From: SAR202 cluster bacterium bin127
Lineage (GTDB): Bacteria; Chloroflexota; Dehalococcoidia; Lucifugimonadales; Lucifugimonadaceae
DNA: 64,000 nucleotides
Assembly: GCA_002239045.1 (NCBI GenBank)
Contig: MPNN01000002.1
Location: 1 to 64,000 of the forward strand
Reading direction: 5' to 3'
The position numbers and the translations under genes were made by a program. The notes beneath the pieces are model-generated. The model was not told where the DNA came from. It searched no databases and was given only the letters and a program-made list of their open reading frames with translations. Of the stretch, positions 1 to 64,000 are shown piece after piece. Within the stretch, counting starts at the first letter, position 1. Each line of letters begins with the position of its first letter.

Positions 1-1885
1 CGTGCGTTGCGCTCTCGTTGGACAGCGCCGCGTCGGACAGGCCGGACGCCACCGTGGGCGGCCGGTTGCGCTGCTCGCGGGTTATCGTGACCGTGTAGGT
101 TCTCCGCACTCCGCTCTCGGCGGTCACCAATACCTCGACCACGTTCTCGCCGACGTTCAGGGTGACCGGGGTGGACGGGCTGTTGCCGTTGACCGTGGCG
201 CTCGCCTTGGGATGGGAAATCCCGAGATTGACGATCACCGACGATACCTCGTAGGGCACGGTTGCCGTGTATTCGTGGACCTCGGGATCGAACGCCGGCG
301 TGAGGGTGATGCTCGAGGGGTTCTGCTGGGTTTGCGGGGTTTCCTCGAACGGCGTGAAGGGGTCCAGCGCCCGTGCGTAGACGGACGACGCCATCGGCAG
401 CGCCGGCCAGGGAAGGTCGGTCTGTTTGGCGAATGTCGGAGCCGCACCGTCGCCGGCGCTCCAGTCGCTGAGGAGCACGTTGAAGTAGCCGGAAGAACCT
501 GTGCCGTTGAGCCACGAGGTCGGACGGGCGTTGGGATTGGGACTCAGTCCCATGTAGTTCAGGTAGTTGTCGGCGTTGGCCGCGTTCAGCTGTCGCGTCA
601 CATACTTGCTGGGGTATTCGACGGTGTCGCTGCCCTCGGTGACGGAGATGTTGAGCTTGGTGCCGCCGAAGCTCGAAATCGTGAGGTATTCGCTCTCCGC
701 TCCGCTGGTGGTCACGGTGGCGGTGGAATAGGTTCTGTCCTTGTAGGTCATGTCCGTGGTGGACACTGCCACGCTCATCGTGGATCCCGCCGGCCAGCTG
801 GGCTTTATCTTTATCCTGCGGATGCCGGGGGCGACTAAGACCACTTGGGTCTGCTCGGGCCATGATCCATAGAACTTATCCGGCCGCATGACCAGAGACC
901 CGTACTCGTCCAGCACTTCCAGATCGCTGAGCGTGGCGGTGGGCAGCTTCGCGACGTGCAACTTGTAGTCCCGGGTCGTGGTGCCGTCGGAGCCGGTGAC
1001 CTGTATGTTGATCGTGTCGGTGGTCGGTATTTCGGAGAGGGCGATGTCGGTGGTCGCGTCGTTTTCGACGGCAACGCCGTTGACCGTGATTGTGGCTTCG
1101 AAACTCACGAGCGACGGCTCTACTCTCACGTGGGTGACGGAGCCGCCCACCGAGGCTGAGAATTCCGTGTGGTCATTGTTGACGCTAAAGGCCGGCGAGA
1201 GCGTCAGGGATGATGAGCTGAAGTTCGTTCCGTCGGTGCTGGTCTTCACACCCAGGCCGTTCAGTCTGGCGTCGACCTCCGCGTCGATGATCTCGATGCG
1301 GGCCCGGGCGCTGCCCTGTCCGTCCGCCCGCCAGAGGTTGGCGCCCGTCCCCGTCGGCAGGCACTCCACCTCGAAATACTCGGTCGGCTCCGAGATGTTC
1401 TTTACGTTCGCGGACTTGTCCTGCTCCACTCTGGTGGTTACCGGAAGGTTTACCGTGTAATCGGTTCCGGCCGTGAATGATGACCCTTGAACCGGAAATC
1501 CGTTCGTGCCCGAGGTCACATAGTCATCGACATCGTTGGCGGTGCCGTCATACGTGGTGCACGTGAAATCGGGGTAGCCGGATTCGGCGCCGCCGACCAT
1601 AACAACCTCTACAAGGTCGCCCTCGTAGACGGAGCCGGTTTGTGCAACCCGATTCTCTCGCGTATTTACGACCAGTACCTTGTAGTAGTTGCCCGCCCGC
1701 ACTTCCACCGGAAACCTAATCTTGGCATTGCTGCCGGTGGCATCTACACCAACCCACCTGGTAACCGTTGCCGGCGCCTGCGCCTCGGCCGGCGCGCCTC
1801 CGGAGAACAGGACCGTCGCCGCGACGAGGACGGCGGTCAGCAGGAGAAGGGGGGAGAGGCGGAGGAGGGAGGAGGCCCGCATCAT
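1..1885 (-). CDS. Secreted protein with cadherin-like beta-sandwich repeats (5' part; runs off the window)
   Basis: The minus strand is open from ATG ATG at 1885 to the left edge, about 628 codons with no stop, so the C-terminus lies outside the window. The N-terminus has a signal peptide: Met-Met-Arg, then a Leu/Val/Ala-rich core ending near GGAPAEAQ. The body is Ser/Thr/Gly-rich with repeated Ig-like units whose strands end in typical cadherin-like (PF12733) signatures such as TTTRDYKLHV and VRRTYTVTITRE. An exported surface or adhesion protein is likely; the domain call rests on motifs only. No clear Shine-Dalgarno sequence precedes the start. The upstream DNA is an unusual G-tract duplication. 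Large plus-strand frames across this gene are antisense shadows. Confidence 0.75.
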   Translation of the reverse strand, partial: MMRASSLLRLSPLLLLTAVLVAATVLFSGGAPAEAQAPATVTRWVGVDATGSNAKIRFPVEVRAGNYYKVLVVNTRENRVAQTGSVYEGDLVEVVMVGGAESGYPDFTCTTYDGTANDVDDYVTSGTNGFPVQGSSFTAGTDYTVNLPVTTRVEQDKSANVKNISEPTEYFEVECLPTGTGANLWRADGQGSARARIEIIDAEVDARLNGLGVKTSTDGTNFSSSSLTLSPAFSVNNDHTEFSASVGGSVTHVRVEPSLVSFEATITVNGVAVENDATTDIALSEIPTTDTINIQVTGSDGTTTRDYKLHVAKLPTATLSDLEVLDEYGSLVMRPDKFYGSWPEQTQVVLVAPGIRRIKIKPSWPAGSTMSVAVSTTDMTYKDRTYSTATVTTSGAESEYLTISSFGGTKLNISVTEGSDTVEYPSKYVTRQLNAANADNYLNYMGLSPNPNARPTSWLNGTGSSGYFNVLLSDWSAGDGAAPTFAKQTDLPWPALPMASSVYARALDPFTPFEETPQTQQNPSSITLTPAFDPEVHEYTATVPYEVSSVIVNLGISHPKASATVNGNSPSTPVTLNVGENVVEVLVTAESGVRRTYTVTITREQRNRPPTVASGLSDAALSNESATH

Positions 1886-1886
1886 C

Positions 1887-2030
1887 GGGGGCCGCCTGAA
1901 GAAACTAGAACATGCGTTGTTCTGGGGGGGGGGGGAGGGGGGCGGGGATGGGGGGGGGGGGCGGGTCGAGGGCCGGGCTGATGGGGGGCCGCCTGAAGAA
2001 ACTAGAACATGGGTTGTTCTGGGGGGGGGG
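1887..2030. repeat. 97-bp tandem duplication with poly-G tracts and a 17-bp dyad
   Basis: The segment CCGCCTGAAGAAACTAGAAC plus flanking bases occurs at 1892 and again at 1989, a period of 97 bp. Each copy holds the inverted repeat AGAACA-N5-TGTTCT (1907-1923 and 2004-2020) followed directly by a G-run: G12 at 1924-1935 and G10 at 2021-2030. Between the copies are further runs, G6, G4 and G12. The block lies just upstream of the start of the minus-strand secreted protein, so it probably covers its promoter or 5' leader. The runs could form G-quadruplexes. They could also be unstable in length. Confidence 0.8.
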
Positions 2031-2141
2031 TGAGAGTAGCGGGCATGGCGGGGATATCCTTGTCCTTAGTTATTGCTCTGCGTGACGCAACATCTCGCAG
2101 AGTGCAAGATTTCCCATATTATCACAAGGACTGGGGGGGTG
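2031..2141. other. Gene-free spacer with one hairpin
   Basis: No open frame here looks coding. A 7-bp inverted repeat, CTCTGCG at 2076-2082 and CGCAGAG at 2096-2102, is the only structure seen. Confidence 0.5.
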
Positions 2142-2196
2142 TTTTGAACTAGGATGCGAAGGATGGGGAAGGATTTTAAGGATGGGGGGTTGTGGT
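2142..2196. repeat. GGAT-rich repeat, copy 1 of 3
   Basis: Sequence beginning TTTGAACTAGGATGCGAAGG and built on repeated AAGGAT steps. A near-identical copy lies at 2593-2646 and an inverted copy at 2880-2935, so the three bracket the REP-rich spacer upstream of proB. Confidence 0.8.
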
Positions 2197-2247
2197 CGAC
2201 TGCCGTCATTGCCGCGCCAAACCCTCGTCATTCCCGCACCATCCCAC

Positions 2248-2344
2248 CGTCATTCCGGCGAAAGCCGGAATCCAGAGGGGCGCGGCGGGGAGGGAGATGG
2301 CGTGCTTTGCCTTTCTCTGGATACCCGCGTGCGCGGGTATGACG
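2248..2344. repeat. REP-like palindrome pair (BIME-like), copy 1
   Basis: Two REP-like units face each other. Unit 2248-2280 has arms TTCCGGC/GCCGGAA and ends in ATCCAGAGGGG. Unit 2315-2344 is inverted, starting CTCTGGATACCCGCG, with arms ATACCCGCG/CGCGGGTAT. About 34 bp of G-rich spacer separates them. The same arrangement recurs at 2721-2834, and single units occur elsewhere in the window. Confidence 0.8.
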
Positions 2345-2373
2345 TAGGGCAACGCGGGTATGACGGGGCTGTT

Positions 2374-2427
2374 CGTCATTCCGGCGAAAGCCGGCGCTTC
2401 AGCGGGCGGAACGCCCATCCAGAGGGG
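2374..2427. repeat. REP-like unit, long variant
   Basis: Starts CGTCATTCCGGCGAAAGCCG, then has about 20 extra bases (CGCTTCAGCGGGCGGAACGC) before the CATCCAGAGGGG end. The unit at 2721-2775 carries the same insertion. Confidence 0.7.
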
Positions 2428-2481
2428 TGCGGCGGGGAGGGTAGAGTTGAGAGGGTCGGAGGTGCCTTAGTCAAGCCAACG

Positions 2482-2537
2482 GGCGGCTCACCATAGCCAA
2501 ATTACGTGAGTCGCCGCCTCCGACCAGTCGAGGCGGC
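2482..2537. other. Two adjacent hairpins of unknown role
   Basis: Arms GGCGGCTCAC (2482-2491) and GTGAG...CCGCC (2506-2518), then GCCGCCT (2513-2519) and AGGCGGC (2531-2537). The two stems share GCCGCC, so they are mutually exclusive folds. There is no T-run and no tRNA-like arm. This could be a structured RNA or a relic of a mobile element; I do not recognise it. Confidence 0.4.
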
Positions 2538-2592
2538 ATGTCTAGCCAGCCTCATTCGTTAGGGTACATCATTCGCGGGTGTGACGTGGGGG

Positions 2593-2646
2593 GTGAACTA
2601 GGATGCGAAGGATGGGGAAGGATTTTAAGGATGGGGGGTTGTGGTC
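2593..2646. repeat. GGAT-rich repeat, copy 2 of 3
   Basis: Direct copy of the 2142-2196 repeat, followed like it by TTGTGGTC and a GCCGTCATT stretch, so the homology extends beyond the core into the REP-like DNA. Confidence 0.8.
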
Positions 2647-2720
2647 AACTGCCGTCATTCCCGCGCCAACCTCCACGTCATTGCCGCGAAAGCCCCCACG
2701 TCATTGCGGCGCCAACCCCA

Positions 2721-2834
2721 CGTCATTCCGGCGAAAGCCGGCGCTTCAGCGGACGGAACGACCATCCAGAGGGGCGGCGCGGGGGAATGGCGTGCTTTGT
2801 TTTTCTCTGGATACCCGCGTGCGCGGGTATGACG
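2721..2834. repeat. REP-like palindrome pair (BIME-like), copy 2
   Basis: Long-variant unit at 2721-2775 and inverted unit at 2805-2834, separated by a spacer that shares GGCGTGCTTTG with copy 1. A half unit, GCGGGTATGACG, follows directly. Confidence 0.8.
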
Positions 2835-2879
2835 TAGGGCAGCGCGGGTATGACGTAGGACACTCGGCAACACCCCCTC

Positions 2880-2935
2880 CCACAACAACCCATCCTTCCT
2901 ATCCTTCCCCATCCTTCGCATCCTAGTTCAAACCC
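2880..2935. repeat. GGAT-rich repeat, inverted copy 3 of 3
   Basis: Reverse complement of the repeats at 2142 and 2593: CCCATCC...CCTTCGCATCCTAGTTCAAA. It ends about 10 bp before the proB -10 box. Confidence 0.8.
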
Positions 2936-2944
2936 GGACAACAC

Positions 2945-2950
2945 TATAAT
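2945..2950 (+). promoter_or_regulatory. Perfect -10 box (TATAAT) of proB; likely leaderless start
   Basis: TATAAT ends 7 bp before the ATG at 2958 and there is no Shine-Dalgarno sequence. Transcription should therefore start at or next to the start codon, giving a leaderless mRNA. No good -35 box is seen, since the upstream DNA is the inverted GGAT repeat. Confidence 0.6.
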
Positions 2951-2957
2951 CACCTTT

Positions 2958-4181
2958 ATGACGCGCGTTCCCACTCCAACACATCGAGATTCGGGCGCGA
3001 TCAAACGTGCTGTTTTCAAGTTGGGGACGAATATCGTCACGCGGGATTCGGGGGAGTTGGATGTTGATACGATCACGGATTTGGTGGGGCAGATAGCGGC
3101 GGCACACAGTTCAGGTTTGGAGGTGGTTATCGCGTCTTCGGGTGCGGTCGGTGCTGGAATGGACACGCTGATCAAGCTCAGTCCCCAGAGTCGGGCGCGG
3201 CTGCGCAGGCGAAACGTTACGGCGCGGCAGGCGGCGGCGGCGATCGGGCAGGTGGATGTCATCGCGCTTTACAAGAATCTATTCGGTGCGCTAGGGATCG
3301 ATGTGGCCCAGACGTTGTTGTCGCGCAGCGTGTTGAACCAGCGAGAGGGTTATTTGAATGTGCGGGGCACGATGGAGACGCTGCTTGAGGCCGGGATCGT
3401 GCCGATAGTCAATGAGAACGATGTCGTTGCGGTGGAGGAGATCGTCGGTGTGACCTACGGCGACAACGACCGACTGTCGGCGATGTTGGCCAACGTTTTG
3501 GATGCCGATCTGTTGGTGCTGTTGGGGGAGATGGATGGTCTGCACACCGCTGACCCACACAATGACCCGAATGCGGAGTTGATACCAGACGTCTACGAGA
3601 TCACCGACGAGATCCGCGGCTTTGCGGGCGGTCCGAGCGATGATCGCGGGAGCGGAGGGATGCGGAGCAAGCTCGAGGCGGCTGAGGTGGCTACGCTGTC
3701 TGGGGTTGACGTAGTGATCGCGGACGGACACATAGAAAGAGTCGTCGAGAGGGTATTGGATGGAGAGAAGATCGGGACGCGATTTCATTCATTGGTGCCA
3801 CCTGCGGAGAGTCGGAAACGGTGGTTGCTCACGGGCGGCACTGAGGCTAAAGGGGCAGTGACGATTGACGATGGGGCGGTGCGCGCGTTGACCAAGCAAG
3901 GGAACAGCCTGTTGCCGGTGGGTGTTACGGACGTGGAAGGGGATTTCGTACGCGGGGATATCATTAGCGTTAGGACGTTGTCGGGGGCGAATGTTGCTTG
4001 GGGTATCAGCAACTACTCGGCATCGGATACGCGGTTGGTGATGGGCCAAAAATCGGGGATGCTCTCCGACATCTTGGACTCTTATTTTGGTCGAGAAATC
4101 GTCCACCGAAACAATATGGTGCTCGGGTCCAGCGATGCTCGAGACTCAGTTCCAAACGCGGTAGCAGAAGATAAGGAATAG
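2958..4181 (+). CDS. proB: Glutamate 5-kinase
   Basis: Catalyses ATP-dependent phosphorylation of glutamate, the first step of proline synthesis, in the cytoplasm. The amino-acid kinase domain (about residues 15-270) shows the KLGTNIVTRDSG N-terminal loop, SSGAVGAG, NENDVVAVEE, GDNDRLSA and the GSGGMRSKLEAA motif. A PUA domain follows (about 292-370), then a charged tail of about 30 residues beyond the usual end. The ATG at 2958 begins the conserved region with only a short extension. proA starts 2 bp after the stop, so the two are co-transcribed. Confidence 0.95.
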   Translation: MTRVPTPTHRDSGAIKRAVFKLGTNIVTRDSGELDVDTITDLVGQIAAAHSSGLEVVIASSGAVGAGMDTLIKLSPQSRARLRRRNVTARQAAAAIGQVDVIALYKNLFGALGIDVAQTLLSRSVLNQREGYLNVRGTMETLLEAGIVPIVNENDVVAVEEIVGVTYGDNDRLSAMLANVLDADLLVLLGEMDGLHTADPHNDPNAELIPDVYEITDEIRGFAGGPSDDRGSGGMRSKLEAAEVATLSGVDVVIADGHIERVVERVLDGEKIGTRFHSLVPPAESRKRWLLTGGTEAKGAVTIDDGAVRALTKQGNSLLPVGVTDVEGDFVRGDIISVRTLSGANVAWGISNYSASDTRLVMGQKSGMLSDILDSYFGREIVHRNNMVLGSSDARDSVPNAVAEDKE

Positions 4182-4183
4182 CA

Positions 4184-5524
4184 ATGGTCGTAATCGAAAC
4201 CGCCCAATCCGTCGCCAGTATGACGTCCGACGGTTCGATGCCGACCGACCAGGCGGTGGACGTGAGCATGCGGTCGATGGGCGAGGCCGCGCGAACGGCC
4301 GCGTCGGATCTCGGGCGATGCACCGCTGAGCAACGGGACGCGGCGTTGCGGAAGTTGGCATCGTTGTTGATTGAGAAAAGTGACGAGGTATTGGCGGCGA
4401 ACGGCGCAGATCTCACGGCGGCGAGGGCTGACGGGGTGGATGAGCACGTAGCCGAGCGGATGCTGTTGAAAGAGGCGAGCATCGAAGACATGGCGAAGGC
4501 GGTGGTGAATATCGCAGACCTGGAGGACCCGGTTGGCGAGGTGTTAGAAGATCGGACGGCGTACAACGGAATGTCGTTGAAGCGGGTGCGGGTGCCGTTG
4601 GGCGTGATAGGTGTGATCTACGAGAGTCGTCCCAACGTAACGATCGACATCGCGGCGTTGTGTCTGAAGGCCGGAAACGCGGTCATTTTGCGCGGCGGCA
4701 AGGAGGCGATTCGAACCAACTCGTCCTTGGCGTCGTTGGTGCGCGCCGCGGTGGTAGCTGCGGATTTGCCAAAGGATGCGGTTCAGTTTGTTGAATCAAC
4801 GGATCGTGCGCTGGTGGGTGAGATGCTGGAGATGGAGGACTGCATCGATCTTTTGGTTCCGCGCGGGAGTGCCGAGTTAGTGCACATGGTGGCGGCGAAG
4901 GCCAAGATGCCGGCAGTTACCGGTGGGATCGGGGTTTGCCACGCGTACGTAGATCGCTCCGCGGACCTGGGCAAGGCAGTAGACGTGGTCTTCAACGCCA
5001 AGGCGCAGCGGCACACCGTCTGCAACGCCCTTGATACCATGCTGGTTCACGAGAGCGTGGCCAAAGAGGTGCTCGATGGCTTGTCAGGTAGGTTTGCGGA
5101 TGCCGGAGTCGAGATCCGGGCCGACAACCGAGCTTGGTCGCTGCTCGGTCCGAAGCGTCGGACCTTGAAGGTTATGCCGGCGAGCGAGGATGATTTCGGC
5201 ACGGAGTTTTTGGCGCTGATACTTTCCGTGAAGGTTGTTCGGGACTTCGAAGAGGCGCTTGCTCACATCCGAGAGTACGGTTCGGGTCACTCGGAGGCGG
5301 TGATCGCTGAGGATAGCGAAGTGGTCGAGCGGTTCCTGAACGAAGTGGATGCGGCGGCGGTGTTCGCGAACGCGTCTACGCGCTTCAACGATGGTGGCGA
5401 GTTCGGGCTCGGAGCTGAGGTTGCGATCTCGACCAACAAGCTGCATGCACGCGGTCCGATGGGCATCCGTGAGATCATGTCGTACAAGTGGGTAGTCACC
5501 GGCGACGGCCACGTGCGAGAGTGA
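4184..5524 (+). CDS. proA: Gamma-glutamyl phosphate reductase
   Basis: NADPH-dependent reduction of glutamyl 5-phosphate to glutamate semialdehyde, the second step of proline synthesis. It belongs to the aldehyde dehydrogenase superfamily. Visible motifs are IYESRPNVTIDIAALCLKAG, VILRGGKEA, LLVPRGSAELV and the catalytic Cys around residue 280 in TVCNALDTMLVHE. The length, 446 residues, is slightly above the usual 415-430 because of an N-terminal extension of about 20 residues. The ATG lies 2 bp after the proB stop, indicating translational coupling. Confidence 0.96.
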   Translation: MVVIETAQSVASMTSDGSMPTDQAVDVSMRSMGEAARTAASDLGRCTAEQRDAALRKLASLLIEKSDEVLAANGADLTAARADGVDEHVAERMLLKEASIEDMAKAVVNIADLEDPVGEVLEDRTAYNGMSLKRVRVPLGVIGVIYESRPNVTIDIAALCLKAGNAVILRGGKEAIRTNSSLASLVRAAVVAADLPKDAVQFVESTDRALVGEMLEMEDCIDLLVPRGSAELVHMVAAKAKMPAVTGGIGVCHAYVDRSADLGKAVDVVFNAKAQRHTVCNALDTMLVHESVAKEVLDGLSGRFADAGVEIRADNRAWSLLGPKRRTLKVMPASEDDFGTEFLALILSVKVVRDFEEALAHIREYGSGHSEAVIAEDSEVVERFLNEVDAAAVFANASTRFNDGGEFGLGAEVAISTNKLHARGPMGIREIMSYKWVVTGDGHVRE

Positions 5525-5600
5525 TCGATTCAACGACGGCAGATTGCTTAACGGCACGATCCATCCTCATGGATCGCCAGAGAGATTCAAGCAGGAGATT

Positions 5601-5924
5601 ATGACGACCTACACGCTTCAACGAGAGGTTAGGACTGCGCATTCGGAGTCGTATTTCGTAGTGGACGCTGAAGATCGGGACGTCGGGCGTCTAGATGTTC
5701 ACTTTCCGCAAGGGATGGTTCACGCGACCCTGATCGTGCGTGAGAACCTGACGGAAGAAGAGCTGCGAGAGATCGTCAATCGGTTCATCCAGGAGATGAA
5801 TCAGCTGGTCGGCGTCGATGGGATCGAGGTGGCGGTGCACGCATTTCAAGGCGAAGAGCGCGGCGTCTTTCACAACGACGACCTTAACGGCCGCCGAAAT
5901 GGGAACGGGCACTCGAACAATTGA
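5601..5924 (+). CDS. Conserved hypothetical protein, 107 aa
   Basis: Start chosen at ATG 5601 because AGGAG sits 6 bp upstream (GCAGGAGATTATG). The longer frame from 5544 lacks such a site. It is an acidic soluble protein with no signal peptide or membrane segment, a predicted beta-rich N-terminal half (TTYTLQREVRT, YFVVDAEDRDVGRLDVHF) and a helix (LTEEELREIVNRFIQEMNQL). The C-terminus is polar and Asn/Gly/His-rich. It follows proA by about 75 bp and may belong to that transcript. It converges on leuS with a 9-bp gap. I do not recognise the family. Confidence 0.7.
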   Translation: MTTYTLQREVRTAHSESYFVVDAEDRDVGRLDVHFPQGMVHATLIVRENLTEEELREIVNRFIQEMNQLVGVDGIEVAVHAFQGEERGVFHNDDLNGRRNGNGHSNN

Positions 5925-5933
5925 GCGGGTGCG

Positions 5934-8468
5934 TCAACTCACGACGACGTTGAAGAGCCGACCGGGGACATATATGGTGCGTCGGACCGTTTTGTCTTGC
6001 GTGTGACGCACGGCGCCCGGGGCGGCCAAGGCCGCGAGTTCAATTTCCTTCTCGCCGGCATCGGTCGGAACCGTAATAGTGTCGCGCACCCGTCCATTCA
6101 CTTGAACCACGATCTTGACGGTGTCGACCGTGAGTTTCGACTCGTCCCATTCAGGCAGCAGGTGCTGGTGGACGGAGAATTCCCATCCGTTGCGGAGCCA
6201 GAGCTCTTCGGCGATGTGGGGTGCGAGCGGCGCGAGGTGCAGGATCAGGCGCTGGATGCTTGCACGCCATAGACCCGCGGAGACGCCACCGTTGTCCCAG
6301 GCGTCGTTCAGCTGGTTGACGTAGGTCATTAACGCCGCGATTGCGGTGTTGTATTTGTAGGCACGCATATCTTCGATTACGCGCTTGGTCAACGCGTTCG
6401 AAGCCACGTCTAGAGTCAGCTCTGCGGTTTGGTCGTTGCCGGCCAACTCGTTTGGATCGCGCGTACCGATGTCCCAGACTCGGTGCAACCAACGTCGAAT
6501 ACCGTTGATTCCCGAATCGTTCCAAGTGCCGCCCTTATCCCAAGGGCCGAGGAACATCAGGTAACAGCGAAGGGTGTCGGCTCCGTACTTACGCACCAGC
6601 GGGTCCGGCGTGACCGGGTTGGAACGTTTCGAAATTCTGCCGTCGATGGTTGTCATGACCCCGTGACTGAAGAGGTGGATGTACGGCTCGGAGAATTTGA
6701 CGAACCCGGTGTCGCGCAGCGCGCGGTTGAAGAACCGAGCGTATAGCAGATGCATGACCGCGTGTTCCATGCCGCCGGTGTACTGATCGACTGGCGCCCA
6801 ATCGTTGGCGACTTCGCTATTGAACGGGTTTTCGGCATCTTGGGGGCTGAGGTAGCGCATGTGGTACCAGGACGAATCCATGAAGGTGTCCATAGTGTCG
6901 GTCTCGCGCTTTCCGGGTCCGCCGCAGTTAGGACACGGGGCGTTGAGGAACTTCTCGTGTTCGATGAGTGGCGACCGACCGGAAGGTTGGAACTCGGCGT
7001 CGGACGGCAACTCGACGGGAAGGTCTTCGTACGGAACGGGGACGGCGCCGCAGTCGTCACAGTAGATGATCGGGATCGGGGTTCCCCAATAGCGCTGGCG
7101 CGAAATCAACCAGTCGCGGAGGTGATAGGTGACGACCCGTTCGCCCCATGCCTTGTTTTCGATTTCGTCGGCGATGGCTTCTTTGCCTTGTTCGCTCGGG
7201 AGGCCGTCGAACTCGCCGGAGTTAACTTGGACGCCGGGGGCGATATAGGCCGCGTCGAGATCGTCGCCGTCCCATCCGTCGGGTGCGACGACCACTCGGA
7301 TCGGGAGGTCGTACTTCTTGGCGAATTCGAAGTCGCGCTCGTCATGCGCCGGGACGCCCATAACGGCTCCGGTCCCGTAGGTCGCGAGCACGTAGTCGCC
7401 AACTAGTATCGGAACGCGTTCACCGTTGAGTGGGTTAATGCAATATGAGCCGGTAGGAACGCCGGTCTTCTCACGCACCGCAGAGGTGCGTTCGATCTCG
7501 GTCTCACGCGCCGCGGCGGCGACGTATCCTTCGACCGTTGCTTTGAATTCAGGTTGGGTCAACTCCGAGACCAAGGCGTGCTCGGGGGAGAGAACGACGA
7601 AAGTGACGCCGAAGATCGTGTCGATACGGGTGGTGAAGGTTGCGATCGACTTCGTTTCAAGGTTGTATTCGGAGATGTCGAAGCGGATGTTGACGCCTTC
7701 GGATCGGCCGATCCAGTTCTCTTGACTGACGAGGACTTTGTCGGGCCACTCGATCCCGGACATGTCGAGCATCTCGTCGGCGTATTTGGTGATGGCGAAG
7801 TACCACTGGGGCATGTTGCGCTTGACGACGAGCGCCTCGCAGCGTTCGCACTTGCCGTCTTTGACCTGTTCGTTGGCGAGAGTCGTTTGGTCCGCGGGGC
7901 ACCAGTTGACGGCTCCGTCGGATCGGTATGCGAGCCCGTTCTCCAGAAACTTCAGGAAGAAATATTGGTTCCACTTGTAGTATTCAGGGTCGCACGTGAT
8001 GATCTGACGGGACCAATCGTAGGAGTTGCCCATGAGCTCGAACTGGCGGCGCATATTGGCGATGTTGTCGTAGGTCCAGATCTGGGGGTGGACCTTGCCG
8101 CGGATGGCGGCGTTCTCGGCGGGAAGGCCGAAGGCGTCGAAACCTTGGGGATGCAGGACGTTGTACCCCTCCATCCGCTTGAATCGAGCCGCGGCGTCCC
8201 CGCCGCTAAACGCGAACCAGTGGCCGATGTGGAGGTCGCCGGATGGATAGGGGAACATCGACTGCACGAACCACTTCGGGCGGTCGGTGTCGTCGGGGTC
8301 CCATCGGTAGACATCGGCTTCGTTCCAGAGCTGGCGGATGCGCGGTTCGATCGCTCCGTGATCGTACTTGCCGTCCGAGGAGTTGACGGAATCGTCGAGG
8401 TCGTCGGAGCTATGCTGCGGGTTGATGGATGAAATTTTGGATGGGATGTCGGATGCCGTAGCCATCAA
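5934..8468 (-). CDS. leuS: Leucyl-tRNA synthetase
   Basis: Class Ia synthetase, 844 aa, that attaches leucine to tRNA-Leu. The HIGH signature is in FPYPSGDLHIGHW (residues 80-83). Zinc-type cysteines are seen in NWCPADQ...GKCERC and in CDDCGAVPV/CPNCGG. An editing (CP1) region sits in the middle and the anticodon-binding domain follows. The KMSKS loop near residue 608 reads GRISKRSNPVT, a departure from the usual KMSKSKGN. An N-terminal extension of about 35 residues (Ser/Asp-rich) precedes the catalytic core. The gene is transcribed divergently from lexA and convergently with the 107-aa protein gene. Confidence 0.95.
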   Translation of the reverse strand: MMATASDIPSKISSINPQHSSDDLDDSVNSSDGKYDHGAIEPRIRQLWNEADVYRWDPDDTDRPKWFVQSMFPYPSGDLHIGHWFAFSGGDAAARFKRMEGYNVLHPQGFDAFGLPAENAAIRGKVHPQIWTYDNIANMRRQFELMGNSYDWSRQIITCDPEYYKWNQYFFLKFLENGLAYRSDGAVNWCPADQTTLANEQVKDGKCERCEALVVKRNMPQWYFAITKYADEMLDMSGIEWPDKVLVSQENWIGRSEGVNIRFDISEYNLETKSIATFTTRIDTIFGVTFVVLSPEHALVSELTQPEFKATVEGYVAAAARETEIERTSAVREKTGVPTGSYCINPLNGERVPILVGDYVLATYGTGAVMGVPAHDERDFEFAKKYDLPIRVVVAPDGWDGDDLDAAYIAPGVQVNSGEFDGLPSEQGKEAIADEIENKAWGERVVTYHLRDWLISRQRYWGTPIPIIYCDDCGAVPVPYEDLPVELPSDAEFQPSGRSPLIEHEKFLNAPCPNCGGPGKRETDTMDTFMDSSWYHMRYLSPQDAENPFNSEVANDWAPVDQYTGGMEHAVMHLLYARFFNRALRDTGFVKFSEPYIHLFSHGVMTTIDGRISKRSNPVTPDPLVRKYGADTLRCYLMFLGPWDKGGTWNDSGINGIRRWLHRVWDIGTRDPNELAGNDQTAELTLDVASNALTKRVIEDMRAYKYNTAIAALMTYVNQLNDAWDNGGVSAGLWRASIQRLILHLAPLAPHIAEELWLRNGWEFSVHQHLLPEWDESKLTVDTVKIVVQVNGRVRDTITVPTDAGEKEIELAALAAPGAVRHTQDKTVRRTIYVPGRLFNVVVS

Positions 8469-8636
8469 CGCTACTCCGTGCGGGGTGAATGCCGCGCCAA
8501 TCGTGGAAAGACTCGAATGTTTCGATTTTATCGCAATGCGGTTTCGACTCGTCGTACATTCGATGCATCGGAGAGCTCGCGGGTGAACTCAGTCAGCAGA
8601 ATCGGGACGGAATCTCGAAAAATCGCTGAAAAACAC

Positions 8637-8667
8637 TTGACAACGTTACACAAATGTGCGATATATA
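8637..8667 (+). promoter_or_regulatory. lexA promoter
   Basis: A perfect -35 box TTGACA (8637-8642) is followed after 17-19 bp by the AT-rich -10 region GATATATA (8660-8667). Between the -10 and the RBS lies GCAATTGCAAGCAATTGG, with a repeated CAATTG palindrome, and the -35/-10 spacer has CACAAATGTG. Either could be the autoregulatory operator of LexA. No canonical GAAC-N4-GTTC SOS box is seen. Confidence 0.65.
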
Positions 8668-8715
8668 ACAACAGTATCATACGCAATTGCAAGCAATTGG
8701 AGGAACAACCCAACC

Positions 8716-9360
8716 ATGCCAAAGCCAAGAGCCAAGACCCGCGAAGTTCGCCGCAGAATATGGGAGTTCATTCGGGATTACCGGCGCGAGAACCTTTATG
8801 GGCCAAATCTACGCGAGATCGCCCAAGCGGTGGGCATCAGCTCCGCCTCTAATGTGAATTATCACGTCAAGCCCATGATCGAGCTGGGGCAGCTGAGCGG
8901 GGACAGTAACGCGCGGTCGTTGAATGTCCCGGCAGGCATCCCGATTGTTGGTACCGTGGCTGCCAGTTCCATTGATACCATTGCTGCCGAGGTCGCCACT
9001 CATGACTTGGCAGGGGTCGCGTGGGACCAAGTAAGCGAATTCGACACCATCGATTTTCCGGATTGGCTCGTCGGAAACGCGCGCGATCCCTTTGCACTCC
9101 AAGTTATTGGCGACTCGATGATCGATGACGGCATCAGAGACCACGACATCATCATCATGGAGAAGACCAACCGTGCTACGCGCGGAGATATGGTGATCGC
9201 GTACGTCTCCAGCCGAGAAGAGCACACCGTGAAACGATACTACCCGAACGGCCCCACCGTCACTCTCCAGCCTGATAACAAGAACCACGATCCGTTGATC
9301 GAGGATGCGAAAGATGTCAGCATCGAAGGCAAAGTCATCGGTGTCGTAAGGCGTTACTGA
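8716..9360 (+). CDS. lexA: LexA-family SOS repressor
   Basis: Start at ATG 8716, with TTGGAGGA about 10 bp upstream; the frame is open further 5' but that stretch holds the promoter. Product 214 aa. The N-terminal winged helix (about 5-70) includes NLREIAQAVGISSASNVNYH. The C-terminal S24 peptidase domain has catalytic Ser134 in QVIGDSMIDDGI and Lys173 in HTVKRYY. It would repress SOS genes and self-cleave with RecA. Oddly, the expected Ala-Gly scissile bond is Ala-Ser here (PIVGTVAASS, residues 83-84). It is divergent from leuS. Confidence 0.92.
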   Translation: MPKPRAKTREVRRRIWEFIRDYRRENLYGPNLREIAQAVGISSASNVNYHVKPMIELGQLSGDSNARSLNVPAGIPIVGTVAASSIDTIAAEVATHDLAGVAWDQVSEFDTIDFPDWLVGNARDPFALQVIGDSMIDDGIRDHDIIIMEKTNRATRGDMVIAYVSSREEHTVKRYYPNGPTVTLQPDNKNHDPLIEDAKDVSIEGKVIGVVRRY

Positions 9361-9533
9361 GAACGCCACGAACCACCGGATTCTTCGTCAACCCATGACT
9401 GGCGCGGGGGTTCACCGTCGTTGCGAGGTTAGGAGCGTGCGATTTAGCGCGTCGGTTACAATCAAGCATGATGTTCTGTCATTGACAGCGACCATCCCGC
9501 CACAAACCGCCGTACGGCGAGGTTCAGACCGAC

Positions 9534-9740
9534 ATGTTTGGTAGAGGCATCGGCCCACTCGAGATATTCCTGATCGTCGTGGTGGTGCTCATCATCTTCG
9601 GAGCGGGCAGACTGCCCGAAGTCGGCCGGGGAATAGGAACCGCGATCAAAGAGTTCCGCGGCACCATCGGCAATAAAGACAACGCCGAGACGACCGACGA
9701 AGAAAAGACCGACACCGCGGACGATAAGAAGTCCGACTAA
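9534..9740 (+). CDS. tatA: Twin-arginine translocase subunit TatA
   Basis: 68 aa, a standard TatA size. The single N-terminal membrane helix (IGPLEIFLIVVVVLIIFGAG) is followed by the hallmark FG-x-GRLPEVGRGIG hinge and an amphipathic helix (IKEFRG), then an acidic Lys/Asp/Thr tail. TatA oligomerises to form the translocation path for folded proteins at the cytoplasmic membrane. It converges on tatC and the ends overlap by 4 bp, so tatA has its own promoter, probably within 9361-9533. Confidence 0.93.
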   Translation: MFGRGIGPLEIFLIVVVVLIIFGAGRLPEVGRGIGTAIKEFRGTIGNKDNAETTDEEKTDTADDKKSD

Positions 9741-10519
9741 CCTCCGGCGTCGGCGACCTCTCGATCCGCCGCGTTCTCGGATTTCGGCGCGCGCACCGCA
9801 AATTTGGTCAAGAGCAGGCCGAGTTCGAAAAGCACGATTATCGGTCCAGCTACGAGTGCTTGAGTCACGGGGTCGACGGTTGGCGTGACGATTGCGGCGA
9901 TGACGAAGGCGAATAGGATCACCCATCGGCGCTGCTTCGACAGCGCTTGGGGCCGCAAAATGCCCAATTTCGCCAAGAGGTACATCGCAATCGGAATTTC
10001 GAAGATTAACCCCATCCAGATCATCAGAGTCGAGACCAAGCTGACGTAGGACGACAGCCTCGGCGTTACCAGGGCAATCTCGCCGCCGAACTGTAGAAGA
10101 AAATGTATCGCGGGCGGTATCGCTACGTAGTAAGCGAAGGCGGCGCCGGCGACGAATAGGATCGTTCCGCCGGGGATCAGCAAGTAGAGAGTGCGCCGTT
10201 CGTTGCCCTTTAATCCCGGACGGACGAATGCGATCACTTGATAGAGGACGATCGGGAACGCGGCGGCGAATCCGACGAGCACCGAGACCTTTGCTGTAAC
10301 GGTCCAACCCTCGGTGATGTCGAGCTGCACCAGGCGCGCCGGGTCGTCCGGGCGGACGGATTCCAAGGCCACAATAGCGGGTTGTTGCACGAAGTCCTGG
10401 ATCGGTTTATAGAAGGCGAATGCGAGGATGGTGGAGATCAGGATAGCCGCTGCGGCGACGTACAACCGCTTTTTGAGTTCGGCGAAGTGAGACATCAGCT
10501 GAGCGGGACGATCGTTCAC
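9737..10519 (-). CDS. tatC: Twin-arginine translocase subunit TatC
   Basis: 260 aa with six predicted membrane helices, the receptor for twin-arginine signal peptides. The N-terminal HFAELKKRLYVAA matches the conserved HLxELRxR element. Later segments include FYVAIP-type loops, FEIPIAMYLLAKLGIL and RRWVILFAFVIAAIVTPTVDPVTQ, the conserved helix 5 region. The start codon overlaps the stop of the TatB-like gene by 4 bp (ATGA), so the two are coupled with maf upstream. Confidence 0.94.
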   Translation of the reverse strand: MNDRPAQLMSHFAELKKRLYVAAAAILISTILAFAFYKPIQDFVQQPAIVALESVRPDDPARLVQLDITEGWTVTAKVSVLVGFAAAFPIVLYQVIAFVRPGLKGNERRTLYLLIPGGTILFVAGAAFAYYVAIPPAIHFLLQFGGEIALVTPRLSSYVSLVSTLMIWMGLIFEIPIAMYLLAKLGILRPQALSKQRRWVILFAFVIAAIVTPTVDPVTQALVAGPIIVLFELGLLLTKFAVRAPKSENAADREVADAGG

Positions 10520-10989
10520 GACGCGGCCTCAGGTCGTTGAGATGAAGTCTCGATTGAGTTGGAATCCGATGCTTCTGCTGCCGGTTCGGTCATGTTTTCG
10601 CTCGGTTGCTGCTCGGTCTCGGAGCCGGGAGTCTTTGGACTCGGCGCATTTCTTGAATAACCAGTCGGCCTAACGACGGAGCGAGCCAACGATTTGAAAT
10701 CCGCGGCGTCAGTCGTGATACCGCGGGCGTCTTCCCGTATCTCGTTTAGTTCCGAGGAGAGGTCGCGGACGTCGTCGAGGATGCCGTCTTGGTCGAGCCG
10801 TTCACGGATGCCCTCCATGTCTACCGCTTCTTCGACCATCTGCGTCAGCTCCTCGCGCTGCCGGCGCAGCTCGGTCATGTATTTCCGAGCCAAACGGGCA
10901 CCTTCGACCAGCCTGACCGGGCCGACTACCAAGAGCGCGACGAGAAATACGACGATCAGTTCGAGGCCGCCGATACCGAAGAAATTCAC
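10516..10989 (-). CDS. TatA/TatB-like Sec-independent translocase protein
   Basis: I place the start at GTG 10989 (VNFFGIGGLELIVV), which has GGAG 8-9 bp upstream and overlaps the maf stop as GTGA. The longer frame adds a basic, non-conserved peptide. Product 157 aa. One N-terminal membrane helix (LELIVVFLVALLVVGP) is followed by the hinge GPVRLVEGARLARKYM and a long charged amphipathic/coiled region, then a Ser/Glu-rich tail. The tail length and pairing with tatC suggest TatB; the distinction from TatA is an inference. Confidence 0.85.
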   Translation of the reverse strand: MNFFGIGGLELIVVFLVALLVVGPVRLVEGARLARKYMTELRRQREELTQMVEEAVDMEGIRERLDQDGILDDVRDLSSELNEIREDARGITTDAADFKSLARSVVRPTGYSRNAPSPKTPGSETEQQPSENMTEPAAEASDSNSIETSSQRPEAAS

Positions 10990-11702
10990 GATGTATCTCC
11001 ACCCTCGTGCGCGGCGCAGGTGGTGTAGACGTGGGCGTGAGCAAAGGTACAGGCTTCGGGTGGGAGCAGGCCGCGGACGGCGCAAAGGGGGAGTCCGACG
11101 ACGTTGAGGTAGCAGCCGTGCACCGAACGTGCCGGATTGAAATCGGAGTCTTGGACGCCGTATGCGCCGGCACGATCGTACGGGACTTCGGTCGCGATGT
11201 AACGATCGATCTCGTCATCTCCGTAGTCGCGCATCGTCACCTGTGAGACGACTGAGTGGGAGAGTATTTCGCCTCGTTGCCTTAGAGGAGCGTAGCTCAT
11301 GGCGACAGAAGTGATGACGTCGTGTTGGCGGCCACGCAACTCGTGAAGCATCGCCTTGGCCTCCGATGTGTCCGTCGGCTTGTCCAGCGAATGACCATCG
11401 ATGGCGACCGTGGTGTCGGCGGCGATAATCACGACGTTCCACGGCACGCGGTCGCGGTTCGCCGCGATGGCGGCCTTCAGCTTTATCTCAGCGTTCCGAA
11501 CGGTGAGTTGTCGGGCATCGGGTTCATCGTTGGGACCGATCTCCGCCTCGCCGCCGGGACCGTTCTGCACGATGAAGGTCAATCCAGCAAGGCCCATGAT
11601 GTCGCGACGACGTTGCGATCCGGAAGCCAAAATGAACCGGAGATGTTGACCCGTCGCCGATACCGAGGGATGCAAGAGTTCGGTTATTGGGGTTGGTGAC
11701 AT
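10986..11702 (-). CDS. maf: Maf-family nucleoside triphosphate pyrophosphatase
   Basis: Hydrolyses non-canonical or modified nucleoside triphosphates (dTTP/UTP or m7GTP type) to monophosphates. Motifs are the N-terminal RFILASGSQRRRDIM, matching Maf LASxSPRR with Pro replaced by Gln, then VVIIAADTTVAIDG, KPTDTSEAKAMLHELRG and the PYDRAGAYGVQD...VVGLPLC end. At 238 aa it is longer than the usual about 200, with an extra N-terminal segment and a tail. It leads a maf-tatB-tatC operon. Confidence 0.92.
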   Translation of the reverse strand: MSPTPITELLHPSVSATGQHLRFILASGSQRRRDIMGLAGLTFIVQNGPGGEAEIGPNDEPDARQLTVRNAEIKLKAAIAANRDRVPWNVVIIAADTTVAIDGHSLDKPTDTSEAKAMLHELRGRQHDVITSVAMSYAPLRQRGEILSHSVVSQVTMRDYGDDEIDRYIATEVPYDRAGAYGVQDSDFNPARSVHGCYLNVVGLPLCAVRGLLPPEACTFAHAHVYTTCAAHEGGDTS

Positions 11703-11761
11703 GGCGACTTGGATTTTGCGTCCGTATCAGGCTGTTCGTTTTTGGGCGTCCTTATTGGGGA

Positions 11762-13012
11762 CTACGACTCCAGTTGGGCGAGCGATTCGACATGTTTGGT
11801 CTGCGGAAACATGTCGACCGGGCGGACTGATACCAGTTTAAACCCGCTTTGGCAGAGCGCATCGAGATCACGTGCCATGGTAATCGGGTTGCACGAGACC
11901 ATCATGATCCGCCGGGGCGACAGGGTTTTCAGGGCGTCCAACGCTTCTGGATGGCAACCTTTTCTCGGTGGGTCGATGATTGCCAAGTCGATCTTGAGGC
12001 CCGACCCCGAGAGATCCGCCGCGGCTTGCTCGGCCTTGGCTTCGATGAACTCGACGTTGGCCACGTCGGAGCAGTTGAAGCGGGCGTCTTCCACCGCAGA
12101 CGCCGATTCTTCGATACCGATCACCCTCTTCACATGCGGCGAAAGGAGACGGGCAAAGGTTCCGACGCCGCAATATAGATCGACGAGAACGTCGTTGCCA
12201 TCGAGTTCCAACATTCCGACGATTTCCTCAACAATCGCGGACAACTGGGCGGTATTCACTTGGAAAAAGGAAGACGCTGCGACCTGAAACTCGGCTCCGT
12301 TCACCTCTTCAACATACTTTTGTCGTCCCGATGGAACGTCTTGGATTTCGGCCGGTAGAAGGGGTTGGACGATCGTGTCGCCGGTATTGGCACCCACGCG
12401 AATCGAGAACTGCGTCATGCTTTGAAGCCGACCTTGCAGTTGTGAAAGCGTTGCATTGATGCGGTCATCCATGATCATGCACTCGTCGATACGGACGAAG
12501 CGCCTGCTGTCGGCGTTCATGTAGCCGGCGAAGCCGTTTTCCTCGCGACGCCCGACGGTGAAACGGGCGTGGTTGCGATATCGGAATTGGGTGGGCGAGG
12601 GCTTCGTCTCATCGACCTGAATCCCATTCAACGTTTCATACGGAGCCAACGCTGATTCAACGAGGGAGCGTTTTGTTTTGAGTTGTTGGTCGTAGCTGAT
12701 GTGTTGCCACTGGCAGCCGGAGCACGCTCCGAAGTATCGGCATTTGGGCGTGACGCGGTGTTCGGATGCAGCGTCGACACTTTCGACGAGGGTGGCGATG
12801 CGGTCTCGGTAGACCTTCACGATGCTGGCGGTGACCGATTCGCCAGGGACGGCGCCGGCGATGGTTACTGGCGCGCCTTGGTAGTCTGCGATCGCGAGGC
12901 CGCGTTCGTCGAATTCGCCAGCATCGAGGGTCAATGTTTCGCCGACTCCGAGGTCTAGATGAGTCGTGACATCGGGGCCTTGATATCGTTTCCTGTTCTT
13001 CCGTTTGGCCAT
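11762..13012 (-). CDS. RumA/TrmA-family RNA (uracil-5-)-methyltransferase
   Basis: 416 aa. An N-terminal TRAM domain (about 20-80) precedes the iron-sulfur cysteines CRYFGACSGC (C-x5-C-x2-C), with a probable fourth Cys in RIDECMIM. The Rossmann methyltransferase domain has VLVDLYCGVGTFARLL and IDPPRKGCHPEAL, and the catalytic Cys in MVSCNPITMARDL. The family makes m5U in 23S rRNA (RlmD/RlmCD type); the exact target cannot be read from sequence. Starts MAKRKNRKRY, a basic RNA-binding tail. Divergent from lipA. Confidence 0.92.
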   Translation of the reverse strand: MAKRKNRKRYQGPDVTTHLDLGVGETLTLDAGEFDERGLAIADYQGAPVTIAGAVPGESVTASIVKVYRDRIATLVESVDAASEHRVTPKCRYFGACSGCQWQHISYDQQLKTKRSLVESALAPYETLNGIQVDETKPSPTQFRYRNHARFTVGRREENGFAGYMNADSRRFVRIDECMIMDDRINATLSQLQGRLQSMTQFSIRVGANTGDTIVQPLLPAEIQDVPSGRQKYVEEVNGAEFQVAASSFFQVNTAQLSAIVEEIVGMLELDGNDVLVDLYCGVGTFARLLSPHVKRVIGIEESASAVEDARFNCSDVANVEFIEAKAEQAAADLSGSGLKIDLAIIDPPRKGCHPEALDALKTLSPRRIMMVSCNPITMARDLDALCQSGFKLVSVRPVDMFPQTKHVESLAQLES

Positions 13013-13174
13013 GTTGCGTTAGCTAGAGACCCACCAATGCCCACTTGCCGCCAATCCGTCACCACGCCTAGCCCGGCCACGCCTTCGAGGGTCGAGTCTC
13101 AATATACAACCGCGGGTTTTGATACCCTGAAGCTATGTATTTGGTGACTCCTCACCGCATGTTGGACTCTTGAT

Positions 13175-14128
13175 ATGACGTTAGACCTCAAAGAGCTAAC
13201 GATCATTCCTGCTCACGAATCGCAGAACGGAGCGAAACCGCGCGTTCGACGGCGGTTGCCGGAGTGGTTCAAGGTGCGTGCGCCGGGCGGCGAAAACTAT
13301 ACGGACCTCAAGAAGCGATTCCGCGGATCGGCGCTGCACACGGTCTGCGAAGAGGCGGCATGCCCCAACATCGGGGACTGCTGGGAACGACGGACCGCGA
13401 CCTTCATGATCTTGGGCGATACGTGCACGCGGGCATGTTCATACTGCAACGTCAAGACCGGATGGCCGGGTGAGCAGAACGTTGATTGGGTCGAGCCGTT
13501 CAGATTGGCACAGACGGTGCGGGCCATGGATCTGAGGTACACAGTGGTCACTTCGGTGGACCGGGATGACCTGCCCGATTTTGGCTCCTCGATATTTGCC
13601 ATGACGATATCGCAGATCCATCGATTGTCGCCGGATTGCAAGGTGGAGGTCTTGATACCCGACTTCGGGGGCGATCGAGACGCGTTGAAGAAGGTCGTGG
13701 ATGCCGATCCTCAAGTCTTGAACCACAACATCGAAGCGCCTCGTCGAATCTTCAGCAAAGTCCGACCCAAGGGCGACTACGATCTATCGCTGGAACTGAT
13801 ACGTCGTGTCAAGGAGATCGATCCGAGTATGCCGACCAAGTCCGGCATGATGGTTGGGCTGGGTGAAACGAAGGACGAGATCTATCAAACGATGCGCGAT
13901 CTTCGTGAGGCGGATTGCGACTTGTTGACGATTGGGCAATACTTGCGCCCTTCCGAGCGACACCATCCATTGATACGCTTTTACCATCCCAGCGAGTTCG
14001 GTGAGTTTGCCCGCATCGGAATGGAGATGGGTTTCAAACATGTCGCATCTGGGCCGTTAGTGCGATCTTCGTATCACGCCGACGAGCAGCACGAATCGGC
14101 GATCGACGCGCTCTTGGCGAAACGATAG
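13175..14128 (+). CDS. lipA: Lipoyl synthase
   Basis: Radical SAM enzyme that inserts two sulfurs into the octanoyl group on lipoyl domains. Both cluster motifs are intact: the auxiliary cluster CEEAACPNIGDC (C-x4-C-x5-C) and the radical SAM CTRACSYC (C-x3-C-x2-C). HNIEAPRR, GLGETKDEI and the C-terminal PLVRSSYHA, whose RSSY serine ligates the auxiliary cluster, are also present. 317 aa, normal length. No lipB or 2-oxoacid dehydrogenase gene is adjacent in the window. Confidence 0.96.
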   Translation: MTLDLKELTIIPAHESQNGAKPRVRRRLPEWFKVRAPGGENYTDLKKRFRGSALHTVCEEAACPNIGDCWERRTATFMILGDTCTRACSYCNVKTGWPGEQNVDWVEPFRLAQTVRAMDLRYTVVTSVDRDDLPDFGSSIFAMTISQIHRLSPDCKVEVLIPDFGGDRDALKKVVDADPQVLNHNIEAPRRIFSKVRPKGDYDLSLELIRRVKEIDPSMPTKSGMMVGLGETKDEIYQTMRDLREADCDLLTIGQYLRPSERHHPLIRFYHPSEFGEFARIGMEMGFKHVASGPLVRSSYHADEQHESAIDALLAKR

Positions 14129-14161
14129 CCGGCCATTGACCGTAGTTCATTTCCTGGGAGC

Positions 14162-15988
14162 ATGCAGGAGATGGTGTCAAAACGCAGTAAATCCATGATT
14201 GGTGGAATCGCTTTCGCTGCGGTTCTATCGGTTACCGTGATCGGTATCGCAACCTTGATATCGCCGGCCGTTGCCGAGAATCATCGCCACAGCTCCGTGA
14301 CTGGCTTTTTCGGACTGGACGACGACGGACTTCCGATTGTCGATCGCCACGGCATCATGCTCGTTTTCGATGGATCGATTGCGCCCGAGACGGTTTCGGT
14401 CAACACATTCGAAGTTTCGCTCAACGACGGTTCATTCGCCGAGGTTATTGAAACCCGGGTTGATGGCGCCTACGTGTTTATGAGGCTTGAAGACGAGTTG
14501 GCTTCCGATGCGACGCCGATAGTGGCCATCGCAGAGGGAGAAGAAATTGAGGACTTGGCCGGCAATTCGACCAACAAACGGAAGCTGGGTTTCGTGCAAA
14601 TCAAGGACGGTATTGCGCCGCGACTGACCGTTACGTTGAGCGGTGGTTCGGGTACCGGCACGGGTGACGAAGGACCCGACAGGTTGACTAATGGCTCGAT
14701 CGACGTTCATCTCGTCTCTGACGAACCACTGCAAGGCGCCCCAAGGATTGTCGTTGTATGTGCGGGATTGAGGTGGGTCGAGATGGATGGTTCGAGAAAG
14801 ATCGAACGGGAAATCGATGACTTCATGGCGAATCGTCACGGCCCTCATCCGCGCGCTCCAGGTGAACCCACCGAAACTAACTACACCTGCGGATACGACG
14901 CGGACGGTGACGGGGAAGACGATCCGTTCGAATTGACGCAAGACTACGGGCAGTTCCGACCAGTCGCGAACTGGCGATCGACTTGGCAAAACCCTCAAGG
15001 CGAAGCAACAAGGTTGCGCGACGGAAAGTTGATCGTAGTTGTATACGCCAGAGATCGATCTGAGTATGAACGATTCGGCGAGACGGTATCAAACTGGTCT
15101 ACAGCGACTGCTGGTTTTGGATTGGACACATCGTTCGATGGGGATCCTTCGGCCGAAGGAGTGCGCGTGCACCCTCCTGACGGATCCGTGGTCCGGGAAA
15201 AACGTCCATTCGTTCTGCTGGAATTCCCTGAAGAGACCAATGTCGATCTAGCATCGGCGGAATTTGACGGCGAGAATGTCTTGGACGCGTTTGAAGTTGT
15301 CGATGGCAACAAGTTCGTCTATTGGCCATTGAGCATGAACCAAGGCGAACACGATGTTGAAGTCGACGTTGTCGATGCGGCCGGAAACGAAATTAGTTTT
15401 GATTTTGAATTCGAGACGACACAGCGCGGCGATTTCGTGCTCCCGCTGGTGGCCGGTTGGAACGCGGTGTCTGTGCCAGCCGATCCAATCGATCCGAAGA
15501 TCGAGAACGTCTTCACCGATCCGGCGATCGAAACCGTGATCTCGTGGGATCGGTATGGCCTCTACACACCGTGGGCCGTGTCGCTGCGCAATGCCGACAT
15601 TTGGGGATCGCTGGAAGGTTTTGGGGCGGTTTCAGAGATCCGGGCGGGGCGAGGATATATTGTGAGGGCTACCAAATTCACTGAGCAGCCCATCGCGTTA
15701 CGTCGCGATGTGGTGACACTACCGAAGGGTGGTTGCCAGGACTATGGGGCTTGGGATCTCGTTGGCGTATACGACGAAGACGGGGATCAAACCGAGAACC
15801 ACTATGGTGAGATGCTCCGGGGCAATGATGGTGCCGAGGTGACTGCTAGGGAGTATTTGGGTTATTACACACGCGCATTTACGTGGGATCCAATAGGCAA
15901 TCAATACGAAAAATTGAACCCGTCCGATGCGATGACCATCGGTGAAGGGGTTTGGGTGTACGGCGGTGGGCTCGCAATGTGCCCATGA
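14162..15988 (+). CDS. Secreted Ig-like/SbsA-type protein, 608 aa
   Basis: Hydrophobic signal peptide (IGGIAFAAVLSVTVIGIATL) with a likely cleavage after SPAVAENH. The first domain (about 45-150) resembles SbsA Ig-like modules (LVFDGSIAPETVSVNTFEVS). An acidic DADGDGEDD loop near residue 245 could bind calcium. A second Ig-like unit follows (VRVHPPDGSVVREKRPFVLLEF). The C-terminal part begins GWNAVSVPADPIDP, a 'GWN-SVP' module seen in exported Chloroflexota proteins. It is monocistronic, with no close partner. The start could also be ATG 14171 or GTG 14174, since the purine-rich GGAG lies very close to all three. Function unknown. Confidence 0.8.
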   Translation: MQEMVSKRSKSMIGGIAFAAVLSVTVIGIATLISPAVAENHRHSSVTGFFGLDDDGLPIVDRHGIMLVFDGSIAPETVSVNTFEVSLNDGSFAEVIETRVDGAYVFMRLEDELASDATPIVAIAEGEEIEDLAGNSTNKRKLGFVQIKDGIAPRLTVTLSGGSGTGTGDEGPDRLTNGSIDVHLVSDEPLQGAPRIVVVCAGLRWVEMDGSRKIEREIDDFMANRHGPHPRAPGEPTETNYTCGYDADGDGEDDPFELTQDYGQFRPVANWRSTWQNPQGEATRLRDGKLIVVVYARDRSEYERFGETVSNWSTATAGFGLDTSFDGDPSAEGVRVHPPDGSVVREKRPFVLLEFPEETNVDLASAEFDGENVLDAFEVVDGNKFVYWPLSMNQGEHDVEVDVVDAAGNEISFDFEFETTQRGDFVLPLVAGWNAVSVPADPIDPKIENVFTDPAIETVISWDRYGLYTPWAVSLRNADIWGSLEGFGAVSEIRAGRGYIVRATKFTEQPIALRRDVVTLPKGGCQDYGAWDLVGVYDEDGDQTENHYGEMLRGNDGAEVTAREYLGYYTRAFTWDPIGNQYEKLNPSDAMTIGEGVWVYGGGLAMCP

Positions 15989-16071
15989 CTGAATTTAAGT
16001 TGTGTCATCGCCGCTACAGTCGGCAATTTCAGAGATTGAGAATTCGCCGGATTGTTGATGGCAGTTCAGGT

Positions 16072-16506
16072 TTACTGCCTTAGCGGATCGACCACCTTCA
16101 AGAACGGAAAGCGGTAGAAATCGGCGTCGCGGGTGCAGATTTGGCTGATGCCGTGTTCACGCATCAGGACGGCGGTATGGACATCGTGGATGATGCTACC
16201 CCGCAATTGGGGATATTCGTTCAGGGTTTGCGACAAAACATCGGCGTGCCTTTGGGTGGCGGACAGAACGGTGAAGTTTGCTGATTCAAGCAAGGTTTGA
16301 ACAAAATTCAACGCGTTTTTTGTAGACCACGGACGACGGGAAAAATTGGGATGGGTTACGACTCTGATGAACTCGTAACAAATCCCCCAAGTGAGGAAAG
16401 CAGGATCAGGTCCCCGGCGGCATTGATCGAGTTGCTGCAAACAGTCGGCGTGGAATTCTGAACGGTTGTCCGCAGCGTAGACCAAGACGTTGGTATCGAC
16501 TACCAA
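16072..16506 (-). CDS. PIN-domain ribonuclease toxin (VapC-like)
   Basis: 144 aa. The PIN fold is shown by the N-terminal MVVDTNVLVYAAD (first catalytic Asp), the central Glu in WGICYEFIRVV, and the C-terminal acidic pair in IIHDVHTAVLMREHG and ICTRDADFYRF. Such proteins cleave tRNA or rRNA when freed from the antitoxin. Its start overlaps the upstream antitoxin gene by 7 bp, typical of a coupled toxin-antitoxin operon. The antitoxin is a ribbon-helix-helix protein. Confidence 0.88.
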   Translation of the reverse strand: MVVDTNVLVYAADNRSEFHADCLQQLDQCRRGPDPAFLTWGICYEFIRVVTHPNFSRRPWSTKNALNFVQTLLESANFTVLSATQRHADVLSQTLNEYPQLRGSIIHDVHTAVLMREHGISQICTRDADFYRFPFLKVVDPLRQ

Positions 16507-16751
16507 GGCGGTTTTTCTTCATCGAAAATCCGGTACATTTCTTCCCGGTTGGACACATCCACAAGCATGCCCCCACTGTTCCAAGTCGGCAATGGGCGCA
16601 ACTTCGTTTTGAATTCAGGCGCGTCTTCACCGCTGGCGACCATGTGCCTGATGCCAGATTCGACGATCTGGGTCATGGTGACCCCACGCCGGGCCGCCTC
16701 AACACGCAGTTGCTGCATCAACGTATCGTTAATGTTGAATGTCGTCTTCAT
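16500..16751 (-). CDS. Ribbon-helix-helix antitoxin of the PIN toxin
   Basis: Start chosen at ATG 16751 (MKTTFNINDTLMQQLRVEAA), where the RHH/Arc-like fold begins. Earlier in-frame ATGs, at 16763 and 16817, would place the candidate operator inside the coding sequence. 83 aa. The DNA-binding part (1-40) has the strand FNINDT and helices QQLRVEAARRGVTMTQIVESGIRHM. The C-terminal tail (LRPLPTWNSGGMLVDVSNREE) is the likely toxin-neutralising segment, as in VapB families. No Shine-Dalgarno sequence is seen, so translation may be leaderless. Confidence 0.82.
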   Translation of the reverse strand: MKTTFNINDTLMQQLRVEAARRGVTMTQIVESGIRHMVASGEDAPEFKTKLRPLPTWNSGGMLVDVSNREEMYRIFDEEKPPW

Positions 16752-16760
16752 ATGGCTAAC

Positions 16761-16775
16761 CATATCACTGATATG
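16761..16775. promoter_or_regulatory. Candidate autoregulatory operator of the toxin-antitoxin pair
   Basis: CATATC-ACT-GATATG, a 15-bp palindrome 10 bp upstream of the antitoxin ATG, flanked by further CATATGG/ATATGGG half-sites. RHH antitoxins bind short palindromes like this over their own promoters. The role is inferred from position and symmetry. Confidence 0.5.
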
Positions 16776-16822
16776 GGTATATGGGTGTCGTCGTTTTTCG
16801 ACGATACTAGACTCCAACTCAC

Positions 16823-17659
16823 ATGTCTACCCTGTTCATAACAGCCACACCGATCGGCAACCTCGACGACCTTACTCTCCGTGCGGTGCGGGTCCTGCGC
16901 GAGGTGCCGGTGCTCGTGGCGGAGGACACGCGAGTGACGCGGCGGATTTTGGTGCACATCGACGCCGAGCCGAGAGTGTTGAGTTTTCATCGTCGGTCAT
17001 CGGCTAGAGAAATCAAAAAGGTAATCGCATACCTAGGAGAGGGAGATGTGGCACTGGTATCCGATGCGGGGACGCCGGGTGTTAACGACCCCGGGCAAGC
17101 GATCGTTGCGGCGGCTATCGAGCACGGTCATGATGTAGTTCCGTTGCCGGGTGCGTCGTCGATCATGGCCGCGTTGTCGGTCAGCGGTTATTACGCCGAC
17201 CAATTTGTGTCATACGGTTTTCTTCCCGCGGGCAGCGGGAAGCGTCGTCGGCTCTTGGCACAAATCGCAGAACAGCCGATGGCTGCGGTGTTGTTCGAGT
17301 CGCCGCATCGATTGCGTAAAGCGCTCGCCGATATGGCGACAGCATTGGGCGATCGCGGATTGGTTGTGTGCCGAGAGATGACAAAGCTGCATGAGGAGAT
17401 ATGGCGCGGGACCGCGACTGAAGCGCTTGAGTATTTCGCCTCACCTCGTGGCGAGTTTGTGATCGTGGTTGCGCCGCTTGAACGGACCGACAAGCCTTCC
17501 GAATCCGAAAACGTCGAAGATGCGGAACTGCGTATTTTGGCAGCGGCTGACGAAATGGCGGAGGCGCACGCCTCGAGGAGAGATCTGGTTGCGGCGGTCG
17601 CGGAGATTACGGCGTTGCCGAGACGTCAGGTCTATCAAGTGTTGCATCGCGATACGTGA
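16823..17659 (+). CDS. rsmI: 16S rRNA (cytidine-1402-2'-O)-methyltransferase
   Basis: 278 aa, tetrapyrrole methylase fold. Motifs are LFITATPIGNLDDLTLRAV at the N-terminus, EDTRVTRRIL, the SAM-binding GDVALVSDAGTPGVNDPG, and PLPGASSIMAALSVSG. It methylates the ribose of C1402 in the decoding centre. The C-terminal helical part (AADEMAEAHASRRDLVAAVAEI) matches the usual RsmI tail. Transcribed divergently from the toxin-antitoxin pair. Confidence 0.94.
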   Translation: MSTLFITATPIGNLDDLTLRAVRVLREVPVLVAEDTRVTRRILVHIDAEPRVLSFHRRSSAREIKKVIAYLGEGDVALVSDAGTPGVNDPGQAIVAAAIEHGHDVVPLPGASSIMAALSVSGYYADQFVSYGFLPAGSGKRRRLLAQIAEQPMAAVLFESPHRLRKALADMATALGDRGLVVCREMTKLHEEIWRGTATEALEYFASPRGEFVIVVAPLERTDKPSESENVEDAELRILAAADEMAEAHASRRDLVAAVAEITALPRRQVYQVLHRDT

Positions 17660-17787
17660 CGCACCAAGTGGGTGTGCTTCAGAGATTGCGAAGTAGAATC
17701 TAAGGGGAGTGCCGCGCTGCTTTCCCGTACCCCAATGGCCACCAGGCCAAGCGCCGAGCGCAAGCGGCTTGAAGCGAGTCTCTTAGC

Positions 17788-19467
17788 TTGTCAAGAAACA
17801 TCCTCGTCTGCGTAGCCTGGCCCTACGTCAATAGCGAACCGCATCTCGGGCATATCGCGGGGATGAACGTCCCTGCCGACATCTTCGCCCGATACCACCG
17901 CCTCGCCGGCAATCGCGTCGCCATGGTTTCGGGTAGCGACATGCATGGCACGCCCACGGCTTTGCGGGCGGTTGATGAAGGTGTGAAACCAGAGGACATC
18001 GCGTTTCGATATCACGACGTCTGGTCGGACTGCATGCAACGGATGGGGTTCGCTTACGACCTCTACACGCACACGCACACGAAGATCCACGAAGAGGTCG
18101 CGCAAGACGTGATGCTGACGCTCGACAAGCACGGCTTTATCTACGAAGACACCCAGCTGATGCCGTATTCCGAGACCGAGGATCGGTTTCTGTCGGATCG
18201 TTTCGTCGAAGGAATCTGCCCGGCGTGCGATTTTGATGGTGCTCGCGGCGATCAATGCGACGGCTGCGGCAGGACGCTCGATCCTTCGGACTTGATCAAT
18301 ATCCGCAGCATCCGCGACGGTTCAACGCCGGTATTCCGAGAGACGACGCACTTGATGATCAAGTTGAGCGCGTTTCAAGAGCAACTAGAGAAGTGGGTTC
18401 GGACCAAGAACGACTGGCGTCCGAACGTGCGGAATCAGACGCTCGGGTTTCTGAACGAAGGTCTTCATGATCGTGCGATGACGCGCGACATCGAGTGGGG
18501 TGTTCCAATCCCGTTCGATGGCTACGACAAGAAGCGAATCTATGTCTGGTTCGAGGCGGTGATTGGATATTTCTCGGCAACGAAGGCATGGGCTATCGAA
18601 TCGGGTAGTGAGGATGATTGGAAAGAGTTTTGGCACAATCCTGACGCCGAGTCCTACTACTTCCAAGGGAAGGACAACATTCCCTTCCATACGGTGTTGT
18701 GGCCGGCGATGTTGATGGGTTACGGGGGACTCAACCTCCCAACAGACGTAGTCGCCAACGAATATCTGAACCTCGACGGGCAAGGCTTTTCCAGCAGTCG
18801 CAACTGGGCGGTCTGGCTTCCCGACTACCTCGAGCGCTACGATGTCGATCCGCTCCGTTACTATTTGGCATCGATAATGCCGGAATCCTCCGATTCGGAC
18901 TTCACTTGGGAGGGCTATCTGGCGGCCAACAACAACGTGTTGGTCGCAACCCTCGGCAACTTTGTGCATCGAACCTTGACGATCACCACTCGCAATTTTG
19001 ATCACAAAGTCCCGGAGCCCGGCGAGTTAGCGCCGCAGGACCAATCGGTGTTGGATGCGTGCGAACAAACGCTGGATGATGTAGCCAATTCAATCGAGAC
19101 GCGCCATTTCAGGCGCGCGTTGTACGAAGCTATGGAATTGGCGCGAGTGGGGAATCGCTATCTGGATGCCGAGGAACCTTGGCGGACCGTTAAATCGGAC
19201 CCTGACAAGGCGGCGAAGACGCTCTGGACGGCGCTCAACGTAATCTCGACGTTGCGGACGGTGTTCTATCCCTTCATCCCGTTTTCATGCGACAAGATCC
19301 ACGATCTGCTAGGGTTTGACGGGGCAACGGCAACCGATGGTTGGCAGAAACGACCCGTCGAACCAGGCTCGTCGTTGCCGAGTCCGAAACCGCTGTTTCG
19401 AAAACTGGACCCGGAAATCGTCGAACAGGAACAAGAGCGTCTTCTTGCGCAACAATCTGATAACTAA
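17788..19467 (+). CDS. metG: Methionyl-tRNA synthetase
   Basis: Start is TTG 17788 (SRNILVCVAWPYVNSEPHLGH), which aligns with the normal N-terminus. 559 aa, without the C-terminal tRNA-binding domain found in longer forms. The HIGH motif is HLGH at residues 19-22. A zinc knuckle lies in CPACDFDGARGDQCDGCG. The KMSKS loop (about 334-338) reads GFSSSRNWAVW, so both lysines of the consensus are missing. The rest of the catalytic core (QGKDNIPFHTVLWPAMLM, YDVDPLRYYLA) is intact. The 128-bp leader contains overlapping hairpin-forming GC repeats but no recognised riboswitch. Confidence 0.93.
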   Translation: MSRNILVCVAWPYVNSEPHLGHIAGMNVPADIFARYHRLAGNRVAMVSGSDMHGTPTALRAVDEGVKPEDIAFRYHDVWSDCMQRMGFAYDLYTHTHTKIHEEVAQDVMLTLDKHGFIYEDTQLMPYSETEDRFLSDRFVEGICPACDFDGARGDQCDGCGRTLDPSDLINIRSIRDGSTPVFRETTHLMIKLSAFQEQLEKWVRTKNDWRPNVRNQTLGFLNEGLHDRAMTRDIEWGVPIPFDGYDKKRIYVWFEAVIGYFSATKAWAIESGSEDDWKEFWHNPDAESYYFQGKDNIPFHTVLWPAMLMGYGGLNLPTDVVANEYLNLDGQGFSSSRNWAVWLPDYLERYDVDPLRYYLASIMPESSDSDFTWEGYLAANNNVLVATLGNFVHRTLTITTRNFDHKVPEPGELAPQDQSVLDACEQTLDDVANSIETRHFRRALYEAMELARVGNRYLDAEEPWRTVKSDPDKAAKTLWTALNVISTLRTVFYPFIPFSCDKIHDLLGFDGATATDGWQKRPVEPGSSLPSPKPLFRKLDPEIVEQEQERLLAQQSDN

Positions 19468-19526
19468 CGTAGTAGATCCAGATTCTATGAGACCCTTGAC
19501 CGCGCGAATCCAATGACTGAAACGCC

Positions 19527-20543
19527 ATGACGACTGTTCAAACCACAGCCCAACAGGACATTTTCGCTCCCATTTCCGCAGATCTCGATCGCGTTGTTGA
19601 AGTCATCACTCAATTGAGCATCGAAGAGATCGAACGATGTCCCGCGGGTATAGATGCCCTCGATACACTCGATCAACGGTTGGCGCACGTTATGGAGACG
19701 CCGGGCAAAAAGATGCGGCCGGCGATGACGTTGCTCGCATCGAAATTGTGGGGTGTAGAGCCGGATGACAAGGTGATCAGCATGGCGGTGGCGGTCGAGT
19801 TGTTGCATGTCGCCGCGTTGATACACGATGACACGGTCGATGATGCCGATGTACGGCGGGGCAAGGCGACGGCGGGATTTCTATGGGGCAACAACTTTGC
19901 CGTGCTGTTGGGCGACTATGTTTTTGCCACATCCGCGAAATTCGTCTGCGATACTGGATCGGTGCGACTAATCAGCCGCTTCGCCGAGACTATCGCCGAG
20001 TTAGCCCGTGGCGAACTGCATGAAATGGTTAGCAACTGGAACTTGCCGGTCACCGTCGATGAATATTTCGCCCGCATCTATGACAAGACGGCATCGCTAT
20101 TCTCGACTTCCGCGGAGAGCGGCGCGGTTCTCGGTGGAGCGAACGAGGATTCGGTCGTTGCATTGCGGGAATACGGATACAACTTGGGCATGGCGTACCA
20201 AGTGCGGGATGACGTTCTCGACTACGAGTCGACTACCGACGAACTTGGCAAACCGGCGAATCAAGACATATTGAGCGGCAAGTTGACGTTGCCGGCGATC
20301 TACGCGTCGGAGATTCCCGAATGCGCGTTGGCGATTGAAACGTTTTTCGGATTGCCAGAACATGAGCGTGAAACCGCGCTTGGCGAACTGATGGATCTGA
20401 TCCGCCACAATGGGGGAGTCGAACGCGCCGAGAAAACGACGGCCGATTTCATCGAGGCGGCTCTCCGCAGTCTTGAGGTCGCACCGCCATCGGTCAGCCG
20501 GGATTCATTGGCTTCCATCGCGTCGAGCGTCAACTCCCATTAA
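19527..20543 (+). CDS. Trans-polyprenyl diphosphate synthase
   Basis: 338 aa isoprenyl synthase. The first Asp-rich motif is HDDTVDDADVRRG (near residues 100-108), the second is VRDDVLDYESTTDELGKP (near 227-235). GKKMRPAMTLLA is the substrate-binding GKxxRP motif. It condenses isopentenyl diphosphate into long chains for quinone or lipid carriers; chain length cannot be read. It lies 59 bp after metG on the same strand. Confidence 0.93.
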   Translation: MTTVQTTAQQDIFAPISADLDRVVEVITQLSIEEIERCPAGIDALDTLDQRLAHVMETPGKKMRPAMTLLASKLWGVEPDDKVISMAVAVELLHVAALIHDDTVDDADVRRGKATAGFLWGNNFAVLLGDYVFATSAKFVCDTGSVRLISRFAETIAELARGELHEMVSNWNLPVTVDEYFARIYDKTASLFSTSAESGAVLGGANEDSVVALREYGYNLGMAYQVRDDVLDYESTTDELGKPANQDILSGKLTLPAIYASEIPECALAIETFFGLPEHERETALGELMDLIRHNGGVERAEKTTADFIEAALRSLEVAPPSVSRDSLASIASSVNSH

Positions 20544-20618
20544 AACCTAGAACGATGGATCTGGCTTCGAGTACGATGCCGATCTCGCCCTGAACATCAA
20601 CCCGGTCAAGCTTCATCA

Positions 20619-21278
20619 GTGACGAAGAGCCGATTATCACCGGAACGAATCGTTGACGAACTGAGCGCGAATTATGGTCGATTCGTGCAGGAGCCCCGAT
20701 ACAACGCTCTTGATGAGTTGATATTCACCGTCTTGACGCAGCATACCTCTGACCTGAACGCGGAGCGCGCGTTTGATCAACTGCGCATCGCAATACCTTC
20801 GTGGGAAGCGGTCATGGTGGCGGACCAAGACGACATTGCCAAAGCAATTTTCCATGGCGGCATGTCGAACCAGAAATCGAAGCGGATCAAGGACATCCTC
20901 GCGGCGATACTGGAACGTCATGGAGCGCTGGAGATCGACTTCCTCCGAGATTACGAGCTAGACGATGCCCGACAATGGCTGATGGAGCTGCCCGGCGTCG
21001 GTCCTAAGACCGCGGCAGTCGTAATGTCATTCGCTTTAGGTATGCCGGCGTTTCCTGTCGATACGCATATCCATCGCGTTTCTAGACGTCTTGGATTGAT
21101 CGGTGAAAAAACAACGGCAGATGCCGCGCACGAGATCATGGAAGGCAAGGTTCGGCCGGAACTAAGGTTTCAGCTTCACATGCAGCTGATTACCCATGGT
21201 CGTCAGATATGCAAGGCCCGAAGGCCGCTTTGTGGAGAGTGTCGATTGTCAATGGATTGTCCTTCGAGTACGGTTTAG
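20619..21278 (+). CDS. nth: Endonuclease III (DNA glycosylase/AP lyase)
   Basis: GTG start at 20619; 219 aa. Helix-hairpin-helix ELPGVGPKTAAVVMSF carries the catalytic Lys (near 129). Asp in FPVDTHIHRVSRRLGL (near 147) completes the active site. The C-terminal 4Fe-4S ligands follow the C-x6-C-x2-C-x5-C pattern in CKARRPLCGECRLSMDC. It removes oxidised pyrimidines in base excision repair. A slightly diverged N-terminus (LTQHTSDLNAERAFDQL instead of LSQQT..N) is noted. Confidence 0.93.
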   Translation: MTKSRLSPERIVDELSANYGRFVQEPRYNALDELIFTVLTQHTSDLNAERAFDQLRIAIPSWEAVMVADQDDIAKAIFHGGMSNQKSKRIKDILAAILERHGALEIDFLRDYELDDARQWLMELPGVGPKTAAVVMSFALGMPAFPVDTHIHRVSRRLGLIGEKTTADAAHEIMEGKVRPELRFQLHMQLITHGRQICKARRPLCGECRLSMDCPSSTV

Positions 21279-21289
21279 TCGCCGACGCG

Positions 21290-21316
21290 CTGGATTCGGG
21301 CCTGCGCTGGAATGAC
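21290..21316. repeat. REP-like unit
   Basis: CTGGATTCGGGCCTGCGCTGGAATGACG is an inverted, diverged copy of the REP family seen at 2248-2834. Confidence 0.5.
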
Positions 21317-21353
21317 GGATCGCTTGGTAGGATATGGGCGACGAGGTGAAAAC

Positions 21354-22532
21354 ATGAAGATTGTCTCCGTACAAGCCACCAAGGTCGGTTACCCAAGGCT
21401 AAAGCCGATGACGGTCCCCCGCGTGGGTCCATCGCGCAGCAGCATGAACGCGCAGGCGACACCGTTGCGTCGATATACGAAGGACCCCGATTTCGCGTTC
21501 GCCCGGCGGGTGCCGGGAGGTGACCGCGATGTCGGTTGCGTTGTGACGCTTGAAGACGGAACTTGGGGTTTTGGTTTCACCGACCACGGTCGGACAACCG
21601 CGTCAATCATCGAAGACTATCTCTCGCCGGCGATTGAGGGACGGGACGTGATGTCGACGGAGACGCTCTACGATCTGATGATCCGTGTCACTTCCGGCTT
21701 CGGTACTAACGCCCTCGTCGCGTACGCAATCGCAGCTGTAGACCTCGCTCTCTGGGACGCCAAGGGCAAAGTGCTCGAAAAACCCGTCTACAGCCTTTTG
21801 GGTGGGAGCACCGAAATTCTCAAACCGCTCTACTCGACGGGCAACGATACATGGTGGCAGAAAGAGCTGGGCTTCAAGAACTTCAAACGCTTCAGTCCGT
21901 ACGGTCCGCCGGATGGAATTGAGGGCATCAACCGGCTTGAAGAGGAGATCGCCGAGGCGCGAGAGCTGGTCGGTCCGGACGCCGAGTTGATGCTTGATTT
22001 CTGGATGGGGCTAGACGTCGAGACGGCGGTCCGCACTGCGGAACGACTTCGACCATACAACCTCAAATGGCTCGAGGATTCCTTCTTGCCCGACACTTTG
22101 GACGAGTACGAGCGGTTCCGTGAACGTGTGCCATGGCAGACGATGGCCACTGGCGAACACTGGTACGGCATCTACCCTTTCTTCCATGCCGCGAAAGAGG
22201 GACTCGTCGACATCCTCCAACCCGACATCATCTGGTGCGGGGGTTTGACGCCGTTGATCAAGATTTGTCACGTCGCCGAATCGGCTGGACTATCGGTCAT
22301 ACCGCACGGCAGCGGCGGCACCGCGTATGGTCAACACGCCTGCTATGGCCTTACAGCAGTGCCAATGATCGAATGTAGTGGCCCGGTGATGACCGAACCG
22401 GGTGTGCCGCTTCACGAAAAGGATCGATTGCCGGGGACGGTAGCACCGTTCGACGGCAAGCTGAAACCCAGTGATGAGCCGGGGTTTGGGCTCAACTTGA
22501 GGCGCGAGTGGTTCCCGCCGTTTTTCGACTGA
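21354..22532 (+). CDS. L-rhamnonate dehydratase-like enolase-superfamily enzyme
   Basis: Start at ATG 21354, with GAGGTG 5 bp upstream. 392 aa. It has the capping domain, then the barrel with metal ligands Asp in LMLDFWMGLD (about 213), Glu in KWLEDSF (about 240) and Glu in ATGEHW (about 266), and the catalytic His in VIPHGSGG (about 317). KRFSPYGPPDG, DIIQPDIIWCGGLTPLIKI and the C-terminal PGFGLNL are close to the RhmD group. The predicted reaction is loss of water from an aldonate to a 2-keto-3-deoxy acid. Substrate is inferred from group resemblance. It is convergent with the mannonate dehydratase-like gene. Confidence 0.85.
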   Translation: MKIVSVQATKVGYPRLKPMTVPRVGPSRSSMNAQATPLRRYTKDPDFAFARRVPGGDRDVGCVVTLEDGTWGFGFTDHGRTTASIIEDYLSPAIEGRDVMSTETLYDLMIRVTSGFGTNALVAYAIAAVDLALWDAKGKVLEKPVYSLLGGSTEILKPLYSTGNDTWWQKELGFKNFKRFSPYGPPDGIEGINRLEEEIAEARELVGPDAELMLDFWMGLDVETAVRTAERLRPYNLKWLEDSFLPDTLDEYERFRERVPWQTMATGEHWYGIYPFFHAAKEGLVDILQPDIIWCGGLTPLIKICHVAESAGLSVIPHGSGGTAYGQHACYGLTAVPMIECSGPVMTEPGVPLHEKDRLPGTVAPFDGKLKPSDEPGFGLNLRREWFPPFFD

Positions 22533-22536
22533 GACA

Positions 22537-22560
22537 CGTCATTCCAGCGTAGGTCGGAAC
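22537..22560. repeat. REP-like unit between convergent genes
   Basis: CGTCATTCCAGCGTAGGTCG, a degraded member of the REP family, placed in the 36-bp gap between two convergent sugar-acid genes. Confidence 0.5.
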
Positions 22561-22568
22561 TCACACCA

Positions 22569-23573
22569 TTATCCCGACTTAGCCGTCGCCTCCAACGACT
22601 GAATTATCCCGCGCATGTGCCCGACGCAGTACGCGATGTATTCGCGGCCTGCGGGCCCATCGGTCGTCAAGCGCATGATGTGGTCGTAGTCGATGCAGCC
22701 TTCGTAGTCGACGTCGTGTAGGGCCTTGGCGACTTCGTACATGTTCAGGTCGCCCGAATCGGGTATCACCTCTTCGTAGCCTTGATTCTCTGGAATCGTT
22801 CCCCGCACGTTGCGGAAGTGAACGTGGAAGAGTCGGTTCTGCTCGCCGAAATGTCGGATGCCTTCGAAGATGTTTTGCCCTGACTCGTATCGCGTGCCGA
22901 CGCAGAATGTGACGCCGTTGGCGGGCGACGGGACTTCGCTGAAGAGGCGGTCGTACGACTCGAAGCTATGGATCAGCTGTGGATACCCATGGAGCGAAGG
23001 GACTGGCGGATCGGCACCGTGGGTAGCGACCTTAACACCGGCATCTTCAGCTACCTCGCAGATCGCGGTGTAGTGAGTTATGTGCCGTTGCCATAGCTCT
23101 TCGCGGTCGGGTGCATCGGCGCGCGTCGCTTGCGCAATCGCGTCCGCCAACTCGAACTTTAGGTGCTGGTACCCACCCCGGCCTTCGACCCAACGGTTCA
23201 ATTGAGGCAAATTGGGGTTGCTGCCAGCGGGCCCGTACGGCTGCACGCCCAACACCGGGATGTTGAACTCGCCACAGATCTCGGCGTTGATGCAGCCATT
23301 GCGAGTTTCTTGCTCAGCGTTGGGCCCGCCGATATACGCTTCGTCGAAGTATTGTCTCAAGCAATTCGCGCGTTCGATTACCAGGCCAGCGTCGCCCAGC
23401 TTATCGACCACCATCGCCATGCCTTCCCGATTCACCGCGCCGCCCGATTCGACGTATCCCGGCACCATGTCCATGGTGATATCAACGGCGTCTACGCCGA
23501 TCTGCGTCAAAAATCGCAAGTCTTCTGGACGATCCAGCCAATCTGGACTAATGCGGGTACCGATTCTCATCAT
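22569..23573 (-). CDS. Mannonate dehydratase-like TIM-barrel protein (UxuA family)
   Basis: Start at ATG 23573 (MMRIGTRISPDWLDRPEDL), with GGAGG 8 bp upstream; the frame extends further 5' without support. 334 aa. The xylose-isomerase-like barrel has HVHFRNVRGTIPENQG, SGDLNMYEVAKALHDVDYEG and CIDYDHIMRL, all recognisable UxuA features. UxuA dehydrates D-mannonate to 2-keto-3-deoxygluconate. It is shorter than E. coli UxuA (about 394) but similar to other bacterial forms. It pairs with the rhamnonate dehydratase-like gene as a sugar-acid locus. Confidence 0.82.
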   Translation of the reverse strand: MMRIGTRISPDWLDRPEDLRFLTQIGVDAVDITMDMVPGYVESGGAVNREGMAMVVDKLGDAGLVIERANCLRQYFDEAYIGGPNAEQETRNGCINAEICGEFNIPVLGVQPYGPAGSNPNLPQLNRWVEGRGGYQHLKFELADAIAQATRADAPDREELWQRHITHYTAICEVAEDAGVKVATHGADPPVPSLHGYPQLIHSFESYDRLFSEVPSPANGVTFCVGTRYESGQNIFEGIRHFGEQNRLFHVHFRNVRGTIPENQGYEEVIPDSGDLNMYEVAKALHDVDYEGCIDYDHIMRLTTDGPAGREYIAYCVGHMRGIIQSLEATAKSG

Positions 23574-23966
23574 CGCTGTAACCTCCAACTTCAAACATGC
23601 ATCCATTGATATCACACGCCCTCGAAATCCCTCCGAAACCAAGAACCCAAGGATGGCGAGATGGGGAGGGCGACTATCTCGCCATCCCAGTCCCAAAGAG
23701 ACCTTTGCCAAACTCCGTTATTCCTGCGAAAACCGAAATCCAGAGGTGTGGTGCAATCGGGGGCTGGTCGCCGAAACGGTCGTTACTCGACCCCGATCAC
23801 CAGATTTGCATAGGTCTTTTTCCAAAGGAAGATACACAGGAGTTTCCTAGTGTCATGCCCACGGCGGCGCAGCCGCCCACGTAAAACCGTGAACCCTACT
23901 ACGTAACACCCATACCCGCTGCCCGTCGGAGCGCATCCCTCCCAAAACGACGAACATGTCGCGTCG
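23574..23966. other. Gene-free spacer with a REP-like unit
   Basis: 393 bp with no convincing gene. A REP-like unit lies at 23715-23746 (CCGTTATTCCTGCGAAAACC, ending ATCCAGAGG). The rest shows no clear promoter or terminator for either flanking gene. Confidence 0.6.
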
Positions 23967-25352
23967 TCATTCGGACCTTGTGACACCCGGCCCAAACACA
24001 TACCACATCACAGCCAGCATGAATGACAAAACAATACTCGTCTCGAACCATGCGTGAGCAGAGATTGGTAACACATTTCCTAATTTCCAACTCGTGAAAC
24101 CGAAATTGTTTGCAATCGCCGGGAAATCCCACCACTTCAAATATCCTAACATCGGTATCGTTAAAGTAGCAAAAAACGGTCTCAGGTAATTCCACTCTTC
24201 CTTAAATAACGCAAACACTAGCCCTGAGCACCCAACAATTGCCATTAATACTGTCTGAGAGCCAAGCAACAACCATCCATCGAAATCGGGGTGTGCGATT
24301 TTCGAAGGTATCCAGCTACCGTTAATCAACAATGAAACGACAATGAGAGAGACGATCGCGTTAGTTACTGCGATATTCACTGTATCAAATCGTCGATTCA
24401 TCAACCGTATTGCTATTAATGTGGAAACACACACAAGCAATGTCGTTGTAATCACTATGACGGATGAGCCAATCGAAGTCGACCCAATACCAAAGTATAT
24501 TGCAACAACTCCTATGACTGTTGAAAACACTAGACCCAAAAAAACAATTCTGATTGCTACATATTTAGGCATCGATACATTCCGACAACGAGAGTCTTCG
24601 CTTTCAGATTCGCGAATTGAAGCGGACCTTCTGTATAGCACGAATTTGGATGCAACATATCCGAATAATGCTAAGGACAAAATACCATCCAGCAATGCAA
24701 TCAGCTCACCAGCCATCCAATACTGCACAATCGCAGGTAACGCCAAAACTGGAACGGTACGCGACAACCAAACAGGGACGGTTGATTTAGCAAGAAAGGT
24801 CGCCACTATCAATGCGACTACAGCTAAAACAATCGATATCTCGATTGTAGATGGTCCTGTAACGAACACTTGACGCCAATCGTCGCCGAGTTGAGATGAT
24901 CGCAACCAAGTGATCGATTGCAACCAACTTATGCGCATCAAAACCCAAGCCGCAAATGCATAGATGACGCCGTTTTTGACTCCGGCATGAAGCAATCGAT
25001 CGAGATAAACGATGGACAACCAAGCGGAAGCCAACAAAATTACTGCACCGGGAATCGACCATATCTCCGAATTGCCCCACACGCGTTCGAGACCCTCTGG
25101 CAACGGGTGGTGGGCGACCTCGTATCGGTTGCCCGCCACCAAGGCGAAGACGGCGAATATCGGCGCTCCCCAAGAAACGGCAGACCAAAAAGTTATGTTG
25201 GTCAAATCAGGAACTTGGTGGGCTTCGCTGGATCGCCCGCTCGCCAATTTCAATCGGTGTCGGATCAACAGAAAACCTACCGCAAACGAATTCAGTAGCG
25301 GTGCTACTAAACCCCAAAGCAATAACAGTATTCCGATGACCAATACCGGCAT
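23967..25352 (-). CDS. Multi-pass membrane protein of unknown family, 461 aa
   Basis: About 11-12 hydrophobic segments, starting LVIGILLLLWGLVAPLLNSF, with short polar loops. The central loop (RRSASIRESESEDSRCRN) is probably cytoplasmic. I recognise no catalytic or transporter signature. The DNA is visibly more AT-rich than its neighbours, with ATA and AAT codons common, suggesting transfer. It lies 50 bp downstream of an equally AT-rich gene for an anchored protein, so the two form an operon. A sugar, lipid or antimicrobial-export role would be guesswork. Confidence 0.65.
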   Translation of the reverse strand: MPVLVIGILLLLWGLVAPLLNSFAVGFLLIRHRLKLASGRSSEAHQVPDLTNITFWSAVSWGAPIFAVFALVAGNRYEVAHHPLPEGLERVWGNSEIWSIPGAVILLASAWLSIVYLDRLLHAGVKNGVIYAFAAWVLMRISWLQSITWLRSSQLGDDWRQVFVTGPSTIEISIVLAVVALIVATFLAKSTVPVWLSRTVPVLALPAIVQYWMAGELIALLDGILSLALFGYVASKFVLYRRSASIRESESEDSRCRNVSMPKYVAIRIVFLGLVFSTVIGVVAIYFGIGSTSIGSSVIVITTTLLVCVSTLIAIRLMNRRFDTVNIAVTNAIVSLIVVSLLINGSWIPSKIAHPDFDGWLLLGSQTVLMAIVGCSGLVFALFKEEWNYLRPFFATLTIPMLGYLKWWDFPAIANNFGFTSWKLGNVLPISAHAWFETSIVLSFMLAVMWYVFGPGVTRSE

Positions 25353-25402
25353 TGTTTCTCAACGATTGGAAACTGATCGCCGAACTTCCGAGTTAGTCAC
25401 GC

Positions 25403-26578
25403 TCAATAGACGTTCGACACATAACTGCACGTAGCCGCCAACTCGTGATAGCTCACAACTCCCAGAGGCCAGTGAACCCTTATGTGATAATCGTTTATTG
25501 ACGACGGATCAAAAATGCAACTGAATTCTTCGTCATCCGCCGTTCCGTTTAGAACCACTTTGATGTCATGGTCTGACGGACCCAACAAATCAGCGTCGAA
25601 CCCCTCGTCGTCGGTCTCTTCAGCGTGAAACCATCCGTGGTTCCATGCGCGATTGTAACCGAATCCCGTACTGTTCCCTCCGAGACACGCATCTTCAAAC
25701 CAATCGATTTCGACAAGTGGCACATTGGTCGTATCACACCGTGCAGAGTAACCCCCTGCCGGAGTCACCAAAGAGTCAACGTTGTACCGCCTGTTAAGAT
25801 GCACCTCAGTAACAGATATCGATAATCCGTCGCTTGTTTCGCCTGAGATTGAGCTCCATCGGTAACCGCTAAATTGCGGTTCGGGTTGTGAATCCCCGAC
25901 CGGCCAAGTACGATCCCAGACTTGCTTCATCGCCGGTTCCGCATCTTCCTGATATTTATGCGACGCAACTTCATTGAACAGATTCTCATCGGCGACTATG
26001 CCTCCTGCGGAACCAATATCGCCGGATCCTGGCGAAATCGTAGCACCTCCGCCTGAAGGAGCCAAAGCTCCAGTCGTGGATTCGTATACATTGCTCAACT
26101 TAATTGTGCAGTCCGAATAATCCAAGAGAAGTGTCACCTCCGTCGTTTCATCCGGACCGATTGAGGCAGAATTCCTTTTCACCTCTATCTCGGGGAATCC
26201 CTCACAAATTTGCTCCGTTCTCACGACACCATCCGGTTCGATGACTGTTTGATCAATCATTTCGCCAATAAAGAGTGTCTCATTCAAATTCGACGCGTCA
26301 AGTCCTCCAATTTCGTTGTCATCCACGACAGCTACCCAACGATTCTCCGATTCTGAATCATCATCGTTTTGCCCGGGAGCTGGTTGACTAGTTTCAGGTG
26401 GAGCGTCTCCATCTGCCGATTGTCGCGTATCTAAGACTAATGCCATCGTGAATATTGCTACGAATAACATCAGCAATACCCCAACAATTGTATTTTTGTC
26501 GTTCAAAGTGCTATGTCTCCTCGCACTTGTTGTAAGCATCTGCCGCAATGTGGCATGAGCGGTACCATGGTAAAACAT
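25403..26578 (-). CDS. Membrane-anchored extracellular protein of unknown family
   Basis: 391 aa from ATG 26578, though a start nearer the hydrophobic segment is possible. One membrane helix (NTIVGVLLMLFVAIFTMALVL, about 30-50) is followed by an acidic Pro/Gln/Asp linker (SQPAPGQNDDDSESE) and a secreted domain with a few scattered cysteines (CEGFPEIEV, DYSDCTIKL, ARCDTTN, EDACLGG, FSCIFDP, AATCSYV) that could form disulfides. AT-rich DNA like the downstream membrane-protein gene. The pair looks like an acquired two-gene unit. Function unknown. Confidence 0.65.
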   Translation of the reverse strand: MFYHGTAHATLRQMLTTSARRHSTLNDKNTIVGVLLMLFVAIFTMALVLDTRQSADGDAPPETSQPAPGQNDDDSESENRWVAVVDDNEIGGLDASNLNETLFIGEMIDQTVIEPDGVVRTEQICEGFPEIEVKRNSASIGPDETTEVTLLLDYSDCTIKLSNVYESTTGALAPSGGGATISPGSGDIGSAGGIVADENLFNEVASHKYQEDAEPAMKQVWDRTWPVGDSQPEPQFSGYRWSSISGETSDGLSISVTEVHLNRRYNVDSLVTPAGGYSARCDTTNVPLVEIDWFEDACLGGNSTGFGYNRAWNHGWFHAEETDDEGFDADLLGPSDHDIKVVLNGTADDEEFSCIFDPSSINDYHIRVHWPLGVVSYHELAATCSYVSNVY

Positions 26579-26833
26579 ATCTCGCTACCAGCACATCAAC
26601 CAGTTCATGAATTCGAGAGTTCTTCAAGGGCGGAGCGGATGTCTTAGCCCATTTCATGCAACCGAAAATTACAACGAGCACTTACGCAACGCAACGCCAA
26701 AACCACTACCCGTTCGCACACCTCCTTCCGCAAGCCAGGACCCCGAATCGCTACGAACAAACCCTCTCTCCCCAATGGCCGTAAAAACACGCCCACAAAA
26801 TTCCCAATTCCGCTGCGTCGGTTAACCTCATTG
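26579..26833. other. Gene-free divergent spacer
   Basis: 255 bp between the AT-rich operon and the sulfatase gene. It must hold both promoters, but I see no confident boxes, repeats or RNA structures. Confidence 0.5.
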
Positions 26834-28555
26834 ATGTCGAAAACCCACAACCCACAACCCGACATGCCCGAAATCAACTCCCCTAACCGCCCCAACATCA
26901 TCCTGATCCTCGCCGACGATATGGGGTACTCCGATATCGGATGCTATGGAGGCGAGATTTCGACGCCGAATCTCGATCGCTTGGCGGGGGAAGGAATGCG
27001 TTTCTCGCAGATGTACAACACCGCGCGTTGCTGTCCGTCGCGGGCGTCACTTCTCACCGGTCTGAATCCCCATCAAACGGGCGTCGGCCACATGGGCAAC
27101 AATATCGAGGGCGAACCGTCCTACCAGGGTTATCTCAACAACCGATGCGTAACCGTCGCCGAAGTGCTCCGTGATGCCGGCTACCGCACCGGCATCTCTG
27201 GCAAGTGGCACTGCGGCGCAGATCCCGAACGCGAGGAGGAAGGGCACCCTCAGTTGCAGCGCGGCTTCGAGCAGATGTTTTACTTCGAGGGCGGCAACGG
27301 CTACTTTAATCACACGCGTTTCTTCATCGACCGGACCGCGATCGAGGCGTCGGGCACCGACTATCTGACCGACATGATCACCGATCACGCCGTCAGGATG
27401 GTCGACGATGTCCAAAACGATGACCGTCCGTTTTTCTTGCACGTTGCGTATACCTCGCCTCACTGGCCGTTGCAGGCGCTCAAAGAGAACATCGAGAACT
27501 ACCGCGGCAAATACTCCGACGGTTGGGATGAAACTCGCACTGCTCGGCACGAACGCTTGAAGGCGATGGGGATGCTGGATGAGAAGTGGGAGATATCGCC
27601 GCGCGATGAGACCGTGGAGGCATGGAAGGACGCCGCTGACAAGGAGTGGGAGGACATGCGCATGGCCGTCTACTCCGCACAGGTCGAGCGCATGGACCAG
27701 GGTATCGGCCAGATCTGCGACGCCCTGAAATCAAACGGCGTCGATCGCGACACGGTCGTGATCTTCCTGTCTGATAACGGCGGATGCGCCGAGTTCTTGT
27801 GCGAAGACCGTGACAACTCTGGTGTCGACGAATCCCGCGTGCTGCCCCTCACCCGCGATGGTCGGGAAGTCCGCGTCGGCAACACGCCTGACATCGTCCC
27901 AGGTGGCGATGATACCTACATGAGCTACGACACCCAGTGGGCGAACGTCAGCAACACACCGTTCCGACGCTTCAAACGATGGACGCACGAAGGTGGCATC
28001 GCAACCCCGCTCGTCATCAACTGGCCCGCTGGCATCGCCGCGCACGGGCGATCAGGCAAGATTTCGCACACGCCAGTCCAGCTCATGGACCTCAACGCAC
28101 TATGTATCGACCTCGGCGAAGGTTCATACCCGTCCGAGTTCCGCGGTCATGAAATCACCCCGCACGAGGGTGAGAGTTTCCGGCCCGTCTTGGAAGGCAA
28201 CGAAAACTGGTCCAAGCAACGACCTCTGGCGTGGGAGCACGAAGGCAATCAAGCGGTCCGCGTGGGCGATTGGAAACTAGTCCGTGAACACGGCAAACCG
28301 TGGGAACTCTACAACTTGGAGCAGGACCGAACCGAGATGAACAACCTAGCCAAAGGCGATGCCGACCGCGTCTCCGAACTTGCCGCACAGTACACCGAAT
28401 GGGCAGAACGCGCTGGCGCCGGAAACTGGCCACCCGGTCCCAAGGGCAGCTGGTATTTCCCTGGTATGGGAGGCGACGGAATCTTCACAATGCGCGGTCA
28501 CGGCCACGTAATCCCACGAGGTTTTGTAAGGTCCGCCGCGGACGCCAAAAGCTAG
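26834..28555 (+). CDS. Sulfatase (arylsulfatase family)
   Basis: Start at ATG 26834, directly after an in-frame TTG; 573 aa. NIILILADDMGYSDIGCYGG gives the first metal-binding Asp pair. The formylglycine site is CCPSRASLLTG (near residue 66), the Cys-type sulfatase signature C-x-P-S-R. VVIFLSDNGG holds the second metal site, and HTPVQLMDL and the C-terminal strand (GDWKLVREHGKPWELYNL) are typical. No signal peptide is visible, so it may act in the cytoplasm or periplasm on sulfated sugars or lipids. A formylglycine-generating enzyme is not in the window. Confidence 0.92.
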   Translation: MSKTHNPQPDMPEINSPNRPNIILILADDMGYSDIGCYGGEISTPNLDRLAGEGMRFSQMYNTARCCPSRASLLTGLNPHQTGVGHMGNNIEGEPSYQGYLNNRCVTVAEVLRDAGYRTGISGKWHCGADPEREEEGHPQLQRGFEQMFYFEGGNGYFNHTRFFIDRTAIEASGTDYLTDMITDHAVRMVDDVQNDDRPFFLHVAYTSPHWPLQALKENIENYRGKYSDGWDETRTARHERLKAMGMLDEKWEISPRDETVEAWKDAADKEWEDMRMAVYSAQVERMDQGIGQICDALKSNGVDRDTVVIFLSDNGGCAEFLCEDRDNSGVDESRVLPLTRDGREVRVGNTPDIVPGGDDTYMSYDTQWANVSNTPFRRFKRWTHEGGIATPLVINWPAGIAAHGRSGKISHTPVQLMDLNALCIDLGEGSYPSEFRGHEITPHEGESFRPVLEGNENWSKQRPLAWEHEGNQAVRVGDWKLVREHGKPWELYNLEQDRTEMNNLAKGDADRVSELAAQYTEWAERAGAGNWPPGPKGSWYFPGMGGDGIFTMRGHGHVIPRGFVRSAADAKS

Positions 28556-28598
28556 GTCAAAAGCAAAGCGAAACGCCACGTCTAAACCCCCTTAAATT

Positions 28599-28619
28599 CC
28601 CCCTTGGGCATCAAGGGGG
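28599..28619. terminator. Hairpin after the sulfatase gene
   Basis: CCCCCTTG (28599-28606) pairs with CAAGGGGG (28612-28619) around a 5-nt loop. There is no T-run, so it may be a weak terminator or another small palindromic repeat. Confidence 0.45.
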
Positions 28620-28658
28620 AGGGTTGTGCAAAGAACCCGAAGGAGGAGCATCTAACTG

Positions 28659-29489
28659 ATGGACTTGTTGACGAAGAACGCCCAAAGAGTGGTCGCAAGC
28701 TCGTACTTTGAGTACTTCATCATCGCCCTTATCCTTGTGAGCGCGGCGATCCTCGGTCTCAGAACCGAACCGGCAATCGCCGAAGAGTATGACGGTCTTC
28801 TCACGCTTGGTAACCGCATCATCCTCGCGATTTTCATCATCGAAGCCCTGTTGAAGATGATCGCTCTCTGGCCCCGCCCACTCGACTACTTCAAAGACGG
28901 ATGGAACATCTTCGACTTTACCGTCATCGTCTTCTCGTTAGTCCCGGCGACTGGCACATTTGCGCTGATCGCACGCCTCGGCCGTCTCCTCCGCGTCCTC
29001 CGCCTGATCTCGACTATCGAGGATCTCCGACTTATCGTCGCCGCACTCGTCCGGTCAATCCCCAGTGTCGGCCACGTCATGATGTTGATGAGCATCATTG
29101 TCTACATCTACGCCATCGTCGGAATCCAGCTATTCCAGGAAAGCCACCCCGAAAAATGGGGCAACATCGGGCTAGCCGTCCTGACCCTATTCGAGATCAT
29201 CACTCTCGAAGGCTGGGTCGAAGTCAACGCCGCGGCGATGGAGACGCATCCATACGCTTGGATATATTTCGTCAGCTTCGTAATCGTCGGCACCTTCGTA
29301 GTCGTTAACCTCTTCATTGCCGTCGTGATAAACAACCTAGACCGGGCCAAGGAGGAGAGACTCCGCGAGCTGCAGCCTCCGGTCTCTCGTGAGGAACTCC
29401 TGCGAGAGCTTCGCGCTACCCAAGACAGTCTGAGACGTCTGGAGACGCGGATCTCAGGCCTAGGAGAGGATTCGCAATCCGGAAAATGA
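28659..29489 (+). CDS. Bacterial voltage-gated sodium channel homologue
   Basis: 276 aa, six transmembrane helices. S4 (ARLGRLLRVLRLIS) has four arginines at 3-residue spacing (106, 109, 112, 115), the voltage sensor. The pore loop carries the selectivity filter TLEGW (182-186), close to the TLESW of NaChBac and NavAb, and S6 is FVSFVIVGTFVVVNLFIAVV. A C-terminal amphipathic coil (about 226-267) would assemble the tetramer. AAGGAGGAG lies about 11 bp before the ATG. Ion selectivity (Na+ versus Ca2+) is uncertain, since the filter Ser is Gly here. Confidence 0.9.
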   Translation: MDLLTKNAQRVVASSYFEYFIIALILVSAAILGLRTEPAIAEEYDGLLTLGNRIILAIFIIEALLKMIALWPRPLDYFKDGWNIFDFTVIVFSLVPATGTFALIARLGRLLRVLRLISTIEDLRLIVAALVRSIPSVGHVMMLMSIIVYIYAIVGIQLFQESHPEKWGNIGLAVLTLFEIITLEGWVEVNAAAMETHPYAWIYFVSFVIVGTFVVVNLFIAVVINNLDRAKEERLRELQPPVSREELLRELRATQDSLRRLETRISGLGEDSQSGK

Positions 29490-29587
29490 ATCTGTTAGTT
29501 ATTATTCGCGATTCATACAAACGCATCGGTTCGCTTCACATTTCATCGCTGCTGTAGAATCGCACCTAATCGAGTTTGAGTTTTGAT

Positions 29588-29941
29588 ATGTCCATTTCCG
29601 AGCGATATCGATCCGCGGCACACCACCTGTACGATCAAGCCGTGGTCGAACTTGAGGCAGGTGACCTGCGTCAAGCATCTGAAAAGTTCTGGGGTGCTGC
29701 GGCGCAATCGATGAAGGCGTTATCCGAACGCAGAGGATGGCGTCACAGGTCTCATCGTCATTTTCACCAAACTCTGGATTTGATCAACGATGAAGACGAC
29801 CACGAAGACATAGTTCGATGGTTTGGGTTGGCTGAGAGTCTGCACATCAATTTCTACGAAGACCGAGCCAGCTACGACACGATCCGCATCATCTCCGCAG
29901 ACGTACGCAAACTGGTTGATCGTCTCGATCTCATTGATTGA
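29588..29941 (+). CDS. PaREP1/HEPN-like small protein
   Basis: Start at ATG 29588 (MSISERYRSAAHHLYDQAV). 117 aa, all-helical. The pattern of an N-terminal helix with YDQAVVELEAGDLRQASEKFWGAAAQSMKAL, then a basic RRGWRHRSHRHFHQTLDL stretch and an acidic loop, resembles the PaREP1 group within the HEPN superfamily. No nucleotidyltransferase partner is adjacent. HEPN proteins may be RNases or simple helical scaffolds. The R-x4-6-H motif is not clear, so nuclease activity is doubtful. Confidence 0.6.
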   Translation: MSISERYRSAAHHLYDQAVVELEAGDLRQASEKFWGAAAQSMKALSERRGWRHRSHRHFHQTLDLINDEDDHEDIVRWFGLAESLHINFYEDRASYDTIRIISADVRKLVDRLDLID

Positions 29942-29982
29942 CGCGTAGCAACGAAGGTGTTTCGTATACGCCGCCTGCTTGA

Positions 29983-30801
29983 CTACTGATCTCGCGCCGG
30001 CGGCGGCCCCTCCACGAAGTCGCCACCTGATCCGTCTTCCGGCGCAAACCCCAGTTCGGCCTTGGCGCGGCTAATGTCGAAGATTTTCCATTTGTTGTCG
30101 GAGGTGGCGTAGTAGATGCCGTAGCGGAGGGTTTCGGGTGCGTCGATGCACAGTCTGACGATCTGCGCCGTGTCGCGGTGGCTGAGCCATAGGGAGAGGG
30201 CGAAGGGTGAGAAGGTCGGGTCGTCGGTGGAGATTACCCAGCCGATGCGGAGGTGGATGGAGGATACGCCGTGGTAGTCGTTGTAGTAGCTGCCGATGGC
30301 TTCGCCGAATGCTTTCGAGACGCCGTAGAAGCCGTCTGGTCGGATCATGGTGTCCTCGCCGACCAAGGGATAGGCGCCGGCTTCCAGCTTGTCGAATTGC
30401 CCGGAGCCGACGAGGCTCCAGGGTTCATCGAGGTAGTTGCCCCCGGTCGCGTGGTTTGACGATGCGAAGATTACTCGTTTGACTCCTTCGCGGCGGCTGG
30501 CCTCGAAGACGTTGTAGGTCCCGACAAGATTGTTCGGCAGCACGGAATCCCACTCGGCGTAGGCTGCTCGGTCGGCGGCCAGATGGACGACGGCATCAAC
30601 TCCGGCAAATGCGGGTTGCATGGCGTCTAAGTCATCCAACGATGCCACATGGGAGGTTACTCCCTCCGCTTCCTTTAGGTCCAGCGAAGACAACTCGTAT
30701 CGATCGCCCAACCGATCGATCAAGATCCCGCCGATCAACCCGGCTCCGCCAGTGATTAGAACCTTTTGCTTGCCCCTATTTGCGCCATTAGAGTCGGCCA
30801 T
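29983..30801 (-). CDS. Uronate dehydrogenase-like NAD-dependent epimerase/dehydratase (SDR)
   Basis: 272 aa extended SDR. The Rossmann motif is VLITGGAGLIGG and the NAD ribose contact is LDLKEAEG. The active site is YGVSKAFGE (Tyr-x3-Lys), preceded by ASSNHATGG. The features FYGVSKAFGEAIGSYYNDYHG, LRIGWV and SLWLSHRDTAQIVRLCIDAP resemble uronate dehydrogenase, which oxidises galacturonate or glucuronate to the aldarate. This would fit the sugar-acid enzymes nearby. Activity is inferred from resemblance. Confidence 0.8.
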   Translation of the reverse strand: MADSNGANRGKQKVLITGGAGLIGGILIDRLGDRYELSSLDLKEAEGVTSHVASLDDLDAMQPAFAGVDAVVHLAADRAAYAEWDSVLPNNLVGTYNVFEASRREGVKRVIFASSNHATGGNYLDEPWSLVGSGQFDKLEAGAYPLVGEDTMIRPDGFYGVSKAFGEAIGSYYNDYHGVSSIHLRIGWVISTDDPTFSPFALSLWLSHRDTAQIVRLCIDAPETLRYGIYYATSDNKWKIFDISRAKAELGFAPEDGSGGDFVEGPPPARDQ

Positions 30802-30875
30802 TGATTTCGCCTTCCGAATTGATGCGTCCCGCGGCTGTTTCGCCGCAACTCATTAGAAGGATAAATCCGCGGAAT

Positions 30876-30901
30876 GGAACTTATCCCAGTCGTCCAACGT
30901 C
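30876..30901 (+). promoter_or_regulatory. ECF-type promoter GGAAC-N17-CGTC, copy 1
   Basis: GGAAC (30876-30880), a 17-bp spacer, CGTC (30898-30901). ATG follows 35 bp after CGTC. The element is identical in form to those before the next three genes. Confidence 0.75.
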
Positions 30902-30936
30902 TAGATAATAGTGAGCAACCAACCAAAGGAAAAATC

Positions 30937-32625
30937 ATGTCGATGTTACACATAGCGATTCTCGTCGCAATAGCAACCCTCTTTGCGCTCGCGATCGCCT
31001 GCGCCGGAGGGGGCGAATCCGACGATTACTACAGCCAAACGAGTGAATTTGGGCTAGATGCGGCTCTCGTCACCAAAGGCGAATCGGACGGAGGTTTCGC
31101 AATCGCAACCGTCGTTGTCGAAAGGGAGGTCATGGTGGCTTTCGAAGCTGAGGAAGCCATGATGGATTTCCCCACGCCTGAGCCCGCTGCCGCTGCCGCG
31201 AAGGCGATGTCAGATGAGCAATCGGCCCAGAACGTCAACATCTCGATCCAGCCCACGAACCGGATAATCGTCCGGAACGCCGATATGATCGTCGAGTCGA
31301 ACGATCCCGGTGCGACGATTGACGCCATTGGAGACCTCGCCGTTTCGCGCGGCGGATGGGTTGTCAATAGCAACACTATCGAGGCAGGATCGTTCTACCA
31401 GATCACCGTGCGGATCCCTGCCGACACCCTCGACTCCACTATTGAGCAGATATCCGCGAGCGTAGTGAAGGTCGTTTCTTCTCAATCAGACAGCACCGAC
31501 TTTACCGAGGAATTCATCGACCTCGGCGCACGCCGGTCCACCGTTCAAGAGACCGTCGACGCTCTCACTGAGTTGCTGCGCAACGAAAACTACGACAGCG
31601 TTCAAGAGCTTCTCGAGGTGCAACGCGAAATCACCAACTGGCAGGCCGAGCTGGAACGCATCGACGGACGCTTGGCATTCATCAGCGAATCGGCCGCCTA
31701 TTCTCGCCTATCCGTAACCGTCAACCGCTCGCCAATCCCGATGCGCGTCGACGTTGGAGAAGATGTCCACGTGGGCATCGGCGTCGGACGCAAATATACC
31801 GCACGATTCTTCCCGCCCGAGGGCTATGGCGGTTACGAGGTCACTTGGAACTTCGGTGACGGATCATCGACCCAAACCGTCTACAACGGTCTTCGCACTC
31901 AGGGCGAAGACGGACTCCTCAGCGTTCCTGTCCAACACACCTACCTGTCTGACGAACTTGCCCCGCATGTCGTAACCGCGACGGTCCGGGCATTCTCGGA
32001 CCGCGGCTTGGCAGAAGGCGAAGACCAACTGTGGGCGAACGTTTCCGAGCTGCCCCGCATCGACGCATTCGTGACAACGTCGGAGTTCGACGTCGAACAA
32101 GGTCAGCCGGCAACTCTGACCGCGTCCTTCAATCACCCTGACTCCCTGCGAAACCTTCGATACTCCTGGGACTTCCGAGACGGTTCTCCCGTCGTCGAAG
32201 GGACGGTTGAGTCCGGCGACACTGGCGTCGAAATCGAGCACGTCTTCAATCGGCACCGTCCAGAGTCATACCAGATCGTCTTCGAGATCCGGGGCGACAG
32301 CGACGCTGGCGAGGTTGAAGAGACGCACTATGCCCACGTTTACGTCTATCCCGGGCCAGAGATCGAATCATCCGATTTTGCCCCCGGCAATACCGCAACA
32401 AACGCCGTGAACGTCCTCATCAGCGTTTTCACATTTGCCGGGACCGCTGGCATTTGGCTCGCCATCACGTCGCCGATCTGGATCATTCTGGGCGTGATCA
32501 TCTTCTTCATCGTCCGCTTCATCATTCGTCGGCAACGTAACGTCCAAAGAGTGGTCTTTGTGCCTTCATCAACGGACGATGAGCCGGATGCCGGTGATAC
32601 CGATGATGCTCGGGCACCAGCATAG
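30937..32625 (+). CDS. DUF4349 plus PKD-like membrane-anchored protein (A)
   Basis: Start at ATG 30937 (MSMLHIAILVAIATLFALA), with AAAGGA upstream; the longer frame would cover the ECF promoter. 562 aa. Signal peptide with a lipobox-like AIAC. DUF4349 spans about 107-266 (RIIVRNADMIVESNDPGATI, FTEEFIDLGARRSTVQETV, and the coiled segment LLEVQREITNWQAELERIDG). Two PKD-like units follow (WNFGDGSS near 306, WDFRDGS near 411), then a C-terminal membrane helix (about 491-528) and a basic tail. Homologous throughout to A' at 34895, which has more PKD units. DUF4349 proteins are exported and of unknown function. Confidence 0.85.
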   Translation: MSMLHIAILVAIATLFALAIACAGGGESDDYYSQTSEFGLDAALVTKGESDGGFAIATVVVEREVMVAFEAEEAMMDFPTPEPAAAAAKAMSDEQSAQNVNISIQPTNRIIVRNADMIVESNDPGATIDAIGDLAVSRGGWVVNSNTIEAGSFYQITVRIPADTLDSTIEQISASVVKVVSSQSDSTDFTEEFIDLGARRSTVQETVDALTELLRNENYDSVQELLEVQREITNWQAELERIDGRLAFISESAAYSRLSVTVNRSPIPMRVDVGEDVHVGIGVGRKYTARFFPPEGYGGYEVTWNFGDGSSTQTVYNGLRTQGEDGLLSVPVQHTYLSDELAPHVVTATVRAFSDRGLAEGEDQLWANVSELPRIDAFVTTSEFDVEQGQPATLTASFNHPDSLRNLRYSWDFRDGSPVVEGTVESGDTGVEIEHVFNRHRPESYQIVFEIRGDSDAGEVEETHYAHVYVYPGPEIESSDFAPGNTATNAVNVLISVFTFAGTAGIWLAITSPIWIILGVIIFFIVRFIIRRQRNVQRVVFVPSSTDDEPDAGDTDDARAPA

Positions 32626-32648
32626 GTTTCCTGCACAAAAACTAACGG

Positions 32649-32687
32649 GGCTCGGGACCGCAATCGGTCCCGAGCCTTTTTCTTTTT
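32649..32687 (+). terminator. Rho-independent terminator after A
   Basis: Perfect 12-bp stem GGCTCGGGACCG/CGGTCCCGAGCC with loop CAAT, followed by TTTTTCTTTTT. It ends the A transcript before the next ECF-type promoter. Confidence 0.92.
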
Positions 32688-32706
32688 GACGACTTCGAGA
32701 TCTGCG

Positions 32707-32732
32707 GGAACAAAAACTCCCCCACCGTCGTC
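32707..32732 (+). promoter_or_regulatory. ECF-type promoter GGAAC-N17-CGTC, copy 2
   Basis: GGAAC (32707-32711), 17 bp, CGTC (32729-32732). ATG 41 bp after CGTC. The downstream leader (CCCAAAACAACGTCACGGAG) is nearly identical to the one before B'. Confidence 0.75.
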
Positions 32733-32773
32733 TGTTCTTCAGTGACCCAAAACAACGTCACGGAGAACAGGAA

Positions 32774-34681
32774 ATGATGATCAACAAAACAGAGCAACTC
32801 AAAACTCTCATAACTAAACCAATGACGACGATCGCACTCGTGATCGCCGCCACGGTCGTCGCCGCGACTATCGCATGTGGCGGAAGCGAAACCGTGGTGC
32901 AAACGGTAGTGGTCGAAAAATCAGTGCCGGGACAACCGGTGCTCCAAACCGTAATCGTCGAGAGGGAAGTGTCGGTGCCTGGTGAAACGGTGGTTCAGAC
33001 GGTAGTGGTGGAAAAAGAAGTGAAAGTGCCCGCTGAAACGGTGATTCAGACGGTATTGGTGGAAAAAGAAGTGATGGTGGCCGGTGAAACGGTGGTCCAG
33101 ACGGTAATCGTAGAAAAGGAATTCGTCGTCGAGGTTGAGGTCGAGAAGGTTGTAGAAGTCGAAGCGATGACCGCCGCGCCAGCAGCAACAGCGGCATCGC
33201 ATAGCGCACCGACACCCGTCGTTAAGGCATCGCCGCCGAGTTCGCCAAGCCAATCCTCCCAACCAGGAGCGACGACTTTCCAGAACACAACTCGTAGCAA
33301 CTTCGCTTTAACGTCGCAGGACGACACATCGACCTTTAGCCTCGACACCGATCGCACTTCGTTCCAACTCGCCCTCAACTGGACGCGTTCGGGCTACGAA
33401 GTCGACCCGGCTTCAGTTCGAGCGGAAGAGTGGATCAATGCCTTCAACTACGGCTACGAAATGCCTCGTCACGACGATTCCTTCAACATCCAGACCGACA
33501 TCATCGCCCATCCGCTCGATAATGGCCTTCACTTGGCTCGCGTCGCGTTCCAAGCGCCGGACGTAGTGGTTGACCTGCCGTTGAATGTAACGCTGGTGCT
33601 CGATGGTTCGGGGTCGATGTCCGACGGAAATCGGGTCGAGATAGCTCGCGAAGCCGCCGAGACTATCCGGTCGAGCCTAGGTCGAGATGATCGAATGTCG
33701 ATCGTTCACTTCGACAACAACGTCAAGCGTGGCTTGACAGTCAGAGACGACGACCCCGGAAGCACGGCGCTCCGTAACTCCATCCGCGACCTCTACCCAG
33801 GTGGAGGAACCAACGTTCAAGCTGGATTGAACCAGGGCGTGCAACTGGCAGACGAGATGCGCAGGCAGCGACCTAACGCGTATAACTACGTGATCCTCAT
33901 GTCTGATGGCGTAGCCAACGTAGACGCGACCAACCCCTTCGCGATCCTCGAAACAGCTCGTGATGATAACCCCAGCAACCCGATCCGATTGATCACCATC
34001 GGCGTCGGCATTGCTAACTACAACGATGTCCTCCTTGAGCAACTTGCCCAACACGGCAACGGTTGGTACCGGTACCTCAGTTCGCCTGACGAGGGACGCA
34101 TGCTCTTTGACCGCGATAACTGGCTCGCTCTGTCCGTGCCATTTGCCGACCAGACACGCGCCCAAGTTGTCTGGGACGAGGAACATGTTCGCAGCTGGCG
34201 AATGATCGGATACGAAAACCGCGTCACCTCTGACGAGTCGTTCACTCGTGCGGAGAAAAAGTTCGCCGAGCTTCCTGCTGGTGCCGCAACTACGGTCTTC
34301 TTCGAGCTAGAGCTGGTGGACCCGTACGTGCTTCGCAACGGAAACGAACCACTCGGCAATGTCGAGGTCCGGTGGGTCACCCCCAGCACGGGTGAAGGAA
34401 ATCGCCAACACCGCGAGATCGATGCCGCCCTGTCAAACAGCGATTCGACAACCGACTTCGGTGCGATCGTCGCGCTTGCAGCCGATCGCTACAGCGGCCG
34501 GCACGAATACGGCAGCGACCACCCCGGATCGATCCACAACGATCTCTCCGACCTCCAAGCGCTGCTTCGATCGCTAGGCTCCCCGATCTCGGGCACCGAC
34601 GCCTACAACGACTTCGAATTCGTGCTCGACTCGCTGGTCGGAAGCGTCCAACCAGTTCCACGCACCGGTTACAGCAGGTAA
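32774..34681 (+). CDS. YfbK-like von Willebrand factor A lipoprotein (B)
   Basis: 635 aa from ATG 32774 (AGGA upstream). A signal peptide ends in lipobox ATIAC. The mature N-terminus is a stalk of VVQTVVVEKEV-type repeats (about 38-135), then a Ser/Pro linker. The YfbK N-terminal domain (FSLDTDRTSFQLALNWTRSG) precedes the vWA domain with a complete MIDAS: DGSGSM (near 276), the Thr in GGTNVQAG and the Asp in LMSDGVANV. The C-terminal region (WVTPSTGEGNRQH, FGAIVALAADRYSG) fits DUF3520. It is predicted to be a surface metal-dependent binding protein. Highly similar to B' at 37757. Confidence 0.9.
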   Translation: MMINKTEQLKTLITKPMTTIALVIAATVVAATIACGGSETVVQTVVVEKSVPGQPVLQTVIVEREVSVPGETVVQTVVVEKEVKVPAETVIQTVLVEKEVMVAGETVVQTVIVEKEFVVEVEVEKVVEVEAMTAAPAATAASHSAPTPVVKASPPSSPSQSSQPGATTFQNTTRSNFALTSQDDTSTFSLDTDRTSFQLALNWTRSGYEVDPASVRAEEWINAFNYGYEMPRHDDSFNIQTDIIAHPLDNGLHLARVAFQAPDVVVDLPLNVTLVLDGSGSMSDGNRVEIAREAAETIRSSLGRDDRMSIVHFDNNVKRGLTVRDDDPGSTALRNSIRDLYPGGGTNVQAGLNQGVQLADEMRRQRPNAYNYVILMSDGVANVDATNPFAILETARDDNPSNPIRLITIGVGIANYNDVLLEQLAQHGNGWYRYLSSPDEGRMLFDRDNWLALSVPFADQTRAQVVWDEEHVRSWRMIGYENRVTSDESFTRAEKKFAELPAGAATTVFFELELVDPYVLRNGNEPLGNVEVRWVTPSTGEGNRQHREIDAALSNSDSTTDFGAIVALAADRYSGRHEYGSDHPGSIHNDLSDLQALLRSLGSPISGTDAYNDFEFVLDSLVGSVQPVPRTGYSR

Positions 34682-34751
34682 TCAGCAGACCTCTGAAGGC
34701 TCATTGCCTTCGATATCGCTCACCGTCGCGAGTTGGACGGTGAACAGCGAA

Positions 34752-34787
34752 GAAGACGCCCTCGTACCATAGCGCGAGGGCGTCTTC
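34752..34787 (+). terminator. Strong hairpin after B
   Basis: 13-bp stem GAAGACGCCCTCG (34752-34764) and CGAGGGCGTCTTC (34775-34787), 10-nt loop. The downstream GTTATT is only weakly T-rich, so termination is likely but not certain. Confidence 0.7.
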
Positions 34788-34827
34788 GTTATTGGACACA
34801 CGCGCTCAGAACACCTGCGTTTCAGCG

Positions 34828-34853
34828 GGAACAAATTAGCATCCGCCAGCGTC
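34828..34853 (+). promoter_or_regulatory. ECF-type promoter GGAAC-N17-CGTC, copy 3
   Basis: GGAAC (34828-34832), 17 bp, CGTC (34850-34853). ATG 41 bp after CGTC. The spacer and leader differ from copies 2 and 4, yet the boxes and spacing are conserved. Confidence 0.75.
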
Positions 34854-34894
34854 AACTCCTATATGAACCCAATCCACACGAAGGAGAATTCATC

Positions 34895-37333
34895 ATGACA
34901 TACGCAATAGACATGGTCGCTCAGCGGCCGAAAATCTTCCTCAGCCTATTCAGCTTTATCTTCGCAGCATTGATGGTTGTCAATTGCGGTGGATCTAGCG
35001 ACGGGGAATCTGGATTCCCGGGCGCACTAGGGGCTCCGGGGGAGCCGGGAGCACCAGGCGCACCGGGAGAACCAGGAGCACCGGGATCGCCAGGCGGAGC
35101 CATCATCCAGACCGTAGTCGTTGAGAAAGAGGTGATGGTTTTAGGCGAAACCGTAGTTCAAACCGTCGTTGTCGAGCGCGCAGTTGAAGTCATGAAGGAG
35201 GTCGAAGTTGAGCGCGTTGTTGAGGTCGTGAAGGAGGTTGAGGTCGCTGGTGAGAGTGTGGTCCAACCGGTAAGTCCCGTCGCGGCGTCTGACGTAGCCC
35301 AATCCAGCTCAGAAGATACTGCGCAAAACGACGAAATCTCGTTCCAACCACAGGCACGAGTGATCGTCCGAAATGCAGAAATGACGGTGCAATCCGATGA
35401 CCCGAGCGCAACCGTCGATGCAATCGGCGACCTTGCCAATGACCGCGGAGGTTGGATCGTCGACAGCACCGCCAATGATCGAGGTTCGTACAGCATCACG
35501 ATCCGAGTGCCCGCCGAAATCTTGGATGCCGTCATCGACGAGATCTCAAGTTCCGTGGCGAAGGTAGAAAAAGTCAATTCAACGAGCGCGGACTTCACCG
35601 AGGAGTTCATCGATCTAAGCGCCCGACAAACGACGGTTCAAGAAACCGTCAACGCTTTGACGGAGCTACTGAAAACCGCCGAGTACGACAGCGTCGAAGA
35701 ACTGCTGGAAGTGCAAAAAGAGATAACCAGCTGGCAGACGGAGCTCGAAAGCATCGACGGAAGATTGCGGTTCATCAGCCAATCCGCCAACTTCTCTAAA
35801 TTGCAGGTAACCGTAAACCTCTCGCCAATCCCGATGCAGGTTGACGCGGGTTCAGATATCCGCGTGGGCCTATCGACTCAGCGACAATACACTGCGCGTT
35901 TCAATCCGCCCGAAGGATACGACCGTTTCGAGATCGTCTGGGATTTCGGCGACGGAACACCACCTAGGTCCGCCAAGTCTGCCCTCAGGACTCAAAACGA
36001 AGAAGGATTGTTGAGCGTCCCGGTGGTTCACAGCTACAGCAGCGACGGCTTCTCTCCTTATGTCGTAACGGTCAGCATCAAGGCCTACTCGGAAAACGGC
36101 GTGGCACAAGGTGAAGACAAAATCTGGGCCCACGTCGCGCCGGTCTCGTTCAACGTCGATGCTGGTGGCGATATCGATGTCGGTGTCCACGAACAGAACC
36201 AGTACACGGCGCGATTCAATCCGCCGGAGGGGTACGACAACTTCGAGATCACCTGGGATTTCGGCAACGCTTCCGGACAGAAGATCGTGCGATCAGCGCT
36301 GCGTACTCGAGACAACCAAGGTTTCCTTAGCGTTCCCGTAGTTCACGCTTACGATACCGACAGGTTCTCGCCGTACGTCGTGTCGGTCAACGTCAAAGCG
36401 TCTTCTGACCAAGGCGTGGCATACGGGAGAGACAAGTTCTGGGTCAACGTCGCTCCCATAGCGGTTGAAGTAGACGCTGGAGAAGACATCGGCGTTGGTA
36501 CGAACGTGCAACGGCAATACACTGCGCGCTTCATTCCGCCCGAAGGATACGATCGTTTCGAGATCACTTGGGATTTCGGCGACGGAACCGGATCTCAGAC
36601 GGTCTATTCGGCGTTGAAGACTCAGGACGCATCGAGCTACTTGAGCGCCCCGGTTGTCCACACCTATTACGACGACGCGTTCTCGCCATACGTCGTGACG
36701 GTAAAAATCAAGGCATCGTCTGACAGAGGGGTTTCCGAAGGCGGTGACCAGCTGTGGGCACATGTCTCGGAACTGCCCCAGATCGAAGCATACCTGTCGG
36801 CCTCTCAACACACCGTAGAAGAGAACCAACAGGTCAGATTCACCGCGACCTTCAACCACCCGGAGACGGTACGGAACTTGATGCACCGATGGGACTTCCG
36901 GGACGGTTCGAAGATCACCGAAGAACCGATCGGCCCCGACGTTACTCGCGTCGAGATCGAGCATGCATTCGACCGGTTTAGGCCTCAGTCGTATCCCGTC
37001 AAGTTCGAAATTTGGGGAGAAAGCGACGCCGGAGAAGTGCTTGAAACGCATTTCATCGACATATACGTCACGGCATCGCCAACAGTGAACTCATCCGAAT
37101 TCGAACCCGGAGAGACCGCCACACAAGGCATCAACGTTCTGGTCGCGTTCTTCACCTTCGCGGGAACAGCGGCGATCTGGATCGCGACAACCTCGCCGAT
37201 CTGGCTCATCTTCGGCGCGGGCATCTACTTCGCGGTACGTTTCGCGATCCGTCGGCGACGCCGGTTGGCGAGCGTGATGGAAGCGCCAGACACAGAACCT
37301 GGGGATCCCGACGAATCATCCTCGTCGGTCTAG
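34895..37333 (+). CDS. DUF4349 plus PKD-repeat anchored protein with collagen-like and VEKEV stalk (A')
   Basis: Start at ATG 34895 (AAGGAGAA upstream), 812 aa. Signal segment FLSLFSFIFAALMVVNC ends in a possible lipobox Cys. A collagen-like Gly-X-Y run (about 40-68, GAPGEPGAPGAPGEPG) is followed by a VEKEV/VEREV stalk (about 70-125). DUF4349 spans about 152-312 (FTEEFIDLSARQTTVQETVN). Three near-identical PKD-like repeats beginning YTARF-PPEGYD follow (WDFGDGT near 350, WDFGNAS near 454, WDFGDGT near 558), plus a fourth divergent one (WDFRDGS near 666). The C-terminal membrane helix (about 746-789) has a basic tail. Paralogue of A. Confidence 0.85.
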   Translation: MTYAIDMVAQRPKIFLSLFSFIFAALMVVNCGGSSDGESGFPGALGAPGEPGAPGAPGEPGAPGSPGGAIIQTVVVEKEVMVLGETVVQTVVVERAVEVMKEVEVERVVEVVKEVEVAGESVVQPVSPVAASDVAQSSSEDTAQNDEISFQPQARVIVRNAEMTVQSDDPSATVDAIGDLANDRGGWIVDSTANDRGSYSITIRVPAEILDAVIDEISSSVAKVEKVNSTSADFTEEFIDLSARQTTVQETVNALTELLKTAEYDSVEELLEVQKEITSWQTELESIDGRLRFISQSANFSKLQVTVNLSPIPMQVDAGSDIRVGLSTQRQYTARFNPPEGYDRFEIVWDFGDGTPPRSAKSALRTQNEEGLLSVPVVHSYSSDGFSPYVVTVSIKAYSENGVAQGEDKIWAHVAPVSFNVDAGGDIDVGVHEQNQYTARFNPPEGYDNFEITWDFGNASGQKIVRSALRTRDNQGFLSVPVVHAYDTDRFSPYVVSVNVKASSDQGVAYGRDKFWVNVAPIAVEVDAGEDIGVGTNVQRQYTARFIPPEGYDRFEITWDFGDGTGSQTVYSALKTQDASSYLSAPVVHTYYDDAFSPYVVTVKIKASSDRGVSEGGDQLWAHVSELPQIEAYLSASQHTVEENQQVRFTATFNHPETVRNLMHRWDFRDGSKITEEPIGPDVTRVEIEHAFDRFRPQSYPVKFEIWGESDAGEVLETHFIDIYVTASPTVNSSEFEPGETATQGINVLVAFFTFAGTAAIWIATTSPIWLIFGAGIYFAVRFAIRRRRRLASVMEAPDTEPGDPDESSSSV

Positions 37334-37689
37334 CCTCCGCCAAGGCAATTATTCACTTGACACACCCGGCGTGAGTCGTTTTCGCCTCTTGTGCCGCCGC
37401 CATTCCCGCCTCCTGTGCGGGTAATGGCGGAGAGTGTTGGTACGGCTCTCCGTCAAGAGAGGGTCAGAGTATGTCAAAGACATGCATTGCTGTCCCACGG
37501 GGCCAGTTTCGACGCATCCCAAGCTCTGATACCGGTTCTGCCCAAGAATTGATGATGATGTCATGTATATGACAGGTATAAATACATAAATATCACGCTA
37601 TTATCACACAAATATCCTGTAAGATTTAACTTGTATGTCCGAATTCAGCGTGGAGATCGCGCAGTTTCGCGATTTTCCTCAATTTACAG
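37334..37689. other. Gene-free spacer downstream of A'
   Basis: Contains the hairpin at 37397-37430, then an AT-rich stretch (37560-37630) with ATGTCATGTATATGACAG, a near-palindrome around TGTCATGTATATGACA (37559-37574). The ECF-type promoter of B' lies at the end. No gene is convincing here. Confidence 0.55.
37397..37430 (+). terminator. Hairpin after A'
   Basis: CCGCCATT-CCCGC (37397-37409) pairs with GCGGG-T-AATGGCGG (37417-37430), 13 bp with one bulge and a 7-nt loop. There is no T-run, so it may stabilise the 3' end or terminate weakly. Confidence 0.5.
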
Positions 37690-37715
37690 GGAACAAATCC
37701 CCAACGTGCAGCGTC
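37690..37715 (+). promoter_or_regulatory. ECF-type promoter GGAAC-N17-CGTC, copy 4
   Basis: GGAAC (37690-37694), 17 bp, CGTC (37712-37715). ATG 41 bp after CGTC. CCCCAAAACAATGTCACGGA follows, matching the leader before B. Confidence 0.75.
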
Positions 37716-37756
37716 TCTACTTCAGTGCCCCAAAACAATGTCACGGAGAAAAATCG

Positions 37757-39556
37757 ATGAACCTCTCAACTATCGCACCAACCAAACACCTCAGATCCAA
37801 TCCCGTCACCGCGATCGCACTTTTGATCGTTGGTATAATCACTGCCGCAACGATCGCTTGTAGCAGTGACGAGGTTGTCGTGGAATATCAAGCCCAACCA
37901 GGCTTGGCGGGCGACCCAGGTCAACCAGGCTCGCCGGGCGACCCGGGTCAACCAGGCTCGCCGGGCGACCCGGGTCAACCAGGCTCGCCGGGCGCCCCAG
38001 GTCAACCGGGCTTGGCGGGCGCCTCAGGTCAATCTGGACCCCCGGTCCACGTCGAAGTCGCGAAAGAGGTCATCGTCGAGGGCGAATCACCAGTGTTCGG
38101 TTCGCCGCCACGTCGCCAACCTTACCAACCGTCCCAACCTGGCGCCACAACCTTTCAAAACACGAGCCGTGCCAACTTCGCCCTGACATCCCAGGACGAC
38201 ACCTCGACTTTCAGCCTCGACACGGATCGCACTTCATTCCAACTCGCACTCAATTGGACGCGCTCGGGCTACGAGGTAGATCCGGCGTCCGTCCGCGCGG
38301 AAGAGTGGGTTAACGCATTCAACTACGGCTATGAGTTGCCTCGTCATGACGATTCCTTCAACATCCAGACCGACGTGATCGAACACCCACTAGACGAGAA
38401 TCTCCACTTGGCACGCGTCGCATTTCAAGCTCCCGACATCGCTGTTGACCTACCTCTGAACGTTACTTTGGTGCTCGACGGTTCGGGATCAATGTCCAAC
38501 GGCAACCGAGTCCAGATCGCGCGCGATGCGGCCGAAACGATCCGGACGAGCCTCGGGAGGGACGACCGAATGTCGATCGTGCACTTTGACGACCGCGTGA
38601 AGCGTGGACTGACCGTGGAAGACGACAATCCCGGAAGCCGATCGATCCGCAACTCAATCCGCGACCTCAGGCCTGATGGCGGAACCAATGTCCAAGCTGG
38701 TCTGGACCTCGGCGTTGAGTTGGCGCATCGCATGAGAAGGGAGCGACCAGATTCGTTCAACTACGTCATCCTCATGTCCGACGGCGTTGCGAACGTCAAC
38801 GCTACGAACCCATTCGCAATACTCGAATCAGCGTCTGACAGAGACCCAGACAACCCGCTAAGGCTGATCACCATCGGTGTTGGAATCGAAAACTATAACG
38901 ACGTTTTGCTGGAGCAACTCGCCCAATACGGCAACGGTTGGTACCGCTACCTAAGCGAGCCGGAAGAAGGCCGCAGACTATTCGCCCGCGACAGCTGGCT
39001 GTCGTTGTCGGTGCCGTTCGCAGACCAGACCCGAGCGCAAGTCGTCTGGGACGAAAATCTCGTCCGCAGCTGGCGCATGATCGGATATGAGAACCGCGTC
39101 ACGTCCGACGAGTCGTTCACTCGTGCCGAGAAGAAGTTCGCCGAACTTCCCGCCGGTACCGCAACCACGGTCTTCTTCGAACTCGAACTCGTCGACCGCT
39201 ACGAGTTAGGTAACACGAACGAGCCGCTTGGCGATGTCGAAGTGCGGTGGGTTACGCCCAGCACTGGTGAAGGAAATCGCCAACACCAGGAGATCGACGC
39301 CATCCTCTCAAACCGCGATGCAGCAACCGACTTCGGCGCCATCGTCGCGTTGACCGCCGATCGCTACAGCGGCCTGCACGAATACGGCGGCGAACACCCC
39401 GGCTCGATACACAACGATCTCTCCGACCTCGCTAGCAGGTTGCGAAGCGTAGGTTCACCAATCTCCGGCACGTCGGCTTACGAGGATTTCGAATACGTTT
39501 TGAATGCCCTAGTCGATAACGTCGAGCCCGCACCAAGCACTGGATACAGCAGGTAG
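37757..39556 (+). CDS. YfbK-like von Willebrand factor A lipoprotein with collagen-like stalk (B')
   Basis: Start at ATG 37757, with CACGGAG upstream; the longer frame would run over the promoter. 599 aa. Signal peptide with lipobox TIAC. In place of the VEKEV stalk of B there is a collagen-like run GDPGQPGSPGDPGQPGSP (about 46-92) and one short VAKEVIVEGE relic. The YfbK N-domain, the vWA domain with full MIDAS (DGSGSM near 241, GGTNVQAG, LMSDGVANV) and the DUF3520-like C-terminus are very similar to B. Clearly a duplicate of B with an exchanged stalk. Confidence 0.9.
   Translation: MNLSTIAPTKHLRSNPVTAIALLIVGIITAATIACSSDEVVVEYQAQPGLAGDPGQPGSPGDPGQPGSPGDPGQPGSPGAPGQPGLAGASGQSGPPVHVEVAKEVIVEGESPVFGSPPRRQPYQPSQPGATTFQNTSRANFALTSQDDTSTFSLDTDRTSFQLALNWTRSGYEVDPASVRAEEWVNAFNYGYELPRHDDSFNIQTDVIEHPLDENLHLARVAFQAPDIAVDLPLNVTLVLDGSGSMSNGNRVQIARDAAETIRTSLGRDDRMSIVHFDDRVKRGLTVEDDNPGSRSIRNSIRDLRPDGGTNVQAGLDLGVELAHRMRRERPDSFNYVILMSDGVANVNATNPFAILESASDRDPDNPLRLITIGVGIENYNDVLLEQLAQYGNGWYRYLSEPEEGRRLFARDSWLSLSVPFADQTRAQVVWDENLVRSWRMIGYENRVTSDESFTRAEKKFAELPAGTATTVFFELELVDRYELGNTNEPLGDVEVRWVTPSTGEGNRQHQEIDAILSNRDAATDFGAIVALTADRYSGLHEYGGEHPGSIHNDLSDLASRLRSVGSPISGTSAYEDFEYVLNALVDNVEPAPSTGYSR
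37892..38036 (+). repeat. 27-bp tandem repeat encoding the collagen-like stalk
   Basis: Unit GGCGACCCGGGTCAACCAGG plus CTCGCCG, encoding Gly-Asp-Pro-Gly-Gln-Pro-Gly-Ser-Pro. About three near-perfect and two diverged copies occur in frame. The high DNA identity of the inner copies implies recent expansion or contraction. Confidence 0.85.
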
Positions 39557-39611
39557 CAGATCCGCACTGCTGACAGGCTAACCGCCGACGGGTTACATAC
39601 AATCTCGCGGA

Positions 39612-40847
39612 GTGATCAGTCTGGAACAACGCAGCCGCATCGACAACTTCGTCGATGGGTTGACCAACTTCGACGACTTCGGAACCAAAACCGAAGTCGT
39701 CGAAGTTCCTTCAGCTGCCGATGCGCCTCCACTCGTCTACTACGTCAACGAATTCTGGACGCACGCACAGCGGGCCGGTCACGCTTTGCACGAAATCAGC
39801 TATCGAGCATGCTTCAAACCACAACTCCCCGAGTTTTTCATCGCCCGACTGACCGATCCCGAGGGCGTCGTATACGACCCATTCATGGGACGAGGCACAA
39901 CACCGATTCAGGCGGCCATAATGAACCGACCGGCAGTCGGTAACGATGCCAACCCGATGTCGATCATGATGACGCGCCCGCGGCTGAACACCCCCCAACT
40001 GCGCGATATCGAAACCCGGTTGCGAGAAGTGTCATGGGGTGTCGTCGAACCAACGGAATCCGATGAGCGATTCGACGTCTTCTTTCACCCCGCGACGCTC
40101 CGACAAATCGTCGCACTCCGATCTTGGTTAAGCGAACGCGAGACAGCAGGCACGTTTGACTCTATTGATGACTGGATCCGGTTGGTGGCGATGAGTCGAT
40201 TGACTGGACACTCCCCGGGTTTCTTTTCCGTTTACACGCTACCCCCAAATCAAGCGGCATCAATCGAAAGCCAGTCGCGCATCAACGAAAAGCGCGGACA
40301 GACTCCCTCTGAACGTGACGTCAAAGAACTGATATTGCGGAAGAGTCGATCTTTGCTCCGTCATGGGGGACTGAACTACAACCAATTTGATCTAGGTTGT
40401 GGCGACTCGACGGACACGCCGGAAATCAAAACAGATTCGGTCGATTTGGTTGTGACATCGCCTCCGTTCCTGGACACCGTCGACTACCGGTCCGACAACC
40501 ACGTTCGGGCGTGGTTCGCCGACATCGACATTGACGCGCAACCAATCGCAATCCTGCAAAACCCCGAAGAATGGCAACATTTCACCGCCGAAACTTTGCG
40601 AGAGCTTTGCCGAGTCGTCAAACCCGGTGGCACGATCTGCTACGAAGTCGGCGAGGTCCGCAACGCAACCATCAAGCTCGAAGACCTAGTTTACGCCGCC
40701 ATCCGAGATGCCCAACTCCCTGTCGAAGTAATCGGGGTCCTCATGAACCAGCAAGACTTTACTAAGACCTCAAACACCTGGGGCGTCACCAATAATCGCC
40801 GAGGCACTAACACGAACCGGGTGGTGATGATGACCGTGTTGGGGTGA
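39612..40847 (+). CDS. DNA methyltransferase (amino-methylating, N4-cytosine/N6-adenine type)
   Basis: 411 aa from GTG 39612, with no clear Shine-Dalgarno sequence. The SAM-binding motif I is DPFMGRGTTPIQAA (near 89-102). The catalytic motif IV is TSPPF (near 280-284), and VKPGGTICYEVGEV follows. SPPF/SPPY motifs are common in N4-cytosine enzymes. Motif I precedes IV with a long insert of about 180 residues between them, probably the recognition domain. No cognate restriction endonuclease gene is adjacent. A solitary regulator or anti-restriction role is possible. Confidence 0.82.
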   Translation: MISLEQRSRIDNFVDGLTNFDDFGTKTEVVEVPSAADAPPLVYYVNEFWTHAQRAGHALHEISYRACFKPQLPEFFIARLTDPEGVVYDPFMGRGTTPIQAAIMNRPAVGNDANPMSIMMTRPRLNTPQLRDIETRLREVSWGVVEPTESDERFDVFFHPATLRQIVALRSWLSERETAGTFDSIDDWIRLVAMSRLTGHSPGFFSVYTLPPNQAASIESQSRINEKRGQTPSERDVKELILRKSRSLLRHGGLNYNQFDLGCGDSTDTPEIKTDSVDLVVTSPPFLDTVDYRSDNHVRAWFADIDIDAQPIAILQNPEEWQHFTAETLRELCRVVKPGGTICYEVGEVRNATIKLEDLVYAAIRDAQLPVEVIGVLMNQQDFTKTSNTWGVTNNRRGTNTNRVVMMTVLG

Positions 40848-40895
40848 CATCCACGACACGAATTTACGGTTTTGAGGTCGATTCTTAGCCATAAC

Positions 40896-41405
40896 TCAAC
40901 TTCCGAAAAACCGCCCGAATTCTTTGACCTTCTCCAACAGCCCGACGCCGACTCGCTTGGTGGCGGCATGGTGAGGAGCTTCGTCCGACAGCGTCACGCG
41001 ACCCGTTCGACCATCGTAGGTCATATGGTAATTCGCAAGGATGTCACGACCAATCAGAACCTGGCAATCGAGATTTTTGTGCAGCCTTGCACCTAAGAAA
41101 TACAACGGGACATGCAACCCAAGGCTTGGTATGTGAATGTCCGCGACATCATATACAGGCACAACATCAGGTCCAGCTACGGTACCTATCTCTTCACTAT
41201 CCTTTATGGCAAATCCCAGTTTTGTTGCCAGATCGCGATCTACCGAGGTCCTTTTGGCACCGGTATCGATTAACGCCCGGTAGGGAGTTGAATTTGTGTG
41301 CATTAACTCGTCGGGATTAAGGGATATCCCGAGATCAACGCCAATGGTAGGCCCTATGCGAAAAAGTTGGCCATCATCGAGATGACCACACTCAGCCGAT
41401 GGCAA
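40896..41405 (-). CDS. Retropepsin-like aspartic protease
   Basis: 169 aa. The active-site motif ALIDTGAKRTSVD (Asp47-Thr-Gly-Ala) and the distal hydrophobic CQVLIGRDILANY, the usual (I/L)LGRD-x-L pairing motif, define a retropepsin-like fold, which would work as a dimer. No membrane segment or signal peptide. The ATG abuts the stop of the upstream 81-91 aa gene, so translation is coupled. Substrate unknown. Confidence 0.75.
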   Translation of the reverse strand: MPSAECGHLDDGQLFRIGPTIGVDLGISLNPDELMHTNSTPYRALIDTGAKRTSVDRDLATKLGFAIKDSEEIGTVAGPDVVPVYDVADIHIPSLGLHVPLYFLGARLHKNLDCQVLIGRDILANYHMTYDGRTGRVTLSDEAPHHAATKRVGVGLLEKVKEFGRFFGS

Positions 41406-41681
41406 TTATTCAACCCACACACTTGCAGAAGGCGTATATGCCGATTCGTCCGCCCGTTCGATCAAAACGGGCCGGTTTCTGAACTTGCGTTTATTCGCGA
41501 ACGATTCTGCCTGTTCAACGTCATCGAAATCCCCAACAACCTTCCCACCACACATAGCGATCCATCGGCCCGAATACTTTTTGCGAATGTCGTGGAATTG
41601 GGCGTCAAACGCAACGATTTCGTCAAGGAGCGTTCTCTTTTTGGCGATTCCCACATTGCACCTCTTATCCTGAAAGGCCAA
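41406..41681 (-). CDS. DUF5678-like small protein upstream of the protease
   Basis: 91 aa from ATG 41681, but GTG ten codons in (GIAKKRTLLDEIVAFDAQF), with AAGAGGTG just upstream, is a credible alternative giving about 81 aa. The core KKYSGRWIAMCGGKVVGDFDDVEQAE resembles DUF5678 ('kY.GkWVAi..GkVv..g.d..e'). It is soluble. Strict coupling to the retropepsin-like gene suggests a partner, substrate or inhibitor; this is inference. Confidence 0.65.
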   Translation of the reverse strand: MAFQDKRCNVGIAKKRTLLDEIVAFDAQFHDIRKKYSGRWIAMCGGKVVGDFDDVEQAESFANKRKFRNRPVLIERADESAYTPSASVWVE

Positions 41682-41817
41682 CTTTATTGAGCACGGGCCG
41701 ACGACTGCTCAATGTAACCAATAGGCTAACCGACCCCGTTCGATTTTGCAACAGATTTGGGAATCCCCATCACATCGAATGAACATGCCAAATCTTCTTG
41801 TTACGGTGCACTTCTCC

Positions 41818-42882
41818 CTAGAACGGCAACCCCGTCGAAAAGTCCGGAATCCCCGCCCATCGGCCGCCGTCCCCGGAGCGCTGAACTGCGATCGTCTTGA
41901 TGACGTCCGGGTTCGCCAGACCATGTGGTGCCCTTCCCGTCAGTGCGAAGCTCACGTTCTCCGCCTGTTTCTGCCCGCACTCCTCCAAGAACGTGGGCGA
42001 GTAACCGGCCAAGTGAGGAGTAACAAAGCAGTTCGGCAACGTAAGTATCGGATCCTCCGATGCCACTGGCTCGACCTCCGTCACGTCGATGCCCGCGAAT
42101 GCGATCTGTCCGTCCCGCAGCGCGGCATGGAGCGCTACCTGGTCGACCAACTTCCCGCGGGCGCAGTTGATGAGGATCGCAGTCGACTTCATCTTCGCCA
42201 ACGAATCCGCGTTGATGATGTGGTTTGTCGCCTCTGTGTGTGGGGCATGGATCGAGATAATGTCCGACTCTGCCCAGAGTTCGTCGAGATCGACGAGCTG
42301 CACGCCGTAGAGGTCGGCGGACGATTGGTAGCCGTATGGATCGAAAGCGATTATGCGCTTGGGGCCGAAGCCGGAAACTCGCTGAGCAAACGCCCTTCCG
42401 ATGTTGCCGAATCCGAGAATCCCGACCGTCTTGCCACCAACGCGGTCGACCGATTCTTGGTATTCGCGCATCAATGCCGGATCGTCAGACCACTTCCCCT
42501 CGCGCGTCGCCGCAACGGTTTCCGGGATGCGTCGCAGGATCGACAGCATCATCGCCATCGCGTGGTCCGCAACCTCCACCGTGTTAACCCCCGGCACATT
42601 GCAGGCCAGCACGCCCAGCTCGGTCGCGGCATCGAGGTCGATCGAGTCCACGCCGACTCCCATGCGGCTCACGACCTTCAACCTAGAACACGCCTCCAAA
42701 ACGTCCCGACCCGTCAGCGGCCAAGTCGCAACGAGAGCACCATCAGCATCCTTCATCGCCTCGATATACGGTTCCGTATCCTCGAACGGGTCAAGCAGTT
42801 CCACTTCGATATCGCCGGCCGACTCGATGATGCCCTTGACATCAACAAAGGTCTCACAGGCAACCACAACTTTGAGGGACAT
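41818..42882 (-). CDS. D-2-hydroxyacid dehydrogenase (phosphoglycerate dehydrogenase-like)
   Basis: 354 aa. Rossmann motif VGILGFGNIGRAFA. Catalytic Arg in LINCARGKLVD, Glu in DVTEVEPVASEDP and His in VTPHLAGYSP are all present. The substrate-binding domain is split around the NAD domain as usual. No ACT domain, so it is shorter than SerA of many bacteria. It may reduce or oxidise 2-keto/2-hydroxy acids made by the sugar-acid dehydratases, or act in serine synthesis. The 404-aa open frame on the opposite strand is a shadow. Confidence 0.9.
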   Translation of the reverse strand: MSLKVVVACETFVDVKGIIESAGDIEVELLDPFEDTEPYIEAMKDADGALVATWPLTGRDVLEACSRLKVVSRMGVGVDSIDLDAATELGVLACNVPGVNTVEVADHAMAMMLSILRRIPETVAATREGKWSDDPALMREYQESVDRVGGKTVGILGFGNIGRAFAQRVSGFGPKRIIAFDPYGYQSSADLYGVQLVDLDELWAESDIISIHAPHTEATNHIINADSLAKMKSTAILINCARGKLVDQVALHAALRDGQIAFAGIDVTEVEPVASEDPILTLPNCFVTPHLAGYSPTFLEECGQKQAENVSFALTGRAPHGLANPDVIKTIAVQRSGDGGRWAGIPDFSTGLPF

Positions 42883-43077
42883 CTATCCTATCCTCGCTCC
42901 ATCAATATTCTTCGCTCGCACCAACTCCGGCGCTCATCGATTTGCATCTATCAACCATAAACAAAATCGAGGCGATGTGTATCTGAACAGCCGCGACTTG
43001 CCGAGTTAGGGATAAACCGAGGCATTACTATTCCATCCACCGCATTCCGACCAGCGATCACGGAAGAAAGACCAACC

Positions 43078-43743
43078 ATGCAAAGCCCATCAAAAGCAGA
43101 AATCGCCGACTACGTCGAAGCCCACACCACCATCCCCGACAGCATTTTCGACGCCATCGCCAATGATGCTCAGACAACTCCCTCCGCCGGCATGATGTCT
43201 GGCCGCACCGTCGGGTACTTTCTCAACACCCTCGTAACCATCTCGGGAGCTAAACGCGTTCTTGAAATCGGAACTTTCGTCGGCTACAGCGCACTGATGA
43301 TGGCCACCGCTCTTCCTGAAGACGGCGAACTCATCACTCTCGACGTCAGCGATGAATTCACGAGCATCGCCCGCAAACACTGGGCGAGGCACCCTGCCGG
43401 AAGCAAAATCCAACTCGTTCTAGGACCTGCGATCGAAAGCCTCGATTCCCTGGAACCCGAATTCGACGTTGTCTTCATCGACGCCGATAAAGACAACTAT
43501 CCGATCTACTACGAGAAGTCGTTGAACCTGCTTTCGCCAAGAGGTGTCATTGTGATCGATAACGTGTTCCAAGGCGGCCGCGTTCTGGAACCCGTGGCCG
43601 ATGACAACCCACGAGCGGCGTCCACACGAGCCGTTCAGTCGATGAACGACATCATCCAAAACGACGACCGGGTCAACAACGTGATGCTCACCATTCGAGA
43701 TGGCATCACCCTGGTGCGCAAACGCGACACCCACCTCACCTAA
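43078..43743 (+). CDS. SAM-dependent O-methyltransferase (class I, CCoAOMT-like)
   Basis: 221 aa. SAM-binding VLEIGTFVGYSALMMA, LDVSDEF, and the metal/catalytic motif FDVVFIDADKDNYPIYYE. VIVIDNVFQGGRV is typical of the cation-dependent catechol O-methyltransferase family. The substrate is probably a catechol-like or small hydroxyl compound, not predictable. It is divergent from the hydroxyacid dehydrogenase, and its end overlaps the convergent dehydratase gene by 8 bp. Confidence 0.9.
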   Translation: MQSPSKAEIADYVEAHTTIPDSIFDAIANDAQTTPSAGMMSGRTVGYFLNTLVTISGAKRVLEIGTFVGYSALMMATALPEDGELITLDVSDEFTSIARKHWARHPAGSKIQLVLGPAIESLDSLEPEFDVVFIDADKDNYPIYYEKSLNLLSPRGVIVIDNVFQGGRVLEPVADDNPRAASTRAVQSMNDIIQNDDRVNNVMLTIRDGITLVRKRDTHLT

Positions 43744-44893
43744 GACGCGGCAATTCCCGTCCACGTCGGTACCGCTGCTGGTAGTAGACGTATTCCTCGT
43801 CGGTGCCAAATTCGTAGTGTCCGCTCGAAGGGTCCGGACCGGTTCGGACGTTCGGTTCGGGCGGGTTCGCCGCTACGACATCCTCGTCGAAATCAACGCC
43901 TAAGCCTGGCTCTTCAGGCACCGTGATGTAGCCATCAACGGTCGGCAGATGCGACTGAATCACGTCGTACCGCTGCGGTACATCGTCCTCCAAGCGCTCC
44001 AGTATCAGCGCATTCGGGATCGCCGCTAAGATATGAATCGCAGCATATTCGGCCACCGGGCCCAACGTCCCTGAGTGCGGAGCAACGTTGATGTAGTGCG
44101 CCTCCGCCAACGCTGCGATCTTCTTCAGCTGCGTGATACCGCCAATCCGACCGGAATCTGGTTGCACAACATCTACGATCTCGTCCTCGATGATTTCGCG
44201 GACTCCCCAGAGATAAGAATGTCGCTCCCCGGCTGCAATCGGAATATCGACATTTTCCTGAACCCGCCGCATCGCCTCAGTGTTTTCCGGCGGCACCGGG
44301 TCTTCGTAGAACAGCAGATTATAGGGCTCCAACCCTTTGCCGACGATGATAGCGTCTTTGGCAGTGAACCAAGGCGGGCCATGAGCGTCGACCATGATGT
44401 CCATCTCATCGCCCACTGCATGCCGGATCGCTTCGACTCGTTCGACCGTCCGATAGACTCCACCGGTCTTCACGCCGGTGATCCCGCGGTCGCGCATCTC
44501 GAGCGCACGTTCTGGCGTTCCGGCATGAGCATACGTGCGTATCCGTTTGCGAACCCTTCCGCCGAGCAGGTTCCATACGGGCGTGTTCAGCACTTTGCCT
44601 TTGATGTCCCACAGGGCCATATCGATCGCGTTGATCGCACCAGACCCAGGCGTTCCCGTCATTCCGTGGCCCATGATCGCCACGATCATTTGTTGATGCA
44701 GTCGCTCGATATCGGTCGGATCCTCACCCACGACGATATTGGCCAGATCCTCCACCCCCGTCTGGACCACACGCGGCCAACCTGAACCCTCGCCAACTCC
44801 ATAAATCCCCGCATCGGTGTAGACCTTAACGAAGCACCAATTGCGGCTGCCGCCTCCGGACATCAGGAAGGTTTTGATTTCAGTGATTTTCAT
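43736..44893 (-). CDS. Mandelate racemase/galactonate dehydratase-like enolase-superfamily enzyme
   Basis: 385 aa, starting MKITEIKTFLMSGGG. Capping domain, then the barrel: Asp in IMVDAHGPPW, Glu in LFYEDPVPPEN, Glu in IAAGERHSYLW, and catalytic His in NVAPHSGTLGPVAEYA. DVVQPDSGRIGGITQLKKIA is typical of the D-galactonate dehydratase/MR subgroup. It would dehydrate an aldonate. It has a longer C-terminal extension (about 45 residues rich in Pro/Asp/Tyr) than usual. Second enolase-superfamily dehydratase of the window. Confidence 0.88.
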   Translation of the reverse strand: MKITEIKTFLMSGGGSRNWCFVKVYTDAGIYGVGEGSGWPRVVQTGVEDLANIVVGEDPTDIERLHQQMIVAIMGHGMTGTPGSGAINAIDMALWDIKGKVLNTPVWNLLGGRVRKRIRTYAHAGTPERALEMRDRGITGVKTGGVYRTVERVEAIRHAVGDEMDIMVDAHGPPWFTAKDAIIVGKGLEPYNLLFYEDPVPPENTEAMRRVQENVDIPIAAGERHSYLWGVREIIEDEIVDVVQPDSGRIGGITQLKKIAALAEAHYINVAPHSGTLGPVAEYAAIHILAAIPNALILERLEDDVPQRYDVIQSHLPTVDGYITVPEEPGLGVDFDEDVVAANPPEPNVRTGPDPSSGHYEFGTDEEYVYYQQRYRRGRELPRLR

Positions 44894-44972
44894 GGGGTTA
44901 CCGTCGTTTCTGCTTCAGTTTGCTGCACAGGAAGCCTGCATCTTAGAAAATCGTATCCCTGTTGGCGCGACC

Positions 44973-46526
44973 TCAATCAACTCGCCAACGATCAATGGCG
45001 TCTTTGAAGTCATTTACAAGGTCCTGCAGCTGACTTCCTGGATCCTCAGCTTCAACCCGAGCGACGATCCTGCAAATCTCCGATGCCGTGCGGTTCTGGA
45101 CCTCACCAAGTTGGTACAGTTTTTCCTTTGCGATTTCTGAATCAGCGGAACTTGCACCAGCGTAAAGCGAGTCGAGTTTCGCGATTTCGTCTTGGAGTTG
45201 GGCGATCTCGAAGCCTAACGCTTCCGAGAATATGTGGACTGATTGAGTCAATCGATGCCACACCCACTCTTCAGGTGACGATTTGGAAGGTAGGTAAAGA
45301 ATCTCAAGTGCGTGTCCAGGAGTGTTGTTTCTCATTGATTGAGCGACTTCAGTCTCTCGTTGATCGCCATCGAGCACAAAGATGAAGTTTTCTAACGCAG
45401 TGAACTTGCTTAGTGCTTTCGCGTGCGACGGAAACTCAGATGCTCCTGTGTCCCGTCCAATGTTGATGGTCTCATGCTTTAAGTCACCCTGTGGTGCGAG
45501 GAAATCAACGATGCCGCGAAGGATGCCTTCTGCGGCATCGTCCTCGCACAACACGCTGATGCGATCACGAAGCCGACCGTACATGGCGTTTTGGATGATG
45601 TCCCGGTACGGCTGGTTTAGCGAGACTCGACCGTCGCTATCTCTATCCAATATCACGCGCCCCTCCGGCGGGACCGAATCAAGAATCACTGGGCTGTGTG
45701 ATGTAACGACAATCTGCAAATCGTTGCGAACTGCAATCTGCTGGAAATGGAGCATTAGTAGGTGTTGGACCCAAGGGTGCAACCCAGCTTCAATCTCATC
45801 GATCAGTACTAGTGCATCTTTTAGATGGGCAATTTCCTGAGAAAGCCGGAGGATTGCTCTTTCGCCAGCCGCCATATGGAATTCCGAATACGCTGCACCT
45901 GAAGCCTGCGTCGCAAAAAGCAATTTTTTGTTGCGGTTTGTCAACTGAGTTACTGCAGAATAATCAAACGGAAGTAGGTTTTGCGCGAACGTGATTTGTA
46001 CGGGAGTTAACGGGGTTTCTTGGGGCGCCACTGACGACCTAGACATTTGTAAGACGCTACGAACTTCAGTGGGGTTAGTCAAATTGGAGAGCGTTCGAAG
46101 ATAAACCTCTCTCCGGGGTTGTTGGGCGCCTTTCCTACCAAAAAAACTTTGGTTCCACTTCTTTCCTCGCCGCCAACGCATCGAACGCCTACCCTCGGGT
46201 GTCGCAAACTCGTAATCAATCGTTGCCGGTACCAGATCGTCGCGGTGCTCCCCCTTTTTTGGACGGTAATTCGGAAAAAGCGTAGCTGGCCTGAAATCCC
46301 AGTAGCCTGCGCTCGGAACTTTGTACGCACATGCCGCGGCAAATAGAACGGTGGTTTTGCCACTTGCATTGCCGCCCGCGATTACGGTGACGGGGTAGGT
46401 AAACGGAATGCGTAGACCGTCGAATCCGCGGATACCGGTCAACCGGACTTCGTCTAGGAAATGTTGCAGATGCGGTTTCTTTCCTCGCAACTGCTCCCAA
46501 ACCCTTTCCAACGTACGTGTAGCCAT
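44973..46526 (-). CDS. OLD-like AAA ATPase with TOPRIM-type C-terminus
   Basis: Start uncertain: ATG 46526 (MATRTLERVWEQLRG) gives 517 aa; ATG 46583 would add 19. Walker A VIAGGNASGKTT (about 49-59), ABC-type signature AAGERAILRLSQ, Walker B ALVLIDEIEAGLHP (about 245) and VVTSHSPVIL. The C-terminal half has VLCEDDAAEGIL (about 325) and FIFVLDGDQRE (about 385), matching the Glu and Asp-x-Asp motifs of TOPRIM nucleases in OLD-family proteins. Such proteins act alone or with a UvrD-like helicase in phage defence. No helicase partner is adjacent here. Confidence 0.8.
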   Translation of the reverse strand: MATRTLERVWEQLRGKKPHLQHFLDEVRLTGIRGFDGLRIPFTYPVTVIAGGNASGKTTVLFAAACAYKVPSAGYWDFRPATLFPNYRPKKGEHRDDLVPATIDYEFATPEGRRSMRWRRGKKWNQSFFGRKGAQQPRREVYLRTLSNLTNPTEVRSVLQMSRSSVAPQETPLTPVQITFAQNLLPFDYSAVTQLTNRNKKLLFATQASGAAYSEFHMAAGERAILRLSQEIAHLKDALVLIDEIEAGLHPWVQHLLMLHFQQIAVRNDLQIVVTSHSPVILDSVPPEGRVILDRDSDGRVSLNQPYRDIIQNAMYGRLRDRISVLCEDDAAEGILRGIVDFLAPQGDLKHETINIGRDTGASEFPSHAKALSKFTALENFIFVLDGDQRETEVAQSMRNNTPGHALEILYLPSKSSPEEWVWHRLTQSVHIFSEALGFEIAQLQDEIAKLDSLYAGASSADSEIAKEKLYQLGEVQNRTASEICRIVARVEAEDPGSQLQDLVNDFKDAIDRWRVD

Positions 46527-46687
46527 GTGCGTGAATCTAAAAGATGTGTCTATTCGTCCCCAGTGCCGAAGCATAACGGCCAAAGTGGGATCGCGAATCG
46601 TCTATACAATGTTACGACATGCGCTACATCTCTCAAGGATGACAAAATCCAGCGCCAAATGACGCTCCAGAGCAGGAGAGTAACCCT

Positions 46688-46885
46688 ATGGCAGACACTA
46701 CAGTCACAACATCCGACAACGGGCCGTATTGGGTTAGCGGCAACTTCGTCGTCTCCGATGCGGATGGCAACGAGTTCCCCGTTCAGGGGGAGGCATACTT
46801 GTGTCGATGCGGGCAGTCTGAGGAAAAGCCGTTCTGCGACGGGTCACACAATTTAGCCGGTTTCAACGACGCTTGCAGGGCATAA
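46688..46885 (+). CDS. CDGSH iron-sulfur domain protein, first copy
   Basis: 65 aa. CRCGQSEEKPFCDGSH is a complete C-x-C-x-(S/T)-x(n)-P-x-C-D-G-(S/T)-H motif, which binds a labile 2Fe-2S cluster through three Cys and one His. GGAG lies about 10 bp upstream (CAGGAGAGTAACCCT). The next CDGSH gene starts 3 bp after the stop, so they are one operon. Redox or iron-sulfur transfer role by family. Confidence 0.92.
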   Translation: MADTTVTTSDNGPYWVSGNFVVSDADGNEFPVQGEAYLCRCGQSEEKPFCDGSHNLAGFNDACRA

Positions 46886-46888
46886 ATC

Positions 46889-47098
46889 GTGACCGAACCA
46901 ACTCGCATACATGTCTGGAACAACGATGCCTTACAGGTAGTCGGCGATTTCGATCTGCGCGATTCTGAAGGTGGCGAGTTCAAGCAACACGGAAAAGTTC
47001 GGCTCTGCCGATGCGGCATCTCCAACACCAAGCCCTACTGCGACAACTCTCACATCCGCACCGGTTTTCAGAGCCAAGTGAGCGCGAGCGGGGATTGA
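46889..47098 (+). CDS. CDGSH iron-sulfur domain protein, second copy
   Basis: 69 aa from GTG 46889. The motif is CRCGISNTKPYCDNSH: the three Cys and the His are kept, while Gly of CDGSH is Asn. The two products share only the fold and motif (about 30-40% by eye). Bacterial CDGSH proteins often exist as tandem-domain polypeptides, so a split pair could form a heterodimer. Confidence 0.9.
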   Translation: MTEPTRIHVWNNDALQVVGDFDLRDSEGGEFKQHGKVRLCRCGISNTKPYCDNSHIRTGFQSQVSASGD

Positions 47099-47117
47099 TT
47101 CGAGTGGTTGAAGCGGA

Positions 47118-47471
47118 TCAGTGCGGTCTCAGGTACTGGATGGGGTTAGCGAATGCGCTTTCCAAGTCTTTGCGGCTCCAGATTTCGATTTGATCGATGA
47201 TCGTCCCGCGCGACATCCAATCGTGAACCAAAAGTAGGCCCGAGAAGGGCATCATCTCGCGAATCCGATCCTCTGCATACGCTGTCATTGTGTTGAGGTC
47301 ACGCGATAAAACGACTAGGTCGCGTTGGGTGGCCCACTCCAAAATCTCCGGATCGGAAGTCCCGGACATGCCGAGTTCTTGGATAGATTGGATCTGAATT
47401 TCAGGATATCGGTGGCGAATGCCAGAGATCACATGGCCGTCGAAGTCTTCGTCAGCAAGGAAACTGATCAC
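47118..47471 (-). CDS. DUF5615 PIN-like protein (toxin of a TA pair)
   Basis: 117 aa. The N-terminal FLADEDFDGHVISGI and the central LVVLSRDLNTMTAYAEDRI are the DUF5615/Mut7-C-like PIN signatures with acidic residues for metal binding. The start overlaps the upstream DUF433-like gene by 4 bp (ATGA). By family it is a probable RNase toxin. Confidence 0.85.
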   Translation of the reverse strand: MISFLADEDFDGHVISGIRHRYPEIQIQSIQELGMSGTSDPEILEWATQRDLVVLSRDLNTMTAYAEDRIREMMPFSGLLLVHDWMSRGTIIDQIEIWSRKDLESAFANPIQYLRPH

Positions 47472-47887
47472 TCGTTAGACCCGTTATGGCTCTTAGAGCC
47501 GAAACGGCGCGATCCGAACTCGCCAGCTTCCCATCTTCGTTGAAAATCTTGGTGTCGCAAATCAGCCGCGGGGAGCAAAACTTCAATGTACGGGTCAATC
47601 CAAGAACCTTCGTCGCTGTTGTAGTAATCAATCACCGCTTGAACATCGGTCTGTTCGAGATGAGGGAATACCTCGTTTGCCAAGCATTCGACACTGCGGC
47701 CGTTGCGATAGTCTCCAATCAACACGGGCAGGGTCACACGAGACTTGCCGATCCTCACAGCGCGACCACCATCGGTGACCTGGACAGGGATACGTTCGGC
47801 GATATCTGCCGGAACCATCGTGTCGGCCCGTTTTTCGATCTCGCGCCAATCTTTAGTTGTTGAAGCTGGTTGAGTAGCCATTGCCAT
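47468..47887 (-). CDS. DUF433 antitoxin-like protein
   Basis: 139 aa; ATG at 47887 or 47881 (MAMATQ). The C-terminal part RVTLPVLIGDYRNGRSVECL...LEQTDVQAVIDYY is a DUF433 helix-turn-helix unit that here lacks the Ile-x-Gly-Thr start motif of many members. The N-terminal about 45 residues are extra. Coupled to the DUF5615 gene, a well-known TA arrangement. Confidence 0.82.
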   Translation of the reverse strand: MAMATQPASTTKDWREIEKRADTMVPADIAERIPVQVTDGGRAVRIGKSRVTLPVLIGDYRNGRSVECLANEVFPHLEQTDVQAVIDYYNSDEGSWIDPYIEVLLPAADLRHQDFQRRWEAGEFGSRRFGSKSHNGSNE

Positions 47888-47952
47888 TACCGTTGGTCGG
47901 CGATGTGTGAACGCCTTTTACTTGCAATCTTATCGTTTATGCGGCGATGTCC

Positions 47953-49032
47953 CTACGGCACCAACACCGTCCGCGCGACCGCACCTGCCTCCATATCCCT
48001 GAAAGCCTCGTTTACTTCCGTCAACGGACGCGTCCGCGTAACTAAGTCGTCGAGGTTCAACCGGCCCTGCTGATACAGAGCGATCAGCCACTGGAAATCG
48101 TGCCTCGGGCTTCCGGTGCCGGCACTACAACCGATTAGGGCACGGTCGAGAAACAGGTGGCGCATCGGGATCATGACCTCGCCGTCGTCCGGGGCCGCGC
48201 CGACAAGAACCGCCGTCCCGCCGTCACAGGTAGCTTCTAACGCTTGTCGCAGGGTCGCGGGCTGTCCGATCACCTCAAACGCGTAGTCAACACCTCCGTC
48301 GGTAAGATCTCGGATCGCTTCGACGGCATCGTTGTTGGATGCGTCGACAGTGTCGGTGGCGCCCATCTTCGTCGCGTATTTGAACTTGGAGGGATTAGTG
48401 TCGACGGCGATAATCCTCGATGCCCCGGAGAGATGCGCGCCTTGAATTACGTTGAGACCCACACCGCCACAACCCCATACAGCCACGGTCGATCCAGTTT
48501 CGACTTTGGCCCGATTGACGACTGCGCCGACGCCGGTGATTACCGCACATCCAACGAGCGCGGCGCGATCGAGCGGGACGTCCGGATCGACTTTGACGAC
48601 ATTGTTCTCCCAAACCACGGTGTGCTCCGCGAATGTTGCCAATCCGGCGTAGTACTGAGCGCCGTTTTTGCGGAACTGTGCGGTTGGAGAGTGCGACGAG
48701 ATCGGATCGCAAAGGTTCCAACGACCAGTTGAGCAGTATTTGCATCGTCCGCACATCGGACGAATGGCGAACACCACCTTGTCGCCCGGTTCAAGCCCAT
48801 GAACACCCGCGCCGATCTTTTCGACAATTCCCGCACCCTCGTGCCCCAATATGGTCGGCAACGCGTCGGTTCGCCGGTATCCGGAGTAGACGTTGTGGTC
48901 GCTGTGGCACACGCCGGTGCCGCCGATATTGACCATGACCTCTCCCGGTCCCGGGTCGTCAAGCTCCAAAGATTCGACGATTGCAGGTTCGCCCTGCTTG
49001 TAGATAACTGCGGCGAGAGTCGAGGTGGTCAT
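47953..49032 (-). CDS. Zinc-dependent alcohol dehydrogenase
   Basis: 359 aa medium-chain dehydrogenase. Catalytic zinc ligands: Cys in GTGVCHSDHNV, His in LGHEGAGIV. Structural zinc site CGRCKYCSTGRWNLC. NAD motif VWGCGGVGLNVIQGA. It resembles the class III/Rxyl-type group, acting on alcohols or formaldehyde adducts. Divergent neighbours do not point to a substrate. ATG at 49032 begins at the usual place. Confidence 0.92.
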   Translation of the reverse strand: MTTSTLAAVIYKQGEPAIVESLELDDPGPGEVMVNIGGTGVCHSDHNVYSGYRRTDALPTILGHEGAGIVEKIGAGVHGLEPGDKVVFAIRPMCGRCKYCSTGRWNLCDPISSHSPTAQFRKNGAQYYAGLATFAEHTVVWENNVVKVDPDVPLDRAALVGCAVITGVGAVVNRAKVETGSTVAVWGCGGVGLNVIQGAHLSGASRIIAVDTNPSKFKYATKMGATDTVDASNNDAVEAIRDLTDGGVDYAFEVIGQPATLRQALEATCDGGTAVLVGAAPDDGEVMIPMRHLFLDRALIGCSAGTGSPRHDFQWLIALYQQGRLNLDDLVTRTRPLTEVNEAFRDMEAGAVARTVLVP

Positions 49033-49128
49033 GGGCGTGTAGCTCCATCAAGATGCGCGGATCGACGTCGATTGGGTGTGATGATAGCAGTGGGGTGGAT
49101 TGAGGCCCGTCGTGATGCCCAATCGTTT

Positions 49129-49659
49129 TCAGGCTTGCGAGTACGCTTCGCCAACCTTGACCAGCTCATCCCCACGCAGACTCGAAACAAACACCATCTG
49201 GCTCCCGCTCCCATCCGCGATCTCCAACTCGACTCCGCTCCGAATCCCGTACATCGTCCATGAATTTCGCGAGGATGGAGCGAACGGATTACCGCGTCCG
49301 CCGTGGCGGGCGATGTTGTGGTTGGTCGCGCGTATCGCGGTGATATCTGCCCATACAAAGGTGCGGTGCGTCCCAAATATGCCGAGACTCACGGTTACTC
49401 CTTCTGGCGTCACAGTCGTTTGCATGAGGGTCGAACCTAGCATGACGTACACGATGCCGAGAATGGCGATGGCGAAGCTGATGTAGAAGATCATCGCTTC
49501 GGGACCCGAAACTAAGGGGTCGTCGCCGAGGCTTCGGATGCCAACGGCGGTGAGTACGCCGGAGGTGGCGCCTAGCATCAGGCCGAGGAATGCGAACATC
49601 CACCCGGGCGCTCTGAGGCTTTCGGTGAAGTTCGGTGATTCTTGTGCCGGCTCGCTCAT
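49129..49659 (-). CDS. Two-helix membrane protein with PH-like domain
   Basis: 176 aa. Two membrane helices (PGWMFAFLGLMLGATSGVLT and FYISFAIAILGIVYVMLGST) precede a soluble region, VTPEGVTVSLGIFGTHRTFVWADITAIRATNHN, with the look of bacterial PH domains (DUF304-like). It starts 2 bp after the stop of the RraA-like gene, so it is the last gene of a cupin-vsr-rraA operon. Role unknown. Confidence 0.7.
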   Translation of the reverse strand: MSEPAQESPNFTESLRAPGWMFAFLGLMLGATSGVLTAVGIRSLGDDPLVSGPEAMIFYISFAIAILGIVYVMLGSTLMQTTVTPEGVTVSLGIFGTHRTFVWADITAIRATNHNIARHGGRGNPFAPSSRNSWTMYGIRSGVELEIADGSGSQMVFVSSLRGDELVKVGEAYSQA

Positions 49660-49661
49660 CT

Positions 49662-50327
49662 TTAGAACCGTTGAAACTTGATATACGCTTCCTGCGGATC
49701 CATTCCATTCAAGATCATTTTGCGAAGTTCGTTCTCGGTGTTCATCACTTCGTGGACGAGTTTGGCCACGCTAGATGCCGCCGATGCCGGTATGACAACC
49801 ACTCCGTCGCGGTCGCCAAGGATGAAATCGTCGGTTTGAATGCGAACATCGCCGATTGTTATCGGTTCGCCCATGGATTGAACCTGCCAACGAGCAACGA
49901 TATCTGACGGCGTAAGGTATCGGCAGAATACTGGGAACCCGAGTTTGAGGATGAAATCGGTGTCGCGATTGCCGCCGTCAACTACGTAGCCTTTCACGCC
50001 ACGGAATTTGAGGGTCTCGGCAGACAACTCTCCCATGTGTGCGATCGTCGAGTCTTTGGGTTGGCAGACGACCACTGAGCCCGAAGGCGCCGCGCTGAGC
50101 ATACCTGTCCACGAGAGCAACGAATCATCTTGCGACAAACCATCAACCATTCCACCGCTGCAGGTCCATACCTTTCCAACCACCACGGTTGTCGGATCGA
50201 CTGGGCGAATGTCGTTTGGCAAGATGCCCGCATCGAGGCCAAGCTCCCGCATCGCGTCGTAGACTGCGCCGGAATAGGCGGACTCTAGGATCGCAACGAT
50301 CTGGTCATCATTGAGGTCGGAAGGCAT
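49662..50327 (-). CDS. RraA-like protein (aldolase/decarboxylase fold)
   Basis: Start at ATG 50327 (MPSDLNDDQIVAILESAYSG), where family similarity begins; the frame is open to 50378. 221 aa. GGMVDGLSQDDSLLSW, FRGVKGYVVDGGNRDTDFI (the Gly-Gly-x-Arg-Asp metal/substrate motif) and DFILGDRDGVVVIP match RraA/HMG-aldolase proteins. Outside enterobacteria these are usually 4-hydroxy-4-methyl-2-oxoglutarate aldolase or oxaloacetate decarboxylase-type enzymes, not RNase E regulators. Confidence 0.87.
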   Translation of the reverse strand: MPSDLNDDQIVAILESAYSGAVYDAMRELGLDAGILPNDIRPVDPTTVVVGKVWTCSGGMVDGLSQDDSLLSWTGMLSAAPSGSVVVCQPKDSTIAHMGELSAETLKFRGVKGYVVDGGNRDTDFILKLGFPVFCRYLTPSDIVARWQVQSMGEPITIGDVRIQTDDFILGDRDGVVVIPASAASSVAKLVHEVMNTENELRKMILNGMDPQEAYIKFQRF

Positions 50328-50381
50328 CGGGATTTTCGGGTGTTGCGAGGTCCGCAGGCGCGTTGAGAGCGCTTGCAAATT

Positions 50382-50873
50382 CTATATCTTCGGCGATTCT
50401 GCCATTACGGATTCCGGACTCGGAACCACTTGAACCGCAGATTTGACCCTGTCCACCGCGTATTGCGCGAGTTCATCGTCTTTCACTTCGTGCTCCCAAA
50501 CCCTCAACACGCGCCAACCGATACGTCGCAGATTTTCGTTGTTAGCCGCGTCCCGGTCCATGTTCCTTCGGAATTTCGCCAGCCAGTATTCGTAGTTGCG
50601 GGTTGGCATGGTGCCATGTTCGGGACAACGATGCCAGAAGCATCCATCGATGAAGACCGCGACGCGTTGCGTCGGGAACACGACGTCGACTTTGACGCCG
50701 CGAGTTTCGAGTTTTACGTAGCGATCCTTTCGAAATCGGAGTCCGGAGCGGTGCAACATACTACGAAACGCGATCTCGGGTTTTGTGTCCGTGCGACGGT
50801 TGGACATCATCGATTTTCGCGTCGCCTCGTCCGACGCGGGAGGGGCCACCGGATGATTGGTGCGCTCGGTCAT
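50382..50873 (-). CDS. vsr: Very short patch repair endonuclease (Vsr)
   Basis: Start at ATG 50873 (MTERTNHPVAPPASDEATRK), 163 aa; a later Met in MSNRRTDTKPEIAFRSMLHR marks the usual start of the fold. VDVVFPTQRVAVFIDGCFWH holds the catalytic Asp and the zinc-site Cys/His; CPEHG and WLAKFRRNMDRDA follow, then LRRIGWRVLRVWEHEV. Vsr nicks at T:G mismatches left by deamination of 5-methylcytosine. No cytosine-5 methyltransferase is seen in the window. It sits in a minus-strand cluster between the cupin and rraA-like genes. Confidence 0.92.
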   Translation of the reverse strand: MTERTNHPVAPPASDEATRKSMMSNRRTDTKPEIAFRSMLHRSGLRFRKDRYVKLETRGVKVDVVFPTQRVAVFIDGCFWHRCPEHGTMPTRNYEYWLAKFRRNMDRDAANNENLRRIGWRVLRVWEHEVKDDELAQYAVDRVKSAVQVVPSPESVMAESPKI

Positions 50874-50928
50874 GCGAGCGAGTCTACCGTTGAGCGAGGA
50901 TGATGGGCGTAATTTCCGAGCCCGCGGT

Positions 50929-51336
50929 TCACACCCGCCCGAAATCATCCGCCTCCCGAACGATGTCATCCTCTCCCAAGTAATCCCCCGTCTGAACCTC
51001 GATAATCTCCAGCGGCTCAACCGACGAAGGATTCTCGATCCGGTGCTTGTGGGTGCGTGGAACGTAGATCGATTGTGATGGGCCGAGCATCTGGTCTTCG
51101 CCGTTGATCGTCACCTTGGCAATCCCGCGCGCCACTGTCCACGTCTCGGACCGATGCCGGTGCCATTGATACGAGAGCCGACTCTCGGGTTTGATGCTCA
51201 ACCGCTTCACCTGAAAACCCGGGCCACGAGTCAACACCTCATACGATCCCCACGGACGTTCTTCACGGCGCGGATTTCGGGCGCGACGCACACTTGCTGC
51301 GTCAATAGGTTGTGTGGATGTCGGTTCTTCAGGCAC
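50929..51336 (-). CDS. Cupin, phosphomannose isomerase type II C-terminal-like
   Basis: 135 aa. RPWGSYEVLTRGPGFQVKRL, SYQWHRHRSETWTVARG (metal-binding His), VPRTHKHRIENP and the ending IEVQTGDYLGEDDIVRXXDDFGR pattern match the cupin half of ManC/type II phosphomannose isomerase. The guanylyltransferase half is absent, so this is a stand-alone isomerase-type cupin acting on sugar phosphates. First gene of the minus-strand cluster. Confidence 0.9.
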   Translation of the reverse strand: MPEEPTSTQPIDAASVRRARNPRREERPWGSYEVLTRGPGFQVKRLSIKPESRLSYQWHRHRSETWTVARGIAKVTINGEDQMLGPSQSIYVPRTHKHRIENPSSVEPLEIIEVQTGDYLGEDDIVREADDFGRV

Positions 51337-51446
51337 GAATGAAAGCGTTGGCCCCGACTGGGGTGTTGATCGATAGTAGTAAGCTAAATCCTACGTTAAT
51401 CGACCTTTGGTGTCCCCTCTGGGTCCCTTAGCACTCGCAAAGCCCC

Positions 51447-53000
51447 ATGACAACTACTCCCAACTCCACCGACCGACCAAACATTCTCGTCATCCTCACC
51501 GACCAGCAACGCCAAGATTCGCTGGCCTGTTACGGCAACGACTGGATCGAAACTCCCAACCTCGACAGCATCGCCGACCAATCGTTCGTATTCGACAACG
51601 CCTATGTAACCCAGCCGGTGTGCACGCCGAGCCGGGCATCAATTATGACTGGTCTATACCCCCACGCCGTCGGTCTCCATCGCAACAACATCCCGTTGCC
51701 TGCCGACTGCCCGACCATCGCCGAACGTATCAGCGAGGACTACTACTGCGCCTATTTTGGCAAATGGCACCTTGGCAACGACATGATCCAGCAGCATGGC
51801 TTCGACGAGTGGATAAGTGTGGAAGACTTCCACCGGGTTAGGGCCACCAAGCGGGAGCATCGAAACGTTGAGGCGCATTACAACGATCATCTCAGGAAGC
51901 ACGGTATCGAACCGCCGGGCATCAATCGGTCGTACGAAAACTGGTTTGCCACTGCGGATCTCACTGAAGAGCAGACGCAGGCATATTTCTTGGGTGACAG
52001 TGCCGCGGGCTTCATCCGGAATCACGGGGAAACCGAGACAGGCGACATGCCGTTCATGCTCTACGTCTCGTTTTTCGAGCCGCACCCGCCCTATACCGGG
52101 CCGCTCAACGATCTCTACGATCCGGAAGATATATCGGTTGGCCCGGCGTTCCTGAAAAGACCCGACGACGGCTCTCTACTCAACCGATTGCGAGCAGACT
52201 ACTACTTGTCCGGCCAATTAAACCCGCTGGGCATCGACGACTATCACGATCTGACGGCTGAGGACGGTTGGCGCCGACTGCGCGCGCAATACTTCGCGAA
52301 CGTCACGTTGGTAGATCGGCAGGTAGGCAAGATGCTTGATGCGCTGCGTGAATCCGGGCAGCTTGACAACACGCTCATCGTCTTTACGAGCGAACACGGC
52401 GAAATGGCTGGTGATCACGGGATGCTGGAGAAACGCTCGATGTATGAAGAGGCGTCCCGCGTCCCGTTGCTCATTCGTGTGCCCGGGTCCGAACCAGACA
52501 AGGCTCGCGAGTCACAAAGGATCAACGGCTCGGTTTCGCTTGTCGACCTGGTACCCACGTTGCTCGATTTGAGCGAGTCGCGTACTGAAAAGACGAGCGA
52601 TGGATTGTTGGGCGACGGCTTCGCACCGACGGTCTCAAATGGCTCGAATGGCTGGGAGATGCAAGGCAAAAGCTTGGCGCCGGTGTTGAACGGCGATGCG
52701 GACTTGAGCGGCAACGACGTTTTCGTGCAATGGAACGGAATGGGCGACCGCAATTTGGGGACCCCAGAGATTAATCGGATGGCCTCGATGCACTGGCGGA
52801 CGGTGATCACTCCCGATCGCTGGAAACTGAACCTCTGTCCGGCGGACCAGTGCGAGCTGTACGACCTAAACACGGATCCGCATGAGTTGAACAACCTGTA
52901 CGACGATCCGCAACACCGCGACCGGATACGCGACATGGCGGCACGGATAAGGATCTGGCAAGCAGCGACGGGCGACGAGGTGGATTTGCCGGGCGGATAA
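51447..53000 (+). CDS. Sulfatase (alkaline phosphatase superfamily)
   Basis: 517 aa. NILVILTDQQRQDSLACYG gives the metal ligands. The formylglycine motif is VCTPSRASIMTGLYPHA (C-x-P-S-R, Cys near 59). TLIVFTSEHGEMAGDHGML holds the second metal site. No signal peptide is visible. The C-terminus (LYDLNTDPHELNNLYDDP) is typical of sulfatases and choline-sulfatase-like enzymes. Only remote similarity to the sulfatase at 26834, so different substrates are likely. Confidence 0.92.
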   Translation: MTTTPNSTDRPNILVILTDQQRQDSLACYGNDWIETPNLDSIADQSFVFDNAYVTQPVCTPSRASIMTGLYPHAVGLHRNNIPLPADCPTIAERISEDYYCAYFGKWHLGNDMIQQHGFDEWISVEDFHRVRATKREHRNVEAHYNDHLRKHGIEPPGINRSYENWFATADLTEEQTQAYFLGDSAAGFIRNHGETETGDMPFMLYVSFFEPHPPYTGPLNDLYDPEDISVGPAFLKRPDDGSLLNRLRADYYLSGQLNPLGIDDYHDLTAEDGWRRLRAQYFANVTLVDRQVGKMLDALRESGQLDNTLIVFTSEHGEMAGDHGMLEKRSMYEEASRVPLLIRVPGSEPDKARESQRINGSVSLVDLVPTLLDLSESRTEKTSDGLLGDGFAPTVSNGSNGWEMQGKSLAPVLNGDADLSGNDVFVQWNGMGDRNLGTPEINRMASMHWRTVITPDRWKLNLCPADQCELYDLNTDPHELNNLYDDPQHRDRIRDMAARIRIWQAATGDEVDLPGG

Positions 53001-53069
53001 CAACGGAGTGATTTAGGCATCGACAGCGTGAGTGCTACTCTTAGTTGTCAACCGCGAAGAAACTGATTT

Positions 53070-54389
53070 GTGAACCCAATGCCGTCGTTCTTGCACGCCT
53101 CAGCTACCGAACTCGAAACTAATACTCCTTACCGACGATCTGTTCTGGACAACGGAATCCGAGTAGTTACCAGTCAAATGACGCATACGAAGGCCGTCAG
53201 TGTGGTCTTCTTGGTGGGCGCGGGAAGTCGCTATGAGACGGACGCCGAAGCTGGCGTTTCGCACCTCTTCGAGCACATGCTCTTCAAGGGAACGCCGAGT
53301 CGGCCGCGCCCGAGGGACATCAGCGGTTCGGTCGAGAGAGTCGGTGGTGCCATCAACGCATTTACGGATCGTGAATGCACCGGATATTGGTGCCGAATGG
53401 CATCGCCTCACTATCGCGGCGGGGTCGAAGTCCTCGCAGACATCATCAAAGAGCCGCTGTTCAGGGATGACGACATCGCGCAAGAGAAACACGTCGTGCT
53501 GGAAGAGATCCGAGCCTCTCACGATTCGCCAGGTGCCCTCGCTGGGATGTTGCTCGATGCGGCGCTTTGGCCCAACCAACCGCTTGGGCGAGATGTGGCG
53601 GGCACGATTGAAAGCGTCGAGGCGATTCCCCGCTCGGTGATGATTGATTATCACCGCGAACAGTACGTCGGACGTAATCTAGTCGTCGCGGTCGCCGGGA
53701 ACGTGGAGCACGAAGAAGTCGTTGATCAGATCGATGCGTTGCTTTCGGATCTGCCGGATGGCGAACCGAGGGAGATGTTCCCGCACGACGACAATCTCGC
53801 CGGTCCGAGTATCAGTTGCAGCCAGCGGGATCTTGAGCAGATGCATATGTCGATGGCCTTCAAGGGCGTTAGCATGAACGATCCACGCCGTGCGGCCCTG
53901 CGCATCATGACCGTCGTGTTGGGTGGGAGTATGAGTAGCCGACTTTTCGAGGAGGTAAGGGAGAAGCGCGGCTTGGCGTACGGCATTGGCAGTTCTATGC
54001 ACACGTTGTCGGACTGTGGAGTGGTTGACATTCACACCGGCGTCGAACCTCCGAAAGCGGTCGAAGTGATGCAGGTCATCGTCGACGAACTCGTGAAGAT
54101 TCGGAAGGGCATAACGGAGGAAGAACTGCACGATGCGCGAGAGCTGGCGAAGGGGCGAATGATCTTGGGAATGGAGGAAAGCAGAGCGGTTGGCCACGAT
54201 TTGGCTGCGCAGGAGCTGTTGCGAGGGAGCATCGAAACACTGGATTCGCGCATCAAGACTCTAGATGCCGTAACGCTTGAAGATGTCCAGTCCGTCGCTC
54301 TCGACGTGGTCGACGCCGGCAAGTTTGTTTTGTCGACGGTAGGGCCGGTGAGCGATTGGTCTACCCTCGATGCAGTCCTTGATTTCTGA
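53070..54389 (+). CDS. M16 family zinc peptidase (processing peptidase-like)
   Basis: 439 aa from GTG 53070; ATG 53079 is an alternative. The inverted zinc motif is HLFEHMLFKGT (H-x-x-E-H, near 65-69), with the distal Glu in EEIRASHDS. NGIRVVTSQMTHTKAVSV and the second domain EVREKRGLAYGIGSSMH (R/Y motif) are intact, so this is an active-type subunit like YmxG/PqqL. It has no signal peptide. Role probably peptide turnover. Confidence 0.92.
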   Translation: MNPMPSFLHASATELETNTPYRRSVLDNGIRVVTSQMTHTKAVSVVFLVGAGSRYETDAEAGVSHLFEHMLFKGTPSRPRPRDISGSVERVGGAINAFTDRECTGYWCRMASPHYRGGVEVLADIIKEPLFRDDDIAQEKHVVLEEIRASHDSPGALAGMLLDAALWPNQPLGRDVAGTIESVEAIPRSVMIDYHREQYVGRNLVVAVAGNVEHEEVVDQIDALLSDLPDGEPREMFPHDDNLAGPSISCSQRDLEQMHMSMAFKGVSMNDPRRAALRIMTVVLGGSMSSRLFEEVREKRGLAYGIGSSMHTLSDCGVVDIHTGVEPPKAVEVMQVIVDELVKIRKGITEEELHDARELAKGRMILGMEESRAVGHDLAAQELLRGSIETLDSRIKTLDAVTLEDVQSVALDVVDAGKFVLSTVGPVSDWSTLDAVLDF

Positions 54390-54485
54390 TTTCGACATCG
54401 AGTCGGTTGATATGTAGCCAATATGCGTTTCGCACATTAGCATATGCAATACAAAACACCCCTCAGCAGGAGGTCCCCCAAAGAA

Positions 54486-54725
54486 ATGAAGACCCGAGCA
54501 TACATTTTGATTGAGACGTCCGTCGGCAGCACTCATCAGGTCGCAGAGCAGCTGCGAAAGATAGACCAGATGATGGCCGTCGACATGGTCACCGGTCCAT
54601 TCGACATCATCGCAGTGGTCGAGGCGGACAATCTCGTCGACATCGGCGGGATCGTCAGCACCAAGATGCACCAAGTCGGCGGCATCATCAAGACCATCAC
54701 CAGTTTGGCGGTAACCGCCGACTAA
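54486..54725 (+). CDS. Lrp/AsnC ligand-binding domain protein without DNA-binding domain
   Basis: Start at ATG 54486, with CAGGAGG about 13 bp upstream. 79 aa. RAYILIETSVGSTHQVAEQL, then VTGPFDIIAVVEADNLVDIG and IVSTKMHQVGGI form the RAM (AsnC_trans_reg) fold. There is no helix-turn-helix, so it is a small-molecule-binding or oligomerisation protein. It lies 11 bp before the acyl-CoA dehydrogenase gene and may sense a product of that pathway. Confidence 0.85.
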   Translation: MKTRAYILIETSVGSTHQVAEQLRKIDQMMAVDMVTGPFDIIAVVEADNLVDIGGIVSTKMHQVGGIIKTITSLAVTAD

Positions 54726-54736
54726 GTTAATGCGTC

Positions 54737-55915
54737 ATGTGGTTTGAATTTAACGAAGAAGAGATCGCATTTCGTGAGGAACTAAAAGAGTTCCTTGACC
54801 AAGAACTCCCCGATGGTTGGATTGGTCCGAACGACGAATCGAGCGATGACGGTTGGGATCTGTACTGCCGCATGCGACGCAAACTCGCCGAGCGCGGCTG
54901 GCTCACCATGACGTGGCCGAAGGAGTACGGCGGGCAAGAGGCGTCACCAATGATCAGCCTCCTCTTCGCCGAGGAGATGTCGTACCGCCGCGCACCGGGC
55001 AATGATCGCTTCGGCACGCGGATGCTGGGACCGACGCTGATGGTGTTCGGGACCGATGAGCAGAAGCGCAAATACTTGTCGGACATTGCCCAGGGCGGGA
55101 TCCAATGGTGTCAGGGGTATTCGGAGCCGAATACCGGGTCCGACTTGGCGTCGCTGCAGACGTTCGCGGAACTCAAGGGCGACGAGTTTGTGATCAACGG
55201 ATCGAAGATATGGACCTCGATGGCGCACCGTGCGGACATGATGTTTATGTTGGTTCGCACTGATCGCGATGCGGAACGGCACGGTGGTATCAGTTTCTTG
55301 CTCTTGGACATGAAGTCGCCGGGCGTCCAAGTAAACCCCATCGTCAACATCGCCGGTGCGCACAGCTTTAATCAAGTTATGTTCGACGATGTGCGCGTTC
55401 CGCTTGAGAATCTCGTCGGCGAACTCAACGATGGTTGGAACGTTGCGATGAATCTGCTCAACTTTGAGCGGGGGAACATCGACTATGTGTCGTGGGCGCA
55501 GCGATCATGGGAAGAGATCCGCGACTATGCCGCAACGACTCGACGCTTTGACGGTTCATTGATGATCGACGACATGAAGGTCAGGCGCCGGTTGGCCGAG
55601 TTAGAAGCCGAGATCGAGATGGCTCGCTACATCACCTACGAAGTTGCATGGCTCCAATCCCTCGGACATCCACCGTCCACCGAAGCCAGCATGTGCAAGA
55701 TCGCCGCTACCGAAGTCAACACCGCGGTACTCGATTTCGGTGTTGAGTTGCTCGGATTGCCCGGCCTTATCGATGACCCCGACGAGCATGAAGACCTCGC
55801 CGGCCGGATATTCAAGATGAGGATGTACCAAACATCGGGCCCGATCTTGGCCGGAACTAACGAGATACAGAAAAACATCATCGCGTATCGTGGGCTTGAG
55901 TTGCCCCGACGCTGA
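54737..55915 (+). CDS. Acyl-CoA dehydrogenase, first subunit-like
   Basis: 392 aa. YSEPNTGSDLASL is the FAD/substrate-binding signature; DEFVINGSKIWTSMAHRAD and the C-terminal GPILAGTNEIQKNIIAYRGL are typical. FAD-dependent alpha-beta dehydrogenation of acyl-CoA. Paired 82 bp upstream of a second, shorter homologue, as in heterotetrameric dehydrogenases used for branched or steroid side-chain acyl-CoAs. Start ATG 54737. Confidence 0.92.
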   Translation: MWFEFNEEEIAFREELKEFLDQELPDGWIGPNDESSDDGWDLYCRMRRKLAERGWLTMTWPKEYGGQEASPMISLLFAEEMSYRRAPGNDRFGTRMLGPTLMVFGTDEQKRKYLSDIAQGGIQWCQGYSEPNTGSDLASLQTFAELKGDEFVINGSKIWTSMAHRADMMFMLVRTDRDAERHGGISFLLLDMKSPGVQVNPIVNIAGAHSFNQVMFDDVRVPLENLVGELNDGWNVAMNLLNFERGNIDYVSWAQRSWEEIRDYAATTRRFDGSLMIDDMKVRRRLAELEAEIEMARYITYEVAWLQSLGHPPSTEASMCKIAATEVNTAVLDFGVELLGLPGLIDDPDEHEDLAGRIFKMRMYQTSGPILAGTNEIQKNIIAYRGLELPRR

Positions 55916-55997
55916 ACACGGTCACTCTGGCACCATTCCGGCCCCACGGGGTTCACAAACGCCGGGAACCAGAGGCGAAGGACGAGAGCGCTAAACG

Positions 55998-57122
55998 ATG
56001 GACTTTGGGCTTAACGAAACGCAGGAACTGATCCGGAGCAGCGCTGCGGATTATCTGTCTGATCGTTCGCCGTCCGACTTCGTGCGGGCGATGGCGACGG
56101 ATGAGCGCGGATATACCGATGATTTTTGGCGTGAGATTGGCGAGCTGGGATGGCTGGGATTGATTGTGCCCGAGGAGCACGGCGGTTCCGGCATGGATAT
56201 GTCGGATATGGCCGTGTTGCTGGCCGAATGGGGCGCTGCTCTGGCACCGGGGCCTTTCGTCGAATCGGCCGTTGTTTCCGCCTCCGCAATCGACCACTTT
56301 GGCTCAGATGCCCAAAAGCAGGAATGGTTGCCGACAATAGCGATGGGTGAGACGGTCGCCGTCCCATCGCTGGTAGGTGTCGATGGCTCAACCGATCCCA
56401 GCGCGTTGGGAGTTCGGGCATCCGAGACATCTAACGGTTGGGTTCTCAGCGGGACGAGTAGATTCGTGCCGTACGGCAACTCAGCAGATCTCGTGTTGAT
56501 GCCTGCCGAAACCGAGGCCGGCATCAACGTATTCGCAGTTCCGATCAAGTCGGCCGAGGGTACTGTCAACATCAATCGGGTGAAGATGGCTTCGGGAGCA
56601 CCAGCGTGCGACATTGAGATGAACGAAGTCGTTGTTCCGAATGCGGCTGTTTTAGGCGAAGCCGGTGGTGGGACTGATGTAGTCGACCACATGATGTTGT
56701 ACGGTGCGGCTGCTCGGGCGACGCAGATGGTTGGTGCGGGCAGTGCGGTCGCGGATCGCACGATCGAGTACGTGAAAGACCGACGGCAGTTCGGTAGGCC
56801 GATCGGCGCGTTCCAGGTGATACAGCACTACATGGCTGATATGGCGACGAAGGTGAAATCTGCGCAGCATCTGGCTAATCGCGCGGCTTGGGCTTTGAGC
56901 GCGGACTTGGATGGCGCGATGGCTGCGCGGATTGTCTCGCAGGCGAAATGGTCTGCGAATACTTTGATGCACGATATCGTTTGGAAGGCGCATCAGTCGC
57001 ATGGAGCGATCGGGTTCACTTGGGAACACGATCTGCATCTCTACACTCGGCGAGTGCTTTCGTGGCGAGCTGATTTCGGCGATTCGGATTCGCACATCGA
57101 GAACCTTGGCCGAACGCTGTGA
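55998..57122 (+). CDS. Acyl-CoA dehydrogenase, second subunit-like
   Basis: 374 aa. FGLNETQELIRSSAADYLSD and FGRPIGAFQVIQHYMADM are visible; the C-terminal HQSHGAIGFTWEHDLHLYTRR is the common ending of FadE-type partners. The FAD-contact signature is degenerate: where the first protein has SEPNTGSDLAS, here the region is VPSLVGVDGSTDPSAL, consistent with a non-catalytic or heterodimeric partner. Gene order suggests an alpha2beta2 enzyme with the preceding gene. Confidence 0.9.
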   Translation: MDFGLNETQELIRSSAADYLSDRSPSDFVRAMATDERGYTDDFWREIGELGWLGLIVPEEHGGSGMDMSDMAVLLAEWGAALAPGPFVESAVVSASAIDHFGSDAQKQEWLPTIAMGETVAVPSLVGVDGSTDPSALGVRASETSNGWVLSGTSRFVPYGNSADLVLMPAETEAGINVFAVPIKSAEGTVNINRVKMASGAPACDIEMNEVVVPNAAVLGEAGGGTDVVDHMMLYGAAARATQMVGAGSAVADRTIEYVKDRRQFGRPIGAFQVIQHYMADMATKVKSAQHLANRAAWALSADLDGAMAARIVSQAKWSANTLMHDIVWKAHQSHGAIGFTWEHDLHLYTRRVLSWRADFGDSDSHIENLGRTL

Positions 57123-57123
57123 C

Positions 57124-57155
57124 CGTCATTCCAGCGAAGACTGGAACCTAGAGGG
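57124..57155. repeat. REP-like unit between acyl-CoA dehydrogenase and HIT genes
   Basis: CGTCATTCCAGCGAAGACTG with arms TTCCAG/CTGGAA and the CCTAGAGGG end. Same family as the units near proB. It provides the GAGGG that may serve as the HIT gene's ribosome binding site. Confidence 0.65.
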
Positions 57156-57162
57156 AACGAAA

Positions 57163-57486
57163 TTGTCTGACGACTGTATCTTTTGCAAGATCATCGCCGG
57201 TGACATTCCGTGTAGCAGGGTCTACGAAGACGACCACGTTTTAGCTTTCAACGACATCAACCCGAAGGCGCGGGTGCATGTGTTGGTGGTGCCGAAAGTT
57301 CATTTCGACAGGTTGCATGAGAGCGACGAAGTGGAGGTGGGTATGCTCGGACGGATATTGGTGGGAGTTGGTAAGGTGGCATCGGCGAACGACATTACGG
57401 GTTCGGGGTATCGCGTACAGTTCAACCAGGGACGTGGCGCAGGGCAGGAGGTGTTTCACCTGCACGCGCACGTGATGAGCGCGTAA
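57163..57486 (+). CDS. HIT family protein (histidine triad hydrolase)
   Basis: Start is TTG 57163 (SDDCIFCKIIAGDIPCSRVY), which matches the normal N-terminus of HIT proteins; GAGGGA lies about 9 bp upstream, inside the REP-like unit. 107 aa. C-x2-C zinc pair at CIFC; histidine triad HLHAHV near the C-terminus. Hydrolyses nucleotide phosphoramidates or related purine conjugates. Co-directional with the acyl-CoA dehydrogenases. Confidence 0.92.
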   Translation: MSDDCIFCKIIAGDIPCSRVYEDDHVLAFNDINPKARVHVLVVPKVHFDRLHESDEVEVGMLGRILVGVGKVASANDITGSGYRVQFNQGRGAGQEVFHLHAHVMSA

Positions 57487-57500
57487 CGTCGGCTACACTG

Positions 57501-57617
57501 ATGGCAACCATGGTTGGGTTGCTTGTACGTCAGATCTTGCGCACGGTCATCTTTCAGGTTGTGATGACCGTGGTGACGCGGTTGGTTGGTATGGTTTTGC
57601 GCCGGTTGAGGCTGTAG
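57501..57617 (+). CDS. Possible small membrane peptide, 38 aa
   Basis: ATG 57501 to TAG 57617 encodes MATMVGLLVRQILRTVIFQV followed by VMTVVTRLVGMVLRRLRL. It is one hydrophobic segment with several arginines, which looks like an amphipathic or membrane peptide. There is no clear Shine-Dalgarno sequence. It may be chance, but it ends 2 bp before the convergent aldolase gene and fills the gap exactly. Confidence 0.35.
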   Translation: MATMVGLLVRQILRTVIFQVVMTVVTRLVGMVLRRLRL

Positions 57618-57619
57618 AC

Positions 57620-58342
57620 TTACTGCGCTCGTTCCATCAGGACGGTAACTCCCATGTCGATGTATTTGTTGCGCAATCCGGGATCGCCGGAGCGGTAGCT
57701 CATGCGAACGGGGTTGTCATTGACCTGGTCCATGACGTGCTTCAGGCAGTCGTCGTCGGTTTTCAGCGGGTGGTGAGGGTGCATCTCGCGGTCGAACTCG
57801 AGGTCTGCTGGACCCCACGAGAACAGGTCGACGCCGGGCATGGCGAGGGTGTTTATGTTCTCGATGGCGTTGAGTGTCTCGATCTGTAGGCAGAGGATGC
57901 CGTTTTCGTTCCACCACTTGGCGTATCCAGGACGGTCGTGTCCGAGTTCGGCGCCCCATCGGGATCCGCCTACCCAGCTTCGGCGTCCTTCGGGCGGGAA
58001 GTAGAACCACTCCAGTGCTTCCTTGACGGTCGCAGGATTTTCGACGAGTGGGATCTCGATGAAAGCGGGACCCAGGTCGGCAATGTTGCCGATAAGGAAT
58101 GCGAGTTCAGGATGCTTCATGCGGAAGTGGACGGCGATGCCGAGTTCGTCGGCCATGTTGCAATGCTCAACCAGCTTGTGCTCCGAGAAGGGGCTGTGCT
58201 GGCTGTCGCAGGTGATGAAGCTGTAGTCGTCTTTGCCGAGGATGTCTTCGGCCTGTGACTTCGTTGAACCGATCGGCACGCCAACGCCGATGACGACGTC
58301 GCCGCGGCGAATGCGTTCTTTGAGTGAGGTGTCGTTACCCAT
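57620..58342 (-). CDS. HpcH/HpaI family aldolase (second of tandem pair)
   Basis: Start at ATG 58342 (MGNDTSLKERIRRGDVVIGV), with AAGGAG about 10 bp upstream; the longer frame is not supported. 240 aa. Metal ligands Glu in LQIETLNAIENI and Asp in WGPADLEFDREMHPHHP; the catalytic region is ITCDSQHSPFSEHKLVEHC. It cleaves 2-keto-3-deoxy acids to pyruvate and an aldehyde. About two-thirds identical by eye to the upstream paralogue. It lies downstream of that gene with a 95-bp spacer. Confidence 0.88.
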   Translation of the reverse strand: MGNDTSLKERIRRGDVVIGVGVPIGSTKSQAEDILGKDDYSFITCDSQHSPFSEHKLVEHCNMADELGIAVHFRMKHPELAFLIGNIADLGPAFIEIPLVENPATVKEALEWFYFPPEGRRSWVGGSRWGAELGHDRPGYAKWWNENGILCLQIETLNAIENINTLAMPGVDLFSWGPADLEFDREMHPHHPLKTDDDCLKHVMDQVNDNPVRMSYRSGDPGLRNKYIDMGVTVLMERAQ

Positions 58343-58397
58343 TGGGTTTCTCCTTGTAGTCAACCCCCATTGGGGGGAACACTCGGGGCTGGTAAGG

Positions 58398-58422
58398 GCG
58401 GGTTTGAAACCCGCCCCTACGT
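58398..58422. repeat. GC-rich palindrome between the aldolase genes
   Basis: GGGCGGGTTTGAAACCCGCCC, a perfect hairpin with 10-bp arms. It may attenuate transcription into the downstream aldolase gene or belong to a dispersed repeat family. Confidence 0.6.
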
Positions 58423-58437
58423 CTTTTCCGGGCCCAG

Positions 58438-59160
58438 TTATTTGGCCGTTTCCATGAGGACGGTTACGCCCAGATCGAGGTATTTGTTGCGCAGGTTGGG
58501 GTCGTAAGAGCGGTAGCACATGCGCGGTTTTTCGTGTGCGAGTTGCGCCATCACGTGCTCGATGCAATCGTCGTCGGTCTTGAGCGGGTGATGCGGGTGC
58601 ATCTCGCGGTCGAACTCGAGGTCTGCCGGACCCCACGAGAACATATCTACTCCGGGCAGTGAGAGGGTCGAGATGTTTTCGATCGCGTGGAGCGTCTCGA
58701 TCTGGATCATGAGCATTCCGTGGTTGTTCCACCACTCGGCGTAGCCAGTTCGGTCGTGCCCGAGTTCAGCGCCCCATCTCGGACCGCCAACGAAGCTTCG
58801 TCGACCCTCGGGCGGGAAGTAGAACCATTCGAGAGCTTCGCGGACCACCGCGGGGTCTTCTACCAACGGAACCTCGATGATTGCGGGTCCGAGGTCTGCG
58901 AGGTTTCCGACTTGGAATGCGAACCTGGTGTGTTTGATGCGGAAATGGACCGGGATGCCAACTTCATCGGCGAGGTAGCAGAACTCGACAAGCTTGTGCT
59001 CGGAGAATGGACTGTGTTGGCTGTCGGTGGACACGAAGCCGTAGTCGTCTTTGCTGAGGATGTCTTCGAGTTGCGATTTCGTTACGTCCATCCCCGTTCC
59101 AACGCCGATTACGATATCTCCGCGCTGGATGCGTTCTTTCAGTGGGGTTTCGTTACCCAT
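58438..59160 (-). CDS. HpcH/HpaI family aldolase (first of tandem pair)
   Basis: Start at ATG 59160 (MGNETPLKERIQRGDIVIGV), with GAAGGAG about 11 bp upstream. 240 aa, the same length as its paralogue. The metal ligands (IQIETLHAIENI, WGPADLEFDREMHPHHP) are the same. The N-terminal loop differs (TGMDVTKSQ against VPIGSTKSQ), which may alter aldehyde specificity. The likely substrates are 2-keto-3-deoxy sugar acids, such as those made by the RhmD-like and MR-like dehydratases. Confidence 0.88.
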   Translation of the reverse strand: MGNETPLKERIQRGDIVIGVGTGMDVTKSQLEDILSKDDYGFVSTDSQHSPFSEHKLVEFCYLADEVGIPVHFRIKHTRFAFQVGNLADLGPAIIEVPLVEDPAVVREALEWFYFPPEGRRSFVGGPRWGAELGHDRTGYAEWWNNHGMLMIQIETLHAIENISTLSLPGVDMFSWGPADLEFDREMHPHHPLKTDDDCIEHVMAQLAHEKPRMCYRSYDPNLRNKYLDLGVTVLMETAK

Positions 59161-59313
59161 CAGTTGGTTCTCCTTCGAGTGTTGCAGGCGTCGCCTTCGA
59201 CGCTGTGTGGGAATGGTAACGCAGATGCCACCTTTTAGGCGAGGCCGCCAAAAAGCATTACACGCGTCGGCGTATGATGGATTGATAGCCACCAAACGAG
59301 GAGAACCTACGCA

Positions 59314-60138
59314 TTGACCAAGCTCGGTGAAGTCTACAGTCGTGAGGAATTCGACGCTGGTTCGTTGGAGAAGGCGGTGCAGGACCGCTACACACAGGTC
59401 GCGGAACGCGGCGTGGCCGCGTCTGGATGCTGTGCCGACGATTTTGGCTCAGGGTGTTGTGGTGAGGACGCGCCTTCGGCAGTGGTCGCGGACATCCTAT
59501 ACGAATCCGACGATCTCGAAGTCTTAACCCCGGAGGCGATGGCGGCATCGGCCGGTTGCGGAAACCCGATCGGATTGTCGGACGCTAAACCGGGTGAAAC
59601 GGTACTAGATTTAGGCAGCGGGGGTGGGATCGACTGTTTCTTGGCAGCTGAGCGCGTGGGCGACTCAGGAAACGTCATAGGCGTAGACATGACACACGCC
59701 ATGGTTGATCTCGCACGCCAAAACGCGGTGAAACTCGAAGCGCACAACGTAGTATTCAAGCTCGGAAAAATCGAAGCTATCCCCCTGCAAGACGCCACGA
59801 TCGATCTCGTAATCTCGAATTGCGTCATCGCCCTCTCTCAGGACAAAGATCGCGTGTTCGATGAGATTTACCGCATCTTGAAACCCGGTGGACGGTTCGT
59901 GGTTTCGGACATGGTGGTGACCGAAGAATTGCCGGACGAAATTCGATCGTCGGCTGAGGAATGGGTGTCCTGTGTCGGCGGGGCTGATCTGCTTTCACGC
60001 TACCTCGGTCGGATGGAACGGTCGGGATTCGTGAATATCGAGATACTGTCAAACGTACCGATGCGCTCGCGATCGGACGGGACCGATTATGCATCGGCGG
60101 TAAGGAGCGTCACGGTTCGGGGCTGGCGTCGCGACTGA
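59314..60138 (+). CDS. ArsM-like arsenite methyltransferase
   Basis: TTG start at 59314 with GAGGAG about 11 bp upstream; 274 aa. SAM-binding VLDLGSGGGIDCFLAA. ArsM hallmarks: SAGCGNPIGLS, ISNCVIALSQDKDRVFDEI, ILKPGGRFVVSD and a third Cys in EWVSCVGGAD, giving the three conserved Cys for As(III). An extra Cys-rich N-terminal stretch (SGCCADDFGSGCCGED) may help metal capture. No arsR or arsenite pump is nearby. Selenium or other metalloids are possible substrates. Confidence 0.85.
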   Translation: MTKLGEVYSREEFDAGSLEKAVQDRYTQVAERGVAASGCCADDFGSGCCGEDAPSAVVADILYESDDLEVLTPEAMAASAGCGNPIGLSDAKPGETVLDLGSGGGIDCFLAAERVGDSGNVIGVDMTHAMVDLARQNAVKLEAHNVVFKLGKIEAIPLQDATIDLVISNCVIALSQDKDRVFDEIYRILKPGGRFVVSDMVVTEELPDEIRSSAEEWVSCVGGADLLSRYLGRMERSGFVNIEILSNVPMRSRSDGTDYASAVRSVTVRGWRRD

Positions 60139-60167
60139 CGTAGTGCGCCGCGGGTTGTGGGGATTGA

Positions 60168-60201
60168 GGGCGGTCAATTGGGCGGTCGCGATTGGGCGGT
60201 C
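60168..60201. repeat. Three copies of GGGCGGTC upstream of fic
   Basis: At 60168-60175, 60180-60187 and 60194-60201, separated by 4 and 6 bp (center spacing 12 and 14 bp). This iteron-like array lies about 90 bp before the fic ATG. Confidence 0.6.
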
Positions 60202-60288
60202 GCCTAGGGTGACTTCGCTCCGCCCGATGAATTAAGATTTAGATGCGTAAATGTTAATTGACGAATTGCGAACACGAAATTCTGTTCC

Positions 60289-61455
60289 ATGAAACGCGAA
60301 AATAATGGTTCCTATGTAACCATGACCGTCGACGGTGACCGCGCTGAGGCGTTTGTGCCGAGACCTTTGCCGCCTGATCCGCCGTTGGTGTGGGACGGTG
60401 ATTTGGCTATGTTGCTGGCCGAGGCATCGTCCTCGTTGGGTCGACTTGACGGAAGCGCGCGAGTGTTGCCGAATCGCAGTCTGTTCATAGATGCGTACGT
60501 GAAGAAAGAGGCAGTGCTGTCGTCGCAGATCGAAGGCACACGTGCATCAATGTCAGATTTGTACCGTTACGCGCATGACGGTAAGGTGGGGGAAGGGTCG
60601 GACGTAGTAGAGGTTTCGAACTACGTGGATGCGATGGAACACGGACTTGATCGATTGCGAGGCGGATTTCCGGTGAGCAATCGATTGATTCGTGAGATTC
60701 ACGAGGTTCTGTTGTCTAAAGGTGTGGGGGCGGATAAGGCACCGGGTGAGTTTCGTAGATCGCAGGTCTGGATCGGAGGAACACGGCCGAGCAACGCGAC
60801 GTTCGTGCCACCGCCACACACGCACGTGGAAACTTGCATGGGAGAACTGGAGCGTTTCTTGCACGCGTCTGGTGATGGGATTCCGCCTTTGGTGCGGGCG
60901 GCGCTGGCGCACGTGCAGTTTGAGACGATCCACCCGTTTTTGGATGGCAACGGCCGGGTTGGCCGGTTGCTGATCACGTTTCTGCTGATCAACTCTGGAG
61001 TATTGCAGGAGCCGGTGTTGTATTTGAGCCTGTATTTGAAAACGCATCAGCAACGTTATTACGAACTGCTCGATGAGTGTGGCCGTCGGACTGGAGACTG
61101 GGAAGCGTGGCTTACGTTTTTTTTGTCGGGGGTTGTTGAGACGGCGAACAATTCATATCAGACGACGGAACGGTTGGGGAGGATGTTCGACGACGATCGT
61201 GCTCGGATTGGAGAAACGGGTCGACGGGCAGGTTCTTGTTTGAAGGTTTTGGACGAGTTGATGAAGCGTCCGGAGTTGTCGGTATCGGATGCGGCAGTAT
61301 CGACGGAGCTTTCGTTTCCGGCTGCTTCATCGGCTCTCAAGTTGCTGGGTGAACTGGGGATCGTGCACGAGGTAACCGGCAGGTCAGTTGGGCGGGTGTT
61401 TCGGTATTCGAGGTACTTGGAGATACTTGAAGAGGGCGCAGGTTCTATCGGATAG
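60289..61455 (+). CDS. Fic family protein (AMP-transferase type)
   Basis: 388 aa. The Fic core HPFLDGNGRVGRLL (from about residue 215) has the catalytic His. The N-terminal helix carries an inhibitory motif, SSQIEG (near 78-83), matching S-x-x-x-E-G of class II Fic proteins, so activity is probably autoinhibited. A C-terminal winged helix (LSVSDAAVSTELSFPAASSAL) may bind DNA, including its own promoter. It transfers AMP or another nucleotide to a protein hydroxyl; the target is unknown. Confidence 0.92.
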   Translation: MKRENNGSYVTMTVDGDRAEAFVPRPLPPDPPLVWDGDLAMLLAEASSSLGRLDGSARVLPNRSLFIDAYVKKEAVLSSQIEGTRASMSDLYRYAHDGKVGEGSDVVEVSNYVDAMEHGLDRLRGGFPVSNRLIREIHEVLLSKGVGADKAPGEFRRSQVWIGGTRPSNATFVPPPHTHVETCMGELERFLHASGDGIPPLVRAALAHVQFETIHPFLDGNGRVGRLLITFLLINSGVLQEPVLYLSLYLKTHQQRYYELLDECGRRTGDWEAWLTFFLSGVVETANNSYQTTERLGRMFDDDRARIGETGRRAGSCLKVLDELMKRPELSVSDAAVSTELSFPAASSALKLLGELGIVHEVTGRSVGRVFRYSRYLEILEEGAGSIG

Positions 61456-61466
61456 GCGCAATGGTC

Positions 61467-61592
61467 TCAGATTCAAAAAAGTTGAATCTTCTCGACGAGG
61501 ATTAAAAGATAGGGCCGCAAATTTGAATCGCCGGACTGCCGATTCAACAAAGTTGAATCTCCTCGGCGGGGATCAAGAGACCAGGCGCTCAG
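61467..61592. repeat. Two imperfect palindromic repeats downstream of fic
   Basis: Copy 1 has GATTCAA...TTGAATC arms around 61470-61488, copy 2 has the perfect GATTCAAC-AAA-GTTGAATC (61542-61560). Each is followed by CTYCTCGRCGRGGATYAARAGA, so the repeats align for about 45 bp and differ mainly by transitions. No T-run follows. They could be protein-binding sites or small RNA structures. Confidence 0.6.
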
Positions 61593-61981
61593 GTTTGGTT
61601 TTCGGTGTCGGGTTTGAGCGATGACTGAGTCAGGGTTCGGAGGTACGGTGTGTCGCGGATAGCAGATTGAGGTTCGGACGATCGTCCACAGGGTTTGTTG
61701 GACGGTGTGAATGGGCGTTTCCCAACTAATCTCTAACAAATCGCTTCGGCGCCAGCTACGAGTCGGATCGGAGTAGGTGGACGAACGTGTGGTTTGCGAT
61801 GATGATCGGGATTGGAGTGGTGCGGCGAGCGCCGACCTAAAAACACGTCATTTGGAGTGAACCGACCTCATATTGGCGATCATCTGAAAGAAGCGGTGCA
61901 ACGATTCCGTCGAAATGGACACGCGAATTTGCGGATTCGATGCGTTAACGGAACCTGAATGTGTATGAAAAGTTGATTCAT

Positions 61982-62011
61982 TTAACCGAGATTAAACAAA
62001 GGTGGTAGACT
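61982..62011 (+). promoter_or_regulatory. Candidate promoter of the DoxX-like gene
   Basis: TTAACC (61982-61987), 18 bp, TAGACT (62006-62011), about 47 bp before the ATG. Four of six -35 bases fit; a weak candidate. Confidence 0.4.
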
Positions 62012-62057
62012 GCGCGTACCAAACGACTCTAAAACCGTTGCTCAAGGAGGCACCGCG

Positions 62058-62546
62058 ATGGATGGAATGAAGAGTTACATGGTTCGATTGGGCTCGCTCG
62101 AGTTAATCACTGTGATCTTTTGGATGCTGTTCTGGCTTGCGAACGGATTGGCGAAGCTGATACCAGGCGTTCACATTGGCGTGAAGTTTGCGGAGAAGGG
62201 CAACCCGTTCACCGGGGCGTTGGACAAGATGGGTTGGGGCACTGGACTGGGCGATTTCGCCTATTACTTCACGGGCGTGTTCGAATTGATCGTCGGGATA
62301 ATCTTCCTGTGGGGATTGATCCAGTTCATCATGGGCAGCGGTTCGGCGGCTCGCAGACCTTGGATCCTGTTCGGGTTGTTCTTGAGCGCGGTCATCTTCA
62401 CGGTGTTTACGTTCCAGAACGTCGTCACAGCTGCTCGTCCTACACCGTTGGTTTGGCACATGGTGTACTTCGCGGCGGTCGGCGTGTCATGGGCCGTGAT
62501 CATCGGACAAGGCATGTGGGCAAGCTCGGCTGGCGACGATAGTTAG
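62058..62546 (+). CDS. DoxX-like four-helix membrane protein
   Basis: 162 aa, AAGGAGG about 10 bp before the ATG. Four membrane helices (ELITVIFWMLFWLANGLAKL, GVFELIVGIIFLWGLIQFI, WILFGLFLSAVIFTVFTF, HMVYFAAVGVSWAVIIGQ). The first helix with GLAKLIPG and the GVFELIVGI segment fit the DoxX/DoxD family, which has roles in respiratory or redox chains. Monocistronic with its own promoter region. Confidence 0.7.
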   Translation: MDGMKSYMVRLGSLELITVIFWMLFWLANGLAKLIPGVHIGVKFAEKGNPFTGALDKMGWGTGLGDFAYYFTGVFELIVGIIFLWGLIQFIMGSGSAARRPWILFGLFLSAVIFTVFTFQNVVTAARPTPLVWHMVYFAAVGVSWAVIIGQGMWASSAGDDS

Positions 62547-62618
62547 CTGCCAGCGCTCGCGTCAGACGCGCCGATTCCTCAGTTCATGGGGATCGGTCGA
62601 TCTGGCATGAGTTCTTCA

Positions 62619-62653
62619 ACAAAAAATCCCCTCTCCCTGCGCCGGGAGAGGGG
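62619..62653 (-). terminator. Rho-independent terminator of the DivIVA-like gene
   Basis: CCCCTCTCCC (62628-62637) pairs with GGGAGAGGGG (62644-62653), 6-nt loop. Read on the minus strand it is followed by ATTTTTTG, so it ends the coaD/DivIVA-like transcript. Confidence 0.9.
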
Positions 62654-62695
62654 AGGTTCGTTGCGAGGATGTCGACCGGTTGGACGACTCGCCGA

Positions 62696-63409
62696 TTAAC
62701 GCGGGTAGTTGTTGTGCGGATTGAATTTGGACGCTTGGATGGTCATGTTCTGCGCCTGCTGCTGTTTGCGGTCTTCCATGCTCTCGTTGACCATGTCGAT
62801 CCCTTGCCGGACCTGCATCAGCGTCTGCGAAAGGCGCTCTTCTAGCCTCATCAGCATGCGCCGGGAGTACTCGTCGGTCTCATTGGTCTGACGATGTGAG
62901 CGTTCGTCCGCGTTCTCGACGATTGTGTTGGCTTCGCGTTTGGCTCTGATGAGCAGCTTTTCCGCCTCTTCGCCAGCTTCGTTAATGATGCGCTTGGCTT
63001 CTTCCTTGGAGGCGTTTACGACCGACGTCTGGTCGATCGTCTCCATCGCCTTCTTGCGGGCTTGGGCGAGAATGATGTCGCGCTCCTCTTCGGCGCGCTG
63101 CCGGAGTTGCTCTGCCTCGCTCATGGCGTCGTTTCTGGCAGTTTGCATGAAATCTTCGGCGTCGCTGAGCATTTGATCGCGCTTGGTTACGATCTGGTCG
63201 GACAGCGATGTGACCTTGGGCAGTTCTCGCTTGAGTTCCTCGATGAGACCCAATGTTTCATCTGACCGAACGAGACTGCGCCCGGTGGCACGCACGCGGT
63301 TGTCCTCGACCGAATTGGATATACGAGAAAGCAATTCGTAGATGACCGGCTGAGCCGAAACGAATTCGCTGCTTTCTGAGTTAAAGCTAACGCGGGTTTC
63401 AAGGGCCAT
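62696..63409 (-). CDS. DivIVA-like coiled-coil protein
   Basis: 237 aa, no membrane segment. An N-terminal short region (residues 1-45) is followed by a long charged coiled coil (about 60-215) with heptads such as FMQTARNDAMSEAEQLRQRAEEERD and EEAKRIINEAGEEAEKLLIRAKREAN. It ends in a Gln/Asn-rich tail. AAGGAG lies 7 bp upstream of the ATG. It resembles DivIVA/YlmF-type proteins at cell poles or septa, and a DivIVA-like gene next to coaD is usual in Chloroflexota. A role in division or envelope organisation is inferred. Confidence 0.7.
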   Translation of the reverse strand: MALETRVSFNSESSEFVSAQPVIYELLSRISNSVEDNRVRATGRSLVRSDETLGLIEELKRELPKVTSLSDQIVTKRDQMLSDAEDFMQTARNDAMSEAEQLRQRAEEERDIILAQARKKAMETIDQTSVVNASKEEAKRIINEAGEEAEKLLIRAKREANTIVENADERSHRQTNETDEYSRRMLMRLEERLSQTLMQVRQGIDMVNESMEDRKQQQAQNMTIQASKFNPHNNYPR

Positions 63410-63485
63410 TTTGTTCTCCTTGTGCTTCAGTTCGGTTGTCCGACTGCACTGATTGTGGTTACTTAGAAATCGTTAGTTTCGGTAG

Positions 63486-63980
63486 CTAGTTGGGTACAGG
63501 TGCCAGTTTCGCGTTGGTTGGTGCGACAACGTTGGGCGGAACCAGGCCAGAGATTTCTCCGCCGAGTGCCGCGATCTCTTTGACGCGGGACGAGCTGACG
63601 TATTGGTTCTCGATCGATGAGAAGAGGCATACGGTTTCGATGTCGTCGTCGAGGTGACGGTTCATGAGTGCCATGGCGCCCTCATATTCAAAGTCACTTG
63701 TGATTCTAAGCCCCCGAACGATCGCCTTGGCACCGGTTTGGCGCGCAAAATCCACGGTCAGTCCACTGAATGTCATGACCTCGACGTTTGCGGATTTGTC
63801 GATGGCTTCTTGGAACATATCGACGCGTTGTTGGACAGTGAACGTGACGCTCTTTTGAGATCCTTCGTAGATTGCGACGATGAGCAGATCAAACAGCGCG
63901 GCGGCGCGGCGCACGACATCGGTGTGTCCGTTCGTAACAGGGTCAAAGGTGCCGGGGTACAAGGCTGTCACTGTGCTCAT
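63486..63980 (-). CDS. coaD: Phosphopantetheine adenylyltransferase
   Basis: 164 aa, the expected size. ALYPGTFDPVTNGHTDVVRRA holds the nucleotidyltransferase T/HxGH motif (residues 10-19). AIVRGLRITSDFEYEGAMALMNR and the C-terminal YVSSSRVKEIAALGGEISGLVP are typical. It catalyses the penultimate step of coenzyme A synthesis. Upstream of the DivIVA-like gene on the same strand. Confidence 0.96.
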   Translation of the reverse strand: MSTVTALYPGTFDPVTNGHTDVVRRAAALFDLLIVAIYEGSQKSVTFTVQQRVDMFQEAIDKSANVEVMTFSGLTVDFARQTGAKAIVRGLRITSDFEYEGAMALMNRHLDDDIETVCLFSSIENQYVSSSRVKEIAALGGEISGLVPPNVVAPTNAKLAPVPN

Positions 63981-64000
63981 GTTTGGTTATCTTCGAGATC

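Follow-up and report, generated by a model that had tools for sequence, protein, structure and literature searches.

Gene content and promoter elements of the four-gene array

The window considered here, i.e. the whole 64,000-nucleotide stretch of DNA that was analyzed, comes from an uncultured marine member of the Dehalococcoidia. Its forward strand carries four tandem genes, here termed A to D, each preceded by a predicted promoter of the form GGAAC-N17-CGTC. The features are listed below with their window coordinates; promoter scores are those of the weight matrix described further on.

30876..30901, + strand: predicted promoter of gene A, TGGAACTTAT...CGTCTAGATAAT; score 34.0, the best of the whole window
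30937..32625, + strand: gene A, 562 aa; DUF4349 (PF14257, 2.9e-31) and PKD (PF00801, 5e-11) domains, lipobox-like LAIA-C, C-terminal transmembrane stretch
32707..32732, + strand: predicted promoter of gene B; score 17.1; kept in five genus relatives
~32741..32765 (approximate), + strand: dyad GTGAC-N10-GTCAC and GGAG in the gene B leader
32774..34681, + strand: gene B, 635 aa; YfbK-like VWA lipoprotein with VEKEV repeats (PF12450, 1.9e-16; PF00092, 3.2e-19; PF12034, 1.5e-8)
34828..34853, + strand: predicted promoter of gene C; score 16.2; kept in the nearest relative (L138 position 7566)
34895..37333, + strand: gene C, 812 aa, paralog of A; DUF4349 (PF14257, 7.8e-34) and PF18911 (1.2e-17), with several PKD-like, collagen-like and VEKEV repeats
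37690..37715, + strand: predicted promoter of gene D; score 31.7
37757..39556, + strand: gene D, 599 aa, paralog of B; YfbK-like VWA (PF12450, 9.9e-17; PF00092, 1e-14), collagen-like repeats (PF01391, 1.8e-9)

Sequence profile searches identified A and C as DUF4349 proteins (PF14257 at 108.9 and 117.3 bits, against a cut-off of 27.7), and B and D as YfbK-like VWA proteins combining the vWF_A (PF12450), VWA (PF00092) and YfbK_C (PF12034) domains, all above the Pfam cut-off. The array hence consists of two paralogous pairs, with protein identities of 44-53% between A and C and 68% between B and D. The first-pass annotation had described these as envelope genes; the N-termini of all four products are lipoprotein-like, as judged by eye.

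A pattern search of the window recovered the bipartite element upstream of every gene of the array, always on the forward strand, with the CGTC box 35, 41, 41 and 41 bp from the start codons at 30937, 32774, 34895 and 37757. The spacers of the four sites have diverged from each other, while both boxes are unchanged and the spacer length is 17 throughout. In four relatives from the same genus the element is also kept before the ortholog of gene A, in one of them with CGTT in place of CGTC.

The dyad GTGAC-N10-GTCAC lies just 5' of the ribosome-binding site of gene B and has orthologs in L135-L138; in L135 both arms show a paired change, GTGAT...ATCAC. It could form either a hairpin or an operator. 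Two types of repeats are also shared between the array and the candidate anti-sigma factor described below: collagen-like Gly-X-Y repeats occur in C, D and the anti-sigma (window positions 35020-35100 and 37850-38040), and VEKEV repeats are common to B, C and the anti-sigma (L035 10474-11502). The latter were considered as a hint of direct contact between the anti-sigma and B or C and discarded, as such repeats recur at roughly a dozen further sites of the genome (38 matches).

Frequency, spacing and position of the element

The presence of AAC in the -35 box and CGT in the -10 box is regarded as a hallmark of ECF sigma factor promoters (PMC8103513). This form, as which the first-pass annotation had read the element, is found at all four genes of the window and at the ECF sigma locus described below, indicating that these are likely to be ECF-type promoters.

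The first-pass annotation had also raised the question of chance frequency. With a spacer of 16-18 the bare motif occurs seven times in the window, as against 3.9 +/- 2.1 in shuffled sequences, and 11 of 100 shuffles reach seven, so that the count is not significant in the window; the three additional matches fall within long open reading frames or on the strand opposite to them. Across the whole genome there are 49 matches versus 24 for the reversed pattern. Given the weak excess in both window and genome, the bare count was dropped as proof. Motif count alone being insufficient, the significance of the four sites derives from their fixed spacing, their position and their conservation in relatives. 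Since the four genes form two paralog pairs, their promoters are partly common by descent, and the four sites do not represent four independent events. The mild over-representation in the window and the paralogy of A with C and B with D would both suit a reading in which the elements are chance matches, or persist solely as a consequence of recent gene duplication; the evidence against this comes from spacing and, as discussed below, from the relatives.

A histogram of spacer lengths in seven genomes of the genus showed 21 sites of the form GGAACAAA...CGTC at a spacer of 17 (counted from GGAAC), with all other spacings averaging 2.1. This is an about tenfold peak, although the genomes are related to each other and the counts are thus not independent events. 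The corresponding values for the own genome are six sites versus 0.4. As a list of sites, the pattern GGAACWW-N15-CGTC was rejected: it occurs 18 times in the genome, and about eight sites are to be expected at any one spacing, judging by the sum of all spacings, i.e. nearly half would be background. Stretches around such sites yielded no match above the matrix threshold in L038, L039, L042 and L045, and weak matches near that threshold in L040 and L046.

A weight matrix was built from 52 sites adjoining sigma genes of other genomes only, the window sites being excluded from training. When run on both strands of the window (~128,000 positions), it ranked the four sites first to fourth, with scores of 34.0, 31.7, 17.1 and 16.2, the next best position scoring 9.9. 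The training sites were chosen by exact boxes, and the independent weight of this ranking comes from the flanks and part of the spacer. The window has just one more exact N17 match, at 7033 on the strand opposite a long open reading frame, and its score of -0.04 indicates that the discriminating power of flanks and spacer is real.

The ECF sigma factor and its candidate anti-sigma factor

The first-pass annotation had proposed a dedicated sigma factor encoded outside the window and a search for an ECF sigma/anti-sigma pair. The genome (3.02 Mb, 21 contigs) codes for four proteins with a sigma-70 region 2, only two of which are of ECF size. One of these, a 196 aa protein encoded at C20:241768-242355, displays the domains PF04542 (residues 23-90) and PF08281 (123-173), separated by a linker of 32 aa (the criterion for ECF factors being less than 50), and recovers the NCBIfam sigma70-ECF model with 1.9e-25. 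Its gene is followed, 13 bp past the stop codon, by GGAACAAA...CGTC, then by an anti-sigma-like gene starting at C20:242474, a second GGAACAAA...CGTC and a gene for a secreted SIMPL (DUF541) protein.

The product of the anti-sigma-like gene has no significant Pfam match (RskA_N reaches 15.9 bits, with a cut-off of 27). Its identification as a candidate anti-sigma factor rests on its position, a single TM segment, the PRSF motif conserved in the family and a zinc-finger HLxxCxxC found at the same position in order-level relatives, and the family comprises single-pass proteins with a conserved cytoplasmic domain. The zinc motif HxxxCxxC of the ZAS is absent from the anti-sigmas of the own family, and the HLxxCxxC zinc motif is seen in those of other families of the order (L171, L173, L175, L178, L179 and L181). 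Zinc and non-zinc members are reported to occur side by side in the same groups (PMC7406223).

The second ECF factor, encoded on C14, has its own downstream membrane protein, a putative anti-sigma. Its existence, and the likeness that ECF promoters of different groups can have, might suggest that the elements are read by this factor or by several sigmas with overlapping specificity. This is nevertheless very improbable, as no GGAAC-N17-CGTC site occurs in the 14 kb around the C14 gene, whereas the C20 locus has two; moreover, the element is present at every one of the 44 homologous sigma loci in other genomes, while two paralogous ECF loci of other genomes, L167 and L168, have no site above threshold. 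The C14 factor was rejected as regulator of A-D on the absence of a site at its locus. The four elements very probably are promoters for RNA polymerase carrying one dedicated ECF sigma, namely that of C20:241768-242355.

Conservation across the order

Homologs of the C20 sigma were collected without regard to the motif, giving 45 loci with the own one included; they range from the genus through the family to further families of the same order. The element is present at the 3' end of the sigma gene, before the anti-sigma gene, in 45 of 45 loci (44 with a spacer of 17), and upstream of the sigma gene in none of the 45 when searched within 350 bp. The expectation that the pair's own promoter would bear the motif is therefore confirmed for the anti-sigma gene and contradicted for the sigma gene. 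Most loci have a second element 3' of the anti-sigma gene. In the own genus the first element lies just 3' of the sigma stop codon, and outside the genus it in most cases extends over the final codons of the sigma gene (ELLPASMRL-stop and variants). Where it does so, the codons of the boxes are frozen at synonymous sites (conservation of 1.0 for GAA, 1.0 for CGT, 0.84 for TTA and 0.83 for CTA), as against mostly 0.2-0.5 for other codons.

Positive autoregulation has been a hallmark of ECF factors, though it is no longer a defining rule (PMC8103513), and the arrangement seen here gives no indication of it. A variant element in the start region of lepB was considered for sigma autoregulation and set aside in view of its weak scores, its presence in one or two genomes and its location inside coding sequence.

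In genus relatives the A-B pair is found with both promoters wherever the contig extends far enough, and the nearest relative also has C; this suggests that the four-gene array is a duplicated pair. Those relatives that bear a name are Dehalococcoidia/Chloroflexota metagenome genomes. The nearest relative (L169, G004 C1:1506985-1507071) keeps A, B and C, and downstream of C only the last 29 codons of D are matched, which looks like the remnant of a deleted copy. GGAAC-N17-CGT(C/T) is also frequent upstream of YfbK-like genes from other families of the order, with nine sense matches at spacer 17 and at most three at any other spacer. A point against the C20 sigma as the reader of these sites is G003, where the VWA gene keeps its site although a close sigma ortholog was not detected in the genome, which is 88% complete and in 470 contigs. 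A different, distant ECF sigma gene adjoins the YfbK-like VWA gene in some relatives (L145 1168-1659, L147 4779-5294, L168), implying that this gene family has been tied to ECF factors more than once.

These observations bear on two further readings. Chance matches, or retention through recent duplication alone, are extremely improbable: in relatives the spacers differ in sequence but both the boxes and the distance between them are retained, and the element also occurs at all 45 sigma loci and before unrelated genes (the anti-sigma, SIMPL and the C7 and C11 lipoproteins described below), quite apart from the spacing peak. Alternatively, the element might be bound by a conventional regulator or belong to a sigma-A promoter, and the dyad 3' of the boxes in gene B does offer a place where another regulator could act. 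The dyad is, however, confined to B/D-type leaders and imperfect in D, whereas the element consists of two non-palindromic boxes with a fixed 17 bp spacing and orientation and a short leader to the start codon, and is invariably present beside one ECF sigma gene; we accordingly give this alternative next to no weight.

Predicted regulon and proposed circuit

Eight targets are predicted in the own genome: the anti-sigma, SIMPL, A, B, C, D and lipoproteins at C7:299587 (leader of 39 bp) and C11:195384 (58 bp). As the matrix was run on selected stretches, with the genome otherwise covered by pattern searches, this list is a lower bound. All eight look membrane-bound, secreted or lipid-anchored, and with the motif at the sigma's own locus this is consistent with the dedicated sigma for a surface-protein regulon that the first-pass annotation had suggested; its overall interpretation is, at the level of sequence, supported. 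In a relative (G006, L166) a further matrix match lies before a lipoprotein gene. A match in G002 (L165 2063) was rejected as a target, being antisense inside a helicase-like gene and of low matrix score.

The presence of the element at the 3' end and not upstream of the sigma gene suggests that the genes activated by the sigma are probably those for its inhibitor and the envelope proteins, and not the sigma gene. Gene arrangement and promoter form can be read directly from the DNA, and from them we infer signal, binding and transcription as follows. When there is no signal, the sigma would be kept at the membrane by the adjacently encoded single-pass anti-sigma. An envelope signal would remove the anti-sigma, and the freed sigma could then transcribe the anti-sigma gene from the promoter at or inside the 3' end of the sigma gene, thereby damping the response, along with the secreted SIMPL protein, the DUF4349-PKD and YfbK-like VWA lipoproteins of the window and at least two further lipoproteins (C7:299587 and C11:195384). 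The sigma gene, having no such promoter, would probably be read by another sigma. The four-gene array is likely to have arisen when a DUF4349-VWA pair was duplicated in tandem, the copies retaining their promoters.

For a bacterial class whose members are largely uncultured, a motif noticed by eye thus leads to a defined predicted regulon with a sigma, an anti-sigma, eight predicted targets and a promoter matrix that is testable in a laboratory host. It also places proteins of uncertain role, namely the DUF4349, YfbK-like VWA and SIMPL types, under a common predicted regulator. A literature search on ECF sigma factors in Dehalococcoidia found nothing related; as far as that search went, the regulon, its sigma and its order-wide conservation have not been described before.

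Comparison with known systems

Regulatory circuits of this kind are already known. Divergently upstream of the sigma gene lies a gene for signal peptidase I (C20, L035 9157-9714), a neighbor shared by all 30 loci of the first set (the family) and by 12 of 15 further loci. In the SigP-RsiP-SipP system of Bacillus thuringiensis, site-1 cleavage of the anti-sigma is carried out by a signal peptidase (PMC8844934). By analogy, it is conceivable, though unlikely, that LepB is a site-1 protease for the anti-sigma and that the circuit responds to how protein export is faring, coupling lipoprotein export to envelope-lipoprotein expression. If this were true, these uncultured Dehalococcoidia would have an ancient response to secretion stress that is common to the whole order. 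The two systems share the linkage of a signal peptidase to an ECF/anti-sigma pair, but differ in that the link between lepB and the sigma is here one of gene neighborhood alone.

The -35 box is reminiscent of that of Escherichia coli RpoE, which is GGAACTT (PMC8103513, PMC3397946), and RpoE is likewise of the sigma2-sigma4 type with a membrane anti-sigma. Unlike RpoE, the present system has CGTC as its -10 box, a sigma gene without its own promoter upstream and other target genes. The -10 box in turn resembles that of RpoE1 from T. tengcongensis, for which CGTC is needed for recognition (PMC3397946) and whose anti-sigma gene also lies directly downstream; there, however, the -35 box is tGTTAC rather than GGAAC, and organism and targets are different.

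With respect to wiring, an experimental precedent is SigH-RshA of Corynebacterium glutamicum. There, rshA alone is expressed from a SigH-dependent promoter located within sigH, the sigma itself being transcribed from housekeeping promoters, and this arrangement has been proposed to allow fast shut-off (PMC3489674). SigH-type factors are only remote relatives of the Dehalococcoidia sigma. SigH serves in heat and disulphide stress and has a consensus of the GGAAT/GTT type, in contrast to the element described here, and the present system differs further from SigH-RshA in its membrane-spanning anti-sigma and envelope lipoprotein targets. In both cases, nevertheless, sigma and anti-sigma genes are adjacent, and the invariable element at the sigma 3' end, together with the synonymous constraint on the codons that it overlaps, may reflect a similar arrangement in the Dehalococcoidia.
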